Positions 1-64,000 of a stretch of DNA of 64,000 nucleotides are shown here, piece by piece (the first letter of the stretch is position 1; the number at the start of each line of letters is the position of its first letter). The stretch is from Brachionus manjavacas (Eukaryota > Rotifera > Eurotatoria > Ploima > Brachionidae), in assembly GCA_019054805.1 (NCBI GenBank), contig JAHQIY010000027.1, positions 858,757-922,756 on the forward strand, read 5' to 3'. Both the position numbers and the translations under genes were made by a program. The notes below the pieces were generated by a model. The model was not told where the DNA came from. It made no database searches and saw nothing but the letters and a program-made list of their open reading frames with translations.

Positions 1-1443
1 ACCGGTAAAGTAAAAAAAAAACCACTAATGTGAATATTTGAATATAAAGACCCTACATGTCATTGACCCACTGATCTTAAAAAAATTTTTGTAATAATTG
101 TCAGATAAGAAAAACAAATTAAAGAACAGATCATGGAAAAAATTCTTTCTAATATTAATTAAAATATTTAAGAAAATTTCGCTTTTTGTCTCGATTTTTT
201 ATTTTCAAAGGAAGAAAATCTTTTTTTTATTCAGTATTAAGCAGGAACCCATGTTTATCATAATTTAAAATGCATTTTTGTGATAATGTGTCTTACTCTC
301 TTAATTTTTAATATTGCTCACACTGAAAATTTAAGTTTTTTTTAAATTTTTCCGATCTCCTGTAATGAAATTTATTTTAAAAAAAATTATTTTTAAAATC
401 TTTATATAATTAAGAGTATTTTGGTGAAGTGCGTAGCTTGAAAAATGATCAGGATGTGCCATTTCAAAGCATGTGACTATTTTCTTAACTAATTGTCACA
501 TAAATAAAATAATTAAATATTTAGAATCATTTTAATACAAAATTTGCTTGAAAATTCACATGTCTCACACAAAAAGACTTCATAGACAAAATAAATTTTA
601 TAAAATCTAAAATAATATCTCCTAAAAATATTGAATCAATTTATTAAATTTTATTTAATAATTTTCAATATTCAATATCTTGAATATTCGTGGTGCAAAT
701 AATATGGTCTTGTCTTCAATTAAAATCGTCATGTGTGTTCAAGAAAAAGGGGGTGCTTATTTAGAGTCTCATTCGTGTTCAGATGACAATTAGCTAACCC
801 AAGATCAGCCAAAAAACAAAAATCCACCTTTTAAGCAAAAACCAAGTATTTACTCAGTAAAAGATGGAAATGAGAAAAAAAAGAGGTCTTTATTTCCCAA
901 ATGGATGTTCACATCATTACATTAAATTGTGCAATTTTACGTAAAATGACGTAAAAAAAGTAATAAAGTTTACTATTTTTTTTTTAAAAATTGTTTTATT
1001 AAATTCAAATTTTTTTATTAATTTTCCTCTTTTTCCTCTAAAATTCAGTTTTTTCTAGTCAGGATCTTACTAGAATTGGTACTCAAATACGGTAGCAGTC
1101 TGAGTGTATGTCAAGTTCAACTAATGTGAGTTAGGATTACTCTACAATCAAATTTATAAAATATTTAAAATTGGTATACATGGTTTTAATTTATTTTTTT
1201 AACTTTTTAAGCTTGTTTTACTTTTTTTTTACTCTTATTGAAAATTCATCATTCTTTACATGAACAAAACTCTCTCATTTTTTATTCCTCTTTTATTTTA
1301 AAGTCATTTTTTAATTGATCTTATTTTTAGAAACAATCTTTATTTGGTTGATTCGACCAAATATAAATTTAAATGAAAAATCTGTGGTTAGAACCATGAA
1401 AAAAGTCCAAATTTTGGATGCTAAAATTTATTTATTTTTTTAC
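1..1443. other. Non-coding stretch, inside a NOS intron
   Basis: No open frame with recognisable similarity on either strand. The last visible nitric oxide synthase exon (minus strand) ends at 1444 with a GT donor, so this stretch is the 5' part of the following intron, unless an exon here went unrecognised. I looked for the expected FAD-binding-domain exon on the minus strand and did not find it. The sequence is AT-rich with many homopolymers. Confidence 0.6.
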
Positions 1444-4400
1444 TTGTTTGGTTGATATCCAAGGACCTCTTTTTCGACAATCTCGAATGGTCTCAAGTTT
1501 TTTTCATAGATGTTTGACAAATTGGTCCAGATATTGTTAACCATCGGTTTATTCCCATTGAATGGAAGTGATCTGAGTTTTATTTTCTTAGCTCTGAGTA
1601 GTTTCGAGTCTAAAATTTGGTCCATTTCGTCTTTTTTGATTCTCAAACTGTTTTTAAACTCACTGAATGATGCCTAAAATTTTTGTTAACATTTTGCTTT
1701 AATTTTTGGAAAATATTTTACCATTAAAACATTCTTTAGCCAAGAATACATAGTCTTTTCTTCATGGTTAACTTGATCAGCTATATTTAGTGGGTAAATT
1801 TCATTTAGATCAAGATGCTTGAAAAAAGTTTGAACCAATTTCGGAAATGCACCGAAATTGTAGCAATAAGTGGAATCGCCAAAGCCCAGAATGCTGTATT
1901 TCACATGAGGATATGTCTTATCCATAAATGCTTTTTTTGCCATTTCTATTTCACCTCTGATTTATTTTTAAGATTTTTAGTAAATAATAAAAAAAAATTT
2001 TTTTGGAGTATATGTGATATTTAAGATTTTAAAATTAAATTTTTTAAATTTATTAAATAAAAAAAATTAAAGCCAAGTCTCCATCAAAATCACCAGATTT
2101 AAACCTTATACAATTTTTAAGAAACAAACTTGAAGTTTTTAAATGAGAAAAATTTATTTTAAACTTTTCCCTGAGAGATGTCAAAATTGTGTCGAGCATA
2201 AAAAAAAGTAAAGAACTTTATTGAACTTAAATTTCAACAAATTAAATCTTAAAACTTTTTTTGCGAGAAAACTACACAAAGTAAGCTCATTACTAAAAAG
2301 AGATACCTGCCAGATTGTTATGGTTTAATTGACAATATATTAATTTTCTAAGTATTATTTTTTTTTTAATAAAAAAATATTTTTTTTGGTTTTTAAAAAA
2401 ATCGAATATGTATCATCTTGAATTTGGTGACCAATTCAGAAAAATGGTATTTTTTTTATTTTTTTAAACAATAAAATTAAATCGATTTTTCAATTTATTA
2501 AAAGTAATAAACTCACTTTTTTTAAAATTTATTTTGAAATTTTTTATTTCAAAAGTATTTATATCAATAGCATTCAAAATGGACATTTAAAAAAGGAAAG
2601 AAAAATTTATAGACAATTAAATAATTCGTCAAATAGAAGAAACTTGCTAGAATTCGAGCCGAAAATTTCCTTTTATTTTAGTTGTATTTCTCAAAAAATG
2701 TGTCTCATTTAAAAGAAAATTTGCCACTCATTTTTCATTTAAAACATGTATTTTATTGTTTTCAGTGCAATTTAAGCATGGAATTCGATAATTAAAAGAA
2801 AAATGGGAAATTATTGAAGGTTCAGTAGAGATTACTACCTATTTAGAAAATTATTTTGAATATTGATAATAAAAATCCAGACTAATTAAAAGCAGAGTTG
2901 TTTAAAAGTCACAAGTCTCAAATCAAGTCCAAGTCCGGGCTTTAAAATTTTGAATACTGAAGAAGAATTGTGAAGACTTTTATGCTAAAATTGCAAGTAA
3001 ATTCTGAAATTAGACAACCCAGAAGTATAAATTTTTTGATTTAAAGCCTGATCTAGGAAATTAAAAAAAAAAAAATTTTAAAGTCCGGACTAGGACTATT
3101 TTTTTTAACACTCAAAAACCTCAGAGGTTTTTTTCGACCCTTTTTGGTACTTCTTTTGCTTGTTGTTCCAAAAATGTAATCTTTTTTTTCCATCAAAACT
3201 AAAATCCAAAAAATATTATAAATAATTAATTTTGATTACAAAACAATTTTATTTTAATGCTAAATAAAATTAATACCCGGAGAGGGTTTTTTGGGGTTAT
3301 ATTTAATCGACTTCTATAATTACTAAACCGTATAGTAACAACCCACTTCAGTATATGTCTTTTAAACTTTCTTTTCATTTTTTTTTAACTTGTTGATTTT
3401 ATTTTAATTTTTTATTAACTCTATTTTTATTTTATTTTTTTTTATAATTTATTCTGAAGTAGCTCTAGCTCGGTACAAAAAACAAATAAATATATAAAAT
3501 AAAAACATTTTTAGATATAGGTTCAGTTATTATAGAGAACGATTAAATATTAAACCCGTCTTTTTGGGTTATATTTATTAGATTTTTCCTTAAAATTAGA
3601 CATAATTTTTTTTAATATCAAAGCAAAATAAATAATAAAAAAAACCCGGTTTTGAGTGCTAATGACTTGGACTTTATTTTAAGACTATCAAAAACTCTGG
3701 TAAAAGATGTGCCATTTTCATTTGTTTATATTTTATATTTTTTTTAATTAAAAAATTTCAAAATAAGCTTTACAAAAAGTAAGTTAAAAAATTTAAATTT
3801 AAAAGGCGATTTTAAAAATGGATTTAAATAATATTCTTTTTTTGGTTAAATTATTTTTTACAACTAAAAAATGAATTCTTTAAAAAAGCCCAAAGTTGAA
3901 AATATCTTTTATTTGACTGAAAATGTGCAAGAAAAATCATACAAAATAAAAACTTACTTTTTTATCTTGTTCATTAAGTCTTCGAGTGTTTTTCCATTAG
4001 TTGGCGAATCGCCGTTGCCAGTAGTGCTAGCTATGGCTAGAACCAAATCTTCTGTGTCTAGCTCGGACAAGTTGTAATCATTAATGCATCGCAGCTTTTG
4101 AATAGTATTATTTAAATAAAATATATTTTTTGGCAGCTCTCACTTTGGTATTGAAAATTTTGCTGAATACATTAAAAGTGATTTCGGCAAAATTTTTCGA
4201 CTTTCCAGTCTGACTAGCATAGAGAATGCAGCACTTTGGTCGAGTTTTTAACTTTGCGTTTGCTGACACCAAAAATGGGAGCACACATTTGACCAGAGTT
4301 CTAAATTTTATTGAAATCTTTGGTAATCTTGGCATTTCCTGGAACAAAAAAAAACTAAGTAAAAAATCAAGCAGACATTTTTTGTTTACCTGATACTCAA

Positions 4401-7400
4401 AGTAAGGCTTTATGACATAGTTGAGCATTTCCATTCCAAATATTGGAGTAATATGGCCCGAAATCGGTGGAGTTATCCAAACCCAATCGCCCGGTGTTCC
4501 CCCCCGGATTCTCATTTCGTTCTCCCAGTGTTTGACAAAAGATTCTGACGCAGTGTGATGGTCAACAATAGTCACGCCAGCTTTGTTAAAAGAGTACAAA
4601 ACTGCCTTGTTTAGTTCAACCAAAACCTCATCTTTCCATAATGAAACATTGGTGCTTGTGTCCAAACCCATTACTTTAGCAATTACTCTTAGTTTGTCGA
4701 ATCTATTTGGCTCGGTTAAATCACGTCCAATCTCAGTGTTCATGTACCAGCCATTAAATGGCACACAATTGAAATAAGCACCTCCAGCGTCTAGGAGCAA
4801 AGATGAAACAGCTGGAACTGCGTACCATTTAAGCTTTAAGTCCCTGAATGCTTCGTATCTTTAATAAAATTAGTTATTTTATTAAATTTTTTTTCATAAA
4901 TTTATTCCCAAAGTTCTGATATCTTGCTCGATTTAGTCGAGGGGCCATGATGCATTCAAAAACAGAACATTAGACAAAAAAATGACCAAACATTTGACAA
5001 AAATGAATTGCCATTTAAAAAGTTAATTTGGAACTAAATTTTATGTCTTTTTTAGACAACTAAAATGTCATGAAATGGACTTTTAAATTTTTTTTAAGTC
5101 CAGGTTTTGACTTCATGGAAAAATTTGGTAAATTTCGAACATTTTACGTAAATTTATGTAAAAAAAATGTCCAAAAAATTGAAATTATTTGACACTTTTT
5201 AAAAAAAAAATGATTTTTTTTACCTTCAATATTTATTTTCAAAATTATGTATAAAAAAAGTAAACTATAATTTACGTAAATTTTGGTAAAATGTCAAAAT
5301 TACATTAAACATTTAAAAAGGTTAAAAAATATATAATAAAATTATAATTATTTTAAATTAAAATCTAGATAATAATCAAAGTAATAGGAAATCAAGGAGG
5401 TTGGTCAAACAATTAAAAAGAACTAAAACAACTCAAGATATTTTTTTTAACGTAAAAAAATCTAAATAAATTTTTTTTTTAATTTGATTTAAAATTTTAA
5501 TAAACCATTTTTTACTATTTTTTACCATTAAATTGATTTCATTTTACTAATTTTTACGTAAATTTTGGTAATTTTTTTTTATACATTATTTTGAAAATAA
5601 ATATTGAAACTGATAAATTATTTCAATTTTTGGACATTTCTTTATGAAAAAATTTGGTAAATTTCGAACATTTTACGTATATTATCGTAAATTACTAAAT
5701 CCCGAATTTTTTCATTCCCTACTTTAATCTTAACTGGATATAAATTTTTCCTATTTTTAAAAATCATGCAAAAATTTCTAGACCAGTTTATATCAATTCT
5801 GTTAAAAATAGACCATTCATTTAAACTTTTTGTTGTAACTTTTAATTTTATCAAAGCTGTTTCAAGGTGTTTTTCAGATATACTTATCATCTGCAAACAT
5901 TTTGATACTTAAATTTTTTAAATAAAAATGATAAATCATTAACAAAAATACGTGGTCCTAAACAGATCCCTGCGGTACACCTAATTTTAATTTACAGGTT
6001 TAGACATTTTACTGCCAATTCTAACTATCTGAGATCTATTTTCAAAATAGCTTGAAACAAGACCCAAAGAAGAATTATCAAACCATAATGGAAAAATTTT
6101 AAAAGTTATAAATTTGTATCAATAACATTGAATGCTTTCCTAAAGCCATTAAACAAAGAAACAGTTGTTTTATTTAGCTTTATTTATTTCACTAATATAC
6201 TCATGGATTACTGATTGACAAGAATGTCCATTTCTATAACCATGCTGCCTTTAAATAAAATCTTATTCGATTCGAAATAATAAGATATCTGTTTTATTTT
6301 TAAATAAAGGATTAAAAATGGCAATTTTCTAGTCTTCCGTAATATTTTTTATAACTAAACAATTATTAAAGAGCTATTATAATAATGGAACAAAAAATTC
6401 GACGATATGTTTAATGTGATGGAAAAAAAACATTCCTAGGTAAAAGGAGAGAAAATGTGCAGTAATGGTGAATATTCATTATCGCCAAATTTTATTATAT
6501 ATTCTGAAATAACAAAATGTTGGGATTATTTTTTTTTAAAAATAATTATTTTTGGTGCGAATAAATAAATTAATTTTGGCATTTTTTAAAAACTATGTTA
6601 TGAATAGTTATGAATTACGAAGATATAAAGAAAAGACATGTCCTTGGTTATTTCAATCATTTCAATTCAAAGAGTTTATCTTTAGATATTAAAATTAATA
6701 TTTAAATTCTAAAAAATTTAATTTCAAAAAATATTTTTTAAAAGGACTTATTATTTTCGAAAATATGATACAATTTTACACTTGTTTCAAAATGTTAAAT
6801 TTTCATCATTCTTCTCTATTAGATCACTACTTTTCTTCTTTTTGAAATTACGGAGACTTTGTATTAATTTAAATCATTTTAATGTAGCATCCTTTACATG
6901 TTATGTAGATTTAAAACGTTAATTAAAACAAAAATTTTTTAACCCATTTTAAAAATCGATTTTTTAATTTGAATTTTTTTATTCCGAACATGCTGCTACG
7001 AAAGATCGATCTTTTCTTTTTATTGCTTATTTTAAATTTAATTTTGAATGTTAGATACAAATACTTTTAAAATAAAAATTTACAAAAAACCTTTTATAAA
7101 TTCAAATTAAAAATCGATTTTTAAAATGGGTTAAATATTTTTGTTTTAATTATCTTTTTAAATCAACATAAAGGATGTTACATTAGTTTATTTAGAATTA
7201 AAATAAAAAATTTAACTTTCAATTGATTAACAAGGCAAAAATAAAACAAAATTCAAAAAGAATTACAGAAAATAACAGAAAAAATTACAGAAAGTAAAAT
7301 GACTGTTTGAAACATTATGGAATTGATTGAAATGGAAAAGATGGGTGCTAAGTGAATTTTGTTGGATTAAAATTCCAAAAACAGTCAGCAGCTGATGTAC

Positions 7401-8886
7401 AGAAAATGAGAAATATGAGAATTTTTTTTTTAAAAGGTCTTATTTTTTTTGAAAACTACATAAAATTCCAATTGTGAAATTTTCATCATTAAATCATCAT
7501 TATTTCAATTTTCATCATAGCATCATTATATCATATAAGATCATAAATTTTTTTTATCTTTAAAAAAATATCTGCTAACCATTACTTTAATAAAAATTAA
7601 AGCACATTAAACAAATACTTGACAATTAATAAATATTATTTATCTAAAAATTCTAACTCTACAAATCTTCGACTTTAAAAGCGACAAAAAAATGCTGCAG
7701 AACAAGAAAGGGCTATTGGAATAAAATAATAGCAACAGGAAAATTAATTATTTTAAAAATTTTAATAAAGATAATTTAAAAAATTTTTTTCTACTTAAAC
7801 AGTTATTTTTTTATGCTCAAAAAATTACTTTGGATGCACAATATCGACTTGTAGCACCAAATCAGCTGGTAGTTCAAACAACTCCGGTTTTTTTCCATCT
7901 ACCTGCAAAACAAGAGGCAATACTTCGAATTCAGTCCGCTTGCCCTTCCATCCCAAAGCTTCGCATATCTTTAGCAAGAAAAATTAAAAAATGAGCCCTA
8001 AAAAAATTTAATTTTTTACTCTGGTAAAAGCAATTTGTGATTTATCCCCGATGGTCTCATTTTCGCTGATTTCATAACCAGCATAGCATATCAATTGACT
8101 ATTCCAAATTGTCACATCTGGTCTATCTTTAACTCTTTGCCTGAAAACAGTGATGGCCGATCTGATATTTCCACCATTGGTGGCATATCTTAAATGTTCG
8201 CATATCATGTCGAACATCTCTTTGGTAGAAGTGCAGTGTCGACCATCGAACAGCTTTATTTTTGACCAGTTAATTCTGCCAATACATCGGGATGCATTTC
8301 TCCAGGCAGTTCTACAAGCAAACTCCAATTCTTCAAAGCCTAAATCAAAATATCCATTTTTTCTAAAGCCAATCTCCGCATGTTTTAGCCTCTCAGAATG
8401 ATCAGGCGAATTTTTTCTATTAATAAAATGAAATGAAAAAAAGCTCTTAAAAATTTATTCTTACTTATTTATTGACTCGAAATACTGATTTAAAAATTCC
8501 GCATTTTCTTCTCTAGCCTCGTTGGGCTCTTTTTGCTGATTGATTTTCACAAAGTTATTCTTCAATATTGAACCCTTGCAATGGGTTTTCGTGCAGCCAA
8601 GTCCCTAAATGTCACATTAGTTCAATTTCGAAAAAAAAATTAATGATTTCTGATCTACCTTAGCGGATTTGTTGTGAAAAGTTTCACTAAAGCTTCTTCC
8701 ATCACTGAAACTGTTCAAAACGGCAGCTCTAAAAGGACATGATGGCACCGGGCTGGTCCCCGATGAAACCTTGGCATGTGCACACACAGTCTTTGTACTT
8801 TTATTTGGTTTAATTGGGGGCTTTAGAGCAGAGGACGCGGCAAGACCGGTCGGACTTTCATTAAGTTTTTTTTTTAAAATGGGCAT
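1444..8886 (-). CDS. NOS: Nitric oxide synthase, 5' nine exons (partial gene)
   Basis: Makes NO and citrulline from arginine. Exons on the minus strand: 8886-8659, 8604-8465, 8416-8020, 7968-7829, 4858-4390, 4338-4144, 4094-3958, 1956-1722, 1673-1444. All junctions are GT/AG and phases agree, giving about 723 residues. The start is ATG at 8886, with an in-frame stop upstream at 8923. Visible landmarks: a CX4C zinc motif (C80, C85), the haem-ligand motif [10 protein letters not shown] (ligand near C167), the substrate motif GWYMNTEIG, the pterin region [10 protein letters not shown], a basic-hydrophobic calmodulin-type linker after FEYQ, then the FMN loop [10 protein letters not shown] and ASTTGNGD. 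The FAD/NADPH domain is outside the window. There is no PDZ domain, and no long autoinhibitory insert between GNGDSP and the [12 protein letters not shown] segment. Introns are 47-54 nt except intron 4 (2970 nt) and intron 7 (2001 nt), both filled with mobile-element debris. Confidence 0.95.
2072..2345 (+). pseudogene. Tc1/mariner-type transposase relic (C-terminal)
   Basis: Within NOS intron 7. The plus strand reads [20 protein letters not shown], which matches the Tc1 transposase motif around the last catalytic acidic residue (SPDLNPIE-type). Downstream, a degenerate frame near 2300 reads [13 protein letters not shown], similar to the Tc1 SMPRR..VI tail. Several stops and frameshifts separate the two, so it is dead. 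I could not delimit terminal repeats. Confidence 0.5.
2893..3113. mobile_element. hAT-type MITE relic
   Basis: The left end reads CAGAGTTGTTTAAAAGTC and continues with AAGTC-rich sequence. The right end, read in reverse, gives a degraded version (GAGTGTTAAA...) followed by the shared AGTCCGGACTTTAAAATTTT block. The left terminus is the same family as the better-preserved copies at 21037-21394 and 22146-22559. No target duplication is recognisable here. It lies in NOS intron 7. Confidence 0.5.
3440..3500 (+). repeat. Dispersed LINE-like 3' tail, family A
   Basis: An ATTT-rich lead is followed by ATTCTGAAG, a short palindromic AGCT..AGCT core, CGGTACA, and an (AAATA)n tail. The same arrangement recurs at 11545-11603 (plus) and 21655-21725 (minus). 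A conserved short core plus a simple A-rich tail is what 3' ends of truncated non-LTR elements look like; the assignment is inferred. Confidence 0.45.
5110..5690. repeat. Foldback element in NOS intron 4
   Basis: Long imperfect inverted arms run about 5166-5300 and 5530-5642; each can be read as AATGTCCAAAAA..TTGAAAT...TCAATATTTATTTTCAAAAT on opposite strands. Outside them a direct repeat of about 40 bp (GGTAAATTTCGAACATTTTACG core) occurs at about 5116-5155 and 5645-5685. No coding capacity. It probably represents a palindromic MITE; family unknown. Confidence 0.5.
5690..6410 (-). pseudogene. Non-LTR retrotransposon reverse transcriptase relic
   Basis: In NOS intron 4, in fragmented minus-strand frames: [20 protein letters not shown] (RT fingers region, near 6240), [15 protein letters not shown] (near 6050) and KLGVPQGSV (near 5965), then a degenerate [13 protein letters not shown]. 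The order matches a LINE reverse transcriptase. Multiple stops and frameshifts show it is inactive. It belongs to a different lineage from the Jockey-like copy at 25470-26605, judging by the GHSC motif. Confidence 0.75.
6864..7200. repeat. Palindromic MITE-like foldback element
   Basis: Inverted arms of roughly 110 bp lie at about 6866-6983 and 7088-7200, sharing blocks such as AACATCCTTTA, AATTAAAACAAAAAT and TTTAACCCATTTTAAAAATC. They are separated by about 105 bp. No ORF. It lies in NOS intron 4. Confidence 0.6.
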
Positions 8887-9455
8887 TTTTTTCAAATAAT
8901 TTTCAAATTTTCTTTTTGGTTTTTATATTAGATAAATAAGTAGGCCATGAATATGCTTTAAGGGTGATGATATCAGCTGACTATCATTATTTATATTTAA
9001 ATAACTCGAGTAGAAAAAAATTTTAATAAGCCATTTCAGTACAAGATAAAGTCCAAGACAAACACACGTAGAAAAATTCCCTGTAGGCTCTCGAGTTTCA
9101 ATTTATCAAACAGAGATAAAGAAAATCTATTTCCAACGACTGCAAGTGTTTAAAAATAAGATTTTCATTTTTAGAAAAATATTTATCTAAATTTAAAAAA
9201 TGGGCTTTTTAGAACGCATTCCGTTCGATGCCTTACCCTCCAATTTCAATGATCCATATGAAAATAAAATCGACAATTAAAAAAAAAGTTAAGCATAATT
9301 TTTAAAAATTAAATTTCAATTTAAATCACGTGATTTCTAATTTAAATTTTTTTATGGACATCAAACCAGGTAAAAAAATTGAACCAATTTTTTTTTCAAT
9401 TCAAATCTCGTTAAGAGAATAAAAAAAATTTAAAAAACGTTTATTCTATTTTTTG
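8887..9455. other. Intergenic, upstream of NOS
   Basis: The presumed NOS 5' flank and leader. A TATAAAA-like string occurs on the minus strand near 8920-8927, but it is only about 35 nt from the start codon, so its role is uncertain. Nothing else is recognised. Confidence 0.4.
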
Positions 9456-9464
9456 TTTTTTAAA

Positions 9465-10423
9465 GGGGTATTATTAATCGATCTCTTACATTACTTAAAC
9501 GATCACTTAATAAAATATATTATTTTATTTTTTTTATTTATAATATTATTTATTCGATTAATTTGATTAATTAACTGTCTCTAATAATAAATATTTATGT
9601 ATCCTGAGTTTTTTTGTCACTAAATTTACTGAAGATGAGTATGATTATGATGAATATAGCTCTTAACTTAATTAATGAACAGTTGAAATTATCTCTTGAT
9701 TTAATTTAATTATCTCCTGTGAGAGTTTTTTTTATGGATATTTTTTTTCAAAATTTCAAAAATTCAAAAATTTTTCAAAAATGTCTAACCAACAATTGAT
9801 ACTCAACTCTTTACCAAGACATATGACTAGCTAGTTTGTATGCATCTTTTTGGCTTTGCTGCAAATATGAAACTTGTCAAAATACCAATCGAAGCTAAGC
9901 AAGTAGTTATTGGACAAAAACCTAGAAGAGGTAGACCGTGTAAGTCTAAAAAGGCGCTTGAGTATCAATCAGAAGCAGATAAAGAAGAGAGAGTTGTCAG
10001 CTCAATCAAAGTTCTAAAGCGAAAGATAACAGAAGTAGAGGAAGAAATTCCATAAGAAACAATTATACCAACAAAAAAGAACAAAAAAACAATTGATAAG
10101 GAAGCTGAAAAAGTAGTGCAAGCATCAACCAGCAGTGATAAAAGTAAGAAAGTAGAAGCTCCACTAAAGAGAGGTAGAGGTAGACCAAGAAAAAACTTAA
10201 AAGAAATTTTTTTATTTGAAATTATTTAAATTTTTTATAATTCTTTTTTTTTAAATCAATTTAATAAATAAAAATAAGAGATAGTTTAAGTAAAATTAGT
10301 TGCTGTTTTATTTAATTTAGGAGACAGATTAATAACTATAAGTTAAGGGTATTTAGTAAAATAAGAGATAGAAAAATATTAGTGATCGATTAAGTAATTT
10401 TAGAGATCGATTAAATACCTCCC
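9465..10423 (+). mobile_element. MULE-derived DNA transposon, 959 bp, 9-bp TSD
   Basis: Terminal inverted repeats of about 50 bp: the left end starts GGGGTATTATTAATCGATCT and the reverse of the right end starts GGGAGGTATTTAATCGATCT. Both ends are flanked by the identical 9-mer TTTTTTAAA (9456-9464 and 10424-10432). Target duplications of 8-11 bp are typical of Mutator-like elements. The interior holds only the C-terminal end of a transposase, so it is non-autonomous. Confidence 0.85.
9834..10230 (+). pseudogene. MULE transposase C-terminal fragment (SWIM / AT-hook tail)
   Basis: Reads VCMHLFGFAANMKLVKIP, which resembles the end of the SWIM zinc finger (C-x-H) of Mutator-like transposases. 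PRRGRPCKSKKALEYQ follows, then a Lys/Glu-rich region and RGRGRPRKN, an AT-hook-like basic motif. There is an in-frame stop at 9828 and another at about 10053, so it is a broken remnant. It is wholly inside the 9465-10423 element. Confidence 0.6.
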
Positions 10424-10775
10424 TTTTTTAAATGTCAAAATTTTTTCATAAAATTTTAAATTTATAAAAACCTTAAAGAAAATTTTAATTAGACACTGCT
10501 TGAAAATTCAAAATGAGAAACTTGTTCCTTCTAAAAGAAAGTTCAATGATTATAAAAATATAGTTCATTTTTTTATTCCAAGTTCATCAGATATTGAATA
10601 TTTTGGCATACTTACAGAGATTAACTTTATTAGATAAAAATAGAAAATTCACTAGATATTATATTAAAACTAATAAAAAAAGACAAAAAAATTTATAAAA
10701 ATACTTTTTTACTAGATAAAGAAATTATTTGATAGGAAAATCAAAAAAACCGCATAAAATAAATCAGTACTTAAT

Positions 10776-11151
10776 TTTTTCTTCTTTTATTGAGCGATTC
10801 AAGAACATGTTCAGCATCAATTTGAATAATCTTTTAGGGCATCCTTTTAAGCAGAAATAGAATCTTTTTTCGCTTTCCTCTTGAGTTTTTCGTGTATCTC
10901 TTCTTGTCCATTTTAGAGAATCTAGTTGAGTAAAGTATTCGGTTGCTTCATTTAATTGCAGGCCTTCAAACGATAGTCTCTATTTTTTCCGCGACTATTC
11001 TTGACATTCTGTTCAGGATTCTGTTCAGTGAATTCAGAAGGTATAAGGCGAGTTTTTCTACTTCGTGTGTTTCGGTATCAGTGTTTTCACTGCTAGGTTC
11101 GGCGTTCTCGGAACTACTCGTATTCGAAGATTCAGTGTCTGGATATATCAT
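10776..11151 (-). pseudogene. Possible MULE transposase N-terminal fragment
   Basis: Starts at ATG 11151 (MIYPDTESSNTSSSENAEPS), Ser/Glu-rich. After a stop and frame change near 10966 it continues LNEATEYFTQLDSLKWTRRD and then RFYFCLKGCPKRLFKLML. The Trp/Arg-rich segment followed by a CxxxxC pair resembles the zinc-binding N-terminus of Mutator-like transposases. That is a weak, by-eye resemblance. The frameshift indicates decay. Confidence 0.4.
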
Positions 11152-11544
11152 TTTTCAATTGATTTAGTAAAGTAAAGCTAAAAGAACTTGAAGAGGATTG
11201 ATAACCTTTTGATTGAGTTTAATAAATTAATTTGTTAATTATAAAATATTGAGTAACTATTCAATTTTATCTAGTTAATTAATAAGATTATCTAGTAATT
11301 TAATTTTTTTCTCCAAGAATGTGTCCATTAATTCTTTTAGTTGATAATTTTATCAAGATTTTAAATTTATTATCTAATAGATAATTGTATTATATAGAAC
11401 ATTTAATGCATTTTGTCTACTAAGTTTTTACTTTCAACTCTCACAAACTTTTTTCATATTTTTATTTCTATTTTTTGATTTTATTTTACTTATTTTTTTA
11501 ATTTTTAATTTTACTTAACTTAATTTTTATTTTTTTATTTTTTT

Positions 11545-11603
11545 ATTTTTATTCTGAAGGAGCTTAAGCTCGGTACAGTTAACAAATAAATAAATAAATA
11601 ATA
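11545..11603 (+). repeat. Dispersed LINE-like 3' tail, family A
   Basis: Best-preserved copy: ATTCTGAAGGAGCTTAAGCT, then CGGTACA and AACAAATAAATAAATA. The core contains the 12-bp perfect palindrome GAGCTTAAGCTC. See the copies at 3440-3500 and 21655-21725. Confidence 0.5.
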
Positions 11604-11614
11604 AGTTATAAATT

Positions 11615-11733
11615 GCGGTGTAGATGATCAACTCGATGCAGTAGCCTCTGTGTCAGATCGGAGCCGTTGCTCAAAAAGGTACTTGAAAAGGAGATGAGCG
11701 CCTCCCCATTATCCACCAGGATAGAATAGGGAC
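11615..11733. other. GC-richer island of unknown origin
   Basis: About 120 bp of roughly balanced base composition in otherwise very AT-rich sequence, abutting a LINE-like tail. It contains GTTGCTC and GAGATGAGCGCCTCCCCATT. No long ORF, no tRNA fold or convincing pol III A/B boxes seen. It could be part of an unrecognised repeat. Confidence 0.35.
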
Positions 11734-11850
11734 AATTAAATATTATAAAAATAGCACAAAATTAATTTTATCATAAATTTTTTTTATTTAATAGCTTTTG
11801 GATTGCATATTTAATAAAATTTTTTTTTTTTTTTTTTTTTTCACAATAAG

Positions 11851-11906
11851 ATAGCTACCATAGCGAAACTACATCTAGTCTCGCTCCACAGGTCTCCTGC
11901 TGTAGC

Positions 11907-11950
<44 letters not shown>

Positions 11951-11951
11951 G
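11851..11951 (+). repeat. LINE/SINE-like 3' end with stem-loops and (TTA)n tail, copy 1
   Basis: A conserved block forms two short hairpins: AGCGA-A-ACTA-catc-TAGT-C-TCGCT and CAGG-tct-CCTG. It ends in TGTAGC followed by a long (TTA)n microsatellite. A nearly identical block occurs at 13071-13140. A stem-loop plus microsatellite tail is typical of 3' ends recognised by some non-LTR reverse transcriptases. Confidence 0.6.
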
Positions 11952-12913
11952 TTATTTTTTTTTTTCAAAATTTAGTTATTTTTTTTAATTGTAATCATTT
12001 TGAGCTATCAAATTTTTTAACGCAATTGTTCCTTACACTTTCCGGCATCTTGCTAACATTACTGCTTTAAAGTGAATTGCCTTACACCTTCAGCTTTTGG
12101 CAAATTTTGGTTACTTTTTACAAAGCTGTACAAATCTTTTTTCATGGTTTCATTTGTCGAAAATTCAACTTTGTGATATCTTTTTTATTTATTTTAAATA
12201 AAGGATCAGCCTGATTTTAAATTTTGAAAAAAATTCGGAAAGCTCTTGTCCACTCTTATAGCAAGCTAACTTTTGTGCCATTTTTTATTTCACATCCGTT
12301 ATAACAAAAAAGCTTCATAATTTATTTGACTTTTTCTGAAGGTACTTGTGATTTAAACAACAACATCAAGATAAAAATTCAAAAAATATTTAAGTCTGGT
12401 TAAAATATTCAAAATTATCATGAAAATTTATTTTTAATTTTAATTTCTAATTTCATAAAATATCAAAAAATTAATTTAATAACGTGAATTTATCCCCGTT
12501 GAATTTGTACCCATTTACTTAATTTTGAGATCGTCCCCGAATCAAACAAAACCCCTAATAATTTATTCCCATTTCGAAATTAGAAATTAATCCCTATTGA
12601 ATTAATTTCCGAAACCGAAGTTGTATAAAATTGGGGGTCAGTATGGGGGTCAGGTTTTTAAAAATATAAAAATATTAAATTTTCACAAAAAATTAAAATT
12701 TTGGAGAAAAACTAATTTAATTTTCAAAAAATAGAGAAAATTTTAAACTAAATGATATATTAAAACTTTTGAAAATATTTTTGCTTTGCAAAAAAAAATA
12801 GAGGTCAGGTTTTTGTAGGACCTTTATAAATTCACAAGTTACTATAAAATATAATGAAAATAAAATACCTCTTGATTAGTCTAATAAATTTTTGCTTAAT
12901 GTATAATTATTCT
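11952..12913. other. Non-coding intergenic
   Basis: No gene seen. Contains a small inverted repeat (GAAATTAAT...AATTAATTTC near 12585-12612) and short C- and G-runs around 12490-12655. Confidence 0.5.
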
Positions 12914-13060
12914 CAGAGTTGTATAAAAGTCACAAGTCAAGTGCCATTCAGGACTTGGACTTGTTTTGAAAATTAAAAAATTTTTTTTATTTAATTAATA
13001 AAAAAATTTTTTGTAATAATTTATTTTCAATATGAAAATTGAAACATGATTTATACAACA
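12914..13060. mobile_element. Probable hAT-type MITE relic
   Basis: The left end CAGAGTTGTATAAAAGTCAC matches the family seen at 22146. The putative right end, read in reverse, is TTGTATAAATCATG near 13045-13060 and is strongly diverged. No target duplication seen. Confidence 0.3.
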
Positions 13061-13070
13061 ATACATGTCC

Positions 13071-13140
13071 TACCATAGCGAAACTACATGTAGTCTCGCT
13101 CGACAGGTCTCCTGCTGTAGCTTATTATTATTATTATTAT
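13071..13140 (+). repeat. LINE/SINE-like 3' end with stem-loops and (TTA)n tail, copy 2
   Basis: Differs from the copy at 11851 by very few bases over about 55 bp, with the same two hairpins and a shorter (TTA)n tract. The hairpin loop changes CATC to CATG. Same orientation as copy 1. Confidence 0.6.
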
Positions 13141-13785
13141 ACTATTTCAGTGAATAAATGAATAAAAAACAAAATGTATTTATGCAAAAACAAATTTTAT
13201 AAATTAACTAGAATCAAACATCATCCAGCTATTTTCAAGATATATTAAAATTCAAGTTTTTTTTTTTAATTTCTTTTTACAGCCAACATTGGTATTGTGA
13301 ATTCCAAAAATAAAAAGATTCAAAAAAAATACCGCAAGATGATGCAAATAAAAGTAAAAAAATAAAGCATATTTAAGATTTAAATTGATTATTGATTTTT
13401 TTGGCCTAAAAAAATCTAAAAATTATTTAAAATAATAACTGGTTTTCTTCCTTTAAATCGGACATAAAATAAAAATAATAAAAAATTTAAAAAAATTTTT
13501 TGATTCAATCTCAGTTTACAATTTTAAATTATTTTTTTTTGAATCTTTAAATTTTTTCCTTGTCTCAAGTTACAGCTTGTCTTGAAGGTGCTAAAGGTGC
13601 AACTAATTTTGTTTTACAAAAAAGGAAATTAAATCAAAGAAAACAAAAAGAAATAAGAAAAAACACCGGGTCGAAGTTTTGACATGAAAAAATTCAATCC
13701 ATTTTTTTCTAAATAAAGTAAAAAATATTATAATAAATTGAAAAAAATTTTATGTCAGCTTTTTCAAGTGAGAGTCTCAATATGC
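13141..13785. other. Non-coding, 5' flank of the ferritin-like cluster
   Basis: No gene recognised. The sequence leads into the TATA box of the first ferritin-like gene. Confidence 0.5.
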
Positions 13786-13792
13786 TATAAAA
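13786..13792 (+). promoter_or_regulatory. TATA box of ferritin-like gene 1
   Basis: TATAAAA in CTATAAAACGG, 47 nt before the ATG at 13839. The same placement is seen at genes 3 and 4, which supports it. Confidence 0.6.
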
Positions 13793-13838
13793 CGGCAACA
13801 AACAGTTTCATTCAAGCTTATTTGAACACTTAATTACA

Positions 13839-14453
13839 ATGGGTAACTACTCTGGTTTGTATTCACGATCTGAAAGCGGTGTCATCCGGCACAACTTTTC
13901 CCAAGAATCCGAAGAATTCCTGAACAACTTGGTAAACATTTTGATCACTGGGTGCTATGGCTGCGAGTCAATGGCCTACTATTTCGACCGCAGCGACATC
14001 GGGCTGTACGGCATAGCCGACTTTTGCCGCTACAGCTCTTTTTTTGTCATGCGCCTCAACAAAACAATAATGGACTATATTGTAGAGCGCGGCGGAAAGA
14101 TCTCTCTAGTCACAATTCCCAAGCCTGACTGGGGCCACAACGTCAGCCCCATGAAATTTATGGAATGTCTTTTGGGCAAGCTCAGGGACTTGTACAATTT
14201 TGGCCTGAAGGCGCATGAAAATGCGGACATCAAGAACGATCCGAATTTGACCGATTTCTTGGAAATCGAGCTCATCGAACCCGTGGCAATGATCATCAGA
14301 GAGATAGAAGTGATGCTGTGCAATATGAACTTGGCTGGAACTGGCCTTGGAGAGTTCGAGTTCAACAAAGATCTAGAAAGGTACTTGCATGAATATGTGG
14401 ATCAAAAATTGTCTCTGCTCGACAAAATTGAGCTAGAACAAATTTGGCTTTGA
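13839..14453 (+). CDS. Ferritin-like protein 1, ferroxidase residues absent
   Basis: 204 residues, single exon, no signal peptide. Ferritin is recognised from NFSQESEEFLNN, SMAYYFDRSDIGLYGIADF, ERGGKISL, the NDPNLTDFLE helix and the GLGEFEFNKDL C-terminal motif. In a gap-free alignment by eye with vertebrate H-ferritin, the metal ligands E27, Y34, E61, E62, H65, E107 and Q141 become L, C, F, V, L, L and V, so iron oxidation at the usual site is not expected. A proline replaces E140 (LIEP). The N-terminus has about 15 extra residues, and a C-terminal extension follows GEFEFNK. AATAAA polyadenylation signals lie at 14468 and 14485. The next paralogue begins 147 nt downstream. A structural shell or chaperone role is inference. 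Confidence 0.93.
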   Translation: MGNYSGLYSRSESGVIRHNFSQESEEFLNNLVNILITGCYGCESMAYYFDRSDIGLYGIADFCRYSSFFVMRLNKTIMDYIVERGGKISLVTIPKPDWGHNVSPMKFMECLLGKLRDLYNFGLKAHENADIKNDPNLTDFLEIELIEPVAMIIREIEVMLCNMNLAGTGLGEFEFNKDLERYLHEYVDQKLSLLDKIELEQIWL

Positions 14454-14600
14454 ATTAATTTTTTTTGAATAAAATTTTGAAATCAATAAATTTTTCAAAT
14501 TCTTAAACTCCCCTTTAAAAATAGTCAATTTTATTTTTAGCTTTTTTTTCAATATTTAAGAACTAAATTAGTCCCATAACATTTATCAAAAAAAAATAAA

Positions 14601-15140
14601 ATGGCTAGCATGAACCAAAGCGCTGAGGAACTATTGGGTCAATTGATCAATCACTTGATGTCTCTGGAACACAAGTGCAAGTCAATGGCCTCTTATTTTA
14701 GAAAAAACTACCAAGAAAAATTTGGCATTGCTGACTTTTACGAATGGTGCGCGCAAGACTTGGACAAGTGTGTGGAGCACGTGACGGATTATATGAAAAA
14801 AAATGGCAGTCAGGTGCAGCTAAAGCAAATTGAAAAGCCCTACACTGAAATCTTTGGTAGTCCCATAGAGTCTTTGGAGTACATTTTGAAAGAAGACAAG
14901 TGTTTGAGCCATTTGATGCACGACATACACGAATGGGCAAATGCTAAAGGTGACACTGGTCTTAAGGATTTCATGCACCATGAAATGATTGGCCCCATGT
15001 CGGCCTGGAATGAACAGATCGCCGAAATGATCCAAAAACTGCACAAGGCCAATGCCACACAAGATTTGAACCAGCTGGACAAAACTTTCAAGTCCGAGAT
15101 CAGCTTGATCAAACAATTGAGAGAAAAAAAATTAATTTAA
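14601..15140 (+). CDS. Ferritin-like protein 2, shorter and most divergent
   Basis: 179 residues, single exon. It retains the ferritin layout: LINHLMSLEHKCKSMASYF, FGIADFYEW, GLKDFMHHEMIGPM. The DRDD turn after helix A is replaced by RKNYQEK, and the GLxEY motif before helix E is lost. Ferroxidase positions by eye: E27 to L, Y34 to C, E61 to D, E62 to L, H65 to C, E107 to D, Q141 to M. Proline at the E140 position (IGP) is shared with its neighbours. It starts at ATG 14601 after AAAATAAA; the upstream TATA element is weak (ATATTTAAG near 14551). AATAAA at 15154. It probably arose by tandem duplication within the cluster and then diverged fast. Confidence 0.88.
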   Translation: MASMNQSAEELLGQLINHLMSLEHKCKSMASYFRKNYQEKFGIADFYEWCAQDLDKCVEHVTDYMKKNGSQVQLKQIEKPYTEIFGSPIESLEYILKEDKCLSHLMHDIHEWANAKGDTGLKDFMHHEMIGPMSAWNEQIAEMIQKLHKANATQDLNQLDKTFKSEISLIKQLREKKLI

Positions 15141-15491
15141 TTTGTTTTTTTTTAATAAAATCTTTTTTGTATTAAATTTTCTTTTTATATTAAGTGTTTG
15201 GCAAAATTTTTTCCCAAAAGTATCAAAGCCTGTGGTAATCTTTTACCAAAAATTTCAAATTGTCTACAAAATATATTTGTCAGACTATGAAAAAAAAATC
15301 TAAAAATTGGTATCGAAGCCATGTGGTGTTCCTTAACCGAAATTCTAAAATTCAAGAGAAAAAAAAATTTTCATGAAATATTTTTTATTTTGGCATCAAA
15401 GCCTAGTTGTTGTTCCTTTACCAAAATAGATCAAAGGGAGTTTAAATGAAAATATTCGGGTAGGAAAGTTAAAAATAAGCTTTCGTTTTGA
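15141..15491. other. Spacer between ferritin-like genes 2 and 3
   Basis: Non-coding. The phrase CAAAGCC..GTGGT near 15225, 15316 and 15402 recurs three times about 90 bp apart (TATCAAAGCCTGTGGTAATC, ATCGAAGCCATGTGGTGTTC, CATCAAAGCCTAGTTGTTGT), each followed by TTACC or TTAACC. It is a small degenerate direct repeat in the promoter-proximal region. Confidence 0.4.
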
Positions 15492-15498
15492 TATAAAT
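15492..15498 (+). promoter_or_regulatory. TATA box of ferritin-like gene 3
   Basis: TATAAAT in GATATAAATTT, 50 nt before ATG 15548. Confidence 0.5.
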
Positions 15499-15547
15499 TT
15501 GCCAAGTGGTTCGATCAGTGTTAAGACATCAAACAAAAAAATCTAAA

Positions 15548-16270
15548 ATGCACACAGTAAGGACATCATTGGTGAAGCAAAATTTGCATCCGGATTCGGA
15601 AAAGTGCTTGAACGAATGCATCAACGCGTTCTTGTATGGCGCCTACAACTGCAAGTCCATGGCTTACTATTTTGACCGCGACGACATTGGCATGTTCGGC
15701 ATGGCCAACTTCAACAAATGGTGCGCTGCCAAAGGATTCAATGACGCCAAGCTGATCATGGACCATATCACTGTGCGTGGTGGAAACGTGGTTTTTGAGG
15801 AAATCAAGAAGCCAGAACGCGATGAATGGGGAACCCCTTTGGATTCGTTGGAGCAATTGCTGAGCTACAAGTTGTGCTTGTACAAATGTGTTAACAAGTG
15901 CCATAAAAGCGCTCACGAGACTCATGATCCGCATTTGAACCACTTTCTCGAGACCATGATCCTAAGACCCTTGGTTGTGTTAATTAGAAGAGTTGGTGTG
16001 CTGATAGCCAATTTGAGGCGAGCTGGATCTGGCCTAGGCGAATACCAATTGAACAAGGATTTGGAGTGCTATTTGGAAGAGCTCAAGTACGTCCTGCCTG
16101 TTCAGCTTTCCTCATTCTCCAGAATTAACAGACGCTGGAAAAGTAAAGCGGAAGAAGAAGAAGCTTCGAGTGAGAGCTCAAGTGAGTCCGAGGATGAGGA
16201 AGATACGTCCAGGCTGTCGGTCAGATCTATTGTACCGGCTCTTCGCAACATTGCAGATCAACTTGATTAA
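15548..16270 (+). CDS. Ferritin-like protein 3 with acidic serine-rich tail
   Basis: 240 residues from ATG 15548. The frame is open to 15506, but only from a GTG, and the TATA box argues for 15548. Closest of the four to true ferritin: LHPDSEKCLNECIN, SMAYYFDRDDIGMFG, VRGGNVVFEEIKKPERDEWG, THDPHLNHFLET, GSGLGEYQLNKDLE. Ferroxidase ligands are nevertheless gone: E27 to F, Y34 to C, E61 to K, E62 to G, H65 to D, E107 to K, Q141 to L, with LRP at the E140 position. About 70 residues follow the ferritin fold, including KAEEEEASSESSSESEDEED, a likely casein-kinase-type acidic stretch, then RSIVPALRNIADQLD. Such a tail is not part of ordinary ferritin. AATAAA at 16290. Confidence 0.93.
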   Translation: MHTVRTSLVKQNLHPDSEKCLNECINAFLYGAYNCKSMAYYFDRDDIGMFGMANFNKWCAAKGFNDAKLIMDHITVRGGNVVFEEIKKPERDEWGTPLDSLEQLLSYKLCLYKCVNKCHKSAHETHDPHLNHFLETMILRPLVVLIRRVGVLIANLRRAGSGLGEYQLNKDLECYLEELKYVLPVQLSSFSRINRRWKSKAEEEEASSESSSESEDEEDTSRLSVRSIVPALRNIADQLD

Positions 16271-16545
16271 TTTTTTTTAATAAGTTATCAATAAATTTAC
16301 CTAAATTATTATTCTTTTTTTTTTACCCTAAAAGGTAATTAATTTTTTCTCTGCAGAAAGAAAAAGTAGATGGGAATAGGCTTTAAGTTATAAAATTTTA
16401 TTTTAAAAGAAATGGGAAATCAATTGCAAATAAAAGAAAAAATTTTCAAAAAAAAATTATATTTTTATTTATTTGACAAATGATTATAAAATAAAGCTAA
16501 AAGGAAACAAAATTTAAATAATTTACAAAATTTAAAAAATTTATT

Positions 16546-17342
16546 AAGGTAATGTTTGTTTCGAACGAAATTTTATACAGATAAAGAATGGCTACTTATA
16601 TATATATAAAACAACCAGAAAATCGTCCATCGGACAAATAGGTCACAAGGAACCCTAGTCAACCTTAAAATGTCCCAGAGGGTTTCATTTTTAACCAAAA
16701 TAGTTTTCTATATCGTTGAAAAGAGAATTTTATCAGCTCTCTAATGTCACCTAGATCTTATTTTTCAGATGCTTAGTTCAAAAGATATCATCAAAAACAT
16801 CCAAAAAACGACAAAATTATATTAAGTTCAAAAAATGGGGTTTTTTTGAATGAAATGTAATTACTTTGAATGGAATGAGCTTTTTCACCAGATTTTGTCT
16901 GATCGTAGTAAATACTCAATTTTAAGCAAAAAAGTGAGAATAAAATTCTTCCTCAAAATTTAAGACACTTCTTTATCATTTTTTACCTCAAAAGTGTATG
17001 TCTTTGCGAATAATATTCTTGTTTAAAAAATGCTAACTCTAAGAAAGTAATTATACACTTAAAAGATAGGGTAATGAATCAATTTAAAAATGTTATGCTA
17101 TGTCAGTCATTAGTGCACTTAGTTTTCTAAATTTTGCAATTAAAATTGTCTTTTTTAAGTCATTCCTAAATAAATTTTAATTCAATACCATTAAAATATC
17201 AATTTAAAAGTAAAAAAATGTTAAACCTATATTCTTAAAAATAAAATAAAGATGGGTAATCTTGAGGGAGGTATCTATTGAGACCTTTAAGAAGTAGTCA
17301 TTCTTTATCTGTACAAAATTTCATCCGAAACCAACATTCCTT
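16546..17342. mobile_element. Non-autonomous TIR element between ferritin genes
   Basis: Terminal inverted repeats of about 52 bp: the left begins AAGGTAATGTTTGTTTCG and the reverse of the right begins AAAGGAATGTTGGTTTCG. Both continue GAAATTTT.TACAGATAAAGA. Total length is about 797 bp with no ORF. The target duplication is not clear. Superfamily unassigned. Confidence 0.7.
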
Positions 17343-18522
17343 TCATATTTTTTTAATTTAAAATTTGGGAAAAGCTTTATTGGACCCTCGTTAATATATA
17401 TAAATAAAGTTTTTTACTTTTTTTTAATAAACAAACCCTTGAACTAAAAAGAAAATCAAGAATAATCAAAGATTGCCTTTTCTTTATTTAATCAAAATCT
17501 TAATTTATCATTTGTAAATATTTAACTAGAATTTAAAAATTTTAGGAACAAGCAAACTGAAGAGACAATTTTTTTGTATTTCTTTACTTTTATCTGACTT
17601 TGATTCATTTCTGATTAAAAAGACCTAGCTTAAATTAAGGATTGATGTTAAAAAAAAAGAAAAGAAGAAGACAAGAAAATAAAAAAAAAGAAGCTGCATT
17701 TCCGCATGGAGTTTCCGATATGAGTTGATTTTATAAATTTATAAATTAGACCATCAATATAATTTGTGATCACAAAATAAATTAAATGATCATAAAATTG
17801 ATTCTTTCGGTTATCTAGAATCAAATTTTCTAAATCTTAAATATATTGTTCCTTAATCAAACTGATAAATTATCTTTTATTAATGAAGAAACCAATTTTT
17901 ATCGTTTAAATATTTTTTTCAACCACTACACCGAAACGATGAATTTTTATCAATTTTGACTTGCCTGAGGATTTTTAAAAAATAAAAAAGATAAAAGTTG
18001 AAAATTTAAAAGAAAGCGAAATGAATTCTGAAAATTGATAAGACTTTTTTAAGAAAATATTAATTCTTATTTAGTTTAAAATTTGTAGACTTTTAATTTA
18101 TTTAAATTGCTTTATTTAATTACTTTCAAATACGACTTTAAATTAAAAGAGATAAAAATGGATTAATAAATTTTTTTTATTTTTCATTTTAAGTTAATTC
18201 AAAAATTAATTAAAAAATTTCTATCTATTTCGGATAGATTGAATTTGTTTAAAATTTCCGGTGAGCAAAAATTTGACAAAAAAAACTTTAAAATAAATTT
18301 TTTTATTCAGTCTTAATATTGAAAAAAAATTGAAAAACGAAACTCTAAAAAAATGTGAATATTTCTTACAGGATTAAAAAAATTTTAGAGAAAAAAACAC
18401 CCATAGTTCAAATAGAAAGGAATTTAGAACACTTTGGATCGTTGGATCAAAATAGAATCAGTAAAAAAATGATAAAATAAAATTTATAAAAATAGTGCTG
18501 TGGGATAGCAGGCTAGTTTGGC
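17343..18522. other. Non-coding spacer
   Basis: No gene or clear repeat recognised; AT-rich, with one purine-rich tract near 17650-17695. Confidence 0.5.
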
Positions 18523-18529
18523 TATAAAA
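18523..18529 (+). promoter_or_regulatory. TATA box of ferritin-like gene 4
   Basis: TATAAAA in GGCTATAAAAATGG, 55 nt before ATG 18584. Confidence 0.6.
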
Positions 18530-18583
18530 ATGGAGCAATTAGCATCCATCAAATCATCAAATCAACCAAAATAATAAAACAAA

Positions 18584-19162
18584 ATGTCAGTCAGTCAAAA
18601 CGTATCAATTAGACAAAATTTCGATGAAACATCGGAATCGATGTTAAATCAGTTGATAAATGTTGTTTGCACCAGAAACTACACTTACCACGGAATAGCC
18701 TACTACTTTGATCGTGTTGACATTGGTCTGGTAGGCTTTGCCAGCGTGTTCAGACTATGTGCCACCTACTCACGAGACTTGACCCACAAAATGATGGACT
18801 ACTGTGTTCTCCGAGGTGGTCATGTCGTCCTCAAAGAAATTCCAAAGCCAGACTCGTCTGTTTACACTAACCCATCTGAGACTCTGGAGTTTTTGATCCA
18901 AAGCTTCAAGGACATTAACGATTTGGCCGTCTCGTTGCACAAAGCTGCCGATGAGAACCAAGACGGAAACATGACTGACTTTTTGGAGAGCGAAGTGATC
19001 AGACCAGTTGCCAGAGTGATCCGAAGAATCGGCGTATTGCTTGCTAATGTGCGCAGAGCTGGCCCGGGCCTTGGCGAATACCAAGTTAACAAACACTTGA
19101 AATGCTACTTGACCAAAATGAAACCAACTTTGGAAAACGTCAACTTCAGCCATGTTGTCTAA
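18584..19162 (+). CDS. Ferritin-like protein 4, ferroxidase residues absent
   Basis: 192 residues, single exon. Ferritin features: SIRQNFDETSESMLNQLIN, YYFDRVDIGLVGFAS, LRGGHVVLKEIPKPDSS, NMTDFLES and GPGLGEYQVNKHL. By eye, Y34 is retained, but E27 becomes V, E61 Y, E62 S, H65 L, E107 F and Q141 V. IRP occupies the E140 position. It has no tail as long as that of gene 3. It lies 2.3 kb from gene 3, separated by the TIR element at 16546-17342. AATAAA at 19194. Shared core changes with genes 1-3 point to one ancestor that had already lost the catalytic centre. Confidence 0.93.
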   Translation: MSVSQNVSIRQNFDETSESMLNQLINVVCTRNYTYHGIAYYFDRVDIGLVGFASVFRLCATYSRDLTHKMMDYCVLRGGHVVLKEIPKPDSSVYTNPSETLEFLIQSFKDINDLAVSLHKAADENQDGNMTDFLESEVIRPVARVIRRIGVLLANVRRAGPGLGEYQVNKHLKCYLTKMKPTLENVNFSHVV

Positions 19163-20308
19163 AAGAATTTTTGTTTCTATTTGATTAAATTTCAATAAAT
19201 AATTTGCAATCGAATTTTTTTTTTTTTTTTAATTAAAAATTAAAAAAAAAATAAGATATGAAAGACTTTTAATTAAAACTCGGTTATCCCTGTGTTACTT
19301 TAAAATAATTTTTGTAAATGAAACTTAGAAAATAAATTTAATTTTTTCAAAAAAAATTAAATTAAATAGCTAAGAATTATGAATTGATTTTTTTTTAATA
19401 AAATTCAGAATTTTTTTTTGTTTATTTTCAATTAAGACCGATTCTGGCGATGATAAGAATAAAAAAATTATTCAAAATTTAAGAGTAAAATTGTTCTTTT
19501 TGTTAAATTCAGAATTGACTAGGGATGTAATATACTTTGTTCAAAGTTATCAGATATTAAAACCAATACTTAAAATAATTTTGAGAAAAATTTATACTAA
19601 AAATAATGGTGATAATACTAAAATTATGCCAAATTCTTTTCTAAAAATTAAAAATTTTATTTAAAAAAAAAATTGATTGACTAGCTGTATATTCTATTTT
19701 TTTTAAGAAATTGGCGCTGTTCTCTTTTTAATTTTTTAATTTTCAAGGGTTTAATCAACTGGCCATGAAAGACCGATTAACTTTAATTTTAAAAATAATT
19801 ATTATAAATTAAAAAATAAAAATATTTACAATTTATTTAAAAAAAAAGAAAAAATAATTTATAAAAGCAATAAATTCAAATATTTAACTTAAATTTTTAG
19901 AATTTTTCTACAAATTCTGTAAAGATAAAATTGATGTTATTAAATGCACATAATTATATAACAAGTTAAATATATTTATTAAATAAATAAAAATACTGAA
20001 GTCGTGAACAAATTTATTTTATTTAATCTAAACTAAATAAAATATAACAAAATTAATAAAATTAGGCAAATTGAAGTTTAAGATCAAATGTAAATTTCAA
20101 ATCAAAATTTTTAGTTTATGATTTTACAAAAAGTCAATTTTTATCTATTTTTTAAATATTAAATTCTTAAACTTTATTAAACATGTTTTGTTTAATCTTT
20201 AATTAGGAATAAAATTATGTGAATTTTTATCTGAAATAAAATAAAATTTAAATCAATATTTTGCAATTTTGCAATACAAAATTTAACTTTTTTCGCTGTA
20301 ATTATCAT
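19163..20308. other. Non-coding intergenic
   Basis: Very AT-rich, no gene recognised. The strand becomes a transposase graveyard immediately to the right. Confidence 0.5.
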
Positions 20309-21600
20309 TTACAGCCATAATTTGGATGCTTTAATGTGGATTTTAAATCTGTCTTTAATACTTAAATCAGAATCCGACCCCTCGCAGCTACTAAGTTCGA
20401 TATTTTTTTTTGTTTCGTCAGGTTGTCTCGATAAAGCATTTGCTGTAATTTTTGGACAACTTGAACGGCGTTTTCGTTCAAGCGGTAAATTCATAGCGAT
20501 TTATTTGAAGTTACATAATTCTAAATAAAAAAAATATTTATATAAAATTAAAAAAATTTCAAATTGATCAAAAATTGCTTAAAAGTGAACTGAAAGCTAT
20601 TGTATGACCACATTTGTAAAGTTTGATTCAGTGACTGCAATTGCATGTACTTAATTTCCATTGATCTCTGTTTATTTTAAACAATAAGTATTAAATATCG
20701 AGCATTGTCATTGATGACTTCAGATATATTGTTTTGATAAAAGACATTTTTGATTAATATGGGCAAATATTTAATCAATTGTTCACACTTGTTGCACCCA
20801 ATCTCAAAACCTTCATAAACTTTTTCTAGAGGAAAAAGTGCTAGCGAACCATAAAGATTAAACTCTCTGAACTTATCTTTCTTATTTTTAGACTGCTCAT
20901 CTAAAAATCGCCTGCTTGAAGTGAAACCAAAATCCTTTGATTACTAAATTTGAAAAATGGTACATAATTCCAAATAAACACGCTTTTTCAAAATCAACCA
21001 TTATCGACTTGGGATTAGGTTAAAATTTTTATTTATCAGACTTGTTTTTAAGTCAAAGTCATGACTTAAATTTTTTTTTTTTTAACTGCTAGTATATAGC
21101 GAACTAGAAATATCACTGTTGGTGCTGTACAAAATCTGGTTGTAATCGTTTCATTTGAAAACGATGAAATACTTTTTATTTCGATTAAATAAAACCAAAA
21201 ATTTGGTGAATTTATCAACACTATTAAAAATAAAATGAATAAAAAGAGTTAAAAATTTTTTTTTTCTATTTATTATTATTTTGTATTTGTTTGGAAAAAG
21301 TATATAAAAAATCGATCAGCAACAATTGTCACATTTAAAAAAAAAAAAAATTGACTTGACTTGACTTAAGACTTGTGACTTAAAAACAAGTCTGTTATTT
21401 ATTGCTAATTTAAAAAAAAAAAAAGATACACTATTTTTTTTTTAAATAAATAACTGCATCGTTCTTAATGGTGCACATTTGAATATTCCGTCCTTGAACC
21501 AAGTTTCTGCTTCACTGAAAATCTTCATACTCTCATAATCAACCAAAATTACAATTCTGTTGTCACAAGAATTTTTACCATTTATTAAATATAGTTCGTT
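20309..21600 (-). pseudogene. Decayed Mutator-like (MULE) transposase
   Basis: Minus-strand order: RIVILVDYESMKIF and WFKDGIFKCAP (21580-21470), equivalent to the DGTFKxxP motif with the first catalytic Asp. Next comes NPKSIMVDFEKACLFG...GFWFHFKQAIFR (21023-20910), the DFE / GCxFHxxQA core. Then FNLYGSLALFPLEKVYEGFE (about 20870-20800), the usual LALAF.P...V..AFE segment. Last is a basic tail, ERKRRSSCPKITANALSRQP (20494-20420), like the GRPKK..AL.RQ end of these proteins. Stops and frameshifts are numerous. A hAT-type MITE sits between the DGxFK and DFE parts, and about 100 expected residues are missing there. Confidence 0.8.
21037..21394. mobile_element. hAT-type MITE, 358 bp, perfect 8-bp TSD
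   Basis: Ends CAGACTTGTTTTTAAGTCA and, reversed from the right, CAGACTTGTTTTTAAGTCAC. Both sides are flanked by TTATTTAT (21029-21036 and 21395-21402). An 8-bp duplication with CAG..CTG termini is the hAT signature. It is inserted within the remains of the MULE transposase, so it is the younger of the two. Confidence 0.85.
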
Positions 21601-21654
21601 TTTAAGCATGACACTGTATTTACCATTTAATTATAAATTTGAATAATCTTATGC

Positions 21655-21725
21655 ATTTGTGTACCGAATTGATGCTCCTTCAGAATAAAAATAAATAAAA
21701 AAATAAAAATAAAATTAAATAAGAA
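21655..21725 (-). repeat. Dispersed LINE-like 3' tail, family A (reverse)
   Basis: On the minus strand: an ATTTTT-rich lead, ATTCTGAAGGAGC, a diverged core, TCGGTACA and ACAAAT. Same unit as at 3440 and 11545. Confidence 0.45.
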
Positions 21726-21829
21726 AAAATAAAAGAACAGAATGAATCAATCCTGCCCTCACATATCCCTCACTCAACTCAAAAAGTCGATTTGGGACTG
21801 TTAGTAGTTAAAGTTTTATTTATTGAAGG

Positions 21830-22145
21830 GCTCTTGGTGCATAATATTGGATGGAATATCATATTTCAGCTTTAAATAGCTCGAACTGCTGAATTTTGAA
21901 TAACATGTATTTTTTTGATACTAGTTTCTGAGAATGACTTCAGAAATGGGAACGTATCGCATTCAAAATGGATTTAACCAAAGGTTTATACAGGTTTCCT
22001 TTACTCTTTGTCACAGGAACAGGCCAAAATTAAAATCTGCAACCCTCTTCTCCAATTTCAGCTTTATTTTGTCTTCCGATATTTTCAGTAATAAATCTGT
22101 GAGTTCTTCAAATTTTCTTTTTAATTTTTCTACTAGAGTCTTTTC
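21830..22145 (-). repeat. Diverged interspersed repeat, probably LINE-derived, copy 1
   Basis: Shares a colinear series of blocks (TTTTTTGATA, TTTCTGA.AATGA.TTCA, TTTATA.A..TTTCCT and a closing TTTTGTCTTCCG-like block) with 25050-25230. The minus strand reads LLLKISEDKIKLKLEK, reminiscent of LINE ORF debris. It contains a 28-bp string identical to a GPS2 exon (see findings). Confidence 0.35.
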
Positions 22146-22559
22146 CAGAGTTGTTTAAAAGTCCCAAATTAAAGTCCAAGTCATTAAAAAAAGGTCCAAG
22201 TCAAAGACTTTTATTTTTTTTTAAAAAAAAAGTCCAACACTCGCTTGGCTTCCATAATAACCATCTGGAATCTCAAAATAATCATTTCCTGGAACGGAAT
22301 AAATTACATTTGTCCTTTCACATTCATTGAACGTGAAAAATTCCTGAATAATTACTCTTCATGCAAAAATAGGAAGATTTGTTTGAATAATTTTTAAAAC
22401 AGGAGAAAAAATTGACTTTGGAATCTCGGAATGCCGAGTCATCAAGATTGAGCCAATTAATTATTTATAAATATTTAAAGAATTTTTTCAGTCATTAATA
22501 TCGTGAAAAAAAAAAAGTCCTGGACTTGACTTGAGACCTGTGACTTCTAAACAACTCTG
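22146..22559. mobile_element. hAT-type MITE, 414 bp
   Basis: Termini CAGAGTTGTTTAAAAGTC and, reversed from the right, CAGAGTTGTTTAGAAGTCAC. The flanking 8-mers GTCTTTTC and GTCTAATC match at 6 of 8 positions, consistent with an aged target duplication. AAGTCCAAGTC-type subterminal repeats occur on both sides. Ends 175 bp before the GPS2 start codon. Confidence 0.8.
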
Positions 22560-22734
22560 GTCTAATCGGACATTTTCACACTCTTCTGCATCAATTTTCA
22601 CGGAATGAGCTTGAAATCAGCCTAAGGCATTTTGTTAAGTTTGAACTGAAGTATAAAGGCAAAAATTAACAATAATTAAATGCACTGAATATTTTATTAG
22701 TATTTAAAAAAAAAAATAATTCTGTATCGCAAAA

Positions 22735-24199
22735 ATGCCGGAATTGATAATGGAACGGCCCAAAATGAGCCTTCAGATGCACGAGAACCTCAAGCGGTTC
22801 ATACTAAGAGAGAGGCGCCGAAAGAAAGAAGAGGACGAGCAGAAACTGCGCGAAGAAAAGGTGCCAAACACTTTTTTGTAGCTGATTTTTAAACAACTTT
22901 TTTTTTCTTAAGAAAAAGGCCGAAATAAAGACCCAAAATTTGGAGCAGAACAAAGAGCAAATCGAACAGCTGGAGCACAAGTTGGAAGACTTGAAACTAG
23001 TAGATTTTTTTTCCAACAAATTTGGCAAATTATTTTTTTTCATTTGTGCAGAAAAAAAGTGAACTTTTTAACCAGCTGAAAAAGGTTTTGAACGAGGAAA
23101 CAAATTTAAAAAAGAGCACCCGCGTATCAAGCGGACAAGGCTCAGTGCCCGAGCAAACAAGCACTCTGAACCCTCTGTTGATGTACTCGGGCCACCACGG
23201 TCACCCTCAAATGCTCACACCGCAAAACTCCCAATTCTCGCAGCCAATTCCAGTCAATGCACAAACCAACCAGCCCAAGCCACAATCACCGTATCACCTT
23301 CTACCGCCCCATCATCTGCCCCCCAATGCCTCAAATTGTAATAAAAAAAAATTTAAAAAAAATTCTCTTTTTTTCCTAATTTTTTTTGTTCAAAAGTCTT
23401 TAAATATTTGAACCAGTCAATGCCAATGTCACCACAAATGATGCCAAATCAGCCAGCACTGTTGATGCCGCCCTCATCGCCCAGCAGTTCCCCTCACATG
23501 ATGAGCTCTTCGCCCAGACACACCATGCAGCCGTCTTCGGGCAACGTCAAGCGGCAGCGGAGTCCATCTCCGTCCAGATCGCCATTCAATCAGGCCAATT
23601 TGATGAATGGCCAATTTTTGTTCAGCCAGAGCCACTTGATGCAACAGAGGTCCATATCGCCATGCAGCATCATAGCCTCGTCTCCGCCGCCCTCTAATTT
23701 CAACAGCCCAAGCAGTTCAAAAAAAGTGCGCAACAGCAATGTGTCGCAGTCGCCGCAATCAATGGGCGCCAGGCATCAGCAGTCGCAGTCAGCGTTCAAT
23801 TCTTATCTTAATAGAGCGCCGAGCATGGCCAATTTTCAGTCGCCGTCGGCCCAGAAGGGTCCGATGCCAGCGCAAACTCCACCCGGGTCCTATCAGCTGC
23901 CTAGAGGCATGCCGCCTCAGAGCCAGCCATCGAACATGCCGCCCATCACCGGCTTCAACCATCACTACTTAAACTCTTTGTCACAGGAACAGGCCAAAAT
24001 GTTGCTTCAGTCGCAGCAGTTCATGCCCCAGTCGTCTTACTTGGGAAACATGTCCAATATTCCGATGATTTCGGCGGCCGCCATTGCTGCAGTGGCTGCC
24101 GCCTCAGGAAACTCGCACCAGCCGCCGAGCTCTAATTCGGGATCGGGCGGTGGCAGCATCATGACTGGTTATTCTATCCGCAACCCTCCAAATCAATAG
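22735..24199 (+). CDS. GPS2: G protein pathway suppressor 2 (GPS2) homologue
   Basis: A subunit of the NCoR/SMRT-HDAC3 corepressor complex (established for the family). Exons 22735-22860, 22913-22999, 23052-23337, 23397-24199; introns 52, 52 and 59 nt; 433 residues. The N-terminus MPELIMERPKMSLQM and the coiled coil ending SELFNQLKKVLNEE match the diagnostic GPS2 N-terminal region that binds NCoR/TBL1. The rest is low-complexity, rich in Pro, Ser, Gln and Met, with an RQRSPSPSRSP patch and an Ala run (ISAAAIAAVAAA). The last acceptor is best placed at CAAAAG (23396), which keeps phase; the CAG at 23416 does not. AATAAA at 24305. Confidence 0.9.
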
Positions 24200-25455
24200 C
24201 ACTTTCGCATGTGTTGGTGATTTTTGTAATTTTAAAATTTTTTTGCTCTTTTATCAATGTAAATTTATGAAAATTCGGGTATCGAATTTAACTTTTTTTT
24301 TTTTAATAAATTTAAATTTTAAAATTTTTTTTGATTATTTAAATTTTATTTTTAATTTTATACAAATGAACAAAAAAAAGAAAAAAATTGGGAAGTTTTG
24401 TCTTAGTAAAAGTCAAAATTAGTTTAAATCAAAAATATTTTTTGAAAATTTTGTTCAAAAACTTGAAAATTTACTAAGACTTTTGAATCTAAATTTTTTA
24501 TATAAATTATCAAAATAAAAATACATTGATTACATTGGATGGTTTCACCATGTTAAATAGATCATATTATTTAAATTTAATTTCTTGCAGTGTATTAATG
24601 TAATTAACATTATCGATAATATTATAAAAGTTTTCGTATTTTTTCCATTAGGATCAAATTGACTTTTAATTTGAACTAAAATTTAAATTAAAATTTATAT
24701 AAAATTAAAAATTGAATATTACTGATCGGAATTTATAATTATGTTTTTTGTTAATTTGTGCCGAGCTTATTCAGGTAAAAAAAATTAAAATTAATTTTCA
24801 AGCTTTCAAACTTTTATATTGTATATATAAGATGGCTCAATTGATTTTTTTGTCTAGTTTTGTGTGAGTTCTAATAAAATCAGGTGAAACCCAATTTACC
24901 CCTTAAGCCTAAGAAAAAACTCTAATTATTTTGTAATTACATTTTTTGGTTTATTCATTATTTAAAGGATGAAAATAGAAATAAAAAAGATATTTACTTG
25001 AACTATTGTTTTATCATTTTGTGTTTGTGAATCGCTTGTAGTTTTTTGATATTATTTTCTGAAAATGAATTCAAGCAAGGAAAAGAAAAGTCTTAAATTG
25101 ATCCGACTAAAGATTTATATAAATTTCCTAGTGTTTTTTTATTTAGACCTCATTTTGACAATATTTTAATGATATTTAGCCTTTTTTGCAGTTTTCTTTA
25201 ATTCCGTCTACCAGTATATTAAAATTTAACATAAATCAAATTTAATACCCTAAACTTGATTTCTTTTTGGTTCAGTATTTTGTTACTATAAATTTTTAAT
25301 TTTAGATTATCACTCTCTTTTTTGTACCAAGAAACGACTACTGAACACTTTTCAGTTGATGTCTTCATTTTTCATGATTATAATTTTTTAAGAACTGAGA
25401 GAAAGAATTAGTTATTTCGACATCTTTCTCAGTATCAATTAAATGAGCATTTTTA
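24200..25455. other. Intergenic with diverged repeat copy 2
   Basis: No gene recognised. The segment 25050-25230 is the diverged partner of the repeat at 21905-22080, in the same orientation. Confidence 0.35.
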
Positions 25456-25469
25456 CTTTTCTTCATATT

Positions 25470-26605
25470 TATTTATTTATTTAAAATATAATTTAGAGGA
25501 AACAGTTCCTCTTGGCAGCTCCGAACGGCGTAGTGCCTTCTTTTCAATCAGCCTGTTAGGAATATTTTTGGAATTTATCAACGTAGCTTATCAAAAATGT
25601 TCTGAATTTTTGTTCTGATTCATTGGGTCTTTTAGAGAGGTAATCTTGGATTTCTTTTCCGATTAGTTCATGTTGGGCTCTCGTTTTCTAAAATTTAATG
25701 AAAAGTTGGTTTGATCTATCTTCAATTTTTTCGATTTTAAGCACTCTATGCATAGTATCAATTCTTGTTTTGAGAGGAAAAAATTTTATAATTCTCAGAA
25801 TCCTGTTTTGTATTTTTTGTAATTTAAGCTTTATTTTTTCTGTTCCCGAATTTAAAATAATGAAGCAATAGTCGAACAACGAGCGGATTAGAGTTTTATA
25901 GAGGGTTAAATTAATTCTTAGGGATGAACTCCATTTAAAGCTTTTAATTTTACGAATTAGATTCATTTTTGGTGCTTGTTTCTTTATGACGTCTTGTAGA
26001 TGTGCTGTGTAGGCAAGTTTTGGATCCAGTTTGATCCCTAAAAAGGTTGGATTTCTCTCTAAAGGTACCTCTTCTTGCTCAATTTTGATATTTAGCTTGA
26101 ATTTTCTTTCGCAATTGCTTCTAGTACCAGCTCTTGTGAAAGTAGTGTGTCATGTTTTTGTTTTATTGATTTTAGAGCCCCATTTTTTGCAAAACTCTAC
26201 GATTTTCTCTATCGCATCTTGAAGGTGACGCTCAATTTCGTTTTTGGAGGTTCTTGTAATCCATATGCAAAGATCATCCGCAAACAGTGCAATTTTTACT
26301 TCTTTTGGCAGACTGTAGGCAATAACACTAAAGAAAATAATAAATAGGGTCGGTCAGAGACAACTACCCTGAGGGACCCCAAAAGTTATTAACTTCTCAG
26401 ATGATAAGGTTTGATTGTGACAAACTTGGAATGATCGGTCATTTAGGAAGTTTCTAATCCAGTTTAACAATGAATTGTGGATATTTAGGTCTTTTAATTT
26501 GGCTATCTTGCCACGATAGGATGTCTTATCAAAGGCCTTCTCAAGGTCGAAAAAAATAGCTCCGGTTAGTTCATTTCGATTGAAGCCATCAACAATCGAT
26601 TGATT
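25470..26605 (-). mobile_element. 5'-truncated Jockey-like LINE with 14-bp TSD
   Basis: Flanked by identical CTTTTCTTCATATT at 25456-25469 and 26606-26619. Minus-strand protein order: GAIFFDLEKAFDK (RT motif A), FGVPQGSCL (motif B), KIALFADDLCIW (catalytic FADD, motif C), then TFLGIKLDPKLAYTAHL and the C-terminal LYKTLIRSLFDYCFIILNSG. It ends with a 3' UTR and an (AAAT)n tail at 25470-25490. One stop lies just after the motif B string, and one near the middle. The endonuclease and early RT are missing through 5' truncation. Intact duplications suggest a fairly recent insertion. Confidence 0.92.
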
Positions 26606-26619
26606 CTTTTCTTCATATT

Positions 26620-27803
26620 AATTGCTTACAATTTGAAATAAAATTTGGAATTAAATCTGATCCTTTTTTTGTTCAAAATTTATTTTTTTTTTTCAAAAAA
26701 GGTCTGCTTGTCTGGGTTTTTTCCCATCTTCTCAATAGAATCAAACCAATTTTCAGAATTTTTTTAAAGAGGCATTTCACCCAAATGTAAGTTGATTTAG
26801 TTTTTTGCTTGAGTTTTTTGACAGCGAGTTTTCTGGAAGTTTCTTCTAACTTTCCTACGTTCTTTTATCAGATTAACAATGTTCGGGGGAGACTGGTTTT
26901 GTATATTTTCCGAGAAAGATATTGAATGCTTTTATATGAATCAGTAATGATTTATTCTGTAATTAAATCATTTACATTTAGTCTGTGATCCACACTTTAA
27001 GCACTCACTTACTTGAAGATCAACTCGTGTTTAATTCATATTTACAGAATACGTGACTATGTTATTAGTTAAAACGCCTTCTTCTAGAATCAGAATGGAA
27101 TTCTATTCTAATAGTTAACTTTTTTGACCGTTGATTTATTTTCTATTTGATAGTCAATAGAAATAGATTCTTTGATTGGGAAAAGATCACTAGTCCTAAA
27201 ACCTAAAATTTAATTACTTCATTTTTTATTAATTGTTTTTAAAGCTCAAAGTTCAAAAATACATAGGATGTATTGTAAAAAAAAAGAAAAAATTCAAAAA
27301 ATTCATAATTCTTTCCTAAATTCAGTTTAATACATATGAGTTCAGAATTTCTCATTAGAAAAAAGAGATGAATTCCATTTAGTAAATGAAGATAATTCCA
27401 GTGTGTAATTACTAATCTGTTCTTATAAAAAGTCTGACTTAATAGATTTTTCTTCATTGTTTATTAAAATCTATATTGTTTTATATTAATGCAAGTCTAA
27501 TATTATTGTATTGACTTCATTAAGGTCACTGTTTTCTTGACCATTAGCTTAATCTTTTAGTTATTTCGATTCTAAAAGATTTCTAACTTTTTGTGATTCG
27601 TCGTATTCTGAAACGTCCTTGATTTGCTTACTTGTTTGAACATTGCTAAAAAGGGATTTTAATGATTCAGTTTGACTGAATTCTTAAAATTCCAACGTTG
27701 AATTTCGCTTGGGTTTACTAGAGAACTTTCTATTTGAAATTTAGCTCTTAAAATCACGTGATAAAAATTTTATTTTATTTTATTAATTTGCTGAATTTCA
27801 AAA
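26620..27803. other. Non-coding intergenic
   Basis: No gene recognised. A 72-codon minus-strand frame at 27239-27457 has no recognisable motif. Confidence 0.5.
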
Positions 27804-27805
27804 TA

Positions 27806-28778
27806 CAGCTGAACCTTCGAATAACGAACCCTGATTGTACGAATTCTTTGAAAAATGAACATAAAAATAAGAACGGAAATAAACAGATTAAAAACAATTA
27901 GAAATATCTTGTAAAATACTTGTAAATATTTTTAAAGACTACTACTCATTTCCTGTTTTAAATACCTTCAAATAACGAAACATAAAAGGGTAAAAAATTC
28001 ACACTTTATTTAAAAAAAAAATTTACTAAAGCAATCGTTAAAATATAAATATTTTTTTCATACATATCATTATTTTTCTCAATTAGAAATTCAAAAAACT
28101 GCTTTTGAACTCGAGTCAATGAAAAATTTTTTACTCTTGAAACTAAAGTTGATATTATAAAAAACAATTTCAGAAATAGCCAAAGAATTGATAGTCAATT
28201 TCAACTATAGTTGCTACTATAGAAAAAATACTTCAACATTACGAAAAAATCTCGTCGGAACTGATAAAAAAATCAAATATGATCATTAGTGAAAAACTCA
28301 ATTAAGACAAATACGTGCACGTTAAGATTATTGACGGTTAGAATCACAATTCAGATTAAATGATCAAGAAATAGTAGATTTTATGGATTAGAATCTTAAA
28401 ATAGATGATAAAATAGAAAATGAAACAGATTCAGAAATTAAAGAAGACCCATCACCAACAAGTAGCTGAAAAGAAGCTGTACAAAAAATAAAAAAAATTT
28501 AACGTAATTTTTTAAAAGCAAAAATGGTCAATGTGCCGTTTAGCTTTTTATCAAGCATGAATAATTTCTTACATCAAAAAACTTGTATCAAGCAATCTAA
28601 ATTGTATATTTTTTAATTAATTTTTCTTCCATTTATTTAATTTTTTTTAATAAAAACTTGAATAAAAGAAAACTCTATCATTATTTTTTCCTTATATTTT
28701 TGTATTAATTTAATGAATTTTTATACAACGAATATAAAATTTTCTGTCCAAGTTTTTCGTTTTTTCAAGATTTTACTG
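27806..28778 (+). mobile_element. Tigger/pogo-type transposon relic, 973 bp, TA duplications
   Basis: The left end TA|CAGCTGAACCTTCGAATAAC and the reversed right end TA|CAGTAAAATCTTGAAAAAAC are both bounded by TA, as expected for pogo/Tigger. The interior plus strand has LETKVDIIKN and SEIAKELIVNFNYSCY in different frames, resembling the CENP-B-like helix-turn-helix. Later comes LNDQEIVDFM...NETDSEIKEDPSPTSS, resembling the acidic C-terminus. The DDE core is missing, so this is an internally deleted, dead copy. Confidence 0.7.
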
Positions 28779-28780
28779 TA

Positions 28781-29913
28781 AATAATTGAATGAATTGATT
28801 TTTTATTTATATTCACTCGATTTAAAAAAAAATATCAAATTAAATTAAAATAATTAAACTTAAATTTTATTGTAATTTAAAATCAGCTTTATTCTAAAAA
28901 TATTTATTAAAGAAACAAAAACAAATTGTTTATTTAACCACAGATAAAGTTGAGCTTAGCTCTCTGAAATGTTCCTGTAAATTTTTCATTTTATAATTAG
29001 AATATTGTTGTTATTTATTAGCTTTGAAAATAGGTAGAATTAGTTTTATATGGTTCTCAAGAAACAGGTTTTTATTAATTTATATGTTATTTAGCATCAA
29101 AATTTAAACTTCATTAGAACTAACTATAATTTTTATATAAATAATTTTTTTCAAATTAAAAAAAAGATATTTTGTGTCAAATGAATTTTTTTTTTAAAAT
29201 TTAAAATAAAATTAATTTTTTACAAAATATTTGTGTTGGAAAGTAAATTTTATAGAAAAAATTGAGTATTTATTTTTTAGTTTATTTTTTTTTTAATTAG
29301 TGGAAAAGTAAAAAATTTTCAAATTGCAATATTTTTTATCATTAAATATTTCTTTGAATTTTGAAAAAAAAAACTTTTAATAAATTAGCTAATGCTTTTT
29401 AAGCCTTGTTCATTTTTACACCTAAGTCATTTTTCATTTATTTATTTCATATAGGACATGGAACTGGATTCAAATGTTTGCTCAAAGATTTGTTTACAAC
29501 ATCTTGAGTGGTTAAAGAAACAACTGGAGTAGCCATTGCCATTTTTTATTAAAATTAAATTTTAAATTCTCAAAATTAATCTCTGAGTCACTACCAGAAG
29601 ACATAGCATCTATGAATTATAGAATTTTATACTCGACTTTAAAAAAAGAATATTTTTAAAAAGCTAAAAGAAAAGTTTTGCAAAATAAATTTAAATATAA
29701 AATTATTTTTAAGTGATCATTTTTCAAGGTATCTAAAACTAACTTCAATATTAAAGTTAGAAAAAAAAAATTGAACTACAACTTAAGTTTAAATTAGATC
29801 CGGGAATGAAATAAAAAAAATAAGATTAAAAAAATGTTTATTTAAAAAAATTGTAATCTGTCTTCAAAAAAAAGTAATACTGCCATTTTTAACAAAAAAT
29901 TTTAATCAAGCAT
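28781..29913. other. Non-coding, 3' of the ING gene
   Basis: No gene recognised. A TTTATT at about 29836 can serve as AATAAA for the minus-strand ING gene. A short minus-strand string starting MAMATPVVSLTT near 29540 has no recognisable homologue. Confidence 0.45.
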
Positions 29914-30857
29914 TTAGGCTTTTTTTCGTTTTTCCAAACACATCGGACAATACCATTTTCCCTTGGGTTTTGTGATCAGACCAACGCAACCAAAGTGAAA
30001 CCATTCAATCGGACATTCCGGATTATCACAGCCTATCATTTCTCCATAAGAAACTTGATTGCACAAACAATAAGTGGGTTCGTTTGGATCAACTGGCATG
30101 TCCAGAACATCGGCAGGCTGGGCCAAAGTCAGTGCTAGTGAACTTATTGGAAGACCTGCTTCGGCTTCTTCCCTTTAAACAAAATTTAAACAAAATATAA
30201 TTCTATTCAAAAAATTACATTATAACAGGAGGTTGTTCTGTTTTTTTTTTCTTGCGTTTTCCATCTTTAATAAAAAATAAATAAAATATTTTATTTTTTA
30301 AAATTAGCACAATACCCATTGAGACACTGCTAGTTGTTGATAAATTATGAGCTGAAACAGATGCATCAGTGTTGTCAAAGCCTTCAAAAAAGTCTCCTGA
30401 CCGTCTTGAACTTGATCTTTCTTTCAATTCAGCCTCGAATTTGGCCAGATCTGTGTCCAAGCGACGAATGTGTTTATCAACCTTATTAAAAAAATAAGAA
30501 ATAAAGAAATTTTATTTTTATTTTGTTTACAAGCTCGTATGTTTGGTTTGCCAGTTGGACTTTTTCATCAGCAAAATGCTTCACTTTTTCGTATCCTTTG
30601 TCAATGATCTTCATTTTTTCTGTCTTGGTCTGTTGGTCATATGTCTTCAAGTTTTGTATAAACTCTTTTTTGAGCTTTTCTATTTCTTTCAAGGTGTTTT
30701 GAACCCGCAAATCGATTTCATAGATTAGCTTAAAATTTCTGGTCAGTTCAGGAGAAAGATTTTCCAAGTCTAAATAAAATATTTTATTTTCTTGTCAATG
30801 ATCAATTAGTAATATACTGTCCAAAAAATGATCCAGGTAGGGTTGACTGTTTGCCAT
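29914..30857 (-). CDS. ING4/5: Inhibitor of growth protein, ING4/5 type
   Basis: Reader of H3K4me3 in HBO1/MOZ-type acetyltransferase complexes (family knowledge). Exons 30857-30818, 30769-30531, 30481-30316, 30264-30219, 30172-29914; introns 46-51 nt with matching phases; 249 residues. The N-terminal ING domain reads [25 protein letters not shown] and [21 protein letters not shown] short linker has a basic KRKKKK signal. The PHD finger starts [19 protein letters not shown] and runs through WFHFGCVGL to WYCPMC, giving a complete C4HC3 set. The protein ends KRKKA, with no long polybasic tail. It lies 236 bp downstream of SNRPD2 on the same strand. Confidence 0.95.
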
Positions 30858-31093
30858 TTGAGGGTTTTTTTTGTTCAAAGTAGCAAAAAAATATTTAAAT
30901 TTTAAATTATGAATTTATTGTGAATTTTATTTGTTGTTGAGATAAATTAACGTAACATCTTGTTCAGGAAATTTAAATTTTTATAAAAAATTTTTGACTT
31001 TTTTTTTTAAATAGAAAAAAATTTGATGTGGACAAAATTTTTATTCAAAACATGAAATATAATAAAATCAATATTTAAAGGTAATTTTTGTTT

Positions 31094-31497
31094 CTATTTG
31101 TTGGGTCCAGCTAAAGGATTTCTGATGATCAAAATGACTGAGTCTCCGCGAAGAAACATTTTAGATATGTATCTATCTTTATTGACTGGCTTGGACTTTT
31201 TTTGTCCCTTGCCACTTTTGGGAATTTCAGTCCACATTTCTTTAACATTCTCCAAGACCAAATTGAAGTGTCTTTAGAAAAAAAATCAGTATCTTTGTAA
31301 AAAAAAAATTTTTCTTACCTATCAAAAGCTTTAACTCTTCCTAGAAGTTTTTTGTTATTTCTGCAATTAATCAAGACTTGAGTATTATTTTTTACTGACT
31401 GGGTTAAAACAGACAAAGGTCCTGTATTAAATTCCTCTTCTTCCAGCTTGGAGAGTTCTTCTGGAGTCATTTCGCTCTTGGGCTTTTGAATGCTCAT
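31094..31497 (-). CDS. SNRPD2: Small nuclear ribonucleoprotein Sm D2
   Basis: Core Sm-ring subunit of spliceosomal snRNPs. Exons 31497-31319 and 31271-31094, one 47-nt intron; 118 residues, the same length as human SmD2. The N-terminal extension [18 protein letters not shown] is diagnostic of D2. Sm1 is [20 protein letters not shown]...[19 protein letters not shown], and Sm2 is [15 protein letters not shown]. The split AG|A codon at the intron restores FDRHFN. AATAAA on the minus strand near 31044. Confidence 0.97.
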
Positions 31498-33112
31498 TTT
31501 TGATGGTTATATCACAAAAATTAAGGAATAATTCTTTTGAATTCAATTTAAATTTTTTAAATTTGAACAAAATTGAATTTCAATGAAACAAAGAAATGCA
31601 TGAATTTTTTTTTTAATTTTAAAATTAAAATAACTTTTGCTTACTTATTTCAAACGCAAAAGCGTCAATTAATTTGTCATTTTTTCAAAATCAATATTTT
31701 TTAATTCGCCTTTGTCAACGGTTTTAAAAAAATTTTAAAATTTAAAATTATAATTTGGAAAAAATCAATTCCATTTTGTCATCATCATGCATCGATGATA
31801 CAAAAATTTAAAAAACTATCAAAAAACACAAAAGCTAATAAATAAATTATGAAATGCAAAATTGAAAAATTTAAATAAATTTATTTATTTATAATTTGTA
31901 AAAAAATATTAAAAAACTCTTTATTTTAAGGTATTAATTAATTAAATAAATATTAGGACAAAATTTTTTTTTTTAAATTCACCAATAAGTTGCTTTTTCT
32001 TCATCAATTCTGTTAATCGACAAAATTTCCCGTTGATTACCCCTGAAATTAAATTTCTATTTATTTTTTCGATTACATTAAAATTTATAAATTAATTAAG
32101 GAGATTATAAACTGAAAATATTTTATTTCTTCTTTTCCAGGATTTATTTTGATACAAAGTGATTCAGAAGAAAATTCATCACGATAATTTTTTGATAAAC
32201 TCTTATTCTTCCTTTACTGAAATTGCTACTGGGCTTATTGAGTAGTTTAGTTATTGATTTATGATTATTAAAATCTAGAAAAATGTTTGTTTTACTCGAA
32301 TCAATTTTTATTTCATTAAGCAATACAATACCTGGGGAAAATTATTTTATACCTAAAAAATGGATCCGGATCGAAAAATTTCAAAGAAAATGTAAATTTA
32401 ATTTATATTCAAATTCAAATAAATATTTTTAGTTTCAATCTTATTTTAAATTATTTTTATATTTTTTAGAACGAAAAAAAATATTCAAAAAAATATAACT
32501 GAAGATTTACTTAAGTTTATTAAAATTTAAAAACTCTCTTGATATGCATTAATCATCATAATTAAATTCTAAAAAAATGGACAATCCTGAACAGATACTA
32601 TTTTCTGCTAATAAAATTTTTCTTTTAAATATTTCGATAAAACTAATAAAATGAATAAGTACAATTTAACTTAAATAAAGTAGTTGAAATACTTTTATAA
32701 TAGTTTTTCTATTAAATGTGGTCTTTGTGTAGGGAAAAAGGTTTTCAAATTGACTTGTAAAGTTGTTAAGAACAAGTAATACGATTTAAAAAAAATCTTT
32801 TTCATGTATTTGTATGTTATTTATTTTATGAATAATATAATGATAATTTAATTCAAAAGTAGATAATTCTTTAATTTAGTAGACAATTATCATTATAGTT
32901 TTAATATCTAAGGTGATTGAATAATAAAAATAGATTGAGTCTTTAACAATTTTTTTTAAAGTAGTGAAAGACTTGCGGTAGAAAATAGTCTCTTAATTAA
33001 GACGCGGACTTTGCAACAAAATTAAGTTTTCTGAGAAACGTAAACGTGGCAAATCCAAAAAAATCTATATTAAAAAATAAACAAAAATTTAATCTATTTT
33101 TGTTTTTTTTTT
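31498..33112. other. Intergenic, possible LINE endonuclease debris
   Basis: No intact gene. On the minus strand around 32330-32150, a frame reads VLLNEIKIDSSKTNIFLDFN and then SKGRIRVYQKIIV. The first part resembles the NE.K.D segment of an APE-type LINE endonuclease. This is a weak by-eye match. Confidence 0.3.
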
Positions 33113-33651
33113 GAGTATGGCTGCGTAAAGATTAAATATCTTTACGTAGAATTGTCTTACTACATATAATTATCTTAAAAAAAATTAATCAGGAGGGAGA
33201 TAAAATATCTTAGAAGTGATTAAATGACTATAAAAAGATAATTTAGTGTAAAATTTTATTTTTAAAATAATTAAAAAACAAATGAAAAAAGTGATATAGA
33301 TTAAAAAGTGATTAAGAGTTAGAGCCAGATCTACATGTTTTGCAAAGCCAAGATTTTTTCAATAGAATATATCCTTTTATACATGATTTGTGAAAAAACA
33401 AATTACATGTATTGCACGTCAAGTGATTTTGATTAGTTGCATCTTGGCAAATTGAGCATACATTGTTTGATTGACTATTGACTTGGATTTTATTAATAAC
33501 AAAATTCAAAGTAATCAATTAATTATCTTTTTGTAGTGCTTTCTTGTAAAAGATATTTTATATTCAAAAAATTTACCTTACTAGGTAAAGAAAATTATCT
33601 GTTTTAAGACAATTCTGCGCAAAGATATTTTATCTTTACGCAGCCATACTC
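33113..33651 (-). mobile_element. 539-bp TIR element carrying a PHD-like zinc finger
   Basis: Near-perfect terminal inverted repeats: GAGTATGGCTGCGTAAAGAT at the left and the same 20 bases from the right end reversed. They continue with AAATATCTTT.CG.AGAATTGTCTT, and similarity fades after about 70 bp. Both ends abut T-runs (10 and 8 T), so a target duplication of about 8 bp is possible but cannot be read unambiguously. A single ORF fragment occupies the interior. Confidence 0.85.
33312..33500 (-). pseudogene. PHD/RING-like zinc-finger fragment inside TIR element
   Basis: Reads CSICQDATNQNHLTCNTCNL, FFHKSCIKG and SWLCKTC, an ordered C2-C2-H-C-C2 set typical of a PHD-type finger. There is no ATG upstream of the finger; the frame opens only from a TTG. 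It looks like a retained exon or captured fragment rather than a complete gene. Confidence 0.6.
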
Positions 33652-33800
33652 TTTTTTTTATCAATAATTATTATTAAATTATCTCCAAAAAAATATTTTA
33701 TCTACTGACAAAAAATATTCTCATTATATACATTTTATGAAGGAAGGAATTTGATCAAAATCCGTCCAAAGAAAATCTAAAAAAGCGAAAAAATTTAAAA

Positions 33801-36083
33801 TTAAAAAAAATTTAATACTGTTTTTCTAATTTTTTGAAAAAATAGAATAAGTCTCTTGCGAAAAATTTCACTTAAAAAACTGTAAACGATTGTGCTACAG
33901 GAACAAGATAACAGGTAAAAAAATTTGCTTAAATCTAAAAAGTTGGTGCAAACTTTCGGCAATTGAGTACAACTTGAATTAATCAAAATTCCCACAAACA
34001 CATAAATCAAAATGCTTAACTCAAGCATTCGCAGAATAAGCAAGACAAAAAGGTTCAACAGCAGGCCAATTTTGATATTTAGCTCATTCTTTTCTATTTT
34101 TTTAACTTTTTTCTCATTAAACAAATTGAACAAATGTATTTTCCTATCAAAAATAGACTTCAATTCAATGATTAATAGCACATCTATAATAAAAACTAGA
34201 GAGTATAATACTAAATCATTGAGTAAAAACTCCGCTATGAATATAACATAAGAAAATATGTATTTGTTCTCTATTTCATTTGAAATACTTCTGCCGAGCT
34301 TATTTAAAATGAGGCTTTTGAAATAATACTTGATTGGAAATTCTTTGTTCAAATAATAGTCCACAGAGACAACATTCAAGTTATTTATTCTGGATGTCCA
34401 AATTCTGACCGAGTGAAGATAAACCATTGGAAAAAGAGCGAGAAAAAAGATGGGTATTTTGAAAATTAATTTGATTTTTTGACATTTGGAATAGAATTCT
34501 TCCAACTTCATGTTTCCTTTGAGTAAAAAATAGCGATTAAATGATATCATGGCCATGAGACAATTAGATAGTGTTTTTAAAATACTGCCCAAAAACTCCA
34601 CTATATAAATGTCATAAAGTTGAGCCAGAACGCTTTGGTAAAATTGTGAGCAAAAAAAGCCGGTGAAAAAAATACAAACATTTATTAAATGGAACAAATA
34701 GATAAAACAATAGATAAAGTTTAAAATTGAATTCAAAATCATCAGTTTGAACATCAAATTTTTGCTTTCTTTGTTTTTTCGGCTCAGAGTCCACACATTT
34801 ATTGTGTTCATTAGCAAACCGAGCACACTAAAAAATGGAGCTAGGAAAAAATTAACAAAAGCTACTTTTGAAGTTTCAAAAAGAACGTCAATCTTGTTGG
34901 CAAAAAATTTGACATCCTTGGGTTTTACACACTTTGAAATCATTTGATCAAAATCACAGGTCTTGTTCGAACATAAATTAGAATTTAATTTTCTATTTTT
35001 TTCTGTTCTTAGCTGGTCATCATTTTGAAGAATCCAAATAACTGTACATGAGCACAACTTGGCTCGTATAATTGGAAAAATAGGTCCATTTTTTGGAAAT
35101 TTTCGAAAAAGACAAATGTCTTCATTGGGATATTGATACCAATCGGGAGATAAGAAGCTCACAATTAAATCGTTCCCTATCTGCTTCAAATAGCTGAAAA
35201 GCCATTCGGAATTTCCGGATAAAAAGGTGTCCAAACCTACTTTGAGCCAAGATAATTCCCTAAAAGCAAACAGACAGTCACTGTCGGCCTCTTCAATGCT
35301 ACCTGTCAAATGTAGTTGTTTCACTCTTTGAAATAAATCCACTGAAAATAATCTTTTATTCAATTTAAATTTATAAAATTTGAACAGCAATAAATCTACT
35401 TTTAAATTAATTGTTTCATTAGTTGTTTCAAAAGAAAGGTAATTTTTTTTCACAAATATATCCGAAATGCCATAAAATTCAAGTCTACTCAAAGATAAGT
35501 TGCTAAATACAAAAGGACATGTATTTTGATAGAATTTGACAGATGTTGAAAATTTAATTGCATTGACATTTTTAAAAGGAGAAAATTTTTTTCTTGTGCA
35601 TTCGAAAATTTTGGACTTGTAAAAGTAGAGAAAAAAATGGGAATAATAAAAATTCAAAGATGTTATTGTAGAAAAGGGATTAAATGGGCTAGATGAAATG
35701 TCAATTCCTTTGATGTTAGCTAGTCGAAAGTGAGTTTTGTCTGCTAGCAAATTTGAATCGAAATCCATCTTGAGGCTTTTGTCTAGTATTAGCATTATTC
35801 TAGGTGCTATGCTAAATTCTCTAAAATAAATCCTATCACTTAAAAGACAATTTAAATCAATTTGATTAAAAGATCGAAAATTTGAAAAATCCAATTTAAT
35901 AGCAAGTCGACCAGACTGTAATTTCAGAGCCAGCACACTAAAACTACTTTCTCTCATAAAGTCAGAGCATTCGTTGATGTCAATTGCAGGGTCGAGCTCA
36001 TTTGGAATAGTTTTAATTTTTTTACATAAACCAATTTTGAAAAATAAAAATATCAAGCTAGAAATTTTTTTTTGAAGCATCAT
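33801..36083 (-). CDS. Orphan seven-transmembrane receptor with large ectodomain
   Basis: 760 residues, single exon. The first ATG is 36083; the frame is open slightly further only through TTG. Order: a hydrophobic signal-like N-terminus (SSLIFLFFKIGLC), then an ectodomain of about 400 residues with scattered cysteines and short hydrophobic periodicity (degenerate leucine-rich-repeat-like spacing is possible but not certain). Seven hydrophobic segments span about residues 405-740. TM3 ends MAMISFNRYFLL, where NRY replaces the rhodopsin-family DRY. TM7 has STIVYSFLSEIFRK in place of NPxxY. TM1 includes GLLMNTINVWTL, fitting the GN-type position. Ligand and coupling unknown. It is likely a lineage-specific rhodopsin-like receptor. 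Confidence 0.8.
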   Translation of the reverse strand: MMLQKKISSLIFLFFKIGLCKKIKTIPNELDPAIDINECSDFMRESSFSVLALKLQSGRLAIKLDFSNFRSFNQIDLNCLLSDRIYFREFSIAPRIMLILDKSLKMDFDSNLLADKTHFRLANIKGIDISSSPFNPFSTITSLNFYYSHFFLYFYKSKIFECTRKKFSPFKNVNAIKFSTSVKFYQNTCPFVFSNLSLSRLEFYGISDIFVKKNYLSFETTNETINLKVDLLLFKFYKFKLNKRLFSVDLFQRVKQLHLTGSIEEADSDCLFAFRELSWLKVGLDTFLSGNSEWLFSYLKQIGNDLIVSFLSPDWYQYPNEDICLFRKFPKNGPIFPIIRAKLCSCTVIWILQNDDQLRTEKNRKLNSNLCSNKTCDFDQMISKCVKPKDVKFFANKIDVLFETSKVAFVNFFLAPFFSVLGLLMNTINVWTLSRKNKESKNLMFKLMILNSILNFIYCFIYLFHLINVCIFFTGFFCSQFYQSVLAQLYDIYIVEFLGSILKTLSNCLMAMISFNRYFLLKGNMKLEEFYSKCQKIKLIFKIPIFFLALFPMVYLHSVRIWTSRINNLNVVSVDYYLNKEFPIKYYFKSLILNKLGRSISNEIENKYIFSYVIFIAEFLLNDLVLYSLVFIIDVLLIIELKSIFDRKIHLFNLFNEKKVKKIEKNELNIKIGLLLNLFVLLILRMLELSILIYVFVGILINSSCTQLPKVCTNFLDLSKFFYLLSCSCSTIVYSFLSEIFRKRLILFFQKIRKTVLNFF

Positions 36084-36209
36084 TTTCAATAAAAAAAATT
36101 GAACAAAATAATAAAAATTTAAATATTTATATTTTCTATTTACTTTTAAATAAAAGTGCTTCTAAAATTACACTCATTATTTATTTATTTAAAAGGATTG
36201 TATCAAATT

Positions 36210-37089
36210 CGATCTGAATTTAAAAATGTGATTTTTTAATGGACTTAATTGAAATTTTTTAAAAGCTTGAGTCTGATTAGAATTCCAATGCAATCAACTC
36301 GTTATTTACATAAATCAGATTTAATGTCAAATTTAATTTCAAATGGTGGGGAATTAAAAACAAATGTAGAAAAGAGAAAATGTTTCGGAAAGCTCTTATC
36401 TTCAATATTTAGTCCTAATTCTGATTTAATTGATATTGAAAAAGATTTTGAAATACTTAATTCTAACTCTGAATTCTTTAGAAATTATGATCAGTGTAGT
36501 TTTAATTATCCTATTTGCTTGAGTGAATAAATTATGGCTTTAAAAATGAAGCGGCATAAGGACCTGACAAAATTCATAACTTAATTTTAAAAAATTTATC
36601 CAGAAATTCATTAATAGAAATTATAGAGCATTAATTTATCTGAAAGCGTGGAAAACTTCGTACATTACAATGATTAAAAAAAAGACTTAAGTCCACTTTC
36701 AGGCTATAACATTAGATCTCATCATTCTATTAAGCACCAAATTACAGAAAATTAACAATGATAACATTTAAATAAAAACTTTGAAATTCGAGAACTAAAT
36801 TTTATTTAAAACAAAAATTAAAAAAAAAAATTTAAGTTTTAGTCAAAGTCCAGACATGACTTCAACTTTTGATTTATTCTGTTATAGACTAATTCGTAAA
36901 AAGAATTTTTTAGGAAAGTTACTGTAAAGAAAAGTTTATTCAAGATTATACAATTTTTCAAAAAAAAAAACTACGTATCCAGGAGCAATCTGGATTTAGG
37001 AAACACCGGCGAACATCAGATAATCTATTCATTTTAATTCAAAAATAGTGAAATCATTTAATAGAAAAGAGTTTGTGGCCTGTTTTTTA
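36210..37089 (+). pseudogene. Jockey-like LINE reverse transcriptase relic at satellite edge
   Basis: Plus-strand fragments in order: KCFGKLLSSIFSPNSDL (pre-RT), a frameshifted PDKIHNLILKNLS near 36570 (the GPDKI motif), WKTSYITMIKKK near 36650, then QEQSGFRKHRRTSDNLFIL near 36985 and NRKEFVACFL near 37060. The next expected motif (DIxKAFD) is absent, because satellite sequence begins at about 37090. Many stops. Distinct from the LINE at 25470. Confidence 0.75.
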
Positions 37090-37091
37090 AT

Positions 37092-37190
37092 AAAGCCAAA
37101 GTCAACAAAATTTCAAGATCTTTCTAGCGGTAAATTCGTTTTTAAAATTCGAAAGATTGATTGCATGAAACATTTTTGAAAACTGTAAAA
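37092..37190 (-). repeat. Inverted partial satellite monomer at array edge
   Basis: About 99 bp (from AAAGCCAAAGTCAACAAAAT to GAAAACTGTAAAA) is the reverse complement, with some mismatches, of the monomer segment running from TTTTACAGTTTTC to GACTTTGGCTTT. It directly abuts the first forward monomer. With the copy at 37192-37285 it forms an imperfect hairpin with a loop of about 20 nt. Confidence 0.85.
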
Positions 37191-40100
37191 GGTTTTATGC
37201 AATCAGTTCTTCGAATTTTGGAATATTGAAGTTACCACTAGAAAGATCTTGAAATTTTCTTTACTTTGGCTTTTACAGATCCAAAAAAGGTCCAAGATTC
37301 GAAAAGTTATGCACATGGGTAACTTACAAGTGTTTGCCAAGGACTCAGTTTTCAAGTCACTGCAGAATGGTCAATTTTTTAGCTACGGAAATGATTAAAA
37401 GCTCAAATTCAAGATCGCAAAAAGTTCTACATGATACAATTTAAAAGAGTCCAAAAAGTAAAAAGGACAAGAAATTAGGCGACTTCGAAAAAGAGCAAAA
37501 AACCGGTTTTTTTACAGTTTTCAAATAGGTTTTATGCAATCAATTTTTCGAATTCTGGAATACCGAAGTTACCACTAGAAAGATCTTGAAATTTTCTTTA
37601 CTTTGGCTTTTACAGATCCAAAAAAGGTCCAACATTCGAAAAGTTATGCACATGGGAAACTTACAAGTGTTTGCCAAGGACTCAGTTTTCAAGTCACTGC
37701 AGAATGGTCAATTTTTTAGCTAGGATAATGATTAATAGCTCAAATTCAAGAACGCAAAAAGTTCTGCATGATATTATTTACAGGAGTCATAAAAGTAAAA
37801 AGGACAAGAAATTAGGTGACTTCGAAAAAGAGCAAAAAACCGGTTTTTTTATAGTTTTCAAATAGGTTTTATGCAATCAATTTTTCGAATTTTTGAATAC
37901 CGAAGTTACCACTAGAAAGATCTTGAAATTTTCTTTACTTTGGCTTTTACAGATCCGAAAAAGGTCCAAGATTCGAAAAGTTATGCACATGGGAAACTTA
38001 CAAGTGTTTGCCAAGGACTCAGTTTTCAAGTCAGTTCAGAATGGTCAATTTTTTAGCTACGGAAATGATTAAAAGCTCAAATTCAAGATCGCAAAAAGTT
38101 CTACATGATACAATTTACAAGAGTCCATAAAGTAAAATGGACAAGAAATTAGGCCACTTCGTAAAAGAGCAAAAAACCCGTTTTAATACAGTTTTCAAAT
38201 AGGTTTTATGCAATCAGTTCTTCGAATTTTGGAATATTGAAGTTACCACTAGAAAGATCTTGAAATTTTCTTTACTTTGGCTTTTACAGATCCAAAAAAG
38301 GTCCAAGATTCGAAAAGTTATGCACATGGGAAACTTACAAGTGTTTGCCAAGGACTCAGTTTTCAAGTCAGTTCAGAATGGTCAATTTTTTAGCTACGGA
38401 AATGATTAAAAGCTCAAATTCAAGAACGCAAAAAGTTCTGCATGATATTATTTACAGGAGTCATAAAAGTAAAAAGGACAAGAAATTAGGCGACTTCGAA
38501 AAAGAGCAAAAAACCCGTTTTTTACAGTTTTCAAATAGGTTTTATGCAATCAATTTTTCGAATTTTTGAATACCGAAGTTACCACTAGAAAGATCTTGAA
38601 ATTTTCTTGACTTTGGCTTTTACAGATCCAAAAAAGGTCCAAGATTCGAAAAGTTATGCACATGGGAAACTTACAAGTGTTTGCCAAGGACTCAGTTTTC
38701 AAGTCACTGCAGAATGGTCAATTTTTTAGCTAGGATAATGATTAATAGCTCAAATTCAAGAACGCAAAAAGTTCTGCATGATATTATTTACAGGAGTCAT
38801 AAAAGTAAAAAGGACAAGAAATTAGGCGACTTCGAAAAAGAGCAAAAAACCGGTTTTTTTATAGTTTTCAAATAGGTTTTATGCAATCAGTTCTTCGAAT
38901 TTTGGAATATTGAAGTTACCACTAGAAAGATCTTGAAATTTTCTTTACTTTGGCTTTTACAGATCCAAAAAAGGTCCAAGATTCGAAAAGTTATGCACAT
39001 GGGAAACAAACAAGTGTTTGCCAAGGACTCAGTTTTCAAGTCAGTTCAGAATGGTCAATTTTTTAGCTACGGAAATGATTAAAAGCTCAAATTCAAGAAC
39101 GCAAAAAGTTCTGCATGATATTATTTACAGGAGTCATGAAAGTAAAAAGGACAAGAAATTAGGCGACTTCGAAAAAGAGCAAAAAACCGGTTTTTTTACA
39201 GTTTTCAAATAGGTTTTATGCAATCAATTTTTCGAATTTTTGAATACCGAAGTTACCACTAGAAAGATCTTGAAATTTTCTTGACTTTGGCTCTTACAGA
39301 TCCAAAAAAGGTCCAACATTCGAAAAGTTATGCACATGGGTAACTTACAAGTGTTTGCCAAGGACTCAGTTTTCAAGTCACTGCAGAATGGTCAATTTTT
39401 TAGCTACGGATAATGATTAATAGCTCAAATTCAAGAGCGCAAAAAGTTCTACATGATACAATTTACAAGAGTCCAAAAAGTAAAAAGGACAAGAAATTAG
39501 GCGACTTCGAAAAAGAGCAAAAAACCCGTTTTTTTACAGTTTTCAAATAGGTTTTATGCAATCAATTTTTCGAATTTTGGAATACCGAAGTTACCACTAG
39601 AAAGATCTTGAAATTTTCTTGACTTTGGCTTTTACAGATCCAAAAAAGGTCCAAGATTCGAAAAGTTATGCACATGGGAAACTTACAAGTGTTTGCCAAG
39701 GACTCAGTTTTCAAGTCACTGCAGAATGGTCTATTTTTTAGCTAGGATAATGATTAATAGCTCAAATTCATGATCGCAAAAAGTTCTACATGATACAATT
39801 TACAAGAGTCCAAAAAGTAAAAAGGACAAGAAATTAGGCGACTTCGAAAAAGAGCAAAAAACCCGTTTTTTACAGTTTTCAAATAGGTTTTATGCAATCA
39901 ATTTTTCGAATTTTGGAATACCGAAGTTACCACTAGAAAGATCTTGAAATTTTCTTTACTTTGGCTTTTACAGATCCAAAAAAGAACCAAGATTCGAAAA
40001 GTTATGCTCATGGGTAACTTACAAGTGTTTGCCAAGGACTCAGTTTTCAAGTCACTGCAGAATGGTCAATTTTTTAGCTAGGATAATGATTAATAGCTCA

Positions 40101-43100
40101 AATTCAAGATCGCAAAAAGTTCTACATGATACAATTTACAAGAGTCCAAAAAGTAAAAAGGACAAGAAATTAGGCGACTTCGAAAAAGAGCAAAAAACCC
40201 GTTTTTTACAGTTTTCAAATAGGTTTTATGCAATCAATTTTTCGAATTTTTGAATACCGAAGTTACCACTAGAAAGATCTTGAAATTTTCTTGACTTTGG
40301 CTCTTACAGATCCAAAAAAGGTCCAAGATTCGAAAAGTTATGCACATGGGAAACTTACAAGTGTTTGCCAAGGACTCAGTTTTCAAGTCACTGCAGAATG
40401 GTCAATTTTTTAGCTACGATAATGATTAATAGCTCAAATTCAAGAACGCAAAAAGTTCTACATGATACAATTTACAGGAGTCCAAAAAGTAAAAAGGACA
40501 AGAAATTAGGCGACTTCGAAAAAGAGCAAAAAACCCGTTTTTTTACAGTTTTCAAATAGGTTTTATGCAATCAATTTTTCGAATTTTGGAATACCGAAGT
40601 TACCACTAGAAAGATCTTGAAATTTTCTTGACTTTGGCTTTTACAGATCCAAAAAAGGTCCAAGATTCGAAAAGTTATGCACATGGGAAACTTACAAGTG
40701 TTTGCCAAGGACTCAGTTTTCAAGTCACTGCAGAATGGTCAATTTTTTAGCTACGGATAATGATTAATAGCTCAAATTCAAGAGCGCAAAAAGTTCTACA
40801 TGATACAATTTACAGAGTCCAAAAAGTAAAAAGGACAAGAAATTAGGCGACTTCGAAAAAGAGCAAAAAACCCGTTTTTTTACAGTTTTCAAATAGGTTT
40901 TATGCAATCAATTTTTCGAATTTTGGAATACCGAAGTTACCACTAGAAAGATCTTGAAATTTTCTTGACTTTGGCTCTTACAGATCCAAAAAAGGTCCAA
41001 GATTCGAAAAGTTATGCACATGGGAAACTTACAAGTGTTTGCCAAGGACTCAGTTTTCAAGTCACTGCAGAATGGTCAATTTTTTAGCTACGGAAATGAT
41101 TAAAAGCTCAAATTAAAGATCGCAAAAAGTTCTACATGATATTATTTACAGGAGTCATAAAAGTAAAAAGGACAAGAAATTAGGCGACTTCGAAAAAGAG
41201 CAAAAAACCCGTTTTTTACAGTTTTCAAATAGGTTTTATGCAATCAATTTTTCGAATTTTTGAATACCGAAGTTACCACTAGAAAGATCTTGAAATTTTC
41301 TTGACTTTGGCTCTTACAGATCCAAAAAAGGTCCAAGATTCGAAAAGTTATGCACATGGGAAACAAACAAGTGTTTGCCAAGGACTCAGTTTTCAAGTCA
41401 CTGCAGAATGGTCAATTTTTTAGCTAGGATAATGATTAATAGCTCAAATTCATGATCGCTAAAAGTTCTACATGATACAATTTACAAGAGTCCAAAAAGT
41501 AAAAAGGACAAGAAATTAGGCGACTTCGAAAAAGAGCAAAAAACCCGTTTTTTTACAGTTTTCAAATAGGTTTTATGCAATCAATTTTTCGAATTTTTGA
41601 ATACCGAAGTTACCACTAGAAAGATCTTGAAATTTTCTTGACTTTGGCTTTAACAGATCCAAAAAAGGTCCAAGATTCGAAAAGTTATGCACATGGGTAA
41701 CTTACAAGTGTTTGCCAAGGACTCAGTTTTCAAGTCACTGCAGAATGGTCAATTTTTTAGCTACGGAAATGATTAATAGCTCAAATTCAAGAGCGCAAAA
41801 AGTTCTACATGATACAATTTACAAGAGTCCAAAAAGTAAAAAGGACAAGAAATTAGGCGACTTCGAAAAAGAGCAAAAAACCCGTTTTTTTACAGTTTTC
41901 AAATAGGTTTTATGCAATCAATTTTTCGAATTTTTGAATACCGAAGTTACCACTAGAAAGATCTTGAAATTTTCTTGACTTTGGCTTTTACAGATCCAAA
42001 AAAGGTCCAAGATTCGAAAAGTTATGCACATGGGAAACTTACAAGTGTTTGCCAAGGACTCAGTTTTCAAGTCACTGCAGAATGGTAAATTTTTTTGCTA
42101 GGGAAATGATTAATAGCTCAAATTCAAGAACGCAAAAAGTTCTGCATGATATTATTTACAGGAGTCATAAAAGTAAAAAGGACAAGAAATTAGGCGACTT
42201 CGAAAAAGAGCAAAAAACCCGTTTTTTACAGTTTTCAAATAGGTTTTATGCAATCAATTTTTCGAATTTTGGAATACCGAAGTTACCACTAGAAAGATCT
42301 TGAAATTTTCTTGACTTTGGCTCTTACAGATCCAAAAAAGGTCCAAGATTCGAAAAGTTATGCACATGGGTAACTTACAAGTGTTTGCCAAGGACTCAGT
42401 TTTCAAGTCACTGCAGAATGGTCAATTTTTTAGCTAGGATAATGATTAAAAGCTCAAATTCATGATCGCAAAAAGTTCTACATGATACAATTTACAAGAA
42501 TCCAAAAAGTAAAAAGGACAAGAAATTAGGCGACTTCGAAAAAGAGCAAAAAACCCGTTTTTTTACAGTTTTCAAATAGGTTTTATGCAATCAATTTTTC
42601 GAATTTTTGAATACCGAAGTTACCACTAGAAAGATCTTGAAATTTTCTTGACTTTGGCTCTTACAGATCCAAAAAAGGTCCAAGATTCGAAAAGTTATGC
42701 ACATGGGTAACTTACAAGTGTTTGCCAAGGACTCAGTTTTCAAGTCACTGCAGAATGGTCAATTTTTTAGCTAGGATAATGATTAATAGCTCAAATTCAT
42801 GATCGCAAAAAGTTCTACATGATACAATTTACAAGAATCCAAAAAGTAAAAAGGACAAGAAATTAGGCGACTTCGAAAAAGAGCAAAAAACCCGTTTTTT
42901 TACAGTTTTCAAATAGGTTTTATGCAATCAATTTTTCGAATTTTTGAATACCGAAGTTACCACTAGAAAGATCTTGAAATTTTCTTGACTTTGGCTCTTA
43001 CAGATCCAAAAAAGGTCCAAGATTCGAAAAGTTATGCACATGAGAAACAAACAAGTGTTTGCCAAGGACTCAGTTTTCAAGTAAGTTCAGAATGGTCAAT

Positions 43101-46100
43101 TTTTTAGCTACGGAAATAATTAATAGCTCAAATTCATGATCGCTAAAAGTTCTACATGATACAATTTACAAGAGTCCAAAAAGTAAAAAGGACAAGAAAT
43201 TAGGCGACTTCGAAAAAGAGCAAAAAACCCGTTTTTTTACAGTTTTCAAATAGGTTTTATGCAATCAATTTTTCGAATTTTGGAATACCGAAGTTACCAC
43301 TAGAAAGATCTTGAAATTTTCTTGACTTTGGCTTTAACAGATCCAAAAAAGGTCCAAGATTCGAAAAGTTATGCACATGGGAAACTTACAAGTGTTTGCC
43401 AAGGACTCAGTTTTCAAGTCAGTTCAGAATGGTCAATTTTTTAGCTACGGAAATGATTAAAAGCTCAAATTCAAGAACGCAAAAAGTTCTGCATGATATT
43501 ATTTACAGGAGTCATAAAAGTAAAAAGGACAAGAAATTAGGCGACTTCGAAAAAGAGCAAAAAACCCGTTTTTTACAGTTTTCAAATAGGTTTTATGCAA
43601 TCAATTTTTCGAATTTTTGAATACCGAAGTTACCACTAGAAAGATCTTGAAATTTTCTTGACTTTGGCTCTTACAGATCCAAAAAAGGTCCAAGATTCGA
43701 AAAGTTATGCACATGAGAAACAAACAAGTGTTTGCCAAGGACTCAGTTTTCAAGTCACTGCAGAATGGTCTATTTTTTAGCTAGGATAATGATTAATAGC
43801 TCAAATTCATGATCGCAAAAAGTTCTATATGATACAATTTACAAGAGTCCAAAAAGTAAAAAGGACAAGAAATTAGGCGACTTCGAAAAAGAGCAAAAAA
43901 CCCGTTTTTTTACAGTTTTCAAATAGGTTTTATGCAATCAATTTTTCGAATTTTTGAATACCGAAGTTACCACTAGAAAGATCTTGAAATTTTCTTGACT
44001 TTGGCTCTTACAGATCCAAAAAAGGTCCAACATTCGAAAAGTTATGCACATGGGTAACTTACAAGTGTTTGCCAAGGACTCAGTTTTCAAGTCACTGCAG
44101 AATGGTCAATTTTTTAGCTACGATAATGATTAAAAGCTCAAATTTAAGATCGCAAAAAGTTCTACATGATACAATTTACAAGAATCCAAAAAGTAAAAAG
44201 GACAAGAAATTAGGCGACTTCGAAAAAGAGCAAAAAACCCGTTTTTTTACAGTTTTCAAATAGGTTTTATGCAATCAATTTTTCGAATTTTTGAATACCG
44301 AAGTTACCACTAGAAAGATCTTGAAATTTTCTTGACTTTGGCTCTTACAGATCCAAAAAAGGTCCAACATTCGAAAAGTTATGCACATGGGTAACTTACA
44401 AGTGTTTGCCAAGGACTCAGTTTTCAAGTCACTGCAGAATTGTCAATTTTTTAGCTACGGAAATAATTAATAGCTCAAATTCAAGATCGCTAAAAGTTCT
44501 ACATGATACAATTTACAAGAGTCCAAAAAGTAAAAAGGACAAGAAATTAGGCGACTTCGAAAAAGAGCAAAAAACCCGTTTTTTTACAGTTTTCAAATAG
44601 GTTTTATGCAATCAATTTTTCGAATTTTTGAATACCGAAGTTACCACTAGAAAGATCTTGAAATTTTCTTGACTTTGGCTCTTACAGATCCAAAAAAGGT
44701 CCAAGATTCGAAAAGTTATGCACATGGGAAACTTACAAGTGTTTGCCAAGGACTCAGTTTTCAAGTCAGTTCAGAATGGTCAATTTTTTAGCTACGGAAA
44801 TAATTAATAGCTCAAATTCATGATCGCTAAAAGTTCTACATGATACAATTTACAAGAGTCCAAAAAGTAAAAAGGACAAGAAATTAGGCGACTTCGAAAA
44901 AGAGCAAAAAACCCGTTTTTTTACAGTTTTCAAATAGGTTTTATGCAATCAATTTTTCGAATTTTGGAATACCGAAGTTACCACTAGAAAGATCTTGAAA
45001 TTTTCTTGACTTTGGCTTTTACAGATCCAAAAAAGGTCCAAGATTCGAAAAGTTATGCACATGGGAAACTTACAAGTGTTTGCCAAGGACTCAGTTTTCA
45101 AGTCAGTTCAGAATGGTCAATTTTTTAGCTCCGATAATGATTAATAGCTCAAATTCAAGAACGCAAAAAGTTCTGCATGATATTATTTACAGGAGTCATA
45201 AAAGTAAAAAGGACAAGAAATTAGGCGACTTCGAAAAAGAGCAAAAAACCCGTTTTTTTACAGTTTTCAAATAGGTTTTATGCAATCAATTTTTCGAATT
45301 TTTGAATACCGAAGTTACCACTAGAAAGATCTTGAAATTTTCTTGACTTTGGCTCTTACAGATCCAAAAAAGGTCCAAGATTCGAAAAGTTATGCAAATG
45401 GGAAACTTACAAGTGTTTGCCAAGGACTCAGTTTTCAAGTCACTGCAGAATGGTCTATTTTTTAGCTAGGATAATGATTAATAGCTCAAATTCATGATCG
45501 CAAAAAGTTCTACATGATACAATTTACAAGAGTCCAAAAAGTAAAAAGGACAAGAAATTAGGCGACTTCGAAAAAGAGCAAAAAACCCGTTTTTTACAGT
45601 TTTCAAATAGGTTTTATGCAATCAATTTTTCGAATTTTTGAATACCGAAGTTACCACTAGAAAGATCTTGAAATTTTCTTGACTTTGGCTTTAACAGATC
45701 CAAAAAAGGTCCAAGATTCGAAAAGTTATGCACATGGGTAACTTACAAGTGTTTGCCAAGGACTCAGTTTTCAAGTCACTGCAGAATGGTCAATTTTTTA
45801 GCTACGGATAATGATTAATAGCTCAAATTCAAGATCGCAAAAAGTTCTACATGATACAATTTACAGGAGTCCAAAAAGTAAAAAGGACAAGAAATTAGGC
45901 GACTTCGAAAAAGAGCAAAAAACCCGTTTTTTTACAGTTTTCAAATAGGTTTTATGCAATCAATTTTTCGAATTTTTGAATACCGAAGTTACCACTAGAA
46001 AGATCTTGAAATTTTCTTGACTTTGGCTCTTACAGATCCAAAAAAGGTCCAACATTCGAAAAGTTATGCACATGGGTAACTTACAAGTGTTTGCCAAGGA

Positions 46101-49100
46101 CTCAGTTTTCAAGTCACTGCAGAATGGTCTATTTTTTAGCTACGATAATAATTAATAGCTCAAATTCAAGAGCGCAAAAAGTTCTACATGATACAATTTA
46201 CAAGAGTCCAAAAAGTAAAAAGGACAAGAAATTAGGCGACTTCGAAAAAGAGCAAAAAACCCGTTTTTTACAGTTTTCAAATAGGTTTTATGCAATCAAT
46301 TTTTCGAATTTTTGAATACCGAAGTTACCACTAGAAAGATCTTGAAATTTTCTTGACTTTGGCTCTTACAGATCCAAAAAAGGTCCAACATTCGAAAAGT
46401 TATGCACATGGGTAACTTATAAGTTTTTGCAAAGGACTCAGTTTTCAAGTAAGTTCAGAATTGTCAATTTTTTAGCTACGGAAATAATTAATAGCTCAAA
46501 TTCATGATCGCTAAAAGTTCTACATGATACAATTTACAAGAGTCCAAAAAGTAAAAAGGACAAGAAATTAGGCGACTTCGAAAAAGAGCAAAAAACCCGT
46601 TTTTTACAGTTTTCAAATAGGTTTTATGCAATCAATTTTTCGAATTTTGGAATACCGAAGTTACCACTAGAAAGATCTTGAAATTTTCTTGACTTTGGCT
46701 TTTACAGATCCAAAAAAGGTCCAAGATTCGAAAAGTTATGCACATGGGAAACTTACAAGTGTTTGCCAAGGACTCAGTTTTCAAGTCACTGCAGAATGGT
46801 AAATTTTTTTGCTAGGGAAATGATTAATAGCTCAAATTCAAGAACGCAAAAAGTTCTGCATGATATTATTTACAGGAGTCATAAAAGTAAAAAGGACAAG
46901 AAATTAGGCGACTTCGAAAAAGAGCAAAAAACCCGTTTTTTTACAGTTTTCAAATAGGTTTTATGCAATCAATTTTTCGAATTTTGGAATACCGAAGTTA
47001 CCACTAGAAAGATCTTGAAATTTTCTTGACTTTGGCTTTTACAGATCCAAAAAAGGTCCAAGATTCGAAAAGTTATGCACATGGGAAACTTACAAGTGTT
47101 TGCCAAGGACTCAGTTTTCAAGTCACTGCAGAATGGTCAATTTTTTAGCTAGGATAATGATTAATAGCTCAAATTCAAGAACGCAAAAAGTTCTACATGA
47201 TACAATTTACAAGAGTCCAAAAAGTAAAAAGGACAAGAAATTAGGCGACTTCGAAAAAGAGCAAAAAACCCGTTTTTTTACAGTTTTCAAATAGGTTTTA
47301 TGCAATCAATTTTTCGAATTTTTGAATACCGAAGTTACCACTAGAAAGATCTTGAAATTTTCTTGACTTTGGCTCTTACAGATCCAAAAAAGGTCCAACA
47401 TTCGAAAAGTTATGCACATGGGTAACTTACAAGTGTTTGCCAAGGACTCAGTTTTCAAGTCACTGCAGAATGGTCAATTTTTTAGCTACGATAATGATTA
47501 ATAGCTCAAATTCAAGAACGCAAAAAGTTCTACATGATACAATTTACAAGAGTCCAAAAAGTAAAAAGGACAAGAAATTAGGCGACTTCGAAAAAGAGCA
47601 AAAAACCCGTTTTTTACAGTTTTCAAATAGGTTTTATGCAATCAATTTTTCGAATTTTGGAATACCGAAGTTACCACTAGAAAGATCTTGAAATTTTCTT
47701 GACTTTGGCTCTTACAGATCCAAAAAAGGTCCAACATTCGAAAAGTTATGCACATGGGTAACTTACAAGTGTTTGCCAAGGACTCAGTTTTCAAGTCACT
47801 GCAGAATGGTCAATTTTTTAGCTACGATAATGATTAATAGCTCAAATTCAAGAGCGCAAAAAGTTCTACATGATACAATTTACAAGAGTCCAAAAAGTAA
47901 AAAGGACAAGAAATTAGGCGACTTCGAAAAAGAGCAAAAAACCCGTTTTTTTACAGTTTTCAAATAGGTTTTATGCAATCAATTTTTCGAATTTTTGAAT
48001 ACCGAAGTTACCACTAGAAAGATCTTGAAATTTTCTTGACTTTGGCTTTTACAGATCCAAAAAAGGTCCAAGATTCGAAAAGTTATGCACATGGGAAACT
48101 TACAAGTGTTTGCCAAGGACTCAGTTTTCAAGTCACTGCAGAATGGTCAATTTTTTAGCTACGGAAATGATTAATAGCTCAAATTCATGATCGCTAAAAG
48201 TTCTACATGATACAATTTACAAGAATCCAAAAAGTAAAAAGGACAAGAAATTAGGCGACTTCGAAAAAGAGCAAAAAACCCGTTTTTTTACAGTTTTCAA
48301 ATAGGTTTTATGCAATCAATTTTTCGAATTTTTGAATACCGAAGTTACCACTAGAAAGATCTTGAAATTTTCTTGACTTTGGCTCTTACAGATCCAAAAA
48401 AGGTCCAACATTCGAAAAGTTATGCACATGGGTAACTTACAAGTGTTTGCCAAGGACTCAGTTTTCAAGTCACTGCAGAATGGTCAATTTTTTAGCTACG
48501 GAAATGATTAAAAGCTCAAATTCATGATCGCAAAAAGTTCTACATGATACAATTTACAAGAATCCAAAAAGTAAAAAGGACAAGAAATTAGGCGACTTCG
48601 AAAAAGAGCAAAAAACCCGTTTTTTACAGTTTTCAAATAGGTTTTATGCAATCAATTTTTCGAATTTTGGAATACCGAAGTTACCACCAGAAAGATCTTG
48701 AAAATTTCTTGACTTTGGCTATTACAGATCCAAAAAAGGTCCAAGATTCGAAAAGTTATGCACATGGGTAACTTACAAGTGTTTGCCAAGGACTCAGTTT
48801 TCAAGTCACTGCAGAATGGTCTATTTTTTAGCTAGGATAATGATTAATAGCTCAAATTCATGATCGCAAAAAGTTCTACATGATACAATTTACAAGAGTC
48901 CAAAAAGTAAAAAGGACAAGAAATTAGGCGACTTCGAAAAAGAGCAAAAAACCCGTTTTTTACAGTTTTCAAATAGGTTTTATGCAATCAATTTTTCGAA
49001 TTTTTGAATACCGAAGTTACCACTAGAAAGATCTTGAAATTTTCTTGACTTTGGCTCTTACAGATCCAAAAAAGGTCCAAGATTCGAAAAGTTATGCACA

Positions 49101-52100
49101 TGGGTAACTTACAAGTGTTTGCCAAGGACTCAGTTTTCAAGTCACTGCAGAATGGTCAATTTTTTAGCTACGATAATGATTAAAAGCTCAAATTTAAGAT
49201 CGCAAAAAGTTCTACATGATACAATTTACAAGAATCCAAAAAGTAAAAAGGACAAGAAATTAGGCGACTTCGAAAAAGAGCAAAAAACCCGTTTTTTACA
49301 GTTTTCAAATAGGTTTTATGCAATCAATTTTTCGAATTTTTGAATACCGAAGTTACCACTAGAAAGATCTTGAAATTTTCTTGACTTTGGCTTTAACAGA
49401 TCCAAAAAAGGTCCAAGATTCGAAAAGTTATGCACATGGGTAACTTACAAGTGTTTGCCAAGGACTCAGTTTTCAAGTCACTGCAGAATTGTCAATTTTT
49501 TAGCTACGGAAATAATTAATAGCTCAAATTCATGATCGCTAAAAGTTCTACATGATACAATTTACAAGAGTCCAAAAAGTAAAAAGGACAAGAAATTAGG
49601 CGACTTCGAAAAAGAGCAAAAAACCCGTTTTTTTACAGTTTTCAAATAGGTTTTATGCAATCAATTTTTCGAATTTTGGAATACCGAAGTTACCACTAGA
49701 AAGATCTTGAAATTTTCTTGACTTTGGCTCTTACAGATCCAAAAAAGGTCCAAGATTCGAAAAGTTATGCACATGGGTAACTTACAAGTGTTTGCCAAGG
49801 ACTCAGTTTTCAAGTCACTGCAGAATGGTCAATTTTTTAGCTACGATAATGATTAATAGCTCAAATTCAAGAGCGCAAAAAGTTCTACATGATACAATTT
49901 ACAAGAGTCCAAAAAGTAAAAAGGACAAGAAATTAGGCGACTTCGAAAAAGAGCAAAAAACCCGTTTTTTTACAGTTTTCAAATAGGTTTTATGCAATCA
50001 ATTTTTCGAATTTTGGAATACCGAAGTTACCACTAGAAAGATCTTGAAATTTTCTTGACTTTGGCTCTTACAGATCCAAAAAAGGTCCAAGATTCGAAAA
50101 GTTATGCACATGGGTAACTTACAAGTGTTTGCCAAGGACTCAGTTTTCAAGTCACTGCAGAATGGTCAATTTTTTAGCTAGGATAATGATTAATAGCTCA
50201 AATTCAAGAACGCAAAAAGTTCTGCATGATATTATTTACAGGAGTCAAAAAAGTAAAAAGGACAAGAAATTAGGCGACTTCGAAAAAGAGCAAAAAACCC
50301 GTTTTTTTACAGTTTTCAAATAGGTTTTATGCAATCAATTTTTCGAATTTTTGAATACCGAAGTTACCACTAGAAAGATCTTGAAATTTTCTTGACTTTG
50401 GCTTTTACAGATCCAAAAAAGGTCCAAGATTCGAAAAGTTATGCACATGGGTAACTTACAAGTGTTTGCCAAGGACTCAGTTTTCAAGTCACTGCAGAAT
50501 GGTCAATTTTTTAGCTAGGATAATGATTAATAGCTCAAATTCAAGAACGCAAAAAGTTCTGCATGATAATATTTACAGGAGTCATAAAAGTAAAAAGGAC
50601 AAGAAATTAGGCGACTTCGAAAAAGAGCAAAAAACCCGTTTTTTTACAGTTTTCAAATAGGTTTTATGCAATCAATTTTTCGAATTTTGGAATACCGAAG
50701 TTACCACTAGAAAGATCTTGAAATTTTCTTGACTTTGGCTTTTACAGATCCAAAAAAGGTCCAAGATTCGAAAAGTTATGCACATGGGAAACTTACAAGT
50801 GTTTGCCAAGGACTCAGTTTTCAAGTCACTGCAGAATGGTCAATTTTTTAGCTACGATAATGATTAATAGCTCAAATTCAAGAACGCAAAAAGTTCTGCA
50901 TGATATAATTTACAAGAGTCCAAAAAGTAAAAAGGACAAGAAATTAGGCGACTTCGAAAAAGAGAAAAAAACCCGTTTTTTACAGTTTTCAAATAGGTTT
51001 TATGCAATCAATTTTTCGAATTTTGGAATACCGAAGTTACCACTAGAAAGATCTTGAAATTTTCTTGACTTTGGCTCTTACAGATCCAAAAAAGGTCCAA
51101 GATTCGAAAAGTTATGCACATGGGAAACTTACAAGTGTTTGCCAAGGACTCAGTTTTCAAGTCACTGCAGAATGGTCAATTTTTTAGCTACGGATAATGA
51201 TTAATAGCTCAAATTCAAGAGCGCAAAAAGTTCTACATGATACAATTTACAAGAGTCCAAAAAGTAAAAAGGACAAGAAATTAGGCGACTTCGAAAAAGA
51301 GCAAAAAACCCGTTTTTTTACAGTTTTCAAATAGGTTTTATGCAATCAATTTTTCGAATTTTGGAATACCGAAGTTACCACTAGAAAGATCTTGAAATTT
51401 TCTTGACTTTGGCTCTTACAGATCCAAAAAAGGTCCAAGATTCGAAAAGTTATGCACATGGGAAACTTACAAGTGTTTGCCAAGGACTCAGTTTTCAAGT
51501 CACTGCAGAATGGTCAATTTTTTAGCTAGGATAATGATTAATAGCTCAAATTCAAGAACGCAAAAAGTTCTGCATGATATTATTTACAGGAGTTATAAAA
51601 GTAAAAAGGACAAGAAATTAGGCGACTTCGAAAAAGAATAAAAGACCCGTTTTTTTACAGTTTTCAAATAGGTTTTATGCAATCAATTTTTCGAATTCTG
51701 GAATACCGAAGTTACCTCTAGAAAGATCTTGAAATTTTATTAACTTTGGCTTTTACAGATCCAAAAAAGGTCCAAGATTCGAAAAGTTATGCTCATGGGT
51801 AACTTACAAGTGTTTGCCAAGGACTCAGTTTTCAAGTCACTGCAGAATGGTCAATTTTTTAGCTACGATAATGATTAAAAGCTCAAATTCAAGAACGCAA
51901 AAAGTTCTACATGATACAATTTACAGGAGTCATAAAAGTAAAAAGAACAAGAAATTAGGCGACTTCGAAAAAGAGCAAAAAACCGGTTTTTTTATAGTTT
52001 TCAAATAGGTTTTATGCAATCAATTTTTCGAAATTTGGAATACCTTAGTTACCACTAGAAAGATCTTGAAATTTTCTTGACTTTGGCTCTTACAGATCCA

Positions 52101-55100
52101 AAAAAGGTCCAAGATTCGAAAAGTTATGCACATGGGAAACTTACAAGTGTTTGCCAAGGACTCAGTTTTCAAGTCACTGCAGAATGGTCAATTTTTTAGC
52201 TACGATAATGATTAATAGCTCAAATTCAAGAACGCAAAAAGTTCTGCATGATATTATTTACAAGAATCCAAAAAGTAAAAAGGACAAGAAATTAGGCGAC
52301 TTCGAAAAAGAGCAAAAAACCCGTTTTTTTACAGTTTTCAAATAGGTTTTATGCAATCAATTTTTCGAATTTTTGAATACCGAAGTTACCACTAGAAAGA
52401 TCTTGAAATTTTCTTGACTTTGGCTCTTACAGATCCAAAAAAGGTCCAAGATTCGAAAAGTTATGCACATGGGAAACAAACAAGTGTTTGCCAAGGACTC
52501 AGTTTTCAAGTCACTGCAGAATGGTCAATTTTTTAGCTACGATAATGATTAATAGCTCAAATTCAAGAACGCAAAAAGTTCTGCATGATATTATTTACAA
52601 GAATCCAAAAAGTAAAAAGGACAAGAAATTAGGCGACTTCGAAAAAGAGCAAAAAACCCGTTTTAATACAGTTTTCAAATAGGTTTTATGCAATCAATTT
52701 TTCGAATTTTTGAATACCGAAATTACCTCTAGAAAGATCTTGAAATTTTTCTGACTTTGGCTTTTACAGATCCAAAAAAGGTCCAAGATTCGAAAAGTTA
52801 TGCACATGGGTAACTTACAAGTGTTTGCCAAGGACTCAGTTTTCAAGTCACTGCAGAATGGTCAATTTTTTAGCTACGATAATGATTAATAGCTCAAATT
52901 CAAGAACGCAAAAAGTTCTGCATGATAATATTTACAGGAGTCATAAAAGTAAAAAGGACAAGAAATTAGGCGACTTCGAAAAAGAGCAAAAAACCCGTTT
53001 TTTACAGTTTTCAAATAGGTTTTATGCAATCAATTTTTCGAATTTTGGAATACCGAAGTTACCACTAGAAAGATCTTGAAATTTTCTTGACTTTGGCTTT
53101 TACAGATCCAAAAAAGGTCCAAGATTCGAAAAGTTATGCACATGGGAAACTTACAAGTGTTTGCCAAGGACTCAGTTTTCAAGTCACTGCAGAATGGTCA
53201 ATTTTTTAGCTAGGATAATGATTAATAGCTCAAATTCAAGAACGCAAAAAGTTCAGCATGATATTATTTACAAGAATCCAAAAAGTAAAAAGGACAAGAA
53301 ATTAGGCGACTTCGAAAAAGAGCAAAAAACCCGTTTTAATACAGTTTTCAAATAGGTTTTATGCAATCAATTTTTCGAATTTTTGAATACCGAAATTACC
53401 TCTAGAAAGATCTTGAAATTTTTCTGACTTTGGCTTTTACAGATCCAAAAAAGGTCCAAGATTCGAAAAGTTATGCACATGGGAAACAAACAAGTGTTTG
53501 CCAAGGACTCAGTTTTCAAGTCACTGCAGAATGGTCAATTTTTTAGCTACGATAATGATTAATAGCTCAAATTCAAGAACGCAAAAAGTTCTGCATGATA
53601 ATATTTACAGGAGTCATAAAAGTAAAAAGGACAAGAAATTAGGCGACTTCGAAAAAGAGCAAAAAACCCGTTTTTTACAGTTTTCAAATAGGTTTTATGC
53701 AATCAATTTTTCGAATTTTGGAATACCGAAGTTACCACTAGAAAGATCTTGAAATTTTCTTGACTTTGGCTTTTACAGATCCAAAAAAGGTCCAAGATTC
53801 GAAAAGTTATGCTCATGGGAAACTTACAAGTGTTTGCCAAGGACTCAGTTTTCAAGTCACTGCAGAATGGTCAATTTTTTAGCTACGATAATGATTAATA
53901 GCTCAAATTCAAGAGCGCAAAAAGTTCTACATGATACAATTTACAAGAGTCCAAAAAGTAAAAAGGACAAGAAATTAGGCGACTTCGAAAAAGAGCAAAA
54001 AACCCGTTTTTTTACAGTTTTCAAATAGGTTTTATGCAATCAATTTTTCGAATTTTGGAATACCTAAGTTACCACTAGAAAGATCTTGAAATTTTCTTGA
54101 CTTTGGCTTTTACAGATCCAAAAAAAGTCCAAGATTCGAAAAGTTATGCACATGGGAAACTTACAAGTGTTTGCCAAGGACTCAGTTTTCAAGTCACTGC
54201 AGAATGGTCAATTTTTTAGCTAGGATAATGATTAATAGCTCAAATTCAAGAACGCAAAAAGTTCTGCATGATATTATTTACAAGAATCCAAAAAGTAAAA
54301 AGGACAAGAAATTAGGCGACTTCGAAAAAGAGCTAAAAACCCGTTTTTTTACAGTTTTCAAATAGGTTTTATGCAATCAATTTTTCGAATTTTGGAATAC
54401 CTAAGTTACCACTAGAAAGATCTTGATATTTTTCTTGACTTTGGCTTTTACAGATCCAAAAAAGGTCCAAGATTCGAAAAGTTATGCACATGGGAAACTT
54501 GCAAGTGTTTGCCAAGGACTCAGTTTTCAAGTCACTGCAGAATGGTCAATTTTTTAGCTACGATAATGATTAATAGCTCAAATTCAAGAACGCAAAAAGT
54601 TCTGCATGATAATATTTACAGGAGTCATAAAAGTAAAAAGGACAAGAAATTAGGCGACTTCGAAAAAGAGCAAAAAACCCGTTTTTTACAGTTTTCAAAT
54701 AGGTTTTATGCAATCAATTTTTCGAATTTTGGAATACCGAAGTTACCACTAGAAAGATCTTGAAATTTTCTTGACTTTGGCTTTTACAGATCCAAAAAAG
54801 GTCCAAGATTCGAAAAGTTATGCACATGGGAAACTTACAAGTGTTTGCCAAGGACTCAGTTTTCAAGTCACTGCAGAATGGTCAATTTTTTAGCTACGAT
54901 AATGATTAATAGCTCAAATTCAAGAACGCAAAAAGTTCTGCATGATATTATTTACAGGAGTCATAAAAGTAAAAAGGACAAGAAATTAGGCGACTTCGAA
55001 AAAGAGCAAAAAACCCGTTTTTTTACAGTTTTCAAATAGGTTTTATGCAATCAATTTTTCGAATTTTGGAATACCGAAGTTACCACTAGAAAGATCTTGA

Positions 55101-58100
55101 AATTTTCTTGACTTTGGCTTTTACAGATCCAAAAAAGGTCCAAGATTCGAAAAGTTATGCACATGGGAAACAAACAAGTGTTTGCCAAGGACTCAGTTTT
55201 CAAGTCACTGCAGAATGGTCAATTTTTTAGCTACGATAATGATTAATAGCTCAAATTCAAGAACGCAAAAAGTTCTGCATGATATTATTTACAAGAATCC
55301 AAAAAGTAAAAAGGACAAGAAATTAGGCGACTTCGAAAAAGAGCAAAAAACCCGTTTTTTACAGTTTTCAAATAGGTTTTATGCAATCAATTTTTCGAAT
55401 TTTGGAATACCGAAGTTACCACCAGAAAGATCTTGAAATTTTCTTGACTTTGGCTTTTACAGATCCAAAAAAGGTCCAAGATTCGAAAAGTTATGCACAT
55501 GGGTAACTTACAAGTGTTTGCCAAGGACTCAGTTTTCAAGTCACTGCAGAATGGTCAATTTTTTAGCTAGGATAATGATTAATAGCTCAAATTCAAGAAC
55601 GCAAAAAGTTCTACATGAAACAATTTACAAGAGTCCAAAAAGTAAAAAGGACAAGAAATTAGGCGACTTCGAAAAAGAGCAAAAAACCCGTTTTTTTACA
55701 GTTTTCAAATAGGTTTTATGCAATCAATTTTTCGAATTTTGGAATACCGAAGTTACCACTAGAAAGATCTTGAAATTTTCTTGACTTTGGCTTTTACAGA
55801 TCCAAAAAAGGTCCAAGATTCGAAAAGTTATGCACATGGGAAACTTACAAGTGTTTGCCAAGGACTCAGTTTTCAAGTCACTGCAGAATGGTCAATTTTT
55901 TAGCTACGATAATGATTAATAGCTCAAATTCAAGAACGCAAAAAGTTCTGCATGATATTATTTACAAGAATCCAAAAAGTAAAAAGGACAAGAAATTAGG
56001 GGACTTCGAAAAAGAGCAAAAAACCCGTTTTTTACAGTTTTCAAATAGGTTTTATGCAATCAATTTTTCGAATTTTGGAATACCGAAGTTACCACTAGAA
56101 AGATCTTGAAATTTTCTTGACTTTGGCTATTACAGATCCAAAAAAGGTCCAAGATTCGAAAAGTTATGCACATGGGTAACTTACAAGTGTTTGCCAAGGA
56201 CTCAGTTTTCAAGTCACTGCAGAATGGTCAATTTTTTAGCTACGATAATGATTAATAGCTCAAATTCAAGAACGCAAAAAGTTCTACATGATACAATTTA
56301 CAAGAGTCCAAAAAGTAAAAAGGACAAGAAATTAGGCGACTTCGAAAAAGAGCAAAAAACCCGTTTTTTTACAGTTTTCAAATAGGTTTTATGCAATCAA
56401 TTTTTCGAATTTTGGAATACCGAAGTTACCACTAGAAAGATCTTGAAATTTTCTTGACTTTGGCTTTTACAGATCCAAAAAAGGTCCAAGATTCGAAAAG
56501 TTATGCACATGGGAAACTTACAAGTGTTTGCCAAGGACTCAGTTTTCAAGTCACTGCAGAATGGTCAATTTTTTAGCTACGGAAATGATTAAAAGCTCAA
56601 ATTCAAGATCGCAAAAAGTTCTACATGATACAATTTACAAGAGTCCAAAAAAAAAAATGGACAAGAAATTAGGCGACTTCGAAAAAGAGCAAAAAACCCG
56701 TTTTTTTACAGTTTTCAAATAGGTTTTATGCAATCAATTTTTCGAATTTTGGAATACCGAAGTTACCACTAGAAAGATCTTGAAATTTTCTTGACTTTGG
56801 CTCTTACAGATCCAAAAAAGGTCCAAGATTTGAAAAGTTATGCTCATGGGAAACTTACAAGTGTTTGCTAAGGACTCAGTTTTCAAGTCACTTCAGAATT
56901 GTCAATTTTTTAGCTACGGAAATGATTAAAAGCTCAAATTCAAGATCGCAAAAAGTTCTACATGATACAATTTACAGGAGTCATAAAAGTAAAAAGAACA
57001 AGAAATTAGGCGACTTCGAAAAAGAGCAAAAAACCCGTTTTAATACAGTTTTCAAATAGGTTTTATGCAATCAATTTTTCGAATTTTGGAATACCGAAGT
57101 TACCACTAGAAAGATCTTGAAATTTTCTTGACTTTGGCTTTTACAGATCCAAAAAAGGTCCAAGATTCGAAAAGTTATGCACATGGGAAACTTACAAGTG
57201 TTTGCCAAGGACTCAGTTTTCAAGTCACTGCAGAATGGTCAATTTTTTAGCTAGGATAATGATTAATAGCTCAAATTCAAGAACGCAAAAAGTTCTGCAT
57301 GATATTATTTACAGGAGTCTTAAAAGTAAAAAGGACAAGAAATTAGGCGACTTCGAAAAAGAGCAAAAAACCCGTTTTTTTACAGTTTTCAAATAGGTTT
57401 TATGCAATCAATTTTTCGAATTTTTGAATACCGAAGTTACCACTAGAAAGATCTTGAAATTTTCTTTACTTTGGCTTTTACAGATCCAAAAAAGGTCCAA
57501 GATTCGAAAAGTTATGCACATGGGAAACTTACAAGTGTTTGCCAAGGACTCAGTTTTCAAGTCACTGCAGAATGGTCAATTTTTTAGCTAGGATAATGAT
57601 TAATAGCTCAAATTCAAGAACGCAAAAAGTTCTGCATGATATAATTTACAGGAGTCATAAAAGTAAAAAGGACAAGAAATTAGGCGACTTCGAAAAAGAG
57701 CAAAAAACCCGTTTTTTTACAGTTTTCAAATAGGTTTTATGCAATCAATTTTTCGAATTTTGGAATACCGAAGTTACCACTAGAAAGATCTTGAAATTTT
57801 CTTGACTTTGGCTTTTACAGATCCAAAAAAGGTCCAAGATTCGAAAAGTTATGCACATGGGAAACTTACAAGTGTTTGCCAAGGACTCAGTTTTCAAGTC
57901 ACTGCAGAATGGTCAATTTTTTAGCTAGGATAATGATTAATAGCTCAAATTCAAGAACGCAAAAAGTTCTGCATGATATTATTTACAGGAGTCTTAAAAG
58001 TAAAAAGGACAAGAAATTAGGCGACTTCGAAAAAGAGCAAAAAACCCGTTTTTTTACAGTTTTCAAATAGGTTTTATGCAATCAATTTTTCGAATTTTGG

Positions 58101-61100
58101 AATACCGAAGTTACCACTAGAAAGATCTTGAAATTTTCTTTACTTTGGCTTTTACAGATCCAAAAAAGGTCCAAGATTCGAAAAGTTATGCAAATGCGAA
58201 ACTTACAAGTGTTTGCCAAGGACTCAGTTTTCAAGTCACTGCAGAATGGTCAATTTTTTAGCTAGGATAATGATTAATAGCTCAAATTCAAGAACGCAAA
58301 AAGTTCTGCATGATATTATTTACAGGAGTCTTAAAAGTAAAAAGGACAAGAAATTAGGCGACTTCGAAAAAGAGCAAAAAACCCGTTTTTTACAGTTTTC
58401 AAATAGGTTTTATGCAATCAATTTTTCGAATTTTTGAATACCGAAGTTACCACTAGAAAGATCTTGAAATTTTCTTTACTTTGGCTTTTACAGATCCAAA
58501 AAAGGTCCAAGATTCGAAAAGTTATGCACATGGGAAACTTACAAGTGTTTGCCAAGGACTCAGTTTTCAAGTCACTGCAGAATGGTCAATTTTTTAGCTA
58601 GGATAATGATTAATAGCTCAAATTCAAGAACGCAAAAAGTTCTGCATGATATAATTTACAGGAGTCATAAAAGTAAAAAGGACAAGAAATTAGGCGACTT
58701 CGAAAAAGAGCAAAAAACCCGTTTTTTTACAGTTTTCAAATAGGTTTTATGCAATCAATTTTTCGAATTTTGGAATACCGAAGTTACCACTAGAAAGATC
58801 TTGAAATTTTCTTGACTTTGGCTTTTACAGATCCAAAAAAGGTCCAAGATTCGAAAAGTTATGCACATGGGAAACTTACAAGTGTTTGCCAAGGACTCAG
58901 TTTTCAAGTCACTGCAGAATGGTCAATTTTTTAGCTACGATAATGATTAATAGCTCAAAATCAAGAGCGCAAAAAGTTTTACATGATACTATTTACAGGA
59001 GTCCAAAAAGTAAAAAGGACAAGAAATTAGGCGACTTCGAAAAAGAGCAAAAAACCCGTTTTTTTACAGTTTTCAAATAGGTTTTATGCAATCAATTTTT
59101 CGAATTTTGGAATACCGAAGTTACCACTAGAAAGATCTTGAAATTTTCTTGACTTTGGCTTTTACAGATCCAAAAAAGGTCCAAGATTCGAAAAGTTATG
59201 CACATGGGTAACTTACAAGTGTTTGCCAAGGACTCAGTTTTCAAGTCACTGCAGAATGGTCAATTTTTTAGCTACGATAATGATTAATAGCTCAAATTCA
59301 AGATCGCAAAAAGTTCTACATGATACAATTTACAGGAGTCCAAAAAGTAAAAAGGACAAGAAATTAGGCGACTTCGAAAAAGAGCAAAAAACCCGTTTTT
59401 TTACAGTTTTCAAATAGGTTTTATGCAATCAATTTTTCGAATTTTGGAATACCGAAGTTACCACTAGAAAGATCTTGAAATTTTCTTGACTTTGGCTTTT
59501 ACAGATCCAAAAAAGGTCCAAGATTCGAAAAGTTATGCACATGGGAAACTTACAAGTGTTTGCCAAGGACTCAGTTTTCAAGTCACTGCAGAATGGTCAA
59601 TTTTTTAGCTACGGAAATGATTAAAAGCTCAAATTCAAGATCGCAAAAAGTTCTACATGATACAATTTACAGGAGTCATAAAAGTAAAAAGAACAAGAAA
59701 TTAGGCGACTTCGAAAAAGAGCAAAAAACCCGTTTTTTTACAGTTTTCAAATAGGTTTTATGCAATCAATTTTTCGAATTTTGGAATACCGAAGTTACCA
59801 CTAGAAAGATCTTGAAATTTTCTTGACTTTGGCTTTTACAGATCCAAAAAAGGTCCAAGATTCGAAAAGTTATGCACATGGGAAACTTACAAGTGTTTGC
59901 CAAGGACTCAGTTTTCAAGTCACTGCAGAATGGTCAATTTTTTAGCTACGGATAATGATTAATAGCTCAAATTCAAGATCGCAAAAAGTTCTACATGATA
60001 CAATTTACAAGAGTCCATAAAGTAAAAAGGACAAGAAATTAGGCGACTTCGAAAAAGAGCAAAAAACCCGTTTTTTTACAGTTTTCAAATAGGTTTTATG
60101 CAATCAATTTTTCGAATTTTGGAATACCGAAGTTACCACTAGAAAGATCTTGAAATTTTCTTGACTTTGGCTTTTACAGATCCAAAAAAGGTCCAAGATT
60201 CGAAAAGTTATGCACATGGGAAACTTACAAGTGTTTGCCAAGGACTCAGTTTTCAAGTCACTGCAGAATGGTCAATTTTTTAGCTAGGATAATGATTAAT
60301 AGCTCAAATTCAAGAACGCAAAAAGTTCTGCATGATATTATTTACAGGAGTCTTAAAAGTAAAAAGGACAAGAAATTAGGCGACTTCGAAAAAGAGCAAA
60401 AAACCCGTTTTTTTACAGTTTTCAAATAGGTTTTATGCAATCAATTTTTCGAATTTTGGAATACCGAAGTTACCACTAGAAAGATCTTGAAATTTTCTTG
60501 ACTTTGGCTTTTACAGATCCAAAAAAGGTCCAAGATTCGAAAAGTTATGCACATGGGAAACAAACAAGTGTTTGCCAAGGACTCAGTTTTCAAGTCACTG
60601 CAGAATGGTCAATTTTTTAGCTAGGATAATGATTAATAGCTCAAATTCAAGAACGCAAAAAGTTCTGCATGATATAATTTACAGGAGTCATAAAAGTAAA
60701 AAGGACAAATAATTAGGCGACTTCGAAAAAGAGAAAAAACCCGTTTTTTTACAGCTTTCAAATAGGTTTTATGCAATCAATTTTTCGAATTTTGGAATAC
60801 CGAAGTTACCACTAGAAAGATCTTGAAATTTTCTTGACTTTGGCTTTTACAGATCCAAAAAAGGTCCAAGATTCGAAAAGTTATGCACATGGGAAACTTA
60901 CAAGTGTTTGCCAAGGACTCAGTTTTCAAGTCACTGCAGAATGGTCAATTTTTTAGCTAGGATAATGATTAATAGCTCAAATTCAAGAACGCAAAAAGTT
61001 CTGCATGATATTATTTACAGGAGTCATAAAAGTAAAAAGGACAAGAAATTAGGCGACTTCGAAAAAGAGCAAAAAACCCGTTTTTTTACAGTTTTCAAAT

Positions 61101-64000
61101 AGGTTTTATGCAATCAATTTTTCGAATTTTTGAATACCGAAGTTACCACTAGAAAGATCTTGAAATTTTCTTGACTTTGGCTTTTACAGATCCAAAAAAG
61201 GTCCAAGATTCGAAAAGTTATGCACATGGGAAACTTACAAGTGTTTGCCAAGGACTCAGTTTTCAAGTCACTGCAGAATGGTCAATTTTTTAGCTAGGAT
61301 AATGATTAATAGCTCAAATTCAAGAACGCAAAAAGTTCTGCATGATACAATTTACAGGAGTCATAAAAGTAAAAAGAACAAGAAATTAGGCGACTTCGAA
61401 AAAGAGCAAAAAACCCGTTTTTTTACAGTTTTCAAATAGGTTTTATGCAATCAATTTTTCGAATTTTGGAATACCGAAGTTACCACTAGAAAGATCTTGA
61501 AATTTTCTTGACTTTGGCTTTTACAGATCCAAAAAAGGTCCAAGATTCGAAAAGTTATGCACATGGGTAACTTACAAGTGTTTGCCAAGGACTCAGTTTT
61601 CAAGTCACTGCAGAATGGTCAATTTTTTAGCTAGGATAATGATTAATAGCTCAAATTCAAGAACGCAAAAAGTTCTGCATGATATAATCTACAAGAGTCC
61701 AAAAAGTAAAAAGGACAAATAATTAGGCGACTTCGAAAAAGAGCAAAAAACCCGTTTTTTTACAGTTTTCAAATAGGTTTTATGCAATCAATTTTTCGAA
61801 TTTTGGAATACCGAAGTTACCACTAGAAAGATCTTGAAATTTTCTTTACTTTGGCTTTTACAGATCCAAAAAAGGTCCAAGATTCGAAAAGTTATGCTCA
61901 TGGGTAACTTACAAGTGTTTGCCAAGGACTCAGTTTTCAAGTCACTGCAGAATGGTCAATTTTTTAGCTAGGATAATGATTAATAGCTCAAATTCAAGAA
62001 CGCAAAAAGTTCTGCATGATATAATTTACAGGAGTCATAAAAGTAAAAAGGACAAGAAATTAGGCGACTTCGAAAAAGAGCAAAAAACCCGTTTTTTTAC
62101 AGTTTTCAAATAGGTTTTATGCAATCAATTTTTCGAATTTTGGAATACCGAAGTTACCACTAGAAAGATCTTGAAATTTTCTTGACTTTGGCTTTTACAG
62201 ATCCAAAAAAGGTCCAAGATTCGAAAAGTTATGCTCATGGGTAACTTACAAGTGTTTGCCAAGGACTCAGTTTTCAAGTCACTGCAGAATGGTCAATTTT
62301 TTAGCTAGGATAATGATTAATAGCTCAAATTCAAGAACGCAAAAAGTTCTGCATGATATTATTTACAGGAGTCATAAAAGTAAAAAGGACAAGAAATTAG
62401 GCGACTTCGAAAAAGAGCAAAAAACCCGTTTTTTTACAGTTTTCAAATAGGTTTTATGCAATCAATTTTTCGAATTTTGGAATACCGAAGTTACCACCAG
62501 AAAGATCTTGAAATTTTCTTGACTTTGGCTCTTACAGATCCAAAAAAGGTCCAAGATTCGAAAAGTTATGCAAATGGGAAACTTACAAGTGTTTGCCAAG
62601 GACTCAGTTTTCAAGTCACTGCAGAATGGTCAATTTTTTAGCTAGGATAATGATTAATAGCTCAAATTCAAGAACGCAAAAAGTTCTGCATGATATAATT
62701 TACAGGAGTCATAAAAGTAAAAAGGACAAGAAATTAGGCGACTTCGAAAAAGAGCAAAAAACCCGTTTTTTTACAGTTTTCAAATAGGTTTTATGCAATC
62801 AATTTTTCGAATTTTGGAATACCGAAGTTACCACTAGAAAGATCTTGAAATTTTCTTGACTTTGGCTTTTACAGATCCAAAAAAGGTCCAAGATTCGAAA
62901 AGTTATGCACATGGGAAACTTACAAGTGTTTGCCAAGGACTCAGTTTTCAAGTCACTGCAGAATGGTCAATTTTTTAGCTAGGATAATGATTAATAGCTC
63001 AAATTCAAGAACGCAAAAAGTTCTGCATGATATTATTTACAGGAGTCATAAAAGTAAAAAGGACAAGAAATTAGGCGACTTCGAAAAAGAGCAAAAAACC
63101 CGTTTTTTTACAGTTTTCAAATAGGTTTTATGCAATCAATTTTTCGAATTTTGGAATACCGAAGTTACCACTAGAAAGATCTTGAAATTTTCTTGACTTT
63201 GGCTTTTACAGATCCAAAAAAGGTCCAAGATTCGAAAAGTTATGCACATGGGAAACTTACAAGTGTTTGCCAAGGACTCAGTTTTCAAGTCACTGCAGAA
63301 TGGTCAATTTTTTAGCTACGATAATGATTAATAGCTCAAATTCAAGAACGCAAAAAGTTCTACATGATACAATTTACAGGAGTCATAAAAGTAAAAAGAA
63401 CAAGAAATTAGGCGACTTCGAAAAAGAGCAAAAAACCCGTTTTTTTACAGTTTTCAAATAGGTTTTATGCAATCAATTTTTCGAATTTTGGAATACCGAA
63501 GTTACCACTAGAAAGATCTTGAAATTTTCTTGACTTTGGCTTTTACAGATCCAAAAAAGGTCCAAGATTCGAAAAGTTATGCACATGGGTAACTTACAAG
63601 TGTTTGCCAAGGACTCAGTTTTCAAGTCACTGCAGAATGGTCAATTTTTTAGCTAGGATAATGATTAATAGCTCAAATTCAAGAACGCAAAAAGTTCTGC
63701 ATGATATAATCTACAAGAGTCCAAAAAGTAAAAAGGACAAATAATTAGGCGACTTCGAAAAAGAGAAAAAACCCGTTTTTTTACAGCTTTCAAATAGGTT
63801 TTATGCAATCAATTTTTCGAATTTTGGAATACCGAAGTTACCACCAGAAAGATCTTGAAATTTTCTTGACTTTGGCTATTACAGATCCAAAAAAGGTCCA
63901 AGATTCGAAAAGTTATGCACATGGGTAACTTACAAGTGTTTGCCAAGGACTCAGTTTTCAATTCACTGCAAATTGGTCAATTTTTTAGCTAGGATAATGA
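37190..64000 (+). repeat. Satellite array, ~337-bp monomer, ~79 tandem copies
   Basis: Head-to-tail monomers, each starting AGGTTTTATGCAATCA, recur from 37190 to the right edge; the last begins at 63796 and is cut by the window. Spacing is 337, sometimes 336 or 335, mainly from loss of T in the GTTTTTTTACAG run. Copies appear very similar throughout, with recurrent alternative states (CACTGCAGAA/CAGTTCAGAA; GGTAACTTAC/GGAAACTTAC/GGAAACAAAC; GAGTCATAAAAG/GAGTCCAAAAAG/GAATCCAAAAAG). The palindrome AAGATCTT occurs once in nearly every unit. A 64-codon frame is open in many copies, but it starts with TTG and 337 is not a multiple of three, so I do not call it a gene. Confidence 0.98.

Follow-up and report, generated by a model that had tools for sequence, protein, structure and literature searches.

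Many invertebrates are already known to have ferritins that lack an iron site. Excerpts of a survey of 533 sequences describe atypical forms, for example sponge HdF2 (PMC8395497), that resemble the genes reported here in having no signal peptide, replaced site residues, low identity to human H ferritin and, nearly throughout, no IRE; as excerpted, the main text of that survey names no rotifer (PMC8395497). The vertebrate L chain likewise combines a ferritin fold and the lack of a ferroxidase centre with H partners in the same genome. A further relative is artemin from Artemia cysts (PDB 7rvb), a thiol-rich protein of ferritin fold with a C-terminus longer than that of ferritin, which, like the genes described below, has lost nearly all ferroxidase ligands and the nucleation glutamates. 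Artemia and the rotifer analysed here both make dormant eggs. Excerpts of one study state that no artemin orthologue had been found in any other species, the rotifer among them (PMC3253786).

In Brachionus plicatilis, excerpts of two reports place ferritin among the commonest resting-egg transcripts, with best-match E-values of 7.1e-25 and 3.6e-25 (PMC2667189, PMC3253786). Brachionus resting-egg ferritin is classed in one of these excerpts as an antioxidant (PMC3253786), and ferritin may, according to part of a third report, colour resting eggs red-brown (PMC6586685), which would fit an iron-loaded protein.

Here we analyse a 64,000-nucleotide stretch of DNA (the window), in which an earlier note had described, from the letters alone, four tandem ferritin homologues without a ferroxidase centre. 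It guessed that the source was a rotifer, and the animal is indeed Brachionus manjavacas: two 20-base guide targets published for this species each occur once in the genome.

Results

When the open reading frames were rechecked from ATG to stop, the coordinates first given for the four-gene cluster proved correct (Table 1). All four proteins exceed the cut-off of the Pfam Ferritin profile PF00210 (39.6, 48.6, 60.7 and 59.3 bits for genes 1-4; cut-off 24.5 bits); NCBIfam gave no family match for any of them. The structure prediction that had been proposed also bears out the claim that fold landmarks are kept, as the models of genes 3 and 2 match ferritins. The gene 3 model has 115 of 240 residues at pLDDT >= 90 and a target-normalised TM of 0.93-0.94 to oyster and shrimp ferritin, falling to 0.66-0.67 by query length because the C-terminal tail is unmatched; that of gene 2 has a mean pLDDT of 88.5 and a TM to shrimp ferritin of 0.83 (query) or 0.88 (target).

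Table 1. Coordinates and residues of the four ferritin homologues in the window
Feature	Position	Strand	Description	Residues at 27/34/61/62/65/107/141	Further features
Gene 1	13839..14453	+	Intact intronless ATG-to-stop ORF, 204 aa, non-catalytic ferritin	L C F V L L V	5 Cys; 25 residues past the end of the D/N-K-x-x motif; 3-fold channel H118, D131, E134 kept
Gene 2	14601..15140	+	Intact intronless ATG-to-stop ORF, 179 aa, most diverged of the four	L C D L C D M	D61, D107, C34, C58, C65, W57; no GLGEY motif; 16 residues past motif end
Gene 3	15548..16270	+	Intact intronless ATG-to-stop ORF, 240 aa, non-catalytic ferritin	F C K G D K L	8 Cys including C34 and C58; GLGEY kept; long C-terminal tail
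Gene 3 tail	16076..16267	+	Last 64 residues of the 68 past motif end		Glu/Ser-rich stretch, then last predicted helix 225-239 (low confidence, pLDDT <50)
Gene 4	18584..19162	+	Intact intronless ATG-to-stop ORF, 192 aa, non-catalytic ferritin	V Y Y S L F V	Y34 kept, C58, 4 Cys; 3-fold channel kept; 20 residues past motif end

Site columns were anchored on one intact ferritin from the same genome and follow human H residue numbering; when aligned with a profile built from five intact chains, all four genes stay in register with no gap. E27, E61, E62, H65, E107 and Q141 are substituted in every copy (conservatively, by Asp, at 61 and 107 of gene 2), position 140 is a proline throughout and Y34 survives in gene 4 alone, all in agreement with the earlier note. 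The helix-B cysteine that it had also listed occupies a single column (58) in genes 2-4, but the Cys of the gene 1 FCR motif sits at 55. Across the H-type ligand set (E27, Y34, E61, E62, H65, E107, Q141; 7 sites in 4 genes), 27 of 28 cells are replaced and 1/28 is kept, versus 135/298 kept at the remaining invariant ferritin positions (one-sided Fisher p = 2.7e-6), the invariant columns being computed without the frog chain 5j8s, a site mutant. Taken singly, genes 1-4 give p = 0.017, 0.12, 0.0033 and 0.091, genes 2 and 4 thus missing 0.05; gene 2 is diverged at all kinds of positions and not at the ligands alone. Aligned with chain 8zn8 (site columns Cys-Cys), helix B of gene 2 shifts by three residues, which would place its E67-H68 on E64-H65, a shift given by none of the five intact chains (0/5). 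Judged by sequence, the loss of the ferroxidase centre is confirmed for all four genes.

Sixteen places in the genome matched the ferritin family. The absence of any visible H-like gene holds for the window and fails for the genome, which encodes three intact cytosolic H-type ferritins elsewhere (L001, L002 and L004), and co-assembly with the dead chains therefore has to be taken seriously. All three (3/3) carry an IRE-like hairpin (C bulge, CAGUGA loop) 26-37 bases before the ATG, whereas a direct scan found it before 0/4 window genes; single-base shuffles of 600-base upstream stretches produced one in 2 of 2000 cases. Neither L006, which is half-changed, nor L008, which is secreted and has an uncertain start, is preceded by the hairpin, and dead genes are therefore not alone in lacking it. 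Rfam, at its gathering threshold and at E <= 1, detected no IRE in the sources given, even in the intact H genes. It appears, from these upstream sequences, that the window genes have left iron-dependent control.

No perfect heat-shock element precedes any of the four genes, and the nearest ones, with one mismatch each, lie ~170 bases upstream of gene 3 and ~440 bases upstream of gene 2, where the second falls within gene 1. The two patterns searched are reverse complements and therefore count as one test; with at most one mismatch they gave 101 matches against ~54 expected, 81 of the 101 inside a 337-base satellite. Searching with LEA_4 gave no match here and none in its controls either. Of the 33 matches to HSP20, one lies on C45, a contig of bacterial appearance.

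The base composition of the four intact frames differs from that of their flanks. GC3 is 0.53-0.61 in the dead genes, versus 0.31-0.38 in the intact H genes and 0.28-0.31 expected at 26% GC, and for each window gene it lies above the maximum of 500 composition-matched draws. Codon adaptation to actin exceeds the neutral draws in genes 2 and 4 (0.72 and 0.73), falls inside them in gene 3 (0.64) and at their mean in gene 1 (0.58); taken together, the four genes give no clear answer.

The idea of a single ancestral dead ferritin agrees with the trees. In the smaller one (12 rows, the copy on contig C5 and the secreted ferritin being dropped as long branches), the four window genes form one clade at 95/99, a rough figure with the bootstrap not settled and 7/9 inner branches open. 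In the larger tree (14 rows, C5 copy included), a branch with 93/92 support (not starred) sets the window genes and the C5 copy apart from the other rows, and one with 78/74 does so for this set plus artemin; gene 2 pairs with the dead C5 copy at 100/99, and a clade of genes 1, 3 and 4 alone is not rejected (p-AU 0.217). Local expansion, which the note had inferred, is not the whole story, because the nearest relatives of gene 2 lie on contig C5, where some ferritin relatives are broken; the dead clade has at least five members here. Neither tree includes L003 and L005, which look bacterial, L007, which is a second record of the L006 gene, or L014, L015 and L016. No relatives were found in plasmids, and in viral contigs none of 8 pattern matches was confirmed.

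Discussion

The loss of the iron-oxidising site in sequence, together with the apparent loss of iron control, suggests that these proteins probably form shells that serve a job other than iron storage. Our best explanation, held tentatively and rated somewhat short of an even chance, is that the window encodes cytosolic ferritin-fold subunits that have lost both ferroxidase centre and iron control, and most likely make up thiol-rich protective shells in resting eggs. Genes 1, 3 and 4 would still form or join 24-subunit shells, the tail of gene 3 lying inside, and such shells, if abundant, may protect other molecules rather than store iron, in a putative artemin-like holdase role reached independently of artemin. 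The hairpin contrast between intact H and window genes counts for this explanation; the acidic 3-fold channel of genes 1 and 4, unneeded by an iron-free shell, counts against it, as do the suggested part of ferritin in resting-egg colour, the lack of perfect heat-shock elements and the missing hairpin of L006 and L008.

A dormant-egg role for the window genes is only suggested, by the published E-values. Against oyster ferritin, the intact H genes score 1.7e-71 to 5e-86, genes 1, 4 and 3 score 1.4e-25, 7.5e-34 and 1.3e-35, and the secreted intact ferritin scores 5e-28. The excerpted values, which come from the related B. plicatilis, fit diverged copies better than a full-length intact H ferritin. 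A partial transcript, or the intact gene for the secreted ferritin, would also suit them, the comparison being by E-value alone, and gene 2 (4e-5) matches them no better. If the abundant resting-egg protein is a dead copy, the usual reading of it needs revision, because the sequence predicts that dead copies cannot oxidise iron. Since gene editing has been published for B. manjavacas, as part of one report describes (PMC10395877), the cluster makes this question testable.

Another possibility, which we regard as unlikely while giving it real weight, is that the four are dead L-chain-like partners that co-assemble with L001, L002 and L004 and adjust how stable the shell is, how iron enters it or how large its core grows. 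The presence of those three H genes speaks for it, as do the RGG and GLGE motifs of genes 1, 3 and 4 and the 3-fold channel, of which genes 1 and 4 retain H118, D131 and E134 and the other two genes one acidic residue each. Several observations speak against it: the L-type nucleation glutamates are missing, with columns 57/60/61/64 acidic at 0, 1, 0 and 1 of 4 in genes 1-4 (the acidic residues being D61, from gene 2, and D64, from gene 4), no IRE-like control is common to them and H, and identity to H ferritins is only 31-39% for genes 1, 3 and 4 and 22-28% for gene 2. The gene 3 tail, if inside, would by our calculation fill ~213 of 268 nm3 in a homopolymer, if the cavity measures 8 nm and each kDa takes up 1.21 nm3.

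That the gene 2 lineage has built a new metal or redox site in place of the old one seems to us improbable. C34, C58, D61 and D107 occur in both gene 2 and its C5 relative, gene 2 additionally carrying E31 and C65. Gene 2 and L013 share C34, W57, C58, A59, Q60, D61, L62 and D107 (47/166 identity overall), and their best-kept 12-column stretch (53-64, 9/12) falls on the site. That stretch is equalled in 234/5000 shuffles, a modest support, and genes 1, 3 and 4 lack these residues as a set, leaving two lineages only. Decaying copies without function would account for the high divergence, the tandem arrangement and the broken C5 relatives, yet four intact frames of 179-240 codons within AT-rich DNA, GC3 beyond the largest matched draw in each gene and the retained ferritin fold and motifs make decay scarcely credible.

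Set beside known systems, the rotifer clade adds a gain of cysteines and tails to the atypical invertebrate ferritins. From the vertebrate L chain the window genes differ in their missing nucleation glutamates, in the gene 3 tail and in having more cysteines than the genome's own H chains (5, 4, 8 and 4 in genes 1-4 versus 0, 1 and 0); past the D/N-K-x-x motif their C-termini run to 25, 16, 68 and 20 residues, versus 1-5 in those H chains.

Artemin, the precedent named in the note, is apt as to site loss, nucleation Glu loss, Cys gain (8 in its 154-residue core, against the counts just given) and a longer C-terminus, and less so elsewhere. Its identity to the four window genes is 14-21%, versus 26-29% to intact cytosolic ferritins; none of the four has a Cys at the column (45) of Cys61, which in artemin forms the inter-subunit Cys22-Cys61 disulfide; and its 3-fold channel is uncharged, whereas D131 and E134 are retained in genes 1 and 4. 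Artemin keeps 1/7 ferroxidase ligands, E27, which all window genes lack, and has a C-terminal loop L' and helix F; the last predicted helix of gene 3 is at pLDDT <50. Its W57 recurs in genes 2 and 3 and its W144-N145 in gene 2. Because W57, W144 and N145 are common to both, we considered shared ancestry of artemin and gene 2, which is not rejected (p-AU 0.163 with 12 rows; 0.111 with the C5 copy, 14 rows); convergence is preferred because overall identity is only 14%. The proposed phylogeny with artemin, a very long branch in the 12-row tree, does not reject a clade of artemin plus the four genes (p-AU 0.367), nor does it reject artemin with shrimp ferritin (0.13).

By analogy, the window proteins are possibly a rotifer counterpart of artemin, and the cluster would then be another instance, after artemin and probably independent of it, in which an iron-storage shell was put to a different use. 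We think it highly improbable that artemin and the rotifer dead ferritins are instead one old protostome lineage whose iron-free shells first guarded dormant embryos; if they were, artemin would be the best-known member of that lineage and no brine-shrimp oddity.

Loss of the ferroxidase site in a cluster of four ferritin homologues

All four window genes are intronless open reading frames whose products matched the Pfam Ferritin family above cut-off in a profile search. Aligned to a profile of five intact chains, each is gap-free through helices A-D, and gap-free pairwise alignments were also obtained over 167 residues for gene 3 (with 7dlb, a D119K mutant chain of Crassostrea gigas ferritin), 164 residues for gene 4 (with another such chain) and 139 residues for gene 2 (with Tegillarca granosa ferritin). 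The sole alignment that differs is that of gene 2 with the solved chain 8zn8, whose columns 61-62 are Cys-Cys and against which helix B is shifted by three. Models of two of the four products, those of genes 2 and 3, both match solved ferritins: the former has five helices, all predicted well, and in the latter a pLDDT of at least 90 is reached by 115 of 240 residues, located in the A-D region. Taking the ferritin cavity as 8 nm across (268 nm3), 24 copies of gene 3's C-terminal 64 residues (~176 kDa) would fill 213 nm3 of it if all lay inside the shell. In the assembly the window forms the end part of contig C27; a satellite extends to the contig end, and ~18 kb separate it from the cluster. 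Two 20-base guide targets published for B. manjavacas (PMC10395877) are each found exactly once in the assembly, and the same targets written backward are absent, which identifies the source as B. manjavacas or a very close relative.

Features of the window and related loci elsewhere in the assembly
Feature	Location	Strand	Details
Gene 1	window 13839-14453	+	204 residues
Gene 2	window 14601-15140	+	179 residues
Gene 3	window 15548-16270	+	240 residues
Gene 4	window 18584-19162	+	192 residues
Nitric oxide synthase oxygenase domain exons	window 4108-8454	-	PF02898; E 3.2e-67 and 2.7e-49
Intronless ORF	window 33801-36161	-	786 residues; membrane-protein-like by eye; no Pfam match at 0.001
337-base satellite	window 37190-64000		79.6 copies, 96% match; reaches contig end
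L006 and its copy L007	C28:573658 and 577804		4.1 kb apart, identical over the gene
Gene 2 relatives in repeats (L021/L022)	C5:1442000-1462000		two copies intact, three or more broken
Small heat-shock gene matches	C1:11341631-11446243		several with equal scores; likely near-identical copies

As the earlier note had claimed, the ferroxidase site is lost from every copy: the metal ligands at 27, 61, 62, 65 and 107 and Q141 (human H numbering) are all replaced, Y34 is kept only in gene 4, and gene 2, which also carries E31, has Asp at 61 and 107. Among 82 columns invariant in five H-type chains (three from this genome, oyster and shrimp), the residue is conserved in 1 of 28 cells at the seven site columns, compared with 135 of 298 at the other invariant columns (p = 2.7e-6); the loss is thus selective for the ferroxidase columns, with genes 1 and 3 reaching 0.05 in per-gene tests and genes 2 and 4 falling short.

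Ferritins elsewhere in the genome and descent of the family

A six-frame Pfam search of the 114,169,980-base assembly gave 16 ferritin matches, including the four window genes. Three (L001, L002 and L004) have an intact H-type site, and L008, with a hydrophobic start by eye, keeps seven of seven ligands. The intron-bearing L006 retains four of seven (E27, Y34, E107, Q141), the others having become D61, A62 and R65; together with L007 it represents an intermediate, half-changed state. L016 appears by eye to be a further intron-bearing, partly changed copy. L003 and L005, on small contigs (C45, C55; GC 0.44) with bacterial-looking genes, are by their look likely contaminants. Three relatives of gene 2 lie on contig C5 at 1.44-1.45 Mb (L013 and L015 intact, L014 cut short), with further broken copies at 1.456 and 1.461 Mb amid inverted repeats; the inverted and direct repeats in which these relatives are nested are mostly 94-99% identical. 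HSP20 matches number 33 genome-wide.

In a tree without two long rows, whose bootstrap had not settled, the window genes form one clade (support 95/99); when the C5 copy L013 is included, all five fall on one side of a branch (93/92), and gene 2 pairs with the C5 copy (100/99). These trees support descent from a single dead ancestor, that is, one lacking the ferroxidase centre, as proposed earlier, and the pairing shows that the family has spread beyond the cluster, so that its expansion was not purely local. D71 and P96 are common to all five genes; the common proline noted earlier at position 140 is indeed present in all four window genes and is absent from the C5 copy. C34 is shared by genes 1-3 and the C5 copy, and C58 by genes 2-4 and the C5 copy. 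Because ligands 27 and 65 oppose each other on antiparallel helices A and B, and 27 + 65 = 34 + 58, these two cysteines should also lie opposite each other.

Control elements and codon composition

An iron-responsive element (IRE) is a hairpin in which a C bulges from the 5' side of the stem and the loop reads CAGUGA. L001, L002 and L004 all carry CAGCAGTGACTGT(T/A)CAAAC, with CAGTGA 26-37 bases upstream of the ATG, and the element can be folded into this shape with 4, 4 and 5 of 5 upper pairs; such a hairpin arose in 2 of 2000 single-base shuffles. No such hairpin lies in the 600 bases preceding the ATG of any of the four window genes (gene 3 has only CAGTGT, lacking a C bulge and forming 2 of 5 pairs) or of L006, L013 or L008, the start of the last being uncertain. 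Since Rfam called no IRE, even in the three intact genes, and the CAGUGA loop is paired differently in the RNAfold minimum-energy structure of L001, the hairpin is described here as IRE-like and not as a confirmed IRE. Its predicted leader position is provisional, given a possible 3' splice site close by. The same rule appears in a sponge survey, where an IRE is missing from nearly all of the atypical ferritins (PMC8395497).

The dead genes have a GC3 of 0.53-0.61, against 0.31-0.38 for the intact H genes; among 500 sequences drawn for each dead gene at 26% GC the highest GC3 was 0.37-0.39, and the 500-base flanks are 17-36% GC. This composition argues against decay. The high GC3 may reflect strong expression, but the codon index relative to actins is mixed, one actin having a GC3 of only 0.27.

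Resting-egg ferritin

In B. plicatilis, 28 clones, or 2.3% of a library made from females carrying resting eggs, belong to a ferritin contig that matches pearl-oyster ferritin at 7.1e-25 (PMC2667189), and the ten most frequent transcripts of resting eggs include a 'ferritin-like' contig (3.6e-25; PMC3253786). Computed here against the oyster chain for an assumed database size of 2.1e9 letters, a guess for that time, E-values are 1.7e-71 to 5e-86 for the intact H genes, 1e-56 for L006, 5e-28 for L008, and 1.3e-35, 7.5e-34, 1.4e-25 and 4e-5 for genes 3, 4, 1 and 2. The published values fit a diverged copy, the secreted ferritin L008 or an incomplete read of any of these genes. Two papers count ferritin among the most abundant proteins of resting eggs (PMC6586685, PMC10821554), and the former adds that its red-brown colour may tint them, which, if so, would point to iron-loaded ferritin. 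It is possible that the ferritin of resting eggs has been wrongly interpreted as an antioxidant that handles iron.

Comparison with known ferritins and artemin

Invertebrate ferritins without an iron site are an already known kind, to which the present family adds a clade with several members, a missing IRE-like element and a gain of cysteines. Among the open-licence papers retrieved on rotifer ferritin and artemin, no title or abstract opening describes dead rotifer ferritins; the cluster is genuine and under-described, and it makes a good test case. Measured against the features of artemin, the Artemia cyst ferritin relative, as described in PMC9742257, the window genes have likewise lost site and nucleation residues, are rich in cysteine (4-8, compared with 0-1 in intact H) and have longer C-termini (25, 16, 68 and 20 residues in genes 1-4, compared with 1-5). 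However, they have no counterpart of the cysteine that forms artemin's intersubunit disulfide, the acidic channel is retained in genes 1 and 4, and artemin is 14-21% identical to the window genes, whereas it is 26-29% identical to intact cytosolic ferritins. The window proteins may thus function in the manner of artemin, but they are not classed as artemin.
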